Assembly: GCF_964204865.1 (NCBI RefSeq) | Contig: NC_135262.1 | Location: 11,780,001-11,844,000, forward strand | Source: Styela clava | Taxonomy: Eukaryota; Chordata; Ascidiacea; Stolidobranchia; Styelidae | Direction of reading: 5' to 3' | Length of the DNA stretch: 64,000 bases | Shown: positions 1 through 64,000 of the stretch, in pieces | How the letters are laid out: each line of letters begins with the position of its first letter | Position numbering within the stretch: the stretch's first letter is position 1 | The notes under the pieces: model-generated | Told to the model about the DNA's origin: nothing | What the model saw: the letters and a program-made list of their open reading frames with translations, nothing else | Database searches by the model: none | Made by a program: the position numbers and the translations under genes

Positions 1-294
1 TTGGTCGAGGGCCGGTGGTATTCGAGTCGACGATAAATCAAAATAAGTTGCCGCATTTGGTAAAGACAGGTAATCATATTTGGCCGACATATTGCGAGGC
101 ATTGTGCAAAACATATTGAGCAATTCCAAGTCCGGACAGATATATAACGATAAAATCGGTAACAGAACATCAAGATTTTGTAATAGAAAATGGATCTCGC
201 GCAGAATAAACACAGAAAATCCCGTCGTATTGTTGTTTCTCTGCCGTCTCAATCGCTTTACCGATGCCGAAAAGACTAAGTTGCGTTGGTTCAT
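1..294 (-). CDS. Partial open reading frame running off the left edge
   Basis: Reading leftward from an ATG at 294, the minus strand stays open for 98 codons to the window edge. The first residues are MNQRNLVFSASVKRLRRQR, and later parts include ICPDLELLNMF and KYDYLSLPNAATYF. Base composition is richer in G and C than the surroundings, which favours real or formerly real coding. I recognise no domain. It could be the first exon of a gene extending left or a piece of a transposon ORF. The plus strand of the same stretch is also open for 83 codons, but with less protein-like composition. Confidence 0.3.
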   Translation of the reverse strand, partial: MNQRNLVFSASVKRLRRQRNNNTTGFSVFILREIHFLLQNLDVLLPILSLYICPDLELLNMFCTMPRNMSAKYDYLSLPNAATYFDLSSTRIPPALDQ

Positions 295-900
295 TACGCA
301 ATTTCTCTTCCGTCTTTATATTGCTGTTTGATAAGCGCGACATTAATTATCACGGCATTTACAAATAGATCATGTTTTATAAGTTGATCTCTTACATTCT
401 TTAGTCATTTCACCCGAAGAAGTTGAAACCAGGTGTGTTGACGTCCATCGGTCTCAACACAATTTTATTCCTTATCTACGGTTAATATGTACATTGGCCA
501 TCCTAGATAAGTTGATAATAGGTTAGTAAATGACGCGTTATGCCTTCCCCATCTGCCTAACAAGAGAGAGGAAAACGGCTGCGAATACCGGAACTCTAAC
601 TTCCTTAACTTAAACTTTAATTTTTTACAATCGACGGAATTGGCTGCTCTGAAGAGAGCTCGTTTCAATCGCGAAAGCGCTCGACCAATAATTACGACTT
701 TACGTAATTCGTAACTTCGCTTCCGTAACTCGAAATAATTCCGTAATTCCGTAAATTCCGTGCAAGCTTACCGCAAAGTAAGCCAAATTGCATTCGAACC
801 ATGCTCAGATAAATATCTCTTTATCAGTATTCATTGAAAAGTGCATCGCTATTCAAAACCTAACTAGAGCTGCGTGCAGCTTTAACGGGCTTCCCGCGTA
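295..900. other. Gene-free stretch with degenerate CGTAAYT repeats
   Basis: No exon is supported here. Around 690-765 short variants of cgtaattc and cgtaactc recur, including ccgtaattccgtaaattccg, which suggests a decayed micro-repeat. Confidence 0.4.
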
Positions 901-1580
901 AAAAAAAAAACTGAAGACGCGTTTTGCTCACTGGAGCGTGAAAGCGTGGTCAGTCATGCATAAAATTTGCAATTTATGATGGGGGACTTATTATCTGCAT
1001 GTGATGTAAATTTCAAGTCTCTAAGTAGTGTCGTTCTCGAGAAGAAGATGAAAATGTAAAATCCTATATTTCTCACTGGAGCGTATCGCCGAGGTCACTT
1101 AGTCATGTGACCGGGAGTGCTACCCCAAAAGGCTAACATAAGTTGTGGTGTATCAACCGACCTCAAATACCAAGTTTGAGTTCTTAATATTCAATAGTAA
1201 TTGAGATATGCGGAAAAAACTGAAAATTATGCTATGTGCACTGGAGCGTGAAGCCGTGATCAGTCATGCATAAAATTTGCAATTTATGATGGGGGACTTA
1301 TTATCTGCTTGTGATGTAAATTTCAAGTCTCTAAGTAGTGTCGTTCTCGAGGAGAAGATGAGAATGTAAAATCCTATATTGCTCACTGGAGCGTATCGCC
1401 GAGGTCACTCATGCGTATCCTTGACATATCGTATCCGGAACATGTCCATTAATCATTGTTATGAATTTCAACCCAATAGCATGTATCAATTTTGAGAAAT
1501 AGCAAAAAAACTGAAAACGCGTTTTGCTCACTGGAGCGTGAAAGCGTGGTCAGTCATGCATAAAATTTGCATTTTATTGC
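901..1580. repeat. Tandem array with a CACTGGAGCGT core
   Basis: The core cactggagcgt occurs at 929, 1074, 1239, 1384 and 1529, giving spacings of 145, 165, 145 and 145 bp. Two alternating half-units make a higher-order unit of 290-310 bp. One half carries cagtcatgcataaaatttgc (951, 1261, 1551) and the other carries gcgtatcgccgaggtcact (about 1081 and 1390). The copies are highly similar over about 100 bp. I found no matching copies elsewhere in the window and no open frame. Confidence 0.85.
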
Positions 1581-1613
1581 TAGCTGAGAACTTCTGCACA
1601 TTTGAGGTGAATT

Positions 1614-2150
1614 TCAAGTTTGTAGGACCAATTTGAAAAAAAATAATAAAAAAAAATAATAATAAATAAATAATAATAAATAAACGAGAATATCGGTTGG
1701 AAACCGAAGACTTATCGATCGATAGTTAGGGGATCCCCCAAAACAGAAACTGCAGTTTCGATTCATCCGCTCTTGTAACTTGCGCACTGCGCATCGCACA
1801 CACACACTCGGCGGGTTTCAAAATTCTCTCGCTTTACAAAAATCTAGATCACTATATCAATAATTGATTGATAACTCGCTAATTATACGACATAATTCGC
1901 CCAAAATCAATAGGCTTCTGGTCCGAGATAAGATGAATGCACATGCAAAATCTGGAGCAGATTCAATCTCGCTTTCGTGAGATATCGCGTGCATCTAACA
2001 GACACACAGACAGACAGACAAATACCTATCAATATACTTACCGATCTTAAGATCGATAAGTAATAATAATAAATAAATAATAATAATATTAAAACACAGG
2101 AATACAATAGGCTCCCTGCTGACAAGCAGCGGGAAGCCTAACTAGCTAAC
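1614..2150 (-). repeat. Dispersed repeat tied to CAGA and AAT microsatellites
   Basis: The part from about 1685 to 2010 matches, in inverted orientation, the segment at about 46298-46540. Shared blocks include gcacgcgatatctcacgaaa (reverse complement here), the region around aattatgtcgtataatt, and ggggatccc next to atcgatcgat. In both copies the same end abuts a tetranucleotide run, cagacagacagaca here and (TGTC)n at 46 kb. AAT/AATA-rich runs flank both sides at 1630-1690 and 2060-2090. This is an interspersed repeat family. No coding capacity was seen. Confidence 0.75.
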
Positions 2151-2449
2151 CGAACATATCATTTATCAATTTTGGAGACCAAACACTTTAGTCCAGTTTA
2201 TCTCACCCTTCAAATTTGTCCATATGTGGGGCCTGACAGCATTGTAGGCTTCATCATGCAGCCTCGATATACGATAGACATTTCTCGTAAAAATCGCAAA
2301 CATTCTTTTTTAAAACAGTTACGTCGATTTTGCCAGAGCGTTCCAAGGATTTCAGAAGTACAAGTGATTGCGACTGAATTAACAGACTTTACCCTTTTTC
2401 CTGCAAATTTAGCTTCAACTCTGACATGATAATTTGCAACATCTACAGC

Positions 2450-2545
2450 AAGGGTCGGCAACCTTTTGTCGCTCGCGGGCCAAAATTAAGGGTTGCAAGT
2501 CATTGGCGGGCCGCACATATCTTTAGAAAGTTGAAACCGAACGGA
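2450..2545. mobile_element. hAT-type element end (fragment)
   Basis: The sequence agggtcggcaaccttttg, followed by gcgggccaaaattaa and gttgcaagtcattggcggg, matches the right end of the element at 7051-7761 in inverted orientation. Only one terminus is recognisable, so this is a solo end or a strongly decayed copy. Confidence 0.6.
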
Positions 2546-3284
2546 TGATACTTCTTATAATAAAAATCAAGCAGTGATACATCTTATACAGTATAACTTA
2601 TACAGTACTGTACTTTGTTTGCAATCCTAGTTTTAACACTTCCGTCTATTCCGCCATCCCTACGTAGACTAGATAGGGTAAGTTATGTAAAGTGAGAGAG
2701 AGAGAGGAGAGAGAGAGTTCATTTCGTCAAATATATGTAGTAGTATATATTTACGGTCAAACCAAGAAAACAATATATACATACATATATAAATATTGTA
2801 GCGTACCGACAGTCTATGAAATAATTATCCAAGTTCAGAATATCTTCCAATATGATCTGACGTCAAGTTTCTCCTCAATATTTACTTCAAGTTATGCTAT
2901 TATATTTTATTTAATAATTAACAATCTCAACACAACCAAATACTCCAAACAAAACGACAAGCATACAATAAAGCGACAAATGGGCTACCAGGAAGCACAA
3001 TGCAAAAAAACAGAATATACACAATAAAAACACTTTGAACAGTACTGATGATAGCTAATTCCTTAACAACAACCAAAAATACAACGCTAAAATTACTGCA
3101 ATGGCGCTGTACTGGAACAATAATATCAGCATACTGTCTAAGTGTCTAGCATAAAAACAACCAACAAATCCCCATCCCGCAGTCACCAAACCACAAACAA
3201 ACATCCCTGATAACCCACCGGAGACCAGAGGCACTCCCACAGACACTCATGACCAGAATCCAACCGAAAACCTACCACACTGTA
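2546..3284. other. Non-coding stretch with a GA-rich run
   Basis: A GA run (2692-2720) and AT-rich sequence are present. The 111-residue frame at 2692-3027 begins inside the GA run and is low-complexity, so I do not treat it as a gene. Confidence 0.4.
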
Positions 3285-4489
3285 CCGGTACCAACCATTG
3301 AGGTGTATATAACTAGAGAGCGCATAGGAGCAAAAATTTTGTGCCGAATTGAAGGTCGCGGCGGCCATCTTGGTACGCGCGATTTTCTGCTTGCGGATGC
3401 AGTGAGTAGGTTGCATTTGCTGTGTCAGTGGTGCAAAATGTAAGATAATTTGAGGAAATTCATCGTTCTGCGCGTTGTAGTGGATTTTCACGCTATTGTT
3501 GGTGGTTTAGCCATTAACTTGGAAACGGATAATACAAAACGTGTATGCACATGAGTTGAAGAATCAAGTTTTGAAAGTCAGGTGGGTACGGTGCCGTACC
3601 GGTAGAATTTATATATGTGATTCGGTATAGATACCGGTAGTAATACCATGACACCTAATATACGGAAGCATGTTCTGTAAAGTAAGTCGGCTGAAATGCA
3701 CGGTTTTGTCAGATTGCTGACATACCGGTACAGGTACCGTATTATTCGCTAACTAGGTTGTGCTTGATTCTGATGTGTTTATACATAATGCAATGGCAGT
3801 CTAGGTCTGAATCAATGAACAAGCTCAAATTGAAATCTGTTGAATAGACATTATTTGTTATGACTTATTTTGCTTTTCATTTAAAAATAAATTTTACTAG
3901 AGAAACAACATTCACCCATGTAAAAGCAAATACCAGTAAGTCATCTAGCAAGCAATCTGAACCTAGTAAGCCATTTCCCTCCAAATTCGAATTATTAGAT
4001 GGTTCTTGTTGTGTAGTAATCGCTCTTCTGTTTATCAAGCCTACAGTATCAAATGATTCGAATTTTTCAGAGGAAAAGATTGTTATTGTCGCTAGAAGGC
4101 TATTACTTTTACTTGAACAGAGAAAATACGACAAAGACTTATCTCAATTTAGGCTTTCCGTATCAAAATATGTTGATAACAAAAATTCAGTATTGATATC
4201 ATATTCATGATTATATCGCATAAAAACAAGTAGTTGTGAGCATAACGCCACTGCTTTAAAAATCATTATTCCTTTCGTCTCTGCTTACACATGTGGACAT
4301 GGGTTTTCTATACATGTTCAAATTAATACGAAAACACGGAACAAATTTGGTGTGCAAGATCACATGAGATAAATAAGTACATGTACGCTATTTTTGTTGA
4401 GTGGCAGTGGCAGCTAATTTAATTGTTGTTTGAATAGCACTATGCTATGTTATTCTAATGTTTTTTTTTCCGGTTTGAAAATTTTGCGG

Positions 4490-4547
4490 GTTCGCAGATA
4501 CTTCAGAGCAGCATAGGCCCCCAGCGAATACAGGTTGAGAACCACTG
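4490..4547. mobile_element. Relic of a hAT terminus
   Basis: The segment ends with ggttgagaaccactg (4533-4547), the standard right terminus seen on other hAT-like elements here (18637, 28159). The left partner was not found. It lies inside the loop of the foldback element. Confidence 0.5.
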
Positions 4548-4568
4548 GTTTAGTCATCTTGCACTTTG

Positions 4569-4858
4569 ACACGTCCCTATAAATTTCAATTTCACATATT
4601 TTTAGTATGCCATATTTGCTTATTTCTCTTTTTACACGTCCCTATAAATTTCAATTTCGCATATTGTTAGTATGCCATATTTGCTTATTTCTCTTTTTAC
4701 ACGTCCCTATAAATTACAATTTCGCATATTTTTAGTATGCCATTTTTGCTTATTTCTCTTTTCACACATCCCTATAAATTACAATTTTGCATATTTTTAG
4801 TATGCCATATTTGCCTATTTCTCTCTTTACATGTCCCTATAAATTTCAATTTTGAGCA
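4569..4858 (+). repeat. 65-bp tandem repeat, about 4.4 copies
   Basis: The motif acgtccctataaattt (with variants) recurs at 4571, 4636, 4701, 4766 and 4831, an exact 65-bp period. Each full unit also carries tagtatgccatatttgctta. Copies differ by a few substitutions, increasing toward the right. There is no open frame across the units. Confidence 0.9.
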
Positions 4859-6275
4859 TTTCAGCTGTACCGCTGCACAACTGGCAGCATGACAAAAATA
4901 GACCTTTAAACCAAAAATCAATCAAGTTCGATATCTTACGTATTACTAAATTGAATATCTATTCAATTCTGTTTTTGCTAGATTTCACTATTAAACAAGA
5001 CCTTAATTTAGAATATTCCGTATTATTGAATTTAAAACATCGGTCCAATTTGGCGGTTCAAGATTCTATAATACTCTCCTGATTGATTCACTAGGACAGT
5101 AATTAGATTTATGGATTTCAGACTTGAATTAGACTTAAAATTGTCTACTCTAAGAAAACCCGGTGTATCTCAAATAGAACGAGAGCTTGCAAACTTTTTT
5201 TAAGTTTTAATTGCATTACAAATTTTACAAAAAATAAACAATGCAGAAATGAAATGAATGTGCTTTGTGCTGTGTATTGAAACTAGTAGAAAAGCTGGTT
5301 AATTGAAGAAACTGGAGACACTTCAGGAGTAGGCAACAAATGACTTGTTTCACTTAACACTTTCACCTAGCAGTTAAAGAGGTAAAATGGCTTACTGGTA
5401 TTTTGCTTTCACATGGATGGATGTTGTATTTCTGGTGACAGTTATTCAACAGTTTCCAATTTGGGCTTATTCAAACCTAGACTGACATGGCATCAGGTAT
5501 CAGGGTATTCCAGGGTGGTCCAAGATTGCTCCGCGGGCCAAAAACTTTGCTCGTTTAACTTCGCTAGTTGCCTCAGCAAGCTAACACTAGTCAATTCAGT
5601 GACATTATTGATGCAAAAATATGTTAAAAGATTTTTTGGTTAATTTTATGACGAAACAACACGAAATGCGATTTTTTGATTCCTCTCCGAATGCGATGCG
5701 AGCCTGAGCTGGGACAACCCAGGTAAACCCCCATCAGAATCGAGCAAAACCTAGTTAGCGAAGCATCATTAGCTATTGCAGTATTGAGATATAGTCTATT
5801 AGGTATGGTATTTCAATAATCTTGCAAAGCCGTTCATTTCAGCCGACTTAATGGACAGAACGTGGTTTCATATAGTAGGTGTCATGGTATTACAACCATT
5901 ATCACTACCGATCACACATAAATTTTACTTGTATTTCACAAGCTAGACCAAATACAGCACCGTACCCACCTGGTTTCCAAAACTTGACTCTTCAACCTCT
6001 ATGCATACACGTTTTGTGTTATCCTTTTCCAAGTTAATGGCTGAACCAACAACAATAGCGTGAAAATCCATTTCAACGCGCAGAACGATGAATTTCCTCA
6101 AATTATCTTACATTTTGCACCATCGAAACGGCAATTCCAACCCACTCACTGCATCCGCAAGCAGAAAGTCGCGCGTACCAAGATGGCCGCCGCGACCTTC
6201 AATTCGGCACAAAATCGCAAACGTCTAGCGCCGCCAATGCGCACTCTAGTTATATACACCTCAATGGTACCAACC

Positions 6276-7050
6276 ACATCACACGCTATCAGGATACCAA
6301 ATGACAGATCGACAGCGTCACAGCGCTCCCAGTGTCAAAAATACAAAATATAGCAACAATATCACATGACATCATCAAACAGACAAAACAAGGGTCGTCA
6401 TAATACCAAACGAACAGATGTTTTCAGTACTGTACTACAGTTGTGAGTCGAATCAGTTTATATTTCAGTTTATGTTGGTAGTCTGGTAAAGCTAAGACAG
6501 AACGGGTACCGTACCAGTAGGCTACTTGTAAGTTACGATGCTCCACAGTCTCAGCTTCGTCCAGGATATGATTTTTGAGGAGATGGTGCGGAGACGTGCC
6601 AGCGATTACCAATTGACGCGTGGCTTGAAATCAATACCGGTACCAGATTTTATTTTTGATGCGTTTTATCTCCATATAATTTTTATTAGAGGAAAGATTC
6701 AGAAATATGATATTGTAATCGATGAAACACTGAGATTCTCAAGCAATATACTGGTGGTTGCAGTGTGCTGAATAATAAATTCACATTCAATATTGCTTTC
6801 CTAAGTCTATGTTTTCTATTGCGTTATACAGATATATACATTGTCACTGGCACTTGTGCGTGTTTCAATCCTCAATAAAAATTTGAGCACTGATTTTCCT
6901 TATCTTCTGTTTTCTTACGTTCTACGAGAAAATTAAAAAGAACTAATGCAGAAACCGGGAAGAAGAGACTGGGGGCAATCAGCGCCCATCAACAGCCTGA
7001 ACCCTAAAACACCCTAAAATTAAATGAACTAAGCCGTAAAGACTTAACTT
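6276..7050. other. No gene seen
   Basis: About 60 bp around 6540-6585 (ccaggatatgatttttgagg) resemble 8380-8415 inside the last intron of the minus-strand YWTD gene, pointing to a shared repeat. Several ggtacc and ccggtacc motifs recur here and in the foldback arms. I see no exon. Confidence 0.4.
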
Positions 7051-7761
7051 CAGGGGTCGGCAGCCCGCGGGCCCAATTCGACCCGCGGAGTAATGTAACC
7101 CGGCCCGCGACGCTTCACTGAATTGTAGTAACAAAACAGCTGTTTTGACGATGATATTCGATGACGATGAAGTCGAGGGTTCAGAAGTGCAAAGGGTTCA
7201 ATAGCGCAGAAAACATTCAAATGGAGCTCCTTGAGATGCAATGCAATGAGGAAATAAAATTCATATTCTATTCGAGAGATATATCACTGCTTGACATTTA
7301 TTATTGAAAGCATCTTCTTTATAGAAAACTCCATCCAAATTTGACAAACCATGCAAAAAAATTCACATCGATGTTTTGAAGTACATATATATATGCATGC
7401 AAACAATTATTTTCGAAAATGAACATTAGGAAGAAACAAGCTGAGAACGGATTATTTATTCCGATTTATGAAATGTTTTAATCGTGGCCTCATTCAGTGT
7501 TCCATTTGAAAAAGCGTGATGCAACAAAAAGTGTCACATTAAATGTCATTTGTAAATTTTTTTCCTCAAGTAAGACGACCAAGTTGAGTTCACGAGTTGA
7601 CGCAATCTTCGCGCGCTGCTCAAAATTTAACTTCTGATCTGTGTGAAAAAATTGTGATTCATCGGCTATCGGTTTTGAACTTTCTAAAATTATGTGCGGC
7701 CCGCCAATGACTTGCAACTATTAATTTTGGCTCGTGAGCACCAAAAGATTGCCGACCCCTG
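7051..7761. mobile_element. Non-autonomous hAT-like element, 711 bp
   Basis: Its termini are imperfect inverted repeats: caggggtcggcagcccgcgg at the left and gccgacccctg at the right. GC-rich cggcccgc blocks sit just inside both ends, as in many small hAT derivatives. Flanking 8-mers cttaactt and cttcacac agree only partly, so any target-site duplication has decayed. No transposase frame was recognised. The right end is shared with the fragment at 2450. Confidence 0.65.
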
Positions 7762-8128
7762 CTTCACACCGAGTTATTTATAATAATAATAATAATGCGT
7801 TTGCAAAAAGCATTTTTTTAGTTATGCAGCAAATTTAAATATTGCTAAAACATATATATGTTATATTGGATATTGAAATTGAGCAAACACGCATTTTAAA
7901 ATTTTCAACGAGCATTGACTGAAACGCAAAATTATGAACATGTTAAATCATATACTGAGTAAAATATTTTGACTTTGCGTTAAGTAGGCTATCTAACGTT
8001 TACAATATTGTCATTCAGATTTGTAAAAGAAAATAATTCAAATTACACTGTTGCTTGAGTATATATATATTGATTTGACAAACGTTGAGGGAGAATAAAT
8101 TTTCAGCAGTATGTGACGATGAAAGTAG

Positions 8129-11100
8129 TTAGACCTTGACGCAGCTCCCTCCTTGTTCTAGCTCCCACCCATCTTCACAACCGCAACGAATTCCCTGTTA
8201 AATCATGAAAAGCATGCATAAATTACAAAGCTGTTGCCAAGTTTCATCAATGATATCACTTTGTAAAAGATTTGATACTGGTACTACTTCTTTTGGGTTT
8301 TCGTGTACATATATTTGAGCATTGGCGGAAATATAAAAAAGTACGTGGGCCGGAGGGAGGTTTTCGTACGTTAGATATTCCACAGTTACAGCTTTGTCCA
8401 GGATATGATTTTTAAGGTAATTGTAAGTGGAATATTTTGTTTTAGCTTTCGTGTCCATAAATTTGAGCAATGCTTTCTTGTGTTCTAATTCTACTTTTTT
8501 CTTTGTATTGTTTTAGCATTGCTGTAAGCCTACTAACCTCAGGTGTGTTGAAACACAAATGGGCACATCTCCCGTTATCCTGACCACACGGACTTGTTAT
8601 GCCAGGTGGGGGATATAACTTGGTAGCCTTAATTCCAAATGGCTGCATATCAGAAGGCATAGTCGCTATGTAGCTATTAATAGAGTCTTCTGCTACATTA
8701 AAACGTTCAATTTGATTCGTTTTCCAATCCGTCCAATATATGTAATCGTCTAGGTAGCTAAATTGAAGGCAAACAATATCCGAGTTATTGCCTCAAGCAT
8801 TGCATCATATTTATAAAATAATAACATTTGAATTAGTAAAAAAAATATGAGAGTTATGACTAATTAGAGACATTAATATCTTGAATAATATTTCAGTATC
8901 TGAACGTTTTTACTTAAACACTAGTAGGCCTACAGCGTTACTGACCTCATTCCAAATATGTGAGGATTATCACCCGTAGACAAGGTTTTTCTTTCAGTTC
9001 CATCAGTATTAATGGAGTATATTTTGTCAGTATAGGCATCACCCCAGTAAATTTTGTTTCTTTTGATGTCTATTGCCATTCCTGATAAAATAATTAGAAT
9101 TGATTATAAAAATAATATTGTAAATAAAACTTAGTCCTAGATAGTGTTTGAGCCATGTCTATACTCTACAATAAATAGAAATAAACGATCCTAGGATGTA
9201 AAAATCGACACGTCTTGTTTTTATTCTGCGTAATATTAGACTATTTAGGAAACATCAAATTAGAAATTATTATTTTGATTAAATCATTGTTGTTTTATTA
9301 TTTTATAGTGTTGGTTAAAAATATCCAAGATACCTACAACGTTTCTTACCGTTTGGCCATTGAATATCATCGCTGACTAATGTTTTTACATTAGATCCGT
9401 CCATCCATGCAGACGCAATTCTAGGATTGTCTCCCCATTCAGTCCAATATATCTTCCCTCTTGATGGATCAACTGCAATGGGTCTATAAAATTGTAAATA
9501 AATAGTTTTATGTAAGTCATTAATGTGATTTTGTGTTTTTGAAATGGAGACCATACCCTACAATATCTTTCATTCAGTTGTATCAAACGATTTCAAACTA
9601 AATTTATCGGACACTTAGTGGACCTATGGATCGTTTCAATATTATGTTGTTGTTGTTCTTGTTCTTTGACACGTTTTTGGACACCTAGTGGAAAACCTAA
9701 AAAGTCGCTTTTTTCTTTGATTGATTCTTTGATCAATTGCTCTGAAATTTTCAGTGGTTAAAGATAAGATTTTTCTTTTATTTATTTCTAATATTTCTGT
9801 TAGCTCTGTGAGATTTGTTATTGTTTGCTATGACGTCACCGAACGTTCTGCGGACGCATAATAGGCTGGCACTCCTCTTCATGTTTTTTAAATCCCGTGC
9901 TATCGAACGTCGGTGGTTCGTAACAAAATCTTGGCTTTGCTAAGATTTGAGGAATGGTGAATGGCGAGTAGTGACTCGGATCGTTGGTGTTACTACAGTT
10001 GTGAGTCGGACCATCTTGCAATTTCAATTCACGCTGTCACAAGGCAGGAACTTCTAAAGATAGGGCGGTTCCGGTACCGTAACACAGCGCGGCGACACTG
10101 AACTAACTCGTAAGTGTCTTGTAAAAGCGGGGCTTGCAGTCACTGTTATAACGGATGTCTTTGAATGTTGGTGCTTTTCTTGGAATCAGTAAACGTGTCA
10201 ATATATTTCAACTACGGTATATTTTACTCATCTTAACTAAATTTGAGGTTATTGCACAATATATTATCATATTTCTTTTCGTACCTGACTCCATCTAAAG
10301 TATCATTTATTAGCAGTTTTTTTTGTCTGCTCCCATCCATTCTAGATACTTTGATAGCATCCTTTTCCGTCCAGTAAATGTTTCTCGCAACCCAATCTAT
10401 TGCTAACCCTTCTCCGGTTACCGTAGAATTGAACACTATAGAGTAGTCTTTTATAAAAAGAAGTGATAGAAATTAATTCCAAACGTTGATGGGATATATT
10501 CGTCCTGCATAAATATATTATTCATTCTTTTTAGGTCTAGTACATGCAAAAAATGAAACAAAAACTTGACCGAAAGCTACAGATTTCCACTTTGGAGTTT
10601 TTAATAAAGGGCAACAGTTAATATCAATTGCATTTTCTTCCTTAATTTGTGTTTATGTGGCAATAAAATTAGATTAGACACAAATCATTTTAATACGATT
10701 TTGTTATTTAAATGACTCCAAGAAACTGTACCTGAACCATCAAGTCGTGTTTTATAAATTCCCTTTTCTGTACAATACATAAAGCCTTCAACTGGATCAA
10801 AGTCAACGGCGATTCCCCCAGGAAGACTGGTAAGTTCAGTGGAATTGAAATCACCTTGTCCCGTCACTTCCTCAGTAAAAACCAAATTGTCAGTCCGCAA
10901 GAGCACAGCTAAATATAGGCGCTCATCTGATTCTAAAAAATAAATGGTATTTTCAGTATTAGGTTTTGGATCATTTCACTCTTAAAATAATGTTTTATAC
11001 CATAAAGAGCAAATCCTAATCGTATCTGAAACAAACAGTAACATAATATGAAATATTCATATTATTGGACACTACAGTGTACATAACGATCGTTCCAATA

Positions 11101-12188
11101 TTATGTTGCTGTTCTTGTTGGTATTATTCTTCTCCATCACCATAAAATCGCTTTTCTCTTCGAATACTGGACCAATTGCTTTGAAATTTTCAGGGGTTAA
11201 AGATTGATTTTTTCTCCAGAAGGCTATTTCTTTCACTCATTTCAAACATTCCTGTGGACTTCCAGAGATTCGTTTTTTGTGTGTCATGATACAAAAGAGC
11301 GACACCCTGTGGCGTGTCCATATATTTGAGCGTAGCTCTCTTGTATATAAAGTAGACATGGTGGAATAAGCATTTTTGCTTGTCAAACGTGCAATATAAC
11401 TAGCAGATAAAATTCTGACTTTTTCACGTAAACGCATTTTATATTTAAATGTGGAGATGTGTTTATGTTTTTATAACTGAATGCGTGATTTATGGTAGTA
11501 TCGCACGATGAAGATTGCAGACGGAAAAATATACTAATTAATGTGATTAGATGGGCAGTTGAACTATCATTGCACTCCCTCCTTGATTAACTTTGGTATG
11601 GGAATTTAGGTTTTGAGTTGGCATGATTTTCTCTTCAGACGAGAGTATTGTGTGAAAAGTTGGTGGAAGTAAGAAGATTACAATATTAGTGTGTAGACGG
11701 CTGAGAAATATTGCCTTAGTTACAAGTATCAAGATCTGATCCCATCTACTCACCAGTTTTATTTGATTGTGAGTTCTTTATAATGTCGACGATTCGGCAC
11801 ACGGTGATCAACATTTGAATTACCGGACTCTCTTTTGGTACATCGGCAAACTTTTCCTCGCACCAATCTGGAAGGCGATGCAAAAAATGTCTATGTTTAG
11901 TAATTAACTCAAGAGCATCATTTCGTGTCTCTTACATAGTGCTATTCTGTATCGACCGGTATGTCTAAAAAGGCGATGGCCTATAAGTTATCAGATAGAA
12001 GTAGTGGATATAACTCTAAAATTGTGTTTTGCGTCACTTATCTCCTCAAGACAAACTTTTTGTATAAAAGAAAATGTAGATTGAAAAAAATCTAGATTGG
12101 AAACAACGATAACGTTACCTGCATATGCCAGAGAGGAAACTCCCAACAGCAATACAAAAAGTACTGGAACACTCGAACGCCCGTGCAT
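8129..12188 (-). CDS. Secreted YWTD beta-propeller plus EGF protein (LRP-module-like), 8 exons
   Basis: Exons in coding order: 12188-12119, 11867-11754, 10932-10732, 10447-10285, 9483-9350, 9081-8946, 8757-8538, 8194-8129. Intron phases are 1,1,1,2,1,2,0 and the product is 367 residues. Exon 1 is a signal peptide ending SSLAYA. Exon 2 is a short helical region ([18 protein letters not shown]). Exons 3 to 7 give propeller blades with [54 protein letters not shown] and DDYIYWTDW. Exons 7 and 8 give a six-cysteine EGF module of the kind that follows propellers in LDL-receptor relatives. No LDL-A repeats and no membrane segment are seen, so this is a stand-alone secreted module. Ligand binding is likely but the ligand is unknown. 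Its paralogue lies at 23444-26985. All splice sites are GT-AG. Confidence 0.85.
9617..9785. repeat. Dispersed repeat copy in intron 4 of the YWTD gene
   Basis: Matches 11088-11225 (intron 2 of the same gene) in direct orientation. Shared blocks are ccaatattatgttg (variant caatattatgttgttg), aaaatcgctttt-like text and ttgctctgaaattttcag followed by ggttaaagat. Ends are not defined. Confidence 0.6.
11088..11225. repeat. Dispersed repeat copy in intron 2 of the YWTD gene
   Basis: Direct-orientation relative of 9617-9785, carrying gatcgttccaatattatgtt and ccaattgctttgaaattttc. Two copies in different introns of one gene suggest local insertion of one repeat family. Confidence 0.6.
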
Positions 12189-13838
12189 TTTGTTAGGTAT
12201 GGCCTATACTGCTTACCTATGCTAAAATAAAACATCCGACGTCGATAAAGTAGACAAAAAATATTTTTGCTTATTTATTTTTTTTAAAAGATCACATGCC
12301 AAATTTATCTATAATATAGGCGAATCATATAACACCCGATTGCATGTAAAAATGATACGTCTACTTAAATTTCGGTATAAACCTGTATATATATGAACAC
12401 TGTACTTGGATTTCACGATGTAGAATGATCCCTCGTAATTTTGAATAAAAAAACATGCGGCACGATTCGCCTATATTCAATGCGATCCACTGTTAAAATC
12501 AAAAATGAGTAGGTTTTTATAGTTTTATTGCTTGTGCAGATGCACATTCATATGTTATTGCTAGTCAAGCATTGCCAAACAGTTCAAAATTGAAATATCT
12601 AATAAAATGTACCACGAAACACATTTTATCGACAGAAGACCGCATACCTCAATTTGAATATGAATATACCGCTATGAGTTTATACTGCAAAATACCCTAT
12701 TACTGTAACCCTTAGCAGATTATTATGCTATTTCTGTTCCATTGCACGCAGCACCTCGCAATGCGACACATAAATTTATACCGGTTTTTGAAAGAAGTAT
12801 TTGATTTCCGATTGCTCGGGGCGAGAAACGGCAACCACAGAGATTTCTTATCATAAAAGTAAAATAAAAATGTAAGAAAACAATTTCCCACAAATAATAA
12901 CGAAGCCTACATAAAATCCCATGACGAATACTGTAAAAGCACCTCAGCTGTCGAAATAATGAAATATGAATAATAGTCGATTTTGGGCAATTATAAAAGT
13001 TAAATATAAACGTTTAATTTGATAGTCTTTGAGCGCGGCGGTATGACGTGGCCCGCCTGTTTTTCTTTTTCAAACTCGAACATGCTACAATCCATTATTT
13101 AGTAATAAAAGTAACAATTCATTCAGTTTTGTAAAAAAAGCTCGATTTTGCATAAACATCAATGGCCGAAAATGCGACGTTCTTTTTAATGGAGGAATTG
13201 CTATATATATGGAATTTTTAAAATGATATCTTGTGCATAATCATACTTTGACCAGATCATATTCATTATAATGATAAATAAATGATAATTCAGCATACGA
13301 AGATTCTGCTATGGCAAAGTATAGAAAATTTGGTGGAAACGTCATCTTAAAATTTGCCTTGTGGCGCTATCATTTGCTGTACCAATGATATGAAAATTTA
13401 TTTTACCTATGTTACAGGTGATACACTTCATACTGCAGAATTATAAATCTATAACAATGTAATTCAATCAATATCGTTATTTTTACGAGATTTAATTTAA
13501 AAAATTCATGACTCAATTTTCGAAATTGGGTATTGAGTTGGCGATTGCTTCGCTCTCGATGCATTGTAATAAAAATCCCCTCTGTAGTTATTATGCTGTA
13601 CAATAATTTCCTGATTGTGATACGCTCATTGTTTTGAGTTTGAAGGATACATTCGATAGAAAAATAGTCACTAACTCCTTCGATTTAATTTTTGCGATTT
13701 TTGTTTAGAACTATATATATTCCATGTTTAATCTGGAACACTTGATTACTGAACAAATTGAACATCTGCCGACAATCTGACAAATTGACGAATAAAACTT
13801 TTTACTTTTATTATCGAAACCTCTTTAATTAGGTGGCA
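12189..13838. other. Intergenic, no gene seen
   Basis: This covers the 5' side of the minus-strand YWTD gene and AT-rich spacer. A GC-richer patch near 13035-13060 (gcggtatgacgtggcccgcc) looks like another hAT-end fragment. I could not identify a TATA box or an upstream exon for the YWTD gene. Confidence 0.4.
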
Positions 13839-15183
13839 TCAAATAGCAGAAATATACGTGAATTCGAGAAACACACTATTACTTGTTGCACAAGGCTGGC
13901 AACATACGCCTGTTTTGGTAGGTTTGGGAAACACCATTATATTTCCGCATTTGCACCAAAAATAAACAGAAGATTGTGACCTATGTAAGGCAATAGTATT
14001 GGTGTTGTAAATACTCGACTTATAGTCAAAAATATTCGCCAATAAGGTTTTTCATGTCCTACGTTGATTAAAATGCAGTATTTAATGACGAAAACAGTAA
14101 TTTCCGGTAGAATCGGATATGAAGATAATTTTAATATAATTTATGAGCATATATATTGAGGTGACGTTGGAATAAAGTTGCCCCATGGAGACAAGTACCT
14201 TATTAAAATAAGGTGATGTCCTAATAAGCAGGTAATATCTTGCCTATTCAAAGACTGAATGTTGAATCGTTGGGTCGAAATATTATTAATATTTAAGACA
14301 CAGTATTTTAATGTGTTAAGGGAAATCTTCTGTGGCGTGCAAGCCCATAAAAGTATATGCGATCATTGATTTGCAATTTTGGTACTTTGATGCCAGAGGC
14401 TGAAAAAAGTCTCCACAAAATTGCACAATTTTGTAACACTGTAAAATGTCTCGCATAATTTTCCGAAGAAATCACCGATTTAGACAGACATGAATAAGGT
14501 TGAATTTATCACTGGCTTATACTTGTATGCTGATAAAATTGATACAGAGATTCACATGATCGTATCGCTGCGTTTATACAGAACTTATTATCCTTTTTTT
14601 TGGTTTGTTGCAACATAGCTTATTCACGCCTACGCAAAACTTCATTCAATTATAGTCAAAAAGAAATGATGTAATCGATTTGATATTCTACAGCAAAACA
14701 AAAGAGAAGATAAAACGTCATTATAAACGCTACAAGCAAGTAGGGGGTTACCATTATCTCAACAACTTGCAGTTTTGGCATTTATATTACAGATATTTTA
14801 TAAAAAAGTGAACCAGATTCGGATCTGAACTATTCATTTTCAAAATTTTAATGTGAGGTATCCGATTTCGATAAACTTTATAAAACTACAACCTCATTGT
14901 CACAGTACTACATTAATATGAAATTCAATTTTAAACGAATTTTTCCGTGTAAATATTACGGTCCGCGTAAATTGAGATTACTTAACGTCGCTTACCTAAA
15001 ATTATTGCGATTCAATGACTTTTTAATCTGATCTGCATAACGAAAACAGCTCCTCCGGTGGCCGTTATACAATACACAATTACACAATTCACCCAATGCA
15101 TCATACATTCTCTTTTGATAGCACGTGATGTTTTTCACTTCAACAATATAATATATATATATAAAACCAATAGACAGAGGCAA
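13839..15183 (-). CDS. Possible two-exon 3' end of a cysteine-rich gene
   Basis: One candidate exon ends at a good donor at 14996 (aattttag then gtaagc). It encodes LCNCVLYNGHRRSCFRYADQ, and its 5' boundary is uncertain, somewhere in 15080-15183. The next runs 13980-13839 after a matching acceptor (ttacatag) in the same phase (2). It encodes VYFWCKCGNIMVFP, then VCCQPCATSN and a stop. The WCKCGN..P..VCC pattern recalls the P2X7-type C-terminal domain found in several invertebrate proteins, but the match is short. Upstream exons, if any, would lie between 15.2 and 16.1 kb and were not found. This may be a remnant. Confidence 0.3.
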
Positions 15184-16110
15184 AATAATAATGACTCAAA
15201 TATTAGAGCATTAGCACTTTAAATGTAGCGACGTTACTGAGTCACGGTGGTGCAGTGACTCAATGCTTTTGCATGTATTCAACCTTACTGCCGACGTCAT
15301 CTTCTTTTAGTTGTTGACAGCCTAGCTTTAGTTACAGTTTAGGTGATAATAAAACCTGAATGATATCAGTTGTACTCTCACAGAGAAATCAGAGTGGATT
15401 GATCTACTGTTTAATGATCGTGTTCAGGGCATTTGTTTCAAGTTCTTGCTGAGCTTGTACTATTTGTGATGGGTGAGAATAGAGTGGTCCTATTGGCTTG
15501 CAATCTAACTGTACGACTCCAATTTTATTTTATTTTGCTTACTGTATATAATAGAGATATTATTATCATTGTGATCATTGTTCTTGAAGGCTCTATAGTT
15601 GTTCAACGTTTTCATTCATGTGTTTAGTCTGTTCTAGTTCATACAGAAAATGATTTATTATCACACATGCATTTCAAGCTATATGTGACAGCATCTGGCT
15701 CTTTCTAATTTGTATTTCAAACAAATTACGCAGAGTTAGGAATTTTCTTGGTTTTATGTAACGTTACTTTCATTACCACGCCTTTTTGTTGCATTTTAGG
15801 TACCGCACCACTGGAAAATAAACGTACATTATTAAGTTTCTTTTAACATTAGGTCCATGCTGGTAAAACTCCCAATTAAAGTTCATGCCCATTCTATAAT
15901 TACAGATGACTTTATTTCTATTATGCTCTATCTCAGTCTAATTTTACGATTTTCTATTCCACGTAAAGTATTCGCATATATTTAGTTTAAAACATAATGG
16001 CTAATTTATATCATCCAATCAAAATATGAGCGTCGCATGCTTTTTGGACACAAACAAGTGACTCGTTGTCACGACACTTAATACTCTGATGCAATTGTTA
16101 TAACGGAACC
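15184..16110. other. Intergenic, no gene seen
   Basis: AT-rich spacer before the first tandem receptor gene. The short frame at 15433-15627 shows no exon-like borders. Confidence 0.35.
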
Positions 16111-19022
16111 ATGTGGATAATGAAATTACTCTTCATTATAGGTAAGACTGTCTACACTCAAATTTCATCTTAATCGACGTAGGGTTAGTAGTATATCACA
16201 GAATTGCATCAAGCAACAAGATACAGTTTTAATTATGTGAGATAAGACAGTTTCAATCTTACAATTCTCGCTACTGTGGTTCATGTAAGTCCGATTGCAA
16301 GCTTTTACCACCAATGTAATAAGAGCATTGATTGCTATATTGTAATTAAATAAAGCACTTAAGCCACCGCTGCTATTTCAATTGCCTTGTCACAATTGGT
16401 CTTTTTAACTGTCATCTGGCTTCGTTTCTTGATGGGTTGATGTACAAGGCGCGTACATGTGGTAGATATATTTTTGAGGCGTTTTCTAACGACATCATCA
16501 ATAATAAATTTATTTTGTTCAACAGGTTCCACTGCTCATTGTATTTTCTCTCATTATGTGGATTTGTGTGAAAGCCAAACAGGATATTTCGAAGCGGAAA
16601 ATTCCACTTCACCGATTTTAAAATCGATTTCTCTATTTTCTGGAAAATGTACTTCCAGAGAAAATGCGGTTATACTAATTTTGAAGGAAAGTGACCTTCT
16701 AATCGGGAAGCCCAATTACCTTACTGCCTGTGATGGGTCGCTCAATTTTATAACGCCAAGTAATTACTAGATTTTTATGATTTTTGTGATCATGACCTAA
16801 ATCTAAACGTTCAACTAAATAGGCCGTACTTTGCATATACCAAATATGTAGAATTGTGTGGCCAAATATAGCAATAAATGTTGGACTTCAAGCAAAGTGC
16901 TGTGCTGAGCATTAAAGCTGTAAATTCCGACAAAGGCAACAAATTTTCAAGGGGTTATTCCATTACTCCATCATAAGATTTTATTTATAGATAAAGAGAA
17001 AATTAACGCATGAAAACTAGTCAAGTTCGCATCTTCCGATGAATTCGTTTTTAATATATATATATATATATAATGGAATTAATATGAAAAATTCAGTATT
17101 TTAAAAGTCAAATTAACCGGCGTCTAATAAATGACTGTAAATGAAAACACAGTCTGCGCTCTGATGCATCGTAAGTGATAAGTCTCCTATTTCCATGTTT
17201 ATACTTTGCAGGCATGGCCAAAGTACAAGAGCTCTGCATGTTCGAAACAGGAGTCTGCATAGCACTTCTGCCAAAAAACAACAATTGTTTGAACAATGAA
17301 ATATTACTTGGCTGCAAAAGTATATATTATATACCTCAAGATAACATATTCCCGTTGAATATAAGTTATAGTAAAAATTACACAGCACGTGATCACGATT
17401 TCAAAATAAAATATGCTCTTACATCATGCAACATATCGAAAACAAAAGTTGTTGGTGAGAACACTTATCTTTGTACATAACGTATATATATAAAACACGT
17501 GATTATTCTTCAGATTTGTAGCGATTTTGATTTATCAACAAGTGCCGCATTCGCTATCTTGTTTATTCATTCTCTTCTACCAGGACATTTCTGTGATAAA
17601 CGTTTCAAATTCTTTTCTATAAGCAATTTATAATAATCAAACACCTTCCAACTTTGCATAGGTCAAGATTTATAACCCGTCAGACTATCGCACTGAACAC
17701 TAAGTCATATGATGTCTTCTCCTATATTGCATTATTTATCATTAATGGTTTCACTGATACACTGCATTATTACTTACCAATTATCATTAATTCAGAACTT
17801 CATTCGACGACACTCAAGTCTACAACGCAAAATATAATAATTTATGATACAACGTCTGTTGCAGCTGAATTTGGAATTCTGTTTGGTATTACGTTGGTTC
17901 TCTTTATTCTGACATTAATAAAGTGAGTATTTAATAAATTAAACGATCCATTAATTAAACCTGTGGTACACGTACCACTATTGGTACGCGGAAAATGATC
18001 AAGTAGTACGTGAGCAGCTTTGAATTATTGCAACAATTAACTTTTGAGTTGGCCAAAATATGGCGACAGCGCTTTATCTTCCATACTGTATGTATTCGCT
18101 AAACGGCCTTTATGAATGAATGTTTCCCCAGGCATCAATTTCCTTGTTTTGTTTCCGTAACCAGCAACAATCAGTAAATATTGCCTCGTTTTGGTAGTTT
18201 TGCGTGTTATTTGTCAGTTTTCGGTTGCGTTTCAAAAAAAATAGTTATGAATTAAAATGAGGGTTTTAAACACGTAAACCAGCTTATAAGCGCCAACACA
18301 ACAAAACACTCTCAAAATAAGTATGAAAATTTTTGCAATAGTGAAGTATAGGAAGAATTATTCTGGGGTCAAGGGTCGGTGAAACGTCTTATGGACCAGT
18401 CCAGTCTTTAGATATCGCCCTCGCCTGCTATTGTCCACGAACGAATCGAGATGGGCATGTTTTCATCTTGCAAATTAGGTCACTAAGAATGTAGTGCCAC
18501 ATTATAAAGTACTCCCATAGCGCGTGTCTTATGCCATTGTTCCCCGCGCCAAAAAGAGGTTTTTCGGTGGTACGCGGCCAGAGTGAAAAAAAAAACAGTA
18601 AAGTGGTACGCAGTCAGTAAAAGGTTGAGAACCACTGTGATAGAGGAACCCGGTATCCTGCCGAAACCATGCGAAGTACCACACAGCAAACCAAAAAAAT
18701 TTGTGCACAGATTGCACTGTTTGTCTATAAAAGTTCTCGCAATATTTGAATAATATGTTTTCGAGGTTCGCATTCTATTTTAACTACTATAAGAACAAGT
18801 CTATTGTCTTTAAAGTGCACTTATCGCTCTAAAACTTATTTAACTCGTTTAATTTGATATTCTTAAAGGTTGTATCAAGTTACCAAAAGACTGAAAGGTG
18901 TTCGTAGAAGTTCTATTGCTACCATAACTGCCAACAAAGAAATGAATTTAGATTTGAAGAAAGTTGAACCCTGTTCTGTTCCGGCAAGTCCACCAAAGAT
19001 CATTGTGACTACAGAATTATAA
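16111..19022 (+). CDS. Type I membrane protein with two Cys-rich domains (tandem receptor A), 5 exons
   Basis: Exons: 16111-16141, 16526-16759, 17212-17454, 17796-17922, 18869-19022. Phases are 1,1,1,2 and the product is 262 residues. Exon 1 starts a short signal peptide (MWIMKLLFII). Exon 2 encodes cysteine-rich domain 1 (11-88; HCIFSHYVDLCES ... GKCTS ... YLTACDG). Exon 3 encodes domain 2 (89-169; ELCMFETGVCIAL ... NCLN ... LGCKS ... ALTSC). Exon 4 gives a Thr/Ser-rich stalk and one membrane helix at about 195-211 (GILFGITLVLFILTLI). Exon 5 is a 50-residue tail with basic and proline-rich parts and no tyrosine motif like that of its neighbour. Intron 4 holds a hAT relic. An AATAAA lies at 19316. 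I do not recognise the family. The paralogue at 20731-22407 confirms the structure. It is probably a cell-surface receptor or adhesion protein. Confidence 0.75.
17961..18637. mobile_element. Decayed hAT-like element in intron 4 of receptor A
   Basis: The right end is aaggttgagaaccactg (18621-18637). The left part ctgtggtacacgtaccac near 17961 and ggtacgcgg resemble the reverse of the right subterminal region (ggtacgcagtcag, gtggtacgcgg). The left terminus does not match cleanly and no target-site duplication was identified. No transposase frame is visible. Confidence 0.5.
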
Positions 19023-20730
19023 TCATAAGGGTGGTAGCTGCGTATTGCACTGTGGACAGATAGGCACATCAGGCCACATCACCAACGGGTAAAGCAAAAT
19101 ACAAATTCGAGTAAACATAACCATTGGATGCATTGACAAACAACGAATTTCAGATTTTTCGTCTATTTCAATCTTCTTCGTTTATTATTTATATTTTGCC
19201 TGTTAGTTTTTTCTTTCGCAATTAAACTGTGAATTGCTACTCTACTATATGAAACTGTCTCGGGATATTATGAACTACAATGTAATAACACTGTTAGTAA
19301 AATAATATTTTGCAGAATAAATATATATATATATATATATATAATTTTTTCTATTTTATTTGCTAAAACTTGCAAAAATATTTTTATTTTCTACATTCTT
19401 ATTATCACCAGACAGCGTCATAAATTTATGTAACTGAATCTTATTATATACCAACGTGTATTTCAATACATTTAAATACAAATACCCTAAAGTTATTAAA
19501 ATCAAATTATTGTGTGACCTATTTAGAAATTCATATGCCTAGAAATGCGGATATTGTAAAAAAACGAAAAACAATTTCGAATATTGTTACATATGCTTAT
19601 TTTATATACAAGCCAAATTTCCTGAAATGATATTTTACGATATCAGTATTTTCTAACTTTTACTGCAGTTCGTTCTCTATCTTTTTCTTCAATATATATT
19701 TTAGTGCAATACGGTGTTACTATACGATGTTGAAATATTTATATAAAACTACCTGTTTAAACTCGCGTACATGTTTATACTGTGCAGAAGGCAGAATTAA
19801 CCAACAATTTTGATGATCTGTCGTGTCTTATTTTCAGAAACTGAGGTTGCACATAAATTTTGTTGTGTTTTGTTATGCGTTTAATAACATTTTGAATCAT
19901 CTATGAATGTTGCTGTTATTGCGAATATGTATTAAATTATGTGTTTTAAAAAAAAATTTATTTTTGCTCCACTTAAAATTTATATAGCATTGTAAAAAAT
20001 AAGAATAACGCGGAAATGCTTGTGACTTAGGCAAGTTTGTTAAAAATGCTGTAGCCAGCACATTCCGGGCCAGATCGTTAGCCAGTGGTTGCAGCAAGAA
20101 TAAATCACGGGCGTGATGTGCATTAATTGAAGAACACAAAGACACAGCAATAGGCGGAAGAAAGGGTTGAATTGCTACAATTCTATTGAACTAAGGCCGT
20201 AAAATGACGAAATCTATATATTTTGCAATTTAAACTAGGAAAAATCCTATTTTTGTCCGTGTACATTTGTGTATAGTAGTATTACAGATTTAGCGATGAG
20301 TGTCAGTCACTGTACATTTTGCCATGTTTTCAATAATCAGAATTGAGAGTTTACTGTGTAACCCAACTATATTATTTCAATAAACGCACTAAAATCAGCT
20401 CATACATGGCAAAATGAGAATATTTATATTAAGCGCAACTAGGTTTATGTACTGGGCCCGGTTAATTTTAGTGCAACGCAATCGGAAACGTGGGCCAAAG
20501 ACAATCAAAATTAGTCATTCAAAAAATGAAAGTGCATATCATTTGAAACACAGAAGGGTATGTATGAGTAATGGATGAACGATACAATATATTATTATTC
20601 TGTACACTGGATATAATGGTCAATGATTCATGAATAAGGACAGATTTTCATGCTAAAGTATTACCAGAATAGAGTAAGAGTTCGGTGTAGTTGTTGATAG
20701 TTTGTATAAACACTTAATAAAAACTTGATT
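19023..20730. other. Spacer between receptors A and B
   Basis: Contains the likely 3' UTR of gene A (AATAAA at 19316-19321) followed at once by a (TA)n run (about 19320-19343). The rest is AT-rich with no exon seen. A TATAAA-like box at 20705, about 25 bp before the ATG of gene B, is too close to serve unless the leader is very short. Confidence 0.4.
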
Positions 20731-22407
20731 ATGGACTTGAAAACTCTTCTGGTAATCGGTAAGTATTGCATATCTTTCAATTTTCGTTCGAATACTTAGT
20801 TAAACGGTATGCATAATCGCAGTTTGAACATTTTTTCAGTCAATTTATTCGGAAGTACCTGTCCGTTGTATATCGACTTATGCAGGCAGAATAACGGAAC
20901 ATTCGAAGACGATGGAATGCCGACGCGATCAACAGTTTCAACAGGCCTATCTCTTGTTCTTGAAAACTGCACTATGGCCAACGAAATGCTAGTCATGGCA
21001 CTTGATAAAATGAGTCTGATACTTGACGATTCCGGATATCTAACCGCATGTGGAGGATTGCTCAGTTTTAAACTTCCAGGTAATATTTTGTACACGATGT
21101 ATTATAGCTTTTTTCTGTTTTACTGTTTTTGTATTTTTATCCTTGATTTTTGATTGTTTTCGTTAAAATTTTATACCCAGACAAATCGTCCGTCAACGAG
21201 CGTTTTTTCGTTCTTTTGCGTCCTTTCTTGATCACGTTAATGCTACTACTTTTATTATAAATTGTGACATACTGATGTTATTTGATCTTTCATGGAGTGT
21301 GGACTAGATCGATTTTTTTTATTCCAAGAAGACTTAAGAGAATCAAGAAATATAACTTAACGACTTTAACATTCCAGGTCACACTTCAAGTCTGGAACTC
21401 TGCATGTTTCAACAAAACAGTTGCATTGTTTTGATGTCGGAAAGAGTACAATGTAGCCAGTATGAAACCACGACAAGAAGACTTGGTTGTGGAGATGTTT
21501 TTGAAATTATAAACGATGTCATATTGCCGCTGAATATAACTTACAAAAAATTTTCAACCGACGATATATACAGCTTCAAAATGACATATCTGCTAACAAG
21601 ATGTGGTTCACAGGAGGAATCAAATCAAGGTAATTAAATGTAAATATATGAGATATGATCTGTATATTATACTAGACTAGGATTAAAGATTAAATTGTGA
21701 TGAATCAAGTTTATGGCATTTCCAGGCAAGTGTTCAGGATTTTCACTAATAAAAACAAGGGATATATTCTGTATCAACCTGTGTTTCTGCTGGGTGGTAA
21801 AAATGTTTTAAGATATCAAGTATTCTTTCAGTCTCGAGGTCTTTTGACTTTTCTATGCCTTGCTATGCTAATTACAAATCACTAAATCTCTCTGATTCAG
21901 CTCTCACTTTATCAATAGAAACATCTCAATATCCTCTATCTACCACGGCAAGAACTGGCGAGCAAAATGAAAACTATACTGGCGTTATATTTGGGATTTT
22001 ATTTGGAATTACGCTGTCTTTCTTCATACTGGTCTTGTTCATGTAAGTACTATCTTAAATGCCGGTATTGCTTATGAATAAGGGTTTTATTTGTTCAGGT
22101 ACGAAAAGTCTGTCCCGCTACATTTCTGACGAAAAACTGCCACAGGCGTATAATTATATTTTGCAGACTGTATCGTTGGAAAATGAAAAACAAAAATACA
22201 GCTAGTAAAAATGTTGGAAGTTCAGGGAGAGTGATGGACAATACTTATTCTATCGTTCAAGGTTCCATATCTCAAGTCAGAGGGGAGTCAGATACTAATC
22301 AAAATGATTTAGAAAACAATTACAGTGTTATACAAAAACAAACCGGAAAATCAAATATAGCTACCTCCAAGAAGGAAATGGTAGTTAATCAATTGTACCA
22401 CATGTAA
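20731..22407 (+). CDS. Type I membrane protein with two Cys-rich domains and YSxV/I tail motifs (tandem receptor B), 5 exons
   Basis: Exons: 20731-20758, 20840-21079, 21378-21629, 21901-22042, 22167-22407. Phases 1,1,1,2 are identical to gene A, and the product is 300 residues. A signal peptide (MDLKTLLVIVNLFGST) is split by intron 1. Domain 1 (10-89): CPLYIDLCRQ ... ENCTM ... YLTACGG. Domain 2 (90-173): ELCMFQQNSCIVL ... VQCS ... LGCGD ... LLTRCGS. A Thr-rich stalk follows, then a membrane helix at about 201-221 (GVIFGILFGITLSFFILVLF). The tail carries two matching tyrosine motifs, DNTYSIVQ (Tyr248) and ENNYSVIQ (Tyr273), 25 residues apart, plus LYHM at the end. YxxV/I motifs can bind SH2 domains when phosphorylated, so a signalling role is inferred. 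AATAAA at 22464. Family not recognised. Confidence 0.8.
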
Positions 22408-23443
22408 AAATGTGAGATTCCTGTCTTACTTGATCATTGCTTTCCTTATTATCTATATTTATGAATAAATATGTATAATGTAAGTGTAGCAAACCGCCCT
22501 AACAATTCCATATAGCTTCCAAGGGAAAACTGGGCTAACAATCGTCCGTATGTATTTTGGTATTTAAACTTGTTACGTAAATACTAAAATTTCAGAACTG
22601 GCTAAAGCTTCAGGCTACTTTGCCACTCAATCATGGCTATGTATTATTAAAATTGTTAAATTACCAAATTGAGTCAACGTTCTTTAACTGATCTTGTCCC
22701 ACTTATAAGTACTGTCCAGTGTCCAATACATTTTCTATCGAAGGCTTAACTTATTATCCTATAAACAATATCATCAATAACTTTGCTTCTGAGTTTGCAA
22801 TGTACAGATTTTTAATGTTACAATTATATTGAATCAAATTATTGGACTTTGTTATATATATATGTTATTTTACGTTGTTGAAAACGATAGCCAAGGTTGA
22901 TTTGAATGGGTCATTGCCATCGTAGCAAATTAACTGTAGTTTGCATCACGAGAGAGGCTATTTATTTCAATATTGCAAGCATGTTCGGTAATTACCTGAA
23001 ATAGTGTTTATTATCTGGTAGAGACAAGGTGAACTATTTACTCGGATACAATGTACGACAAAGTGAGCCAAAAACTACAAAAATCTTGGACAATCGGAAA
23101 TCAATTTGTTCAGACATATTCTGGGAAATTCCAAATCTGGTGCAACTATGAATATCTGCCGCCAGAAGGATTAGCTTAGGAAGTTAGGTACTCGTTGCAG
23201 TGGATAATATCGACAACTAACGAGTGGCTAGCTTGTGATTGTTAAAACCAGGTTACTTTAATTGTGTACAGCTCTAGCCCAATACGGGAAGTTTAATATT
23301 AACTAGACGAAAGGGTGATATTGATTAAGCAGTTAACGGAAAGAAATCTTGATCTTTTTCTGTAAAATAGGCAAGTTTGAATAAGGTTAACAGGTCGTCA
23401 ATTTGATTTAGTTGGACAAAGCTTTTCTGTTTCATCTCACTGG
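22408..23443. other. Spacer, no gene seen
   Basis: Holds the likely 3' UTR and poly(A) signal of receptor B (AATAAA, 22464-22469) and about 900 bp of AT-rich spacer before the plus-strand YWTD gene. Confidence 0.4.
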
Positions 23444-26400
23444 ATGATCGGGATGAGATTCTCTGAATGTTTTGTCGTTCTTATGATATTTTGTGGGCTG
23501 TCGATGCGAAGATCAGCTGCAGGTAACTAACTATTAAAATGATGATAGATACAGTTTTTGTTTCAGAATCAGCCGAAGGTGTGAATTTTACCCAAAATTC
23601 AATCGTAAAAAATAAAGAACTTTTTTGAATTTTATAGCTACTATCATCACGAGCCAACTAAATAGATTCTATTCAAATACCCATAATCCCATTTTGACTA
23701 TTCCAATTGATTTATATATAGCCTACTAAGCTAACTTTTGCGATCAATAACACCAAAAACATTTTCATTGGCGCTTCATCAGTATATGACTAGCAATATA
23801 TTTCACACTACAGCTCAATATCCCCCGTGTGATGAGATGTTGAAGACAATTTCAAAATCTAATCCAGTGTACGAAATGTTGTCTACTTTATGCGATGTTG
23901 TCAACATTGTCGCCAGTAATTTTTCAATGTCTGTTTCTGATCCAGGTTAAGTATATATATATGACTCCATAGGTTTCAATGTTTAGTCAATGTTTAGTAA
24001 CTATAAATATTTACCATTTTGGAATTTTTCAAGAAGAGCTGAAAAACTTAGTGAGGGTTTACCGGGTTGGTTTGATGACGACGACGCTGTCGATATTATG
24101 ATGTTGATTAAATTAAACCATGCATATTCGAGACTTCAGGTCATAAAAGCGCATAGCCACATTAATCGGTTATTGTAACAACTAGATCAGATTTTAGTGC
24201 AGTGAGAAAGATGCGTCGATACAACACGAGCAGAATAACATGAAAGACACATTATGTTTACCATTAATATAAATAATTAGATTCAAACAATTTACATTTA
24301 TTTCTGTTCGTGTTTTATAGCGGACAATTCCAATTAAATTCTAATGCCCATATTACAATCTACAGAATCAAGCCGCGATGAGCGACTAGTTGTGATCACA
24401 GCACTCAAACACGAAATTATTGTGATGACTGAACTTATTGCGGGAGAAAAAAACTTCAGTGTGTTTAAAGTTCCCGGCATGCAAGACGGAATATATGTTG
24501 ATTACGATTCTGTCGAGGGCTATGTGTATTGGGCATGGGAAGGGTTTCATAAAGCAAGACTTGACGGAAAAGGTAATTTTTTGAATCCGTGATAATTTGT
24601 TTTGGACAACGTTCACAAATTTTGCATCTTTCAAGAATACAAACACTTTATGAATGCAAATGAAACGTGTGAGGGCTTGACGATTGATTGGGTGGCGAGA
24701 AATTTATACTGGGTTGAATATACAAACAAAATAAAAGTATCGCGTATGAACGGAAGCTTGCAGAAAACATTGGTCGGTGCGGATGATTTGGATACACCAA
24801 GGTAGGCAGAGCAATGCTTAAATTAAAAAGTTGTTTGAATTTTGTACATAAATATGATTATAATTTTTCTATCTCATTTAGGGGTATAGCCGTTGATCCA
24901 TTGAGAGGAAAATTGTATTGGGGTGAATGGGGTTTCAAACCAAGAATTGCATCTGCATGGATGGATGGGACAAATTCAAAAACATTGGTTGACGAAGACA
25001 TTATGTGGCCAAATGGGAAGACATAATTCTAATAGTTTTTAAATTTAATAAATAAATTTGAAGTGCCACAAAACAGCCTACTGCAATACATAATACTCTA
25101 TACCAGTGATTCGTTCCTTCCTGGCCCACCAAGGGAGCGACAGAGCAATTGTAGGAGGCCACCATGCCACGCGCAGAACTGATTTCACTTTTTTTTTACA
25201 CCGCCCGTTCTTCCTAGTTTCATTGCTAGATAAGCTTATATCACAGAATGTTTTCCTTTTGTTGAGCATGAAATTGTTTGAACATAATGGGATTCGGAAT
25301 TTACCTATCAAAGTAACACTATAAATACCAATGGGGTGATAAACAGGGGCACCTTGAGTGATAAAAAGCTCCAACAGAGGGCCACGGGAAATAAAAGGTT
25401 TGGGACCACTGCCCTAAGCATTGTAGTCTTTTCATTGCATAAACAAATTAGATTTTGTTATATTAAATATGAAAATTTTTACAGGGGGAAAAAAACATCA
25501 CCCAAGCATTAAAACAAAAATCACCATAACTGTTTAATTTTCATTTGGCTTTTGATCTAACAGCAAATATTTTAGGCGTCAATTTTCGGATTTCAGTGTT
25601 TCAGAACTGAAAAAGGTTAATTCTGTTTATGCCCACATAGCTTGGTCAATATTCACGGTTACCATAACGACCATATGTATTGTGATTGATATTTTAAACT
25701 GTTTTTCCACAACAGGAATTACATCAGACATTGAACGGAATGTAATATACTGGATTGATGCTAGGTTTAATACTATATCAGTCGTCAACACCGACGGCTC
25801 TGGTAGAAAACAACTTCTGTCGACATCTTCATTATCTCAGAGGTCTCTCCTATTTGGAATAAAGTTAGTTTGACTTACATTTGATCATTTTCTACGAAAA
25901 TTCACTTGGGGTGTGATGACCTTGTTAATAATTTATGACTATATTTGATGATAATATTTGATGACTCTCGATGTAAACCTTTATTTCATGGTGTTAGGTA
26001 ATAAACACCTGACCCGAAAACAATGAAGTAACAAAAAATTTGCCTTTTCTACATTTTATGCATATATATACTAGGAGTTATTCATCGAAATATGCTGAGC
26101 CGGACTACGAGGTCTAATCATCAACAAAATTTGATAATTCAACCATCATTACCATCGTATCTTCAACACGAGTCTGAGTTTCTCAACGGCGCTGAAAAAC
26201 TTCACGTTAGGAAATGCTTCAGTACTCTATGAAGAAGCCATTTTTGCCTTTTTCATAACAAATACGTCCTTAAATTTGAAAATTAAACTCGTTTTCCTCT
26301 GTAAAAGCTATGTAGACAATCACATATATTGGACTGACTGGCTGAAAGGAAATCTCGAAAGCTTCAACGTGAATACAAATGAGACAAAGACCCTTCTACA

Positions 26401-26985
26401 TACCAACATTCCAATAAATGGAGTCAAAGCTACGAAACTGTACCCCCCGCCAGGAATTACAAATCAATGTGGGGTATTTAACGGGGGATGTTGGCATCTT
26501 TGTCTTTATACACCCAAGGTAAATAACGAATTTTGAAGATATTCTATTTTAAAAAATATAAGAGTCTATATAGTTTACTTTGACCGTTGAATAGAAATAA
26601 TATGGTTATATTGCGCAATTATGTCATCCAATGCTAAATAAAATTCATGCTTTGTTGACATGGGTATACTAAAGGAAGTTTATCCAAGCATATGAACGCA
26701 ATTTCTTGTCTAGATAAAGCAATTACCGAATTGAACCCTAGTAAATTGTGGGAAGAAAATATTATTTTAATTTACCATTTTCGCCAAGTATATTTCTCAC
26801 GATGTTTTAGCGCTTTTATGTTTCCTTTCAATCATATAAGTAAAGTAGCATAAATAGCATGCCATAGAACGTCGAAAGGAAGATATTCAAACGTGCACTT
26901 TTCATAGGGGCCAAGCTGCAACTGCGCGGATGGATGGAAACTCGATGTACACGGAGCATGCACTGAAACTGATATTGTCGTTTAA
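23444..26985 (+). CDS. Paralogue of the secreted YWTD-EGF gene, 8 exons, damaged donor after exon 5
   Basis: Exons: 23444-23522, 23814-23945, 24366-24572, 24636-24801, 24882-25015, 25716-25863, 26308-26518, 26908-26985. Phases 1,1,1,2,1,2,0 match the gene at 8129-12188 exactly. If all exons join, the product is 384 residues: signal peptide, helical region (CDEMLKTISKSNPVYEML), blades with VDYDSVEGYVYWAWEG, IDWVARNLYWVEY, VDPLRGKLYWGEWG, NVIYWIDARF and DNHIYWTDW, then a six-cysteine EGF module ending DGWKLDVHGAC. The exon 5 boundary reads aaatg|ggaaga where the paralogue has aaacg|gtaaga. Without splicing, translation stops at 25024-25026, giving 242 residues. So this is either a recent pseudogene, a truncated protein, or a gene with an unusual donor or sequence error. 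Downstream exons remain open, arguing that any loss is recent. AATAAA overlaps the stop at 26984. Confidence 0.75.
25014..25026 (+). other. Mutated splice donor and read-through stop
   Basis: By alignment to the minus-strand paralogue, the intron should begin at 25016, but the dinucleotide is GG instead of GT. The next in-frame stop, TAA, is at 25024-25026. No alternative GT lies within the exon end or the next 20 bp in a compatible phase. Confidence 0.7.
25104..25411. mobile_element. hAT-like MITE, 308 bp, in intron 5 of the plus YWTD gene
   Basis: Termini cagtgattcgttcc and ggtttgggaccactg form imperfect inverted repeats of the hAT type. Flanking 8-mers ctctatac and ccctaagc match at 5 of 8 positions. 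The length equals that of the element at 27852-28159, but the interiors look different. It sits in the intron whose donor is mutated. Confidence 0.6.
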
Positions 26986-29127
26986 TAAAAATTGGAATAG
27001 CGTAAATTGATTTGAATACTCTTTATAACAATGGCTGTATAGAATTGCAACTTTAAATGGCTTATTCATATTTGTGCGAATACTTATACATTGTTTTCAA
27101 CCACAATATCATGTCTGTGTTATATTTCATTTGTATTAAACGGATCATAGTACGTGATAATAAATTGTGCATAGATTTACTAGATTTCAAGGTTTGTTTA
27201 GTTGAATAGATTTTGAAAGTATCAGTTATCATAAACTAAGAATCATTGCTTCATACATCTTGGTAAACAGACGCAAATACTGGCACAAAGTACATGTATT
27301 TTTGTCGTTCACTTGCTGGTCCTGAATAGGCTTCAGAAACTATTAAATGACGTACTCTCACCTCAATACAGTAACAAAAAATGCTTATTCGAAATCATGC
27401 AAATGATTTACTTCGTGATCTTTTTTGCTGCAAATGATTTACTTCGTGATCTTTTTTGCTGCAACTGACATACAGGTCATTGCACTTTTGTTTTTATATT
27501 TCATTATATTCCACTACTTTATTTTACTCATATACTCGAACCATATGACGTTGTATCTCATGACAACTCAAATTTCGCTGTTGATAAAAAAACAATATTG
27601 AAACAATAGAGTCAAGTAGTACGAACTTTAATCAGGCCGTGCCACTAGGTTCCAATTACTCTCCCAATTGCATGCAATACGAATCAATTCACAGTCCATA
27701 AACAACAGAAAATCAGTTTTACATAACTTTGAAATAATTGTAATTTATATCGAAAAAAATGGCCTTTTGTTGTAAGATACTGCCTTTTTTATTAGGTAGG
27801 TAGGTAATAGAATTTAATGTATATTTTTTTAGTGAAACGTATGTATTAGAGCAGTGGTTCTTAAACTTTTTAAGCCACGCCCCTTTTTAGAGTTTATCAA
27901 GTCCCGCATCTCAAAATAACTCAAAAGCAAAATAACAATAAGCTACGAATAACAGATAGATAGTAAGACGGAAAGATGTTTTATTTGAAAAACACGTTAA
28001 AAATTCTTGGATGGAACGTAAATAATAAAACAAATGAAAAGTTTTGAAATGAAAATATCAAAATTAAGGCGGGCAAGATCAAAGTTAACAAATATTTTTA
28101 TTTTCATTTAGCCTCACGTCCCCTCAAAAAACTGTTTACCCGACGTTTGAGAACCACTGTATTAGAATGTAGTTCATCAATTGGTCACGTAGTATTGTTT
28201 TTTTAGAAACGATATCGGGTTTCAATACCTGGTACGAGTTTCCCAATTTAAGTATGAGCGGAACTATTTGTCAATCTTTTTCATAGGCGAGAAAAGGCAA
28301 TTTGGCATGCTACTGGAGGAATTTATAATAAACAAACAAACATCAAAACATCATGTGATTTTGACTTTTATTTTTCATTTCTGAATAAATTTCTTATTGT
28401 TGGCATTTTTGTATCTGATCGTTATCGATTTCTACATAAAATACCAATTCAATTCTGAGAACTTCCATACAATTTTAGTGATGATCTGTGTGAATACAGA
28501 ATTGAAAGATAAAAAATGAAACTTCTGAGTTGTGAGTCAATTTAGCAGAATGTATTTACTGTGATTCAATCTGTAAGACTGTGAATGTGAATAAATATAA
28601 TATCATCTTGTGAGTGTAAACATATGTATCAGAAGTAAACGCTGAGCACCCTAGCACCTTACTATACAGTCATTCAGCACTTGATTGGGAGAGCCGCAAT
28701 ATATCAAACAAGTCAGCTATTTGTATTCCATTTATGGATAAGTATAATCCATAAGAATATTAACACAGAAAGAAAAACAATAGCACAGAACTTCTGGGGA
28801 CGCTAGAGACAAATTTACTTTAGAATATTTACTGTAATACGTTACCTTTACCTATAATGATGCAGAAATATCCAGTGCGAGATTTTCAAAATGTTGCATC
28901 GAATTTTATAATAAATATAACTAATGTGTTACAAACTCGTTTGTAAAAGATATAAGGTTTTTTGTAAGACATCGGACACTCTTTATATATATCCGCGTTT
29001 CTCAGGTATTTGTTTTGCTTTTTTTAATTGATTTTAACAGCTCATCCATAATTAACTGGATCGCAATTGAAGCTTGAATAATTACTGATTTATTTTTATT
29101 AAGTTTAAGACATCATAAATAAACAAC
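26986..29127. other. Spacer with one MITE and a 31-bp duplication
   Basis: No exon seen. It contains an exact 31-bp tandem duplication (unit gcaaatgatttacttcgtga then tcttttttgct; 27399-27429 and 27430-27460) and the hAT-type element at 27852-28159. Confidence 0.5.
27852..28159. mobile_element. hAT-type MITE with near-perfect target-site duplication, 308 bp
   Basis: Left terminus cagtggttcttaaacttttt and right terminus acgtttgagaaccactg are inverted repeats of the classic hAT form. The flanking 8-mers are tattagag (27844-27851) and tattagaa (28160-28167), 7 of 8 identical. No transposase frame, so it depends on an autonomous relative elsewhere. Confidence 0.85.
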
Positions 29128-32100
29128 ATGATGTTATATAAATTTATGGTCATTTTGGTCATGATGACTTTGTCAAAGTGCGACATATCAAGGCCAAGTA
29201 CGAAAGTGTTATCTCGGTTTGAAATTGCAGGCAAGTATTCATTATTAACTATTCGTGGACTCGCACTGTCAATCAAAGATTAATTTTGAAAATCGAAAAC
29301 TGCCGATAAAAAATGATTTGAATTTTATATTGTTTTTAAAATGATTTCAATCATATTTCTCATTTCATTTTGCAGTTTGAGAGTTTAAAAAAAATTCGAC
29401 AATTCATTTCATATTCTTAATGCATTTTTTTGGCCATACTACAGTCATTCCCAACGCTCTCATGTAATAACAAATCTCTCTATTAATTTTTTCAGAAATT
29501 ACTAGAATAGCGGAAGAAAATCTTGTTCATGAAATGGAAAATGCAATGGCCGACGAAGAAAAACCTCGTATGTATATTGCACTTTACGTGTAAAAAAATA
29601 TGCATGATTTCAATTTCGTGAAGTATGATGCATGGGATTTATGGGCAGTAAATTATTACGTACCTCCTGAACAAATTAACCGTCAAGGCATGATTCTATA
29701 AATTCTACGGTGTGATCTAATCACTTCTAGTCATGGATATATTACTTTTTATCATTATTTAATATTATTTTTACATATAATTTATATTGTAAATATTAAT
29801 GTACAAGAGAAATTTCACTATTTTGAAAATAAATGATTGAATGAATTTTTCAATATAATTTACAAATTCTCAGCGATTTTTGTGGAGCAGCCGCCTCCGG
29901 ATGCAAGGGCGTATGCAGAAATTGAAACAATTCGGAAAAATATCAGCCGGAATAGAGATGTGGAATGCAATATAACAGCAGGATATATATGGGAGTTGTG
30001 TCGCCCAGTGCTTTTGAAAACTTGCAAAGAACAATACAGGACAAGATGCAGAAGCAGGTATGTAACATGAATATGATTGACCAATGGACGAATTAATGGT
30101 TGGAACCATGAAAAATGTGTTGCTAACAGCTTTTTCTCTTTTATTGTTCATTTTGTGAGTCAAATAGTCTTAGCCAGAGATTATACAAAATCATTGGATT
30201 TTTATTAACCTACGTAACAATATACTGTTTTAATTCAATTTATTAACAACGGTCAACGTGGTATCACGGTATCGGCAACGGCTAATATTTGATCGAAATA
30301 TGGTGATGTTTGTGTTTGGGCCATGTGCAATTAGATTTTCTTCATTGTTTACTACAACGCAAGCGTATCAAATGTTTCGGTATTGTGAAAACTTTTCAAT
30401 TTAACGGCATACATCTCGATATGTGATTATTTACAATTAGTCGTAACTGAAAGTAGTTTTACTGTAACTGATGTAATTCATGATTGGTTAAGATTAAGTG
30501 TTGTAGTTTCGAATAATACAGGAATAAAGAAGATACCAAACACTACCTAGATTTGTTAAAAAAATATTTTTCTTTTTCTCGTTTTATTATTGCTCCAATA
30601 TTTGTTATTGCTCTGAATATTGCTTTGTTTGCAGAACCAGTCCGCGAAGTTTCCGATCATTCAATCGAAGACTTCAACGCATTTTCCCTATTTTCCGCCC
30701 ACCGGAAATATTCAAACCTATACCACTCGGTGAATGGTTTGAAAATCAAATTTCTCACCTCAATGACGCAATCAAAAACTCAAGTAATATTCAGGTAACT
30801 ATAATTCAAGAAAACGGCTCGGTCAGAAGTAGGTCATCAACATTTTCAGAGATATCCCAAAATAATTTTAAACCAATTACACTGCTTGCAACATGCTATT
30901 GTGACATCACAAAATTAAAAGTGAGAAAAACTTGCCTCATAATGAACAAAGTAAGTCACAACTCTATTATGAGTGGAAGTGATACAGAGCGTTTAAAAAG
31001 CGTGGATGCAACCATATATATTTTCATTCGATGTGTAAGTATAAGAGTCACCAGTTTGTTAAACGAAAACTTCAGATATAATTTTATACACCCACATAAT
31101 TCAACGAACCTAACGATTCTATAATTCTAGTATACTCAATTGTTTTGTGTCATACAGGTCTCATTGAAATAATTAGACGAACTCAATTTCAATGAACGTC
31201 CATTTTCTCTATAATTAATTTCAGTTTACTGTTTCCATCACAAATAACAACAAAACCCACACATTCACTCATGAGGATGTTGCAGAGGAAATTGAAAACG
31301 TCACAGATCAATTCCAAAGATCAATGAACCGGGTGTTTGGAAAATACAGGGTATAATTTATAATCATTAAAATCTTCTGTTTCTGAAAGGCAATAGGACT
31401 CACTTGGAAGTAATAAACCTTGAAGTCGATTGTGAGTCTTCTACAGTACGACACTTTTACATTGTTTAACTTTAACGTATATATTGCAAAGTTATCTTGT
31501 GACCTGGGGTCCAATAAAGTTTATTTACTGAATTTTAAAACTGCCAAAACTCAGATAACTTACTGCGCAGTTTGGCTGCAGCTTGATAAAATATAAAATA
31601 CACTGTTCACAACTTTATTTACACTTTGGAATTAAATGTAACTTGCTAATTTATGATTGAAAGTTCTTTTTTTGTGTTCAATTTATTTTCATATGTATTT
31701 ATCATGTTAATGGATAAATTGGACTTAAACAAAACACTGCTGTTTTATTACAGAATCTTCTCAGAATTCCAGATTTACCTGCTCGAAGATATCACAATCG
31801 TTTCAGAGAAAGAGAAAATGAAGACTTCGGCGAATGGTTACAGCGATTTCTTTCTAGGATCACAAAGTGAGAAATGTTTTTAGAATTTTATTTTGCCCAC
31901 AAACTTTAACGACAACAACACATGTTTATTTTGCCACAATGCAGTCAGCCATGGTTAATATTCATTAGATAGAAATAGAATACAGTTTTAAGTTTATATT
32001 AAAATTATTCTCAAGTGATTACGACGATGAAGATGACGATTATGAAGATGACGATGATGAAGATGTGGAAGATGATGAGGTTATTGAGAGGATAAGATTC

Positions 32101-35100
32101 TCTGGAGCAGAAACTCGCTCTGAAAAGTCTCGTCCTTTTGATCCTTCTGTTATCCTACCTAAACGTCTCCCTAAAAAAAGTAGAAATTTTTCAAGAAGAA
32201 AGAATACTAGACACAGAAGAAGCCCTCATCGTGGATATTACGGAAGGTAGGCAAATCAATTAAAACAATCAAAAAAATATTTTTTGGTTTAGATTTACGC
32301 TCGGTATACAAACTGACAAAGAATGCCGAAGAGATCTAAAATCGACCATAAAAAAGTATGAGTTCAGCAAATTAATAGAAATGTTAATACAATCAAAAAT
32401 AGTTTGTCATAGTTGGTAATAATCAACGGTAACAAATGCATAGAAATAAGATTACCCAGTTTAATTTCGCGGTGGCGGATGAGCTTTTTTTCGACGGGTA
32501 TGGTGTACTTTAATATGTTAACTACTAACGAGCAAGCGTTTCATTATTCTAAATGTTTAGACTGGAATGGCTTATACTTGTTTCCATCAAACTGCAATTG
32601 TAGAATACAGCCGTACTCTTTCGATATAATTATAACTATTTTTTCGCAACATTTAATTGCCGATGTTTCTTTATTCAGAGAAAGAACATCATTCAACCCA
32701 CATATTCAGTACGTACGTGCACCGGTAGGTAAAAGCTAACAAAATTGGAAAAAAGTACAGCTGACGGCTCTTCAGCAAAAATACTCTCTAATGTTATTCA
32801 TTAAGTACGACACTTATGTTTTGTTACTTTTTTGTTTTGTAGCAAAGAACTGGACACAGGGGCAATTATCAAAGCAATTTTATGCGACAACAAAGAATGC
32901 AGTAAGTGATAACTGCTTCTCAATATATAAAATTTATAAAAAAAAAAAAAAGTACAAAAAGGCTAGAACTTATTTTCAGATATCCGCCTAACTAAACAAA
33001 TATTTACTATTCTGTAATATTATTTGGAGAAAAATATCAGAAATTGTATAGAATAAATTTCGAACTGTTTTCTTACTAACAAGTCGTTCATCTGGCAAAA
33101 AAGGCTTAAACATTTGAAATTAATTTCAATTTGAATTTGCTTTTTCATAGATCCAGGGAACCATGGCGCAACTTTGCAATGCCACACCCCCGCATTGAGT
33201 CCCATTTACCACCAAGGTTTCCACCAATTTTTCCGAAAATACCACATCATGGAACGGAATGGCCTAGGTGGCATCATCCAATTATGAGAAAGCCAGAATT
33301 TCCGAGAAAAGAAGGTAAGACATAAAAAATAAGAGTATAATACGAGATACCATAATAAGCGATAGAATAATATAAAATTCTATATTTATAATATTATATT
33401 ACAATACTATCGAGTAGAAACTTTAGAGTAAAATAGCTTTGTTAACATTGAACTTTGACACAGGGAGGAGTATTTGCTTAGGGGTCAAAATTGTTGATTA
33501 TGAAAGATTTTGTCCTAAGTATTTTTTTTATTCAGTAATATTACACATGGAAAATTTCTTCAATTCAGTATTTCTAATTAAATATTGAAGATTGTAGAGC
33601 CATGGCATAAAACAGGTTTATATTTGGGGGAAAATTTTGAGTTCGGAATCAAAACTTTTGTCAAGTTGTTTGCTGTTTAGAAAATATCCCAATGTCAATA
33701 ATGTTTAGTTGTTTTCTATTTTCTCACAATTCACATAAATGTGTTCTCCGATTGGACATAATTTAACCAAATTCAGTATTCAAACGTAAGCCAACTTGAT
33801 ACCAGATTATGATGATAACAACGAATCTACCTGAAAAAACAAAAAACCCCAAAAACTGAATCTTATAGAATCATTTGTTATTGTTTTCATTCCATATTTT
33901 ATTGAGGAATGATACGCTTTATATTTGTATATTTTTAGTTGTTAATAAAGCGATAAATGGTAGTGAATTTTGCAATTGAGCTTGAATTAAACCAATCTCG
34001 ATCTCGCAGTAGTTCACTGGCCCTATGATATTCACACTATAATTCCTATTGTTACTTCTGCTATCACAGACATTGAAATATCTTGCGAAAAATTTGAAGA
34101 AAGTCCTGAAGTTTGTCTCGAAATTGCAGAAAGAACAAAAAAGTGTGAATCGGTGTTGCAAAATGGTAACGTTATATTGAAAATAACATAGATAAACGTT
34201 TTATTTTATAATGTTATTCATGAAGATAAGCAATTATTATATCGAAAGATAAAAGCCATATCCAGCAACATTTATTTATGTACTCTTAATCATCGATAAC
34301 AACTTCATATATAATTTAAAATATCTCCACCTTAAAATTTTACTCAGTTTGTCCCAAATACATGGAAGCACGTCGAAGAATTTCTGAAAGATTGGATGAA
34401 GTTATTTCACAACAGCATCAAATTACTCACGTTGTTAGAGGTGACGATGACGACGCAGAAGAAGTGAACGAGAATTATCGATGGGAAACTCAAATCAGTG
34501 GAAAATCATCCATTGTTATAGAATCTGTGAGACATTTTTATACGTGCTACCTGATTTTGCATTTATTTTTATAAAAGTGAAATGTTTAAACAGGTTGAAT
34601 TGTTGGAACTATTTTGAATAAAAATATAAATTTCTGTTGAGTTTCTGTTGTTGATTTGTTGTTGCATATTCGTACGTTACGATATCAACATTGATTTTGT
34701 TAAAAAACTGTTAAAAAAAGTTTTATCCCAAAGAAGTAAACAGAAATGTATATTTTTGATTAGTCTTTGAAATTTTCTAATCCTAATTTATATCTATCTA
34801 TTCAATGTAAACGTCCAAAATTCTGAATATCGAAACATTACAGATTCGTATCAATCAACGTGGAACCCATGATGCTTACGTCATCGCTAAACTGTCTGAC
34901 AACACTAAAGTTGAAATGGTTGTCCCTGGCTCTGATCACGATATATCGGCTAAATCGCTTGGAAAGGCAATTGGAAAAATGGCTTTCGATTCATACAAAC
35001 GAAGGTTCGTGACTTTTATCTGATCCGCTCATCTGACTTTGTTACACAAATAGAGAATCACATATTTAAAGCACCTACTAAAATACAACTATTCAATAGT

Positions 35101-35286
35101 TATCGATCTCTTTCATTAAAAGTTTTTCTGTAGTTTATAATTTTTGTCACGATGAAATTTGCCATTGAAGTTGAATTGAATCGAAATGATGTTGAATGAG
35201 TTCTTTTTCGAGGGGTTCTATCAAATGAAATAATTACATTATGTTTTGTTATTAACAGGGGCATTCAGAGACACAAGAGACAATAG
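29128..35286 (+). CDS. Clusterin-like secreted protein, 14 exons
   Basis: Exons: 29128-29230, 29496-29567, 29874-30057, 30635-30794, 31225-31350, 31754-31866, 32016-32246, 32679-32724, 32843-32901, 33151-33314, 34070-34165, 34348-34526, 34844-35004, 35259-35286. All phases close and the product is 573 residues (human clusterin 449). It has a signal peptide (MMLYKFMVILVMMTLS). The N-terminal cysteine cluster is C90, C101, C109, C117 (ITAGYIWELCRP ... LKTCKEQYRTRC). The C-terminal cluster is C425, C435, C445, C453 (SCEKFEESPEVCLEIAERTKKC). The end (TKVEMVVPGSDHDISAKSL) aligns with the conserved clusterin tail. Exon 7 inserts an acidic run then a basic, Arg-rich stretch (RRKNTRHRRSPHRG) that could hold the proteolytic site. 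Role by family: extracellular chaperone. Exons 8 and 9 are short and placed by phase, so they are the least certain. Intron 1 is GC-AG. Confidence 0.82.
29231..29236 (+). other. GC-type splice donor of clusterin-like intron 1
   Basis: The exon ends attgcag and the intron begins gcaagt, the best-fit form of the rare GC-AG class. The acceptor ttttttcag at 29495 restores phase 1. No GT donor nearby keeps the frame. Confidence 0.7.
32016..32246 (+). other. Acidic-then-basic disordered segment of the clusterin-like protein (exon 7)
   Basis: Codes for about 77 residues, 253 to 329. The first twenty or so are nearly all Asp/Glu (DYDDEDDDYEDDDDEDVEDD). The end is rich in Arg and Lys. It is predicted disordered from composition alone and lies where vertebrate clusterin has its cleavage between beta and alpha chains. 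Confidence 0.7.
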
Positions 35287-35480
35287 TTCAGATATATTCA
35301 ACATCGGCAACATACGACATCATTTCAGACATTATATACAATGATCATCAGCTCACCAAACTTCGACAATGCTTCTACTATATAAAACGTAAAGTTATTG
35401 GTTGTGATTTAAATAGTGATTCAAATTAGTTATAGAAAACATTAGTGTTACCAAACAACAAACAATTAGATGTTCTAGAT

Positions 35481-36362
35481 CAGTGTTCTTCAACCTTTTT
35501 GTTATTGTGGAACCCCTGATAAAATTTTTCGTTTTTTATGGAACCCCAATCAGAATTGAAAAAAAAACACGAAATACTCGTAACACGAAAAGCTGAACAA
35601 CAACTCTATTTTGTAGTATATACTCTCTCTAGTCTCGAGCAATATTCACAGATCCTGAGTAATTCAATAAATAGTCTTGCTGCACACTAACACAAATATA
35701 TTTCTGTAACGTTTCGTCTGACCAAGGTCAAATTTCATCAGACATACATATTTCAACTAAAGCAAGAATGTTAACTTATATTCCCAAATTGCTATTCTTG
35801 CTTTAGTTGAAATATGTATGTCTGAGGAAGTTTGACCTTGGTCAGACGAAAGGTTACAGAAATATATTTGTGTTAGTGTGCAGCAAGACTATTTATCGAA
35901 TCACTCAGGATAGTTATCTTCACTCTTGCTACAGCATCCTTGCATTATATGCATATGGATCCACCGACGCAAAAGAATAGAAAACGAAAAAGTAGTTGGT
36001 CTTGTAGAAACCCAATCAATATCTACATACTTTGAACATCATGTAACTATGGTGCAACAATAGCGTTCTTGTAAGTTGCATAACAATGACTAAAGTAACG
36101 AAACAACCGAAAATATTTCTGTTTTGTCTATTAACTGCACTGTGACTAAACCTCCTGTTTAACGAATTGGCCTACTTGGAGTTTGGATGAGACACGGTGG
36201 TCTAAAAATATTCATAATGACGCATCAACATGCTGAAGCAAAAATGACTTTCCATGAAAAAGAAAAACGCGGAACCCGTGAGGAACCCTATAAACTCACG
36301 GAACCCCACTGCATGTATTGCGGAACCCTAGGGTTCCGCGTAACCCCTGCTGAAGAGCACTG
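35481..36362. mobile_element. hAT-type element with perfect 8-bp target-site duplication, 882 bp
   Basis: Termini cagtgttcttcaaccttttt and taacccctgctgaagagcactg-type end (last bases gaagagcactg) are inverted repeats. The flanks are identical: ttctagat at 35473-35480 and at 36363-36370. Subterminal regions share ggaacccc/ggttccg motifs (tggaacccctgataaaa at the left, gaaccccac and ggaaccctagggttccgcg at the right). No intact transposase. The element carries a 118-bp-arm hairpin. Confidence 0.9.
35652..35911. repeat. Large near-perfect hairpin inside the hAT element
   Basis: Arms 35652-35769 and 35794-35911 (118 nt each) with a 24-nt loop. Examples: aataaatagtcttgctgcac pairs with gcagcaagactattt, tctgaccaaggtcaa pairs with ttgaccttggtcaga, and caactaaagcaagaat pairs with attcttgctttagttg. 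Only scattered mismatches are visible. It looks like a foldback element nested within the hAT element, or the core from which the element grew. Confidence 0.85.
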
Positions 36363-36632
36363 TTCTAGATGTTGTTATATATATATGTAGAAAAATATTG
36401 TGCTTGAGATTTTTGTATGAAGTTTGATATTTTCAAACTCTCTCGATAGTATTTTCAAAATGTAGGTCACGATGAAAATAGTTTCATGACTCATTTGAAC
36501 AAATAGTTAATATATTATTATTGTGGGTGATGATTCGGAAATGTTCAGGTTTCTTCTGAGCTTCAATATAGGAAAGGATCTAGGATAATTTTTTTGAAAA
36601 TATCTTTTGCCTACATATTTTTTACAACATAG

Positions 36633-36865
36633 ATTATACAAGGAACTGCAACCCAGTGTTACGTCCGAATGAGAGTGATATAATTAACATATATTTACCA
36701 GAATATGAAGATGTCTCTGATATATTATATGTATTCACAATTAAACTGCCAATGCAAAATCGTGAAAAACATCCAAGTGAAATTGCCAGATCTAAGGCCA
36801 GTATGCTCCAACTAATTGCCAACCAAGAAGCGAAACAGATAACTAACTGTACAAGTTGTGCATAA
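36633..36865 (+). CDS. Possible exon downstream of the clusterin-like gene
   Basis: After a plausible acceptor (tttacaacatag) the phase-1 frame is open to a TAA at 36863-36865. It includes NCNPVLRPNESDIINIY, DILYVFTIKLPMQN and ASMLQLIANQEAKQITNC. The pattern of a beta strand ending in KLP, then a charged turn and a helix, recalls the clusterin C-terminal segment. Exon 11 of that gene ends in phase 1, so it could be an alternative last exon, or a leftover of a second clusterin copy. The evidence is phase, acceptor and weak resemblance only. Confidence 0.3.
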
Positions 36866-38304
36866 TTTAAATGGTTCACATTTTATATGTGAAAAACTCT
36901 TTTTAATTCACACAGATAAATGTCGGCTACTCTAACACGCCAAATATAATTTATAAATTAGTTCTAGTGTGAAAGAAAAGGAGGCAACCAAAAGTTGGAG
37001 TTGTTTTTACAGTTTTATTTCACTTAGCTTTAAAATTTGTCAATAATATTCAGTCAGAATATAAAACATAGTCCATTTATGGACAGGTATTTCATCTGCC
37101 ATCATGGACCATATAACAGTACATAACAGTAACCATATAACAGTACATTTGGTCCTATAGTTTGGAACTAAACTCAGACCATGTGGCATATATGCTTGTC
37201 GAGAGAAAACAGCAAAACAAAAAAAATCCATGATTGTTATTTTTCATTTTTTATTCTGCAATATTAAATTATTTATGTGTTTATGGGCATTAGGTAAACT
37301 GATGATCTTGAAGATTCGAGACATTTTTTTCTCTGTCAGTAGACCAGGATATAAGCATTTTAAATTTATTTGGTGACAGAACGCAGCTACTCCAGAGCAT
37401 ATGTTTTGCAGAAGATGATGCTTAGTTTAAAATAAGGTAAAAGATTGAAGGTGAAATAGAGACAAAGAAAAAATTTTACTCGGCTGGTATTTTTGGCACA
37501 GAAAATAGAAAAAAATGCATAGAGATACATCGGCTACATTTCATATTTTATGATCAGGCTCGATGTCTATCTCTCATTTGTTTCATGATACATTGCTTGC
37601 ACCAGATAGATTTAGTGTAGTTATCTGAGGTGGAGAGAGAAGCAACGATTTATTAGAAGTTGCTAGTAATACGGCTCTGAAAGTTTACTTTAGTCGGAAG
37701 CTATATTTTTTCTTTGTTTTCTACGTTTTTTTCTATAAAATGTAAGTTAAAAACAAGGATCAATGGGGAGTAGTTCGTATTATGCATTTTTTTGTACGAT
37801 GAGGCCTGATATCAAAATCTAGCATGAATTTGTGGTGTATGTTCGCTTTAATTTCACATTAGCTTATCAATGTCATCCCATTGGGTTGGAATTTTCCCGC
37901 GAGAACGTGTAATATACCGCATTAGAAAAGCGTAACAAATTTCCATGTCGGAAGCCGTAAAATTGTAGGCATTTAACGAATATCCCACTGCGACATGGTC
38001 GAAAAAATATTTTCGGTGATATTCATGCATTTTTAACTCTTATAATCAATTAATTATGCAAAAATTTGGTGAATATGGGTTGTAAAAATGACCTTTTGTT
38101 TATGTGAATTATAGTTACAGTTAACATTATGATTTCGCAAATTCTAAGGCACTATATGACCATGATGATCATATTTCTTTGCTGTTATAAAATACAATAA
38201 TTATAAATATGCAATAATTACAATAATGTAATGAAATAGCATAAAAAATTCTAATAATTGTAAAATTGGTAGCTTTTCCCTTATCTAATATTTGTGCTGT
38301 GTAG
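36866..38304. other. No gene seen
   Basis: AT-rich sequence. A short direct repeat, accatataacagtacat, occurs twice around 37108-37148. No exon supported. Confidence 0.4.
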
Positions 38305-38500
38305 GGTGTTTATTGTTTGGGATTTCCAATTATTTCACTCCACGACCATTGCCAAGTTTTCATTGTCAAACGTCAAAGTACGGATGCCATATTGTAGCCA
38401 AGGGCAAATTTGTAACCGACGCGGCAGGTGGTCAGCGTGTATCTCGAGTGACGTTGGAGTACTCAGCTTAGCTTGTGTCGATGTAGAAAACAAACCCTGA
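38305..38500 (+). CDS. Isolated candidate exon, cysteine-containing
   Basis: After an acceptor-like gctgtgtag, the frame runs to a TGA and includes MPYCSQGQICNRRGRWSACI and LACVDVENKP. Base composition is higher in G and C than its surroundings. The opposite strand is open too (77 codons), so the frame choice is unsure. No start exon or family was recognised. It could be the last exon of a small secreted peptide or chance. Confidence 0.2.
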
Positions 38501-38568
38501 TTATTGTACAGTTTGTTGTCTTCCTGGAACTTGGATGGGTACAGGCCAAGTGTTTGTAAGAGACGCAA

Positions 38569-41500
38569 ACTATCTAAGATACGTCACATTGTACTTATCT
38601 GTGTACATATACATATATAGTTTTATTTTTTTACCGGATAGTAATCGAAAAATCTATATGACCTGAACTGCTAATTGAACTTGATTACAGGTTACAAAAT
38701 GAATAGAAAAATAAATAAACGACAGACTTGGGTAGCGTGTTCGTGCGCTGGGTAACAATTAGCAGCTAATCACGGATAACGCAGAAGCATTTGTGTTAAT
38801 TAAAGCACAATGTGAGACTAATTATACGGACAACACAAAGGATCTAATCATATTCGTTGTGGTTGTTTGTTGGTAATATGATTAGCATTCAAGATGTGTA
38901 ATTGAATGGCACCACGTAAATTATTATTATGAAAAAGTAGGCCTATTTTTACCTCATTATTTTTATTTTTGAGTGATAACTGGTTTCCAGGTGTTCTATT
39001 TTCATGTTTCCAAAACACTATTAAAGTTAAGGGTAATTCACACATAACATTTTAAAACAAGGATTTGTCAAAACCATGATAATCGGGTGAATTTTCAAGT
39101 AGTTTTACGTTCAGAACCCATCCTGCCAGAGACAAAAGGTTTACATAGGATTTAATAGTTATATATTCATCTTGCCTCTGAATATTCTTGAAGTTATATT
39201 GCAAGTCGCATTTCAATCTGAGTTGAATCTTCTAAAATTATATAGTCTGTTTGTTTAAGGCCAATTATGATCTCGTCTCGCGAGCTTTTTTGGTGATGAT
39301 ATTCAGATAGGTTGTCGGTTAAGTGACCCATAATTCGAGCCTGTCTTGCTTGTCATGATCGTATCGAGTCTGAGTGTCTCATTAATATTAATAAAGGTCG
39401 CCTCAAAATCTTTATTTTTTAAATTTTTATTTGAGAGCTTTGAGAATTGCGAGTTTGGACTGCATATATCGTACTCTGGCAAATTGTGTTTGACTCAAAA
39501 CAAAAACAAAAAATGTGTAAAAATATATAACAGAGTACGCATAACATTGAAGCAAAGAAAACCAAGGATTACATATTGTATTGTGATCAATGGATCGGTT
39601 CATACTAAATGAAAAAAATAACGTCGTCGAAATTTCTTGTAAATGATAGAGTTAAAGCATTCTACATACAGACAAAATAATATGAATTTGGGCTTACAAC
39701 TGTGGTATTAATTTCGATATTATTTGGCAGAGAAATCATATTTTATAAATAATTGTTCTGGTCAAATTTTTACAAATTAAATCGACAATATAGTCCAGAT
39801 TGAAGTCTGTTATCAAAATAATATTGTACGTTGATCTCTGCTTATCAAACACATGTTCATCTCAAGCGGCCCGTTGACAAAAGTGCTAACGCGATTACGT
39901 TCACGCCTGATTAAAATAACATTCTTCAAATCTGTCAACAACTAATCATATTTAATGCCTAATTAAGACATCGATTGCGCAGATAAGCGTAAAGATGTAA
40001 GACAAATAACGGTAGTTCACGAAATAAACATTCAATATGTGGTACGTATATTTCCCATCGGTCACTTGACATCAATTTCGGCTGCTTTAGCATTTTATAA
40101 GATGTTGTTAAATCTTTAAAAGTTCATTTTTTTCACAAACATATGATTTTGTATAAAAACCGTCATGTTTATCATTAAGTTGTCAACCGGCTCGCATTTT
40201 GAAATCAAGAATCTTCAAGATCAAGTTTTATACTGCATAAATAATGAAATCTAATTCATTTCTATTTAATTTAAAGCACTGAGAGCTGCAATGGCAAACT
40301 ATTTAATCTTTTAGGCAGTGTACGCGATCTGTTTAACAGAGTTGACGACTTAGAGTTGCGGTTTGAAAATAAGAATAATATGTTGATTTCAACTCAAACC
40401 CAATTGATTTCGGCTCTTTCATTTTAAACCTAGCTCCGCAGTGCAAGTTATGCATATATGTGATATATGTATTATATTTAACATGTTCTAATGACTCAAA
40501 TAGGTCCAGCTGGTATATGTTAAAATAATCATTTACATTAGCGTTTGTCAAGTTTTTTGCTCGTGCGGCGTCAAGTTATCAGGGAAAAAACTCACGGCGT
40601 ACTTACACGACAAAAAGAATACTGCTGACCTCGAATAAAACTCAATTTTGTGATTGTTAATGGGTAAATTATGTCTCTAAAATTGTGAACATGTAGGCCC
40701 AACGAATAAAGGGAAAAGGTCAACTCTTCTTTTTCATCTCTGCCTGATTTTCCTTTGAAATCTAAAATAACCACTCATGCAGATCACAAAATTTCAGCAA
40801 GTAGTGTCTACCTTGATTGTTACGTAACAGCTACGTAATACTAAAGATGGACACTACGCAACAGAAAATAAATGTCATAGAAAGGTAAAATGAATTGGTT
40901 GTTCCATATACACAGCATTTAAAATAAGAAACAAGAAAACTTATATAATAACTACAATATGCAATATTTCCAATCATATATTAGTTATGTTAATTTTCGC
41001 GGCCTACTTAGAAAATCTCCCCTCTTTGGAACCTCTGATTTACATGATAGAATAACATGTGGGCTACATCATATTGTCTCATGTATTTACTCTTTAGAAA
41101 TATTCCAAGAAAGGTTCTTTGAAATCTTACCAAACGTATTAGTTTCATGTTTCAAATTTGTTTGTTCGCGGAATCATTGAAGTAATAAAATTGCAGTTAA
41201 AGATAATTATAAATCGCTTCTTCAAACAAGTAATTATCTTTCATGTTCCCCAAGCAATGAAATATTGCACGATACACAGGAAGGAGAAATAGAATTAGAA
41301 ACACATTGGAAGTGTCATTTCCTTTACGAAACGTGTGTGAATGTTTACATGATTTTGTAAATTTGCTCTCCAAGATTTGATATTGGGAAATGAATAAAAA
41401 AAAAAGAATCGCGTAATTGATTAATTCGAATTCGCAAATGATTGTTCGTAAATCTTTGTATGAATCAGAAATTTAAAATATTTTTATACTTTGCACCAAA

Positions 41501-44500
41501 AGCGACTAACTTCAGTTTAATTGAAAGAAAGTCTCTTACTAGCGCGTAAATTAAAATTTACTATCATATTAATGGATTTTGCGTTATTGGCGTTGGCAGC
41601 TTGTTAAATACACCAAAGCAACACAAATTGCTTGCTTGTAGGTTGTCGGTTCATTTAGAAAACTATTTGAACAAAAAAATTATTTAATTTTCATTATCAT
41701 TCAATCTTATCTATGTCATATGGATTGTTTATGCAAAGAATTCCTTTGACAACAGACTACCATCTGGTATTTGAATGCAGTAAAACGTCGCTTCGTGGAT
41801 GCTTTCGTTCTTGGTTTATATTTGAATCCCATGAGATATGCATTTGGGTTTCTTTTTATACTAATATAAATATTAAGCTTACATAAATATACTTGAATAA
41901 TATTATTGAAATTTTTGAAAACAAAAATCACTAAACTATAATATGACGCCATAAGAAGTCCAAAATTTTGTTTGTAGTTGGCCATGCTTGTAACGAATCT
42001 GTATTTATTATAAAATATAACTGTATGTTGCATTTATTTCTGATTTGTATTTCCAAAGGATCGTTCGGGGTCATTGCACTGTACATTTTCATAAAATATT
42101 ATTACAGATATTCTTGGAAAACGCATTTGTATATTGGGCATATAAAATTATTACCCCTCGAATATGATTCTCTCAACATACATATTATTAATCAATCAAT
42201 TAGCACGATAATTAGCACTCTAGATGTTATTTTAATATGACAATCTTTCTGCAAACATCGAGGCAATCAAATAAATTACCGGGTGCGTAGACGAGGTTTA
42301 AAATGGAGTGCACGCAGAACATGCATTCGAGTTGTAAGCGTGTGCGTAAGACCCACAAATCGGATTTCTTCAAGGGTTCTTCGTTATTCACGTGCTCATG
42401 TGGATTATAAACAGTTGTCATGCGGAGTTGTTCAGGTTAATCGTTTGTCTTCTTTTTATAACAGAGTAGTGTATTATTCAATGCACAAGCAGAGAAGACT
42501 TTGGGTTATTCTAAGTGTTACATTTAGCTGTGCGTTGCATAAATGAAATATTATTGAAGTGTAGCAAAATTTTTAATTTAGAGCGACAACATTAGCTTAG
42601 CTTGTGCAATGATTACATGGGAATGAATATTCGAATATTTACAATATGTGTAAACAATATGTTGCAAACTCAGATTCTAGTATGGAAATTTGCAACTTCG
42701 TCATTGGAATCAGTCAGAAGTCTGGACGTTTTTGAGGAAATTTAAAATCAGAGGTAATATTTTTAAATTAGACAGGTGAGAAATGCACAGTCAAAATAAT
42801 CAAAGACTACTTCAGTACTTATTGCTCTTTTCCAAAATTTCAGCTATTGTATACAGTTAGCTTCTTGAGCAAATAATTCACCTTTTTGCTTTGCTACATA
42901 ACAAAATTTTAGGAAAATATATAACGCTTGAATAATAAAATATATTGCAAGTTTGACATATTCATTAATAATTTAATATTTTAAATGTTCAATGTAATGG
43001 CAGATGTAAACATGCAAACAAAATAACGGAAATTATGCGGTTACAAATAGAGACATAACGAACAAAACAAGTAGCCTTAAAACCGTAATTAATTATACAA
43101 AACATACAAAATTCTGTACCATTTACGTGTGCCGCATTCGAACTATGCCAGAATTTAAATTTGAATCAAAGCCAGAAAATGCACCAGAATAGTATTCGAT
43201 ATCAGTGAAATACTGACTTCTGACGAAGAAATAAAATTGGATGCCATCGTTTTTTTTTCCAGGACAAATTAGATATATATTTTCCAAAATTTTAGTAAGA
43301 GATAAATTAAAATAGTTAAATACGTTAGTCCTGGCGACCATCACAATTGCAAGGGATTTCAGGTTTATTTTCAAGTTTAAAATAAACTTTTTTGTGGAAT
43401 TCGGTGAAAATGATAATATTTATATTTCTTTTAAGGTAAACAAAAATGCGCGACATCTGCTTTCTATAAACCGTTATGCATTTCCCAGCAGGAATTATAT
43501 TTACAGCGTGCCACATAGAGCAGGCGCACAAACATCCGTATCCTCTGATATGTGTTTGTTCTTCGCTAATACCAGATTGAATGATATTAAATCCCGTAAT
43601 CCTTCATACACGCTTTGTTTGTTGATTAATATATCTATATAATATGATACCCAGTCTGCAGCTAAACAGATATAATTTAGTCATAGGCTTTGCGGTTGTT
43701 AGACTTTATTCCGAAACACTTGGAAAGAGACACTAAAAAGAGAAGCATCGTATATTGAACATGAAGAAACCGTGGCGAGATTGACGTAGTTTAGCGAGGT
43801 CGTTATTTTCAGCATCTATTGAATTAAAATCTGTTTGTAACTGACTCCGGGAATTTTGGCAGTGTAGTTGGTTATCAAGGCTGTTTAAGTAAGTCATCAG
43901 GATTCAATCTTGGATTCAGTTTGAATCAACTTGGATTTAACAATTTAATAGGTAAGTCATGGCGAACTAGAAAAAATTGCCAGTATGTAATAACAAGTCG
44001 TAAATGTGCGAAACGATGATTAACTTCGTGCTCAGCTGTAGGATAGCATGATTTCATTTTTTGAGTTTCATTTAAATTGTCCAGTCATTTATCAACGCAC
44101 AAAAAGTAGATTAATCAGGTCAGTGCTTTTACTCAAACCAATGTACAGCAATCCTCAATTTATATATTGACCTTGCCTATTCAAAGATGCCTTGATGAGA
44201 ATATATTTGACAAGAATGTCATATAAGCAGAATAATTCAATTATGCATTGAAGCGAGAATACATTTTATTCCTGCGCCCATGGAGTTGATCAGATCAGAC
44301 AGAAAATCTATTGAAAGTCTGGGATGCCAAAGTATAATCTTCAAGTGGAAAGGGTTTACTAATTATAAGAAGCAGCATAATAAGTTTTAAAGCGCAATAT
44401 TGAATGCCATAATTCCATTAGTCAAATTTATGTAAAATTGAGGCCGAGATTAAACAGAGCGTTTTATTATGGACTTATGTATGTACGTTGAGTATGGAGA

Positions 44501-44730
44501 ATACAGTTACATATTTAGGTAATTTTTTCGGCATGATGACCATAATTGCAGATCTTTTGGACAGTTAGTCATACAGAGTTGAACCAAATAGAAATTGATG
44601 TTATCTTTTTTTTTACAATTATATACTATTCAATTCAACAGGTATCGTTCTACAAGAATCATGCCCCTTCATAATCAACGTATATTGTTACCTAATAATA
44701 TTTACGTTTGCTTTACAGATATACTTCAAA
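38569..44730. other. Gene-poor stretch of about 6 kb
   Basis: Several short frames occur (for example 41716-42033 minus and 43394-43642 plus), but none has exon-like borders, family resemblance or coding-like composition. I saw no transposon ends or tandem arrays. An acceptor-like ttgctttacag just before 44719 suggests that a 5' non-coding exon of the protocadherin gene may lie upstream. Confidence 0.4.
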
Positions 44731-46172
44731 ATGCCACCATATTTTTTAAAAATATATGTACTATTATATGTAATTTTTAACTTTCGTTTATGCGTTTCAT
44801 CACCTCCAAAGATAAAATTGGATTTACATGTCGAAGAAGAAACAATGCGAGGTAAAAAGCAGTTAGTTGCTGAAGTTGGTTAGAATTATTTAAGTAGAAG
44901 AGTGAAATGGCTATTCCTATATTTATTTATATTTACCCTTATTTCAAAATGCTTTCACTCATACATCTTGCTATGGGACTATTGTTGCGAGTTCATGGCA
45001 TCTCTGTAAATTTTAATTCATTCGAAATTATTGTTCATAGCGACGTAAAATCAGACCGAATAATACCGTGTTGCATCATTAACGAGAGCCAATGACGGAA
45101 AATTTGTGAAAATAATTTTGACAGTGTTGTGAATTTGTGCCCAGTAGAGGGTGAAATTCTAAATATATCTACGTTAAAAATTTCGTACATTTTTCAATAA
45201 AACAATACTACAATTCTTATTATACCTGAAATCGTTGCCGAGTAATTCAAAATTACATTTACCAAGGTCATAAATTTATGCTACCCTATAAGAGAATCGA
45301 TTACTTCTAATTTGATATTGTTACTGCAAAACAAGCAATGCGATCCCTTTAATTACAAACTATATAATATTTTTAATTTCAAACAAAAATAAATTTGATT
45401 TGGTTCATCATTATTCGAGAATTATTTCCATCAGTGGTCAGCAATATATATCAGCTTCCCAAATCATCGCAGACGTCTTTTGGTTTGTGACTTAAGCTTA
45501 TCTCATTCATTAAAAGGCCAACTCTCTTTATTCAGGACGAATATTGGCAGAAATCGACCCACTTGTCAACAAAGACATTTCCAGTCGAATTAATCGAAAA
45601 TTTAGAATTATTTCACAAAATATTCTGTCGAAAAACACACTAGGAGCAATTGTATCTAACAGAGCAAAGAGAATTGAAGTGCTTAAAATAAATGAAAAAA
45701 CTGGAACTTTGCGTTTATCACAAACAATCGACAGGGAGAAAATTTGTCCATCAAGTGCTGGGAAATGTATGATCAGAGCTCAAGTAAGTTTCTATTTGTA
45801 ACCTAATAATTTATGTGAACCTTGAGGTTTATTTATAGTCACCACATTTCGAAATCGACACTGATCACGTGATTTATCACACAATTTTTATGGTATGATC
45901 GGTTTCACACTATATATAAATATATTTGTGAGCTTTTCATATTTTTCAATTTTAGTTTCCATACAATACATACAACCATATAACATATGATTTATAATCC
46001 AATCACTGATTATTACTTTTAAAATTGAAAAAATAAAAATAAAAACCAGCAACAACTTCTAATATTGAATTCAAGTGAAATACGATTTTGAGCAGTTCTA
46101 CTTGTACTATGTAAAAATTGTGCATCAGTCGTAACTATGAAAACGGTCTGTCTGTCTGTCTGTCTGTCTGCC

Positions 46173-46263
<91 letters not shown>

Positions 46264-49200
46264 ATGTATGTATGTATGTATGTATGTATGTATGTATGTC
46301 TGTTAGATGCACGCGATATCTCACGAAAGCGAGATTAAATCTGCCCCAGATTTCGCATGTGCATTCATCATATCTCGGACCAGAACCCTTATGATTTTGG
46401 ACGAATTATGTCGTATAATTAGCGAGTTATTAATCAATTAGTGATGGGACACAAGTTGTCACTATGGAGTAAAAGCGCTGTTTTGGGGGATCCCCTCACT
46501 TTCGATCGATAAGTCTTCGGTCTCTGACTGATATTCTCGTTCAATTCATTATACACTAAAACATATTGCAAAAATCTCTAAATACTAAAATCTTGAAAAA
46601 ATAAAATATTCATAAATAAATGCCTAATTTTAATTTACAACGTTGTTTTACTCTACAGATTGTTGTTTTACCTCAAAAATATTTTCAACTGATTGAGACT
46701 GACGTCACTATCGATGACGTCAATGATAATACACCTACATTCCCACATGAAATTTTACACCTGAATGTATCAGAGAATTGGTCACTGGGTGAAGTTATTA
46801 ACTTGGACTCGTTTCAGGCAAAAGACAACGACATTGGTAAGATATATTTTTAAATTAACACAATAAAACTACAGAAAGTTCAAATAATAAGAGGTTACTA
46901 AAATATAAATTGTATTTCAAATTAAATCAGTATTATGATCAGAAATAAAATTGCTGTACACGATGATCTTTTGTAAATGCAAGGGTGTGAAATATTGTAG
47001 CAAATTTACCATTCATTTTATTACTTATGGTGTATACAAGGTCCAAGTATGATCATCAAATAATGCGTGATTCAATAAACTGTAGCTGTCAAGCCTAATA
47101 TGTGCGAATAAAAGCATTATTTAATAATACTAACTCGCTATTGAAGCATTGGATCATGTGTCTTTTTATGTCGTCACAGCTTACGACATTTCATCACAAT
47201 CAAGTATTTTTTTATTTCAAACGTTTTTTTTTATTATCAGGTAACAATTCAAAATTGGAGTATTCACTCTCACCAAATCCTTACTTTGAGTTGAAACATT
47301 TTATTGACAACAAAAATTCTTCCCACCTGCAGTTATTCCTGTTAAGAAAACTTGGTAAGTCATAATGAAATTTTATGATTAATGCTATTCTGAAAAATAT
47401 GATTTTTACTCATGTTTTATTTTATTCGTAGATTATGAAGACAACCCAGTCATAGAAATGAAAATTGTAGCTTCTGATCTTGGAATTCCTTCACTTAGAG
47501 GAGGAATGGATCTCAAAATACTCGTTCTCGATGTTAATGACAATTATCCAGTATTCGAGGAAGAGGTAACCTAAATGCATGTTGTTAATATAATTATTAC
47601 AAAATTTGTAAATATATTCTTTTTCCTCAATAGCTAGATTATCAATTCTTTAATAAATTTCTGATTATCAATTTCTAGGAGTATTCAGCCACACTGAAAG
47701 AAAATGCTTCTCCGCAATCCACAGTAGCGATTCTCCGAGCCCACGATGCTGATAGCGGATTGTTTGGTGCTGTGAGATACTATATTTCTTCAAGAAATAG
47801 TAAAGAAATAAAAAACCTCGTCAGAATAGATGAGATTACAGGAGTAGTGTCGTTAAAAGAAACAACAGACCGAGAAAATCATAATGGGTAAGGTTAAAAA
47901 ATGTGATATTGCAATATTCAAATAAAAAACATTAACGCTGAAAAAGAGTGAACGAATTAGAAAATTTATTGAAATTTATTTAAAGTTGAACGTTTCATAA
48001 ATGCAATAGTCAATAATAGTAGTTCTAAAGACAACCAATAATCATTTATGTTATTTCTCTTTTGATAAATATGACATTTGTATCTAAAATTTACCTGGCA
48101 AATAAGTTGGGGATGAAATAAGTGTATCGTAAGTTGTGCGTGGATTTAGACAATATTTCATTCTCAATTTTGATCTACATCTGTTATTTATTTCTCTAGT
48201 CTTCGCGTCCTAGTTGGTGCAATGGACTTGGATCCCATGAATCCAAAAACAGGGGAAACATGGCTTGTTATTTATCTGGAAGACGTCAACGACAATTCTC
48301 CAACAATAAGTATTGACTTCATTTCTCAACATTCAGAAAAGACAGGTAATATTTTATTGAAAAAAAAAAAACCGTTCAGGTGTATTCAAAACAAACACAA
48401 AAACGAAAAAACAATTAGTTTGGACATTCAGAAGCACAGTATTATTATATATTTTTAGTTATTCAGAATATTTTGCTCAATTTCAGCTTGATTTGCTCAA
48501 TAAATATATTTGACTAAATTCATTGATCTATTCGATTTTTTTTATTCGAATTACAATAATTTATATTAATAACCACGCCTATGAATAATTATTTATGTTT
48601 TAAATTTACACTTTTCTTATTTCACAATTTATCTAGTTTATCTATCGGAATTTTCGCCAAAGGGAACGTACATTGCAAGGGTTTCTGCTACCGATTCTGA
48701 TTCTGGCGACAACGGGAAAGTAAAAATGACTCTCACCACTAAAGTCGAATGCCGAAATTTGAGAGGTAACTGATTAAGTTTTACTGTCTATATCGTTTGA
48801 TTTCTAATTTTTGTTACAATTTTCTAATCATTTCCTCCTACTTGAAAAATATATTTTCAGACGATCATTTTATTTTATCAAGTGGCGGATTCTTGGAAAA
48901 TAATTACTCCTTTGATCGAGAAAGTTGCAGCAAATATAAAATCGTTATAAATGCTTGTGACCATGGAACACCTGAATGGTATATTTAATATTTTAAATAA
49001 TTGTTTCTTGACTGTTATTGAAAAATGTAGCTCATACATTCTGCGATAAAGAAATTCTTCGCGACTTTTGGTCGCGACTTATGAAATGTTTATTGTTTCT
49101 AGTTTTTTATACATGTAAATTATATTTTTATTATCCTCGAGTTGAAACTGTTATTTTTCACCAGGTTCTATTTATTTTGAATTTTTTCCTTTAAATGAGT

Positions 49201-52200
49201 ATTTTCGTAACTTAAAAGCAATATCGCAAATCAACTACAATGACTCACTTTGTTGTTTACTTCAGTAATACATTGTATATATTGTGTAGCTTTCAGTGTG
49301 AGCGTGAAATAATGGGCTGGATATGTCTTTACATAAATTTATATATTGTTCAGGTGTTCAGACGAAACAGTCACCGTTATAATCTTAGACGAAAATGAGG
49401 TCCCGCCAAAAATTCATACTCCGTTTGAAAGAGTAGTTCTGAAGGAAGATGCATATTTGGGAACTGTTGTTACAACTATTATAGCGTCAGATGCGGATGC
49501 AGTGAACGGACCTGGTTTCACCAAAAATGAGGTAAGAAATATTTAGCTTGTTTTGTAGCTATGATAGTAAAACAGTAAGATTTTTACACAGCAAAATATC
49601 CAAATTAAAGGTATTATAAATTTGTTTTCTTCATATAAATATGAACTAAATTCCTTCTCAGAATGATGACATTATTACATCTCGAAATGGAGAAATCTTT
49701 TTTTCAATCGTGGACGACAACAAAGTTCCGTTTACAATTGGGAAAAAATCCGGAAAAATTCGGCTCATGTCACAACTAGACAGAGAAGTTAAATCGGAAT
49801 GGAAGGTAATAAAAATAATATTTTTTCCAATGTGATGATATTTTTAATTTTTGTTATGGAAAATAAAATAGGATAGTAGGATATGCTTCAATTTGTTTCA
49901 AATTTGCTTCTAGTTGAAGATATTAGCTCGAGACGGGGGATTACCACCTATGGAAAGCTATGCTAATATTATTGTGGAGGTAGATGACGTCAATGACAAC
50001 AGCCCTCAGTTTGTCAATCCATCTGCAAACAATTCGCTCGTGTATGTCAACGTTTTAGAAAAGTCAGCGATTACAAAAGTAAAAGTAAGTTTGTTACATT
50101 TCACGCTAATTATTAATATGGTGGGAACTAATTTGAACAACATTAATATAAAAAATCTATATTCTGTTTTTAATAACTATATGAATACATTAATTATATC
50201 AAATTGTCTTTTCAATCTGATGTCTATTTTTCATTGCATCAACAGGCGATCGATTCAGATTCTGGGATAAATTCAAAAATCATATATTCCATCTTTGAAT
50301 ATACGAACAATTCGAAAGCACATTCTGGTTCAATGGATAATATTTCAATGCTTGTAAAATCTGAAAAAACGACCCCTCGTAAAGAAGACAGACATTATTT
50401 TATCATCAATCCAAACAATGGGGAATTACGTCTTAATTTTAGCAGGAAAAATTTGGAAGATTCTATAGGAGCACATTATATACGAATCAGGGTAAATTAT
50501 TCTTAATTATTGAATTTTAAAAAACTAATTTGAATGAATATTGAATTCCCAACAACAACAGCTTGCGTGTGTTGATTTTCTTCATATTTCATTCGAGTTA
50601 CTGTGACCAAAAATTTTATTTATTTCCTTACTTTTTCAGGCCAACGATCATGGAATCCCTTTAATGTATTCTGATAGATTCTTAAAATTGATTGTCGGCA
50701 AATATCCAAGTCAAAGTGGGAATCTCTTTACAAGAACAAAACAACTATTTTCACATTCTGTTGATCCGTTTATGCTCACCGTTGCACTTGGATGTTCTGT
50801 TCTCTTTTTGTTGGTTGTTGCTATAGTGATAGCAGTAAAATGTAGAAGTACGGACAAGGTTAGTACATTTCTGATATTTTTTGTCTGATAAATCACATAT
50901 TTGTTGCCATATTGTGAATTTGAATAATGCTGTAAATTTAAATTTTATCGATTAACTCCAAGTTAAATTTACAAAACTTTTCAAACTACAAATTTCTGCT
51001 CCTACTATTGAAGTTTTCTTGTTCTTTTTCCAGAATTTTCGAAAACGTAGCAGTTCCGTTACAACAAGTATCGAAATTAAAAGGAAGGGATTTAAAAATA
51101 ATAAATCAACAAAAGTAACATTTTACGACGAAATTGAGAAAAGAAGACAAAAAGAAATGAAATCTTCACAAGAAAGGTAAATTGTTATATCATAGTATGG
51201 TATAAATGACATCTCAAAAATAGAAACTGACTGAATATATCATTTTCTGTCTTGCAGTCTTGACTCAATGAAGCCGAATAAAGCGAATGAAGCTGCAGAT
51301 AATTTGAGTAATGAAGCAGTGCGTTGCAATCAAACGAGTACAGTGAGTATGACACTTTGATTTTTACTCGTTTACTTCGAATATGTTTATTACAATTCTC
51401 AAAATGTTTAGTATATCAATGAAATCTTATCTTTTGTTTCAGAACATATCATTTACGAATCATTCTGATAGTGACAGTGGAAAGGGTGATAGTGATCTTG
51501 ATGCCGCTGTTACCTCGAAAGGTATGGTCATATTTTGGCACTTTTATTCATCGGTATAAAATATTAAAACCCAACTGAATTGTATCATAAAGCAGCTGCA
51601 ACGTGGTATTTATTAACTGAGGTTTAGAGTCGTTAATACTCCAAATTGATCAAAAGATTAACTTTCTAGCCATTTTATTTCAGAACATATTCAACTGAAG
51701 CAACTTGCATCTAGATGTGGTGAACATTGTCGCATTTACGGACATAGTGATATGTGTTGGATGCCAGTGAACGGTAAGTAATGCAAGTTTGGAGTCAATG
51801 AAGAAAAAAAAATAACGTTATAGACAATAGCACAGACTGCTGCCATTGTACTACTAATTACTCTGTGTGGGTTAGCAGATCTGAATTTAATCTGATTGGA
51901 GTATAATTACGAAGGAAGGGATTTTGACTCGTCCACATCGTAGGTTGAATCAGTCTCTCTCTTCAAACTCTCCCTCCAAAACCAAGTACATGCATCTCGA
52001 ACAAGTGAATAGTTTACAGTTTTTATGCTCGACCCGAACTGGAAACCGAAAAAAAAATGTGATTTGCCCTATTTCCCTGAATAGAGATAAAAATTCTATT
52101 CTATCCTATAAAACTATTCAAGACAAATAAATATTTTGTTGTTCAAATGAGTTTGTGTAGTGAGGAACTTGCTGAGCATAAGCACGATTGTTGCTTAGCA

Positions 52201-53103
52201 AGTGAACGTATATATTTTAATTACAATAATCGTACTATAAGTCTAATTTTTCGAAACTTTTTTGAACCTAACTCAAGGCAAATTGTTGTATAAATGTATT
52301 TAGTGTTTGACGGTAGATTTGAACCTGCAATACTTCTCTAATGTATAATTAACGCCAGAAAAGATTATAAGATATTATATTGTAAGGAAACTGTGAATAA
52401 AACATAGCTGTTACGTTTTACAGAGAGTCACGATGTACGACCAATCCTTACGCAATACAACTGGGAAAAACTGAAACCAAGATATATTAGAGATAATAAT
52501 GTTAGAAAAAGCATGGCTTTTTCCTCATCGTCCTTGATGCTTGGAAAAATTCACAGTCCACCCAGTTCCACAGGAAGAGAAATTTACAGACCGCAACATA
52601 GAGTGTTTGAAAGAAGACATTCTAACCCCACTCTTTTAGAAGAGCAACCTCATCCTTATTCACGCAATGACATTGGTTTCACATCGCCTCCTAACTATTC
52701 ATCAATACTTCAGCAAAATAATTCCATGGTACAGTACGTTTCCCCTCCTACTTCAAATATTTCCACCCGTACATTATGTCTCAAACGATCTTCAAAAATT
52801 GACAAAATGACAATGAATTCAACAAATATTGTATGCAACCTCGACACGGTTTACGAAACTGAGTCAGTATCTCATTTATCCAGTGAATTCGATTTGAGTT
52901 CACCTCAGTGCAACTCAAAAGAATTGAGGGAAACCAGAAACCTTATTAATAAGAACTCAATACATTCCGATGCGTACGGAAGGGATTTACATGAAAATGT
53001 GAATGCTTCTCATATTAATCCACAAAGCGCAAAAAAGCACAAAAGCTTATCGATGGAAGAAACGGAAGATATCATCAATAACATTGAAAATTTACTTCTT
53101 TAA
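44731..53103 (+). CDS. Delta-type protocadherin, 19 coding exons
   Basis: Exons: 44731-44851, 45536-45783, 46659-46836, 47241-47354, 47432-47565, 47679-47887, 48200-48345, 48637-48765, 48861-48978, 49354-49531, 49662-49805, 49914-50084, 50246-50491, 50640-50858, 51034-51176, 51258-51342, 51443-51521, 51684-51773, 52424-53103. All phases agree and the product is 1,143 residues. A signal peptide is followed by six cadherin repeats, delimited by DDVNDNTP (142), DVNDNYP (254), EDVNDNSP (363), DENEVPP (478) and DDVNDNSP (597), then one membrane helix at about 756-779. The tail holds DSDSGKGDSD (870-879) and CRIYGHSDMCWMP (903-915), matching conserved motifs of delta-protocadherins. Role by family: calcium-dependent homophilic adhesion, often neural. 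AATAAA at 53124. The many introns in the ectodomain contrast with the single large ectodomain exon of vertebrate protocadherins. Confidence 0.9.
46146..46304. repeat. (TGTC)n then (TGTA)n microsatellite in protocadherin intron 2
   Basis: About 29 TGTC units (one tgcc variant) run into about 9 TGTA units. The translated open frames on both strands are artefacts of the repeat. Confidence 0.95.
46298..46545 (+). repeat. Dispersed repeat copy flanking the microsatellite
   Basis: Inverted relative of 1685-2010. Begins gttagatgcacgcgatatct right after the microsatellite and includes ttatgtcgtataattagcga and gggggatccc followed by atcgataagtcttcgg. The repeat-to-microsatellite junction is the same in both copies, so the microsatellite likely travels with, or grew from, one end of the element. 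Confidence 0.8.
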
Positions 53104-55802
53104 TCTTTTTTAACATTGTTTTTAATAAAAACTTATACTTTTTCATTGATTTTCTATTCGAATGAATCTAGTGGAACTACTTGATAATTGTTTAGGCTTA
53201 TGTAGACAGAAATTGGAAGGTGCTTCATCTAGAAAGGCATTCTAAAAAAAAGCTTTCATAGGTATTTTTCTATAGTTTTTGGTATATTTGAAACTTCTAA
53301 ATGTCCGCCGATGCGGTATTTTATTCCAAGTCTAAGATTAGGTTTTCTGATTATTACCGTCATCATCACATTTCTGCCAATATATACGAGAAGAGGGTAT
53401 TCCTAAAAAATAAGTACAAAATACTGATCATATTTTACTCGATAAATTACTGCTTATTAATGCTGAACAATCTCGCAGTTTGTCTTCATCGTATTATATT
53501 TAAATACTATAGACATATTCGAATAGCTGGTTCACTTTTCCGAATGAGAAGAATTTAAGAAAAATGTACGAATATCGATTATTAAAACATATATTTTAAT
53601 AAATAACAACAACAACCTCAGAATAATAACAAAACCATTTGTATATCCACTTCGGTTCGAAAGAGACCCGGAAACGTTGAAAATTAAATAATCGAATTTC
53701 ATATATGAATGGTGAAACATGGATGGGTACATTGTTTATCTCAGCCTACTGAACATCCTGTAATTGCTGTGGTGGAATGCTCAGAGACGCATCAAGAATG
53801 TAATATTGCATGACTCAAATATCCTGTAACGTTATTCTTATGATCACACATTGTCAGACATACAGAGTAGAGATTTATTTTCTTTACGTTGTAACCAGAT
53901 TGATAGGACATATTTTGTATGGCATTTTACATAGATATACAGGCAATAATCAAAAGAAAGGCCGGATATTAACTTATGTATTAGCTGTCGAGAATATTCG
54001 ATTATTTTAGAATCTGATTCTATTTCGTATCCCATTATATTTGTCGTTAACTTTCTTTAAATTAGCATTAAAAACAGAGTATAAAGAATGAATAAGGTTA
54101 GTGAAAAGAATTCATTCAATGAATGCATCAAATACTTTATATAATAATGCCGAGATTTTCTGTTACATGAAGCTTCACTCAGTAGTACATTTATTATGTA
54201 AATTGGCTCTCCCGTAGTATGTGAACCAAGATGGCGGACACCTGAACATAGTATGTGTACCAGGTTAGGGTTAGGCCATAATTTCATTCCAATTTACTTT
54301 ATTTTAAGTTCTATTACGAGTTCGGGGACTGGCCAAGTGACTCTCGTAGTATTTGTACCTGAAATGAAACCTGTTACTCGTACTACGTTCCGGTGTCCGC
54401 CATCTTGCTGGTCAACATACTAAGGGAGTATCAATTTTTGTTTGCGAGTAATACCGTGCCGTATAGTTATCCTTTTCATTTTAAAAATGACCCTAAAAAC
54501 TCAATTAAATGATAAATGCTAGTTAAATGTGCGTTAGTGCCATTTGCGTCACGATTTCAAAAGAAACATTCATTACGAGAGAAACACATGATATTTAATC
54601 GATGGTTCGAAGGAACTTTTATGTAATGATATATTTGCAAAACTTCTTTTTAAATATTAGATTTCATTTCAAATATTCGAAAACGATTAGTTTCTTTAAA
54701 ACTACGACCCATATCAAATATAACAACACCACAAGTGTTACGAATCGAGAAAAGATGCAAACGCAAGAAAAAGAAACGAAGAACGCTTTTGGTGGATGTT
54801 GAGGCAGCACCGCTGAGGCATGTAATTGCCTCGTGGTATTCGAATTATTGTTTTCTTCAATTAGAATGAAACTGTTTTTTTTTTTTTATATTGCTACTGA
54901 CGGATTCAAATTAATGTCGATTTGAATCGCTTCAAAATTCTAAAACTTACATCCCTAACCGAGATTCCAATTGTTCTTGTAAATTTCTACAAATCACAAT
55001 TGTATCTGTAAATTATTTTTCTTTCGATAAATCATGAATATTCCTTCTGTAATGCGTAGATATACGAATGCACAATTTCACGATGCTGTATATATCGTGC
55101 AATACTGCATCGTATGTTTAAATATTAAAAACATCCTTATCTGTGGGTGGATTGGTTAGAAAAATATATAAAGCGTCGCGTCATTAAACTGTATTGTTCT
55201 GCCATTTGAGCTGAATACAAAACCTAACATAGATTGGGTGAGAATAATACTGACTTCTCGCAATGCTAGAACATGTAACAAACAAGGAATCAGGTGATAG
55301 AATCTTTTGAGTCGTATTCTCAAGCGTTTAAATTACGTTGAAAAATAGTTTGTACTTTTGACCTATGCTGATGTAGTATAAACTCCCTTTTTTAAAGAAT
55401 TAATTTAACACAAGGAGATGCAAGTCTTAAATCAATGACCATTGTTGTGCATAAAAAGCTTTATTACTGTTTCATTGTAACTAATTCGGATTAAAGACGC
55501 TTTATTCAAATTCATGGTAATAGACCAATCGCACTAAGCCGCTTATTGTCGTTTCTAATCTTACTAATAGAAACATTTAGTTTGGAGTGAACTGAGTATA
55601 ATTTTTTCGGGTATTTGTTACAACGAAGACGCAGAATATACTTAAAGGGAGATTCTCAATGCTGGAATTGTTTCGTAGTGGATAGATTGATAAATGAGTT
55701 TTAAGAATCTGGTGGAATTTTTTCAGTTTGATTACCCCCAGATCAGTGCTTTGTTTCAATTTCTTGCAGTGGCTTGAGACAAAATAGATAGCATCATTGA
55801 CA
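53104..55802. other. Spacer between protocadherin and the small zinc-site gene
   Basis: Contains the protocadherin poly(A) signal (AATAAA, 53124-53129) and a foldback MITE at 54209-54428. Short frames at 53301-53558 and 53810-54010 lack exon borders or recognisable content. Confidence 0.4.
54209..54428. mobile_element. Foldback MITE, about 220 bp
   Basis: The left end ctcccgtagtatgt and subterminal caagatggcggacacc are inverted at the right as ggtgtccgccatcttgc and acatactaagggag. The interior holds ggttagggttaggcc. A TA follows the right end, but a clear duplication on the left was not found, so the superfamily is open. Confidence 0.75.
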
Positions 55803-57019
55803 ATGTCCGCCTCGGAAGAAACTCAAAGAAAAGAGAAGGCATCAAATATATCATTAACTTCTCACCAATACGAGACAAGGTTATATGCGGATATCATTTT
55901 AAAACTTTCATCCTGTTTGCAGAGTATTTTCAATAAAATAGGATTATGCGTTTTCTTACGTTTATAATAAATAGTACCTAACGCGAAAGCCATTTGTATA
56001 ATCTGCAAACAAGCCTACGCATTCCAAAATATGCAGCAGTATTTTTTTAGCACTGTGTTCCCACTAAAAATAATTGCATTTTGACAGAGCAGAATATGGG
56101 TGGCCCAGAGAAGGCTCCTTTGCTGCATTTTAAGGATAACAAAATGAATAAAAATGTAAATCTATCTGAGGTACAATGGTTCTATACTAAAGGGTGCATG
56201 TAATATCGTAGTATTTCATTCTTATAGGTTTGAAAACGAGGAAGCTTTCCAAAGTTTGGTGGATTTTCTTGCAACCGATCTCGCTAGTGTAAAAGACAAG
56301 AGACATGGTTTCAAAAAAGTGCCGGTAAAGAAGATTAAATTTTCTGACGGTCAAGGTACGTTTAATATTTGATTGCTCCGATGCATTGAGTATTCTTAAG
56401 TAAAACTTGCTGCATGAATGTTTCTAATATAGAGTGTGGAACTCAATAAATGAGAGTGAATCGCTACTGTTATTTTATTACCCAGTGTGCTTTGTGGCTA
56501 GATGCTGGTGGCTAGTTCATCGTGAATTATCCAAAGCTTTAAATTCAGACTCTAAATAATAAAAGTGAATAAACGATCTTCTATACTCTACTATACTATA
56601 AAGTCTATAGAATGAGAAAAGTTGATGGTGCTTTTACACGACAGCAAGTTTGAAAGTGATTGAAATAAATTAGACCAAATTAATGACCGTCAAAACGATA
56701 TATCTTGACAAAATAATTTGTTTATAATAATACTATTTAGGCATCGTCTCAAAAACCTCAATCTACTAACAATAATTTAGTGTCACCGGTTGTCGAGAAG
56801 ATAAAGAAGAAATATGCACACACCGCGTGTCCTCATTGCCAGAGAGTTTACAACGATTTTGAGACTTCCGTCCTTAACGGTTGTGGCGTGACGAATCATA
56901 GAAGCAACAATGATCATATGTGCGTCAGACTTTTAACTGAGGTGGAAGAGCAAGCAATACCGCGGATATGTGTACCTTCTGTAAAGCCACTGGAACTTAG
57001 ACTTGATTTGTTTAAATAA
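55803..57019 (+). CDS. Small protein with possible zinc-binding C-terminus, 3 exons
   Basis: Exons: 55803-55879, 56228-56355, 56781-57019. Phases 2 and 1 close and the product is 147 residues. The N-terminus is short and polar (MSASEETQRKEKASN). Exon 2 gives a probable helix (FENEEAFQSLVDFLATDLAS) then a basic stretch (GFKKVPVKKIKF). Exon 3 has CPHCQRVYNDFETSV, NGCGVTNHRSNNDHMC, then RLLTEVEEQAIPRIC and a hydrophobic end. The CPHC pair with later Cys and His residues could bind zinc. No signal peptide, so nuclear or cytoplasmic. I do not recognise the family. The exon 3 acceptor was chosen (ataatttag, 56780) because the one at 56740 breaks the frame. AATAAA at 57127. Confidence 0.6.
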
Positions 57020-60000
57020 CTTCAAATTACAAGTTGCTTTTTTTTTTTGATGATACTTTATAAAGAATCTGACTTTACGAACGCAAAATTATTTTGTCAT
57101 CTTCAATGCTGTTGCCAGGTATTTTGAATAAATTATTTTAATTTTAATTTTTTGTGTGAAAAGTCTATAAGGCTTTCACATATATAACAATAAAATTTCA
57201 GATATTAATGTTCGATTTCTTAATGAAATGTATATTTAAATGTATTCATGTATTTAACAATAAAATATGTTAAAGATTGAACGCATTTACTACAACATTT
57301 TCGATTATTTTTCAAGTTTTGTATCAACTTTGTGAAATCGCTAGATGTCGCTCTGAAGCACTAATAGCAGATTAAGTTTCTCGGACATCCTGCGCTTTCT
57401 CTTATTTAGATAGGCGATTTTAGTTTTTTGTAGCTCCAATATTGAGTCAATTGCTCTTTTGAAATGAATTTGAGGTGTCGTTAGGAAGCAATTAACGTGA
57501 TTTAGATGGCAGTATTCTACACATCCTATCTTCTCATCTGGCTGTCAATTGATGGATAATGTTGTGTTGAATATCTACAATGTCCCTCCTTTGTAAATAT
57601 TGAATAAAATATACCGTTATTGCGCTTTTTTCATGTAAGTCGCCTTTCTGATGCAATTGATAATCTTTTGTCAAAAAACAGTAAATACAAGCTGACCCAC
57701 ATTAAAAGTATTTAATATTTTTGTTTAATATCAATCGTCAATTATTACAACATTATTGCGCTTTGTTTTTCAAAGTCATCAAACAGTAGGCCAACAGAAT
57801 TCAAATTATTTCATCACTAAAAGACATATGACAAGAATGTGCATATTCGATTGAGCATGAAATTGAAATGAAGTGAACCCTGTTGTGAATAAATTATTCA
57901 GAAAACAGTTTTTTGCATTTTCTGACTTTGATCTTAAAAATTTTCAACCATTACGACTACCGCCGTTACTACAGTCTGCAGTATTGTCCTTTAGACGAAC
58001 CAACTTTTGTAACTGAAAAGTAATTGCTTATTTCAATTTATCCGATCATATGCCATTCAAGGTTTCAAGTTGAGATAGGTTTGTGGAGAAAAATATTTTC
58101 TGCAATTCAGGGCAACTTTAGAGTATATATTTGCAATTCAGTTGATTCTTTATTGGAACTGGGATTGGATGATATCATAATTAATAGGTATCATTGTATG
58201 ATAAGCTACATGAATAAGTAAAATACTGAATTATAGTACTCGGCTACTGCTCAACTTATTCTGCAACAAGTTCTTTGCCATAAAAGAATGACTCTTATTT
58301 GTTTATATTCTTTCTGATAACAAATGTGCCTAATAAACACGCGGTTAAGAATAGCTTTCTGATATCTCAAATATATGTATAAATGAAAATTTTGAAAGCG
58401 GTTTATTGAGCTATGATCTATCTCAGCGTACATGCTTGCACGAAAATCCATCGAGCTGAAATATTTTCCACTTAACTTAATTACGGCCAAATGTCACTTA
58501 ATTTGGAGCAACAAAAATAAACACGCTTCGTTTGCACAAACAATAAACTCTTTGGATGCCTACATATTTCAACGGCAGCCATAGTTACTGCGTTGGATAA
58601 TAAATGAGCTTCGTAAATATATATGAGGTACTTTCTCTGTCTTCAAATTATCAATTCCTTCTTTTTGTATCTTCTAATGACAATCACTGGAATAACTGAG
58701 TTGATTCAAACGCCCCAGACGAACATATTGTAATTCCTGCTAATGCTCACCTCAAACCTCAATCGATTATTTAATGGATGATCCCCAGCGTATGTTTTCA
58801 ATTGAAACCCAGAGTTTGAATAATCTCTATTAACGTTAAAAGACCGTTGTATAATAATGATTACCGATAATGAATCGAGATCGCCTACTTACTGCAAAAC
58901 TTTAATTGGTCAATATTCACTTGCTCTAAGAATAGGAGATTTCCAAACGGTGAATCCTGGTAGTCAGTAATCGTTTTTATATTATGTATTGGTGTCTGAA
59001 TGGGGCCTTTCACTTCACACCTATGTGGACAGGTATTATGTGTGTGGTGTATCAGCATATTTAGATTGGAGAAAAAAATGACGCATCCACGAAGATATGA
59101 GAACATGTTTAAAAGAGTGTAGGGAGTGCAATTGAATGCTTTGCCCCCGTCCATAATATTATCCATGAGGCTTAAAATTAATTCAGTGCTTACTCTATGT
59201 CAATGTCGTTGGTAAATTTTTGTAATTAAGACTTGCTTCATTAGTATTTCTTGGACAACAGCATATCAATTAAAGATAAGATTCAATAAAATCATAAATC
59301 AATCACTGTGTTCGATGCTCAAGTATTCCAGATGAAATTGTGGCCTTATTATCGTTACGCTTTCTTCTATGAAGAGGCTGAGCATAGATTTTATAGCGGT
59401 CTTTAACCATACCCCGTGATACAATAAATATATATACGATGATATGATTTAGACAGTGAATATATTATATTAAGTTAGCAAATTTGGATTGTCATATCCT
59501 AATTAATTAAATTAGATGTAACAGTAGAAAAGTTCTTTTTGTTGACATATTTTTACCCTGGTAATGCTTCTATACCGTGTAATTGTGTTTGGTAGTTACG
59601 GATGCTGATGCTTCCATTATCTACGATGAGTCACAAAAGTTGATATTACGTCTAGTTTAATATAGATTGAAATTTGTTTAGTTCAAGTAGTCGATGAAAT
59701 ATATTCGATTCATTTACTTTTATTTGTCGGAAAGATTAGGAAGTATACAATGTCAAAACCAGGTAATCTTCACCAAACAAAAACATAATGATTGTAGGAT
59801 TGTTCGCCTACTGACACGGAACACCACAAATGACGTAGTTCTAATCAGCAGATGAAATTCAGACAGTTGTTCCATATATATTCACCTAATTACTAAGAGA
59901 GGTCGCGTATTTGTTAAAATAACCCGTAACCAATATGTCATCGATATTGGGTTGTTTATACACGATTATTACCATTGTGTATCACTAAGAGGGATCAAAA

Positions 60001-63000
60001 CTATTAATATGTAAAATGTGAATATTGTAACTGTAACAACATTTCGTATATAATCAGTTATCTAGTTCATAGGTTCTGAAAGTGCTCCATACTGAGCCCC
60101 AGGGCTGCGTGAAAGGAACCTAAGGGATCCTCGAGCTATTCGATCACTTATAAAAATACTGACTTGGTTAATTTTGTTACTGTCCAAAGAAGCAATAACC
60201 GTAATCATTAAATTTGACAACCGCAATTTGAATATTTTTTGAATACAAAGCAGCAAATACATCCGAGTCACTAAATACAGTAATTTATTCAGGAACATTA
60301 ATCGGTAAGTAACGATTTTATTTTCATAAATTCATTGTAGGGCTCCGTGAATAATATTCAACCTCTTCACAGGAGCTTCCAGCGTTCATGTGAAATGATC
60401 CATCGCCATCCAATTCATACAATGATAAGTCAGTGAAGTCACTGCATTTTTTCAGTATATAGAGTGAGTGTCATTCTTCTGAATTGTCATAATTGGTTGT
60501 TGGTATTTTCTTACGTACGAGGATCGTCTGTCAGGGAGATTATGCATATATTTCTTGAGCGACACCTTATAAATTAATGATAAGGGTAAAAGTCATCTCC
60601 ATCATAGCGCAGTGGACTTTCGGTAATTGCAATTTTTTGGTAAATCGATAATAAATTTTAAATTTCTGATTATGGATTGAAAATGTTTGTTTGATGTGGG
60701 TGCATTTAAGTTCAATTACACTTTGCTCTTTTAATATTCAACATATTCTTAATTCTTGAAAAGGTTCAGGATATAACGCAACCTTATATGAACTTGATAG
60801 GAACAAGAACATGTAAGAAAATTGATAATTTAAGATTGTAGTATGGAACAACAATGATGATATGACTGATATGGTCATTTTTGTAATATTAGTGATAATT
60901 TGTTTCAGTGAGTATTTGTGATTTGGAAACGGAATTAACAACCATCGGTTATTTCGATTCATGGAATCTTATTGTTTTTATCAAATTCACAAGAGTCAAG
61001 TGTTTCAGTTATTTACCTATTCAATCAAACTACTCCCCGGAATTGGGAAACAATGTGGGATTGTTTTGGAAATAAGCAACTTATAATTTGATGTTAGGTA
61101 TTATTGAGATAAAACGAATTTTAAGGATTAAATATCATAACGTCACGCTAATAACCGAATTGCGTAATTCATTTCTAGCAGTTTTAAGAAAAACGTAAAA
61201 AACTTCCTACTGATATTGCTATGCCATTGAGAGTCAATTATTTTCCATAGTTCAATTTTTTGATTGTAGCCGGATTTAAGTTAATTTGTATGACCCAGTT
61301 ATGTGACGTCATAATGGCGCACTGTGACTTAGACAAAAATGTGTCTATGACTAGGGGACATACGCAATTTTGCAACTTGACTATATGTACCAGTCCTGAA
61401 AACCAAACAATTCAAAAACGAATGTAATTCTTAGTATATACGATGTCTAATCCCCAAAGTAGCTAATCTGTTTCAATCACATTATTTTTTATGTTTAAAA
61501 ATATATATTTCATCAATATAACATGCTTTGCACATCCACCGAAATAAGACTAAAGTTAAATATAAAGATTAAAACAGCAATGTACTCTTATATAAAAGCC
61601 AACCAAGGCGAATTGGGCTCAGACAGTGAATATCACAAGTGCACGCCGTCCTATACTGTAGTATAAATTGAAATTTATAAGCGCTAAGCTAGAATCTGAG
61701 ATGCAAAAACTCGAAAATCCTTCGCCGAGGTTATTTTGCCTCTGTGACGTCACAATAGTCCTGCGTTAACAATGATAATTCATTATGACGAAACAATTGA
61801 ACAAATTTGCATATCATACAAAATCTCTAATTTTATGGGTTTCGGAATTCCTAAAATAAAATCTGAGTTAACAGACAGGTGCGCAGCAGTACATAAATAC
61901 CCATTTCATGGAAAACTCAAAACCGCCAAAAATAACTTACGCAATTCGATTATTAGCGTGACGATATGCAATTATTTATCTATTTTTTTTTTATAAATTT
62001 CCGTATGAGGATACCGATATGATGAGTTTTTCTACGTAGATCTGGATCTGCGTAAATACTGTTCACAAAGAGTACATACCTACTCAATGCCAACATCGTA
62101 TCTGTAAACTATGTTCCAATAGAATAAACTGAACAAAATCTTAATATAGATGAAGTGCGGTAGAATTTACAATTGTAAAATAAAGTTTTGAATTAAAAAA
62201 AGTCATTTTTTTCGTAATACTTTTGTTAAATCTTTTTCTTTTTCGTCTGTAAATTTATCACATGGAATCAAAATAATGCAAAACTTGATTCAGAATATTC
62301 AAGTTTTTGTCTTCTCTATTTTTATTATGGTATAAAATTCACTTCTCCACAAGGTTACGTAATGACACGGGCAACTTAGGACTTAGGTGAATTTAGTAAT
62401 TTTCTCATGCCTCAGATAGTTTTTAAGTAAAAAAGAATTTTTGGGTCTCAGAATTATTATTTTATGACTGACTTCTGGACTTAAATACTATTGATTAAAC
62501 TTAATAGGTGTCAGTCAAGAATACAAAGTTTGTTTTCGATGAATAAAAGTAGGAAGATCAATTTTTTCTGGAGGTGATGACGTAATTCGGAAGAGTCAAT
62601 TATAAGGTTATTGCATTAAGTTTTTAATATTTTAATATCTAACAAAGAAGAATGTTAGAACAAAATAATAACTAATGTTAAAAAGAGACATAAATTCATA
62701 CATTATGCACATTTAGTCATGTTAATTAGATTCTGTATGTTTTTTTTGAAGTTCAATTTAGCAAGAACTTTCATTTGTGTCAAATATAGTCTAAATACTA
62801 AATTCAGAATGTGCATTTCATTATAGAATCCATACTGCATTTTTTGAGGAATATAGTCTGTCATTGATTTAGCATGATCTTGACTATCTCCAAGTACAAT
62901 AATTTGTGCTGATTAATATTTATGAGAAATGTCATTCTAGAAAATTAGCTGGGAGTCAAATTACAATCCACCCCAAATGGTCCTGCCGATAATGTTATGC

Positions 63001-64000
63001 TTGTCTGTAAATATTCCTACTTTTGGTTCCAATTTAAGCTTTCAATTTTAATTTAAAATTTTAGAGTTAATAGGTGAGATATTCTCTTTGTTTGTATTCT
63101 AGACTGAGCATAAATTTAAAAACGAACATAACTGTCTTGATTTAAGCGACCGATTTTTTTAGGCCATCATATGAGACGGACTATTTGTAAGTATAGTTAA
63201 TGTTCCGAGAAGAGGTTTAGCCTTTTCTATAATGGAAACCACAGATAAAATATCAGTTATAAGTGAACATAAAGAATTTTGTTCAATGGCCCGGTATCGT
63301 CCAATTAGATTGAACGACTATTGAGAATAATTTTTTGTAATTTACCAACTTCATTTTGATTTTAAGACAGATGACCTTAATACAATCCCAATTTAATTTA
63401 AGTTATAAAAATTTATTTAGTTCTGTTGGCGTTTGAACATGCATCACCGCAAGACCCCAGGGGGTCGAAGTAAGCAATTACAGATTTATTCAACAGGTTG
63501 AATAAAACTATTTAATTCAAAGCAAATTTGTTTACTTCTTCGGTATTTTTAATTCTATTTCGCTTATATATTTTTTAAATTAAAATATTTTTCAAATATT
63601 TTTGATTGCTGATAAAGTTAGAATCAGAATTAAATATGAAAATAATTTCAGATGTAATTGCAGATATTGTATAAACCCAGTCAGTTAAATAGCTCAGCTT
63701 AAGATTATCCAGATTAAGATTTAGGAATCGTAAATTTGTATTTGTTGGAGCTAATAATGATCTGGAATAATTTGTGATAAAGAGTTGTTTTCCTGTGTAT
63801 TTTTCACCGAATGTATAGCTCATCTTCAATTTGTTGGAGGTCGAACAATACAGCATAAAAATGTATTGCCTCCATAAAAGAAAAGAATAGACAATAACGT
63901 TTTTAAGCTATTGACTGAGTGTTGGCACAATAATGCAACAGTATCAGGAGTAATTGAATTTGCGTGTTATCGGCAAACAGCAGAAGTGAGAGCTGACGAA
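57020..64000. other. No gene seen for 7 kb
   Basis: AT-rich throughout. Poly(A)-like signals at 57127, 57190 and 57260 probably belong to the preceding gene. Short frames at 58251-58490, 58885-59166, 60062-60298, 61772-61996 and 63575-63856 have neither exon borders nor family resemblance. I found no tandem repeat or clear transposon ends. It may be a large intron or regulatory spacer of a gene to the right. Confidence 0.4.

Follow-up and report, generated by a model that had tools for sequence, protein, structure and literature searches.

A tandem pair of putative CUB-related receptor genes with unlike cytoplasmic tails in the tunicate Styela clava

Two neighbouring genes of Styela clava, here called A and B, raise the question of whether an ectodomain plan that is combined with unlike cytoplasmic tails reflects receptors paired in the manner of the immune system, and to which protein family such an ectodomain belongs. 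Both genes are located on the plus strand of the stretch of 64,000 nucleotides that was analysed (C17:11780001-11844000), which we refer to as the window, and their exon positions are given relative to its first letter. Their sequences support the view that A and B are tandem neighbours encoding type I receptors, which share a plan of the ectodomain and differ in their tails, one of the tails carrying repeated tyrosine motifs.

Gene A begins with an exon carrying the start codon and a likely signal peptide, which ends in phase 1 (16111..16141), followed by an exon for D1, read below as the first half of a CUB-related domain (16526..16759), an exon for D2, the putative second half with extra cysteines (17212..17454), an exon for the stalk and the membrane helix, which runs from phase 1 to phase 2 (17796..17922), and an exon for a tail that ends in TTEL (18869..19022). 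The corresponding exons of gene B encode the start codon and a likely signal peptide (20731..20758), D1 (20840..21079), D2 (21378..21629), the stalk and the membrane helix (21901..22042) and a tyrosine-containing tail (22167..22407). The predicted products comprise 262 (A) and 300 (B) amino acids. As had been claimed before, both genes have the same number of exons, with the phases 1,1,1,2, and both membrane helices start with GILFGIT, which is identical in the two; there are five exons in each gene and all eight introns are bounded by GT-AG; the two tyrosine motifs DNTYSIVQ and ENNYSVIQ were likewise found in the tail of B, and the tail of A is devoid of any YxxI/L/V motif. An AATAAA signal is located about 57 nt downstream of the stop codon of B and about 294 nt downstream of that of A.

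The two genes share 36% identity in D2 and 30% in D1, and they found each other in tblastn searches of the window with D2 (E 1e-11 to 7e-11), with D1 (E 4e-9 to 2e-8) and weakly with the helix (E 0.004-0.008). Beyond these cross-matches and the self-matches, the best E value in the window was not below 0.2, and profiles trained on relatives from elsewhere in the genome scored strongly in the window for A and B only. A third copy on the minus strand at 10617 was considered on the basis of a 16-residue match, which we took as chance. Rfam gave no match in the window. The genes flanking the pair are LRP-like frames rather than known immune genes.

The earlier note had been unable to place the ectodomain in any known family. 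A distant placement is now supported, since profile-profile comparisons reveal a similarity between D1 and the first half of CUB. Direct searches did not reveal this relationship: the Pfam CUB family (PF00431) remained unmatched at E values up to 10 in A, B and the seven family proteins scanned, as well as in all 16 members of an alignment that includes A and B, and PDB sequence searches with B and with relatives returned no CUB match. The direct searches otherwise gave scattered and weak matches, the best of which were to SNAD1 (0.0075, in 2 of 16 members) and Mid2 (0.0058, in the stalk and helix of B), and which we took as chance. When profiles were compared with each other, the D1 part of a 16-member family profile aligned over CUB columns 4-61 with a score of 29.6 (E 1.8e-4, probability 48%), while the best of 200 column-shuffled CUB profiles reached a score of 18.1 and the reversed profile 9.4. 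Against a larger CUB profile, built from eight PDB CUB domains and 19 from the same genome, the score was 28.1 for the whole family (E 2.8e-4, probability 41%), with 60 shuffles reaching at most 16.6, and 41.4 for the subfamily on C19 (E 8.3e-7, probability 92%), with 60 shuffles reaching at most 18.6. A and B are linked to this C19 subfamily, because a profile started from the D1 sequences of A, B and two relatives reached the C19 D1 exons among 365 candidates (E 7e-9 and 3e-7). The family D1 shares with CUB domains the N-terminal pattern GxIxSP, the CxW and the hydrophobic strands, most clearly in the C19 subfamily; the second cysteine has a different position in the C6 members and in A and B, as judged by eye from the alignment. 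Taken together, these comparisons support D1 as the N-terminal half of a divergent CUB domain.

The assignment of D2 is more tentative. On its own, D2 scored 13.5 against CUB (shuffles up to 16.2) and 17.8 against the larger CUB profile (shuffles up to 16.3), and an alignment over the full length of CUB was obtained with a very permissive acceptance setting (mact 0.01). An origin of D1 and D2 by internal duplication was rejected (hhalign score 9.5, E 0.39). The exon split offers a further comparison. Of the 150 rows for canonical CUB domains of this genome, at least 25 end at CUB column 61-66 and others elsewhere, and 7 of the 10 canonical CUB loci read have a donor-like GT in phase 0 two codons after the strand's D-Y/F. 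The D1/D2 intron of the family has phase 1 and follows that phase 0 site at a distance of about 7 nt, or about 13 nt in A and B, from which we conclude that its position, albeit near, is not that of the canonical CUB intron.

Counting the paralogues, as the earlier note had proposed, places the pair in a large family. Searches of the genome (376.6 Mb, 379 contigs) with the ectodomains of B, A, one C19 member and one C6 member returned hits that merge into 33 D2 places when E<=0.001 is required, into 53 with a limit of 0.05 and into 70 with a limit of 10, where a D2 place is a row spanning the D2 part of the query and rows confined to D1 as well as repeated places are excluded. Clusters on three contigs hold 45 of the 53 places at E<=0.05, namely 22 on C1 (27.59-28.05 Mb), which is a lower bound given that the queries came from A, B, C19 and C6 members, 17 on C6 (18.2-18.54 Mb) and six on C19 (7.10-7.13 Mb); A and B account for two of the remaining places and six are scattered. 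The loci of the relatives contain open D1, D2 and stalk-helix exons with splice sites in the same plan as A and B, although these exons were selected by requiring the phases of A and B, so that the phase agreement is not independent. A candidate helix was obtained in 21 of 26 loci, with two further loci skipped, and after one implausible candidate (L015) had been dropped, 20 of the 26 retained a plausible stalk/helix exon. The dN/dS ratios ranged from 0.10 to 0.72 in all 57 paralogue comparisons (D1, D2 and tail; C19 and C6 clusters), which indicates that the sequences are coding and constrained on average, and none of these comparisons points to positive selection. A and B were sisters both in a tree of 20 ectodomains (support 100/99, with a long-branch warning for A) and in a tree of 26 D2 sequences (support 99/95, with a long-branch warning for B). 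The best explanation is that A and B arose by tandem duplication within an extensive, probably tunicate, group of type I membrane receptors. In the same genome, one GH6 exon scored above the Pfam cut-off and is preceded by frames that look hydrophobic by eye, which suggests a cellulose synthase joined to GH6, a fusion that marks tunicates among animals; COX1 was looked for in the assembly and not found, so that the mitochondrial code gave no second indication. No such family was described in the titles and abstract openings among the literature matches listed, which we do not take as its absence from print.

The tails of 18 members were read, comprising A, B, 13 relatives among the 20 helix loci and three tails from a pattern search (L020, L034 and L039); the other five of the 20 helix loci (L022, L025, L026, L028 and L031) lie outside this set. 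Since several tails were found by their tyrosine pattern, the set is biased towards tyrosine tails and others are under-counted. With this bias, 16 of the 18 tails contain YxxI/L/V, and 13 carry the pattern V-V/I-x-x-L/I-Y near the stop codon, most of them with YSxV/I about 20 residues upstream. The end of B, MVVNQLYHM, resembles that of its paralogues, for example VVVNELYNL, VVNQLYTMAP and MVDNQLYSSL. The search for this end pattern yielded 26 matches on the forward strand (13 distinct tails, some in overlapping loci, and six chance-like matches) and eight on the reverse strand. The C-terminal pattern is missing from L012 and L018, and the tails of the C1 members L006 and L024 differ from the rest and are rich in tyrosines. 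Strict patterns are rare among the 18 tails (ITIM in one, ITSM in one, ITAM in none), and neither ITIM nor ITAM was found by pattern in A or B; the motifs of B read YxxV and YxxI (YSIV and YSVI), but an asparagine occupies position -2 of the strict ITIM. The tail of A, with a single tyrosine, stands alone among the 18 in showing none of the tested patterns. It ends in what we take to be a class I PDZ-ligand-like pattern. Because members of the C6 and C19 clusters, which stand outside the A/B pair, share the B-type tail, A has most likely lost or replaced it.

One C19 member, L039, is a mosaic of two neighbours. Upstream of about position 1580, which lies inside D2, it is nearer to L033, and downstream it is nearer to L032. 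Among 256 informative sites, L033 is favoured over L032 by 58 to 16 before the break, and the ratio turns to 14 versus 168 after it (Fisher p 3e-29 for the best break, which was chosen among all those tried, uncorrected for that choice). Neighbours can thus exchange ectodomain and tail, and both tails involved in this case bear tyrosine motifs.

Two alternatives concern the gene models themselves. The earlier note had described two cysteine-rich domains, each encoded by an exon; the two exons stand, and we consider it unlikely that they encode separate small domains, of which only D1 would be a CUB remnant and D2 a new cysteine-rich module. Such modules would fit the symmetric phase 1-1 exons, the five cysteines of D2 in both A and B, a second D2-like exon at L025, three C1 pairs of D2 places whose members are about 300 bp apart and a D2 score against CUB that is not clearly significant. 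However, D1 matches the first half of the CUB sandwich only, and the best match of D2 in both comparisons fell on CUB columns 91-112, which represent the last strands and thus the expected place. With D1 aligned to the first half of CUB and D2 doubtfully aligned, the two exons probably encode a single CUB-related domain, which an intron interrupts, the second half being the less certain one. The contrast between the tails could also be an artefact, if gene A were decaying or its last exon mis-modelled. The tail of A has no other match anywhere in the genome and its exon is preceded by an intron of 946 bp with a repeat end, both of which would favour an artefact, but the reading frame is open across five exons with good splice sites, the tail exon starts with LYQ in A and with LYR in B, and a pattern search of 17923-20730 gave no convincing alternative tyrosine tail. 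We regard an artefact as very unlikely.

The remaining alternatives concern the function of the pair. If A and B were paired immune receptors in the strict sense, B would inhibit via its tyrosines and A would activate via an adaptor upon binding of a common ligand. The tandem arrangement, the family clusters, the single ectodomain plan, the unlike tails and the mosaic gene elsewhere in the family would be in line with this, but ectodomains that are only 30-36% identical, the lack of an ITIM by pattern in B, the absence of an ITAM and a helix of A without the internal basic residue that the definition requires (according to the available part of PMC3533184) make strict pairing improbable. Of the paired immune-type layout suggested earlier, the tandem arrangement, the common ectodomain plan and the unlike tails hold, and the ITIM, the ITAM and the basic helix residue of strictly paired receptors do not. 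CUB domains serve many roles in adhesion, fertilisation and development. A and B could accordingly be receptors of this kind without any immune role, in a family that grew through ordinary tandem duplication, for which dN/dS ratios below 1 throughout and the character of the flanking frames would speak. The size of the family, the divergence of its ectodomains, its mosaicism and the unlike tail of A, by contrast, look like features of recognition receptors, and we consider a non-immune role rather unlikely. A role in recognition or immunity is plausible, in that the layout fits without proving it, and recognition receptors become more plausible with the wider family, the tail common to the relatives and the mosaic in another cluster.

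We thus slightly favour a reading in which A and B are tandem CUB-related receptors in a recognition setting, B signalling by its tyrosines and A being devoid of this signal. D1 and D2 would fold together into a single stalk-borne domain that is related to CUB and binds a ligand. The ligand would cluster B, whereupon the tyrosines of its YxxV/I motifs and of the C-terminal VVNQLYxM would be phosphorylated and recruit SH2 proteins. A, without the B-type tail, might bind a related ligand without eliciting a tyrosine signal and could serve as a decoy or a tuner, or could act by way of a partner or of a PDZ protein. Judging from the layout, the setting would most likely be the recognition of self and non-self or of microbes. 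More tentatively, the split and degenerate CUB scaffold could underlie a large system of a tunicate lineage for recognising self and non-self or microbes, with a tyrosine tail specific to the family, partners like A that are devoid of this tail, and recombination that swaps ectodomains and tails between neighbours. If these receptors do act in recognition, repertoire-type signalling receptors could be built from CUB rather than from Ig, lectin or sushi domains in the sister group of vertebrates, and many members would keep the tyrosine tail while their ectodomains diverge and swap. Given the large clusters, any tunicate for which several genomes exist would allow a direct test of polymorphism and expression.

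Compared with the CUB domain (PF00431), the family thus shares the N-terminal pattern and a nearby exon split, and it differs by the extra cysteines of D2 and by the intron phase. Two known receptor systems are close in layout. The fester family and the fester co-receptors (FcoR) of Botryllus are, like the family of A and B, tunicate multigene type I receptors; according to the available part of the description (PMC12065747), members of the fester family are without known signalling domains and occur alongside FcoR, whose tails carry a core YxxI/L/V motif. FcoR differs, as far as the same part of that description allows a comparison, by its Ig and sushi domains and its length of 520-610 aa, as opposed to a CUB-related ectodomain and 262 or 300 aa in A and B, and Pfam listed no Ig or sushi family for A, B or the relatives scanned. 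If our interpretation is correct, the family would represent a further solution to recognition in chordates beside Ig-type and fester-type receptors. The paired receptors of mammals (KIR, LILR and PILR, among others) resemble the family in that they are clustered, related receptors with unlike tails and tyrosine-based motifs. In the available part of their definition (PMC3533184), they have Ig or C-type lectin ectodomains and an ITIM or an adaptor-binding helix, which A and B lack; the two genes are tandem and their ectodomains related, and A does not have the short tail and basic helix residue of an activating member, its helix being followed by a tail of about 50 aa and bordered by a lysine at the inner edge only. 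Thus, A and B stand outside the strict definition of paired receptors, as far as given in that part of the source, but may work in a similar way.

Among the relatives of the tandem receptor genes A and B elsewhere in the genome, one member of the C19 cluster, L039, is a mosaic of the loci L033 and L032 (all three at C19, 7.107-7.134 Mb): its first ectodomain exon (D1) resembles L033, the stretch from the end of the second (D2) through the tail resembles L032, and the switch lies near its own position 1580.

In the C1 cluster, the loci L006, L024, L025 and L050 were singled out, the first two of which have a differing tail type with 8 and 6 tyrosines (motif examples GYEIPI and EYEPTN); L025 contains a second D2-like exon. 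The merged genome-search list also includes, in C1, three pairs of D2 places with about 300 bp between partners. In two members of the C6 cluster, L017 and L021, the membrane helix has a glutamate at its centre; the tail of L017 also includes a YxxM motif.

Within the window, the A/B pair is bracketed by YWTD/LRP-like frames in opposite orientations (8442-11000, minus strand; 24338-26536, plus strand), two of which gave weak, sub-cut-off Pfam matches to EGF_LRP2 or FXa_inhibition. Cadherin-like frames further downstream (49914-53103, plus strand) were recognised by eye (VNDNSPQF); the three that were scanned had no match in Pfam at E<=0.01. Intron 4 of gene A contains, within 17950-18650, GGTTGAGAACCACTG, which resembles the ends of hAT elements and whose letters recur at 4533; positions 46019-46405 are taken up by a long simple repeat with a four-base unit, which reads as TDRQ.

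Outside the main clusters, small extra groups of D1/D2 places are located at C3:20.19-20.25 Mb and C16:3.496-3.501 Mb. Groups of canonical CUB exons in the same genome, among the 150 candidates scored out of 350, are found at C2:24.06-24.11, C3:8.18-8.22, C14:13.36-13.41 and C19:9.35-9.39 Mb.
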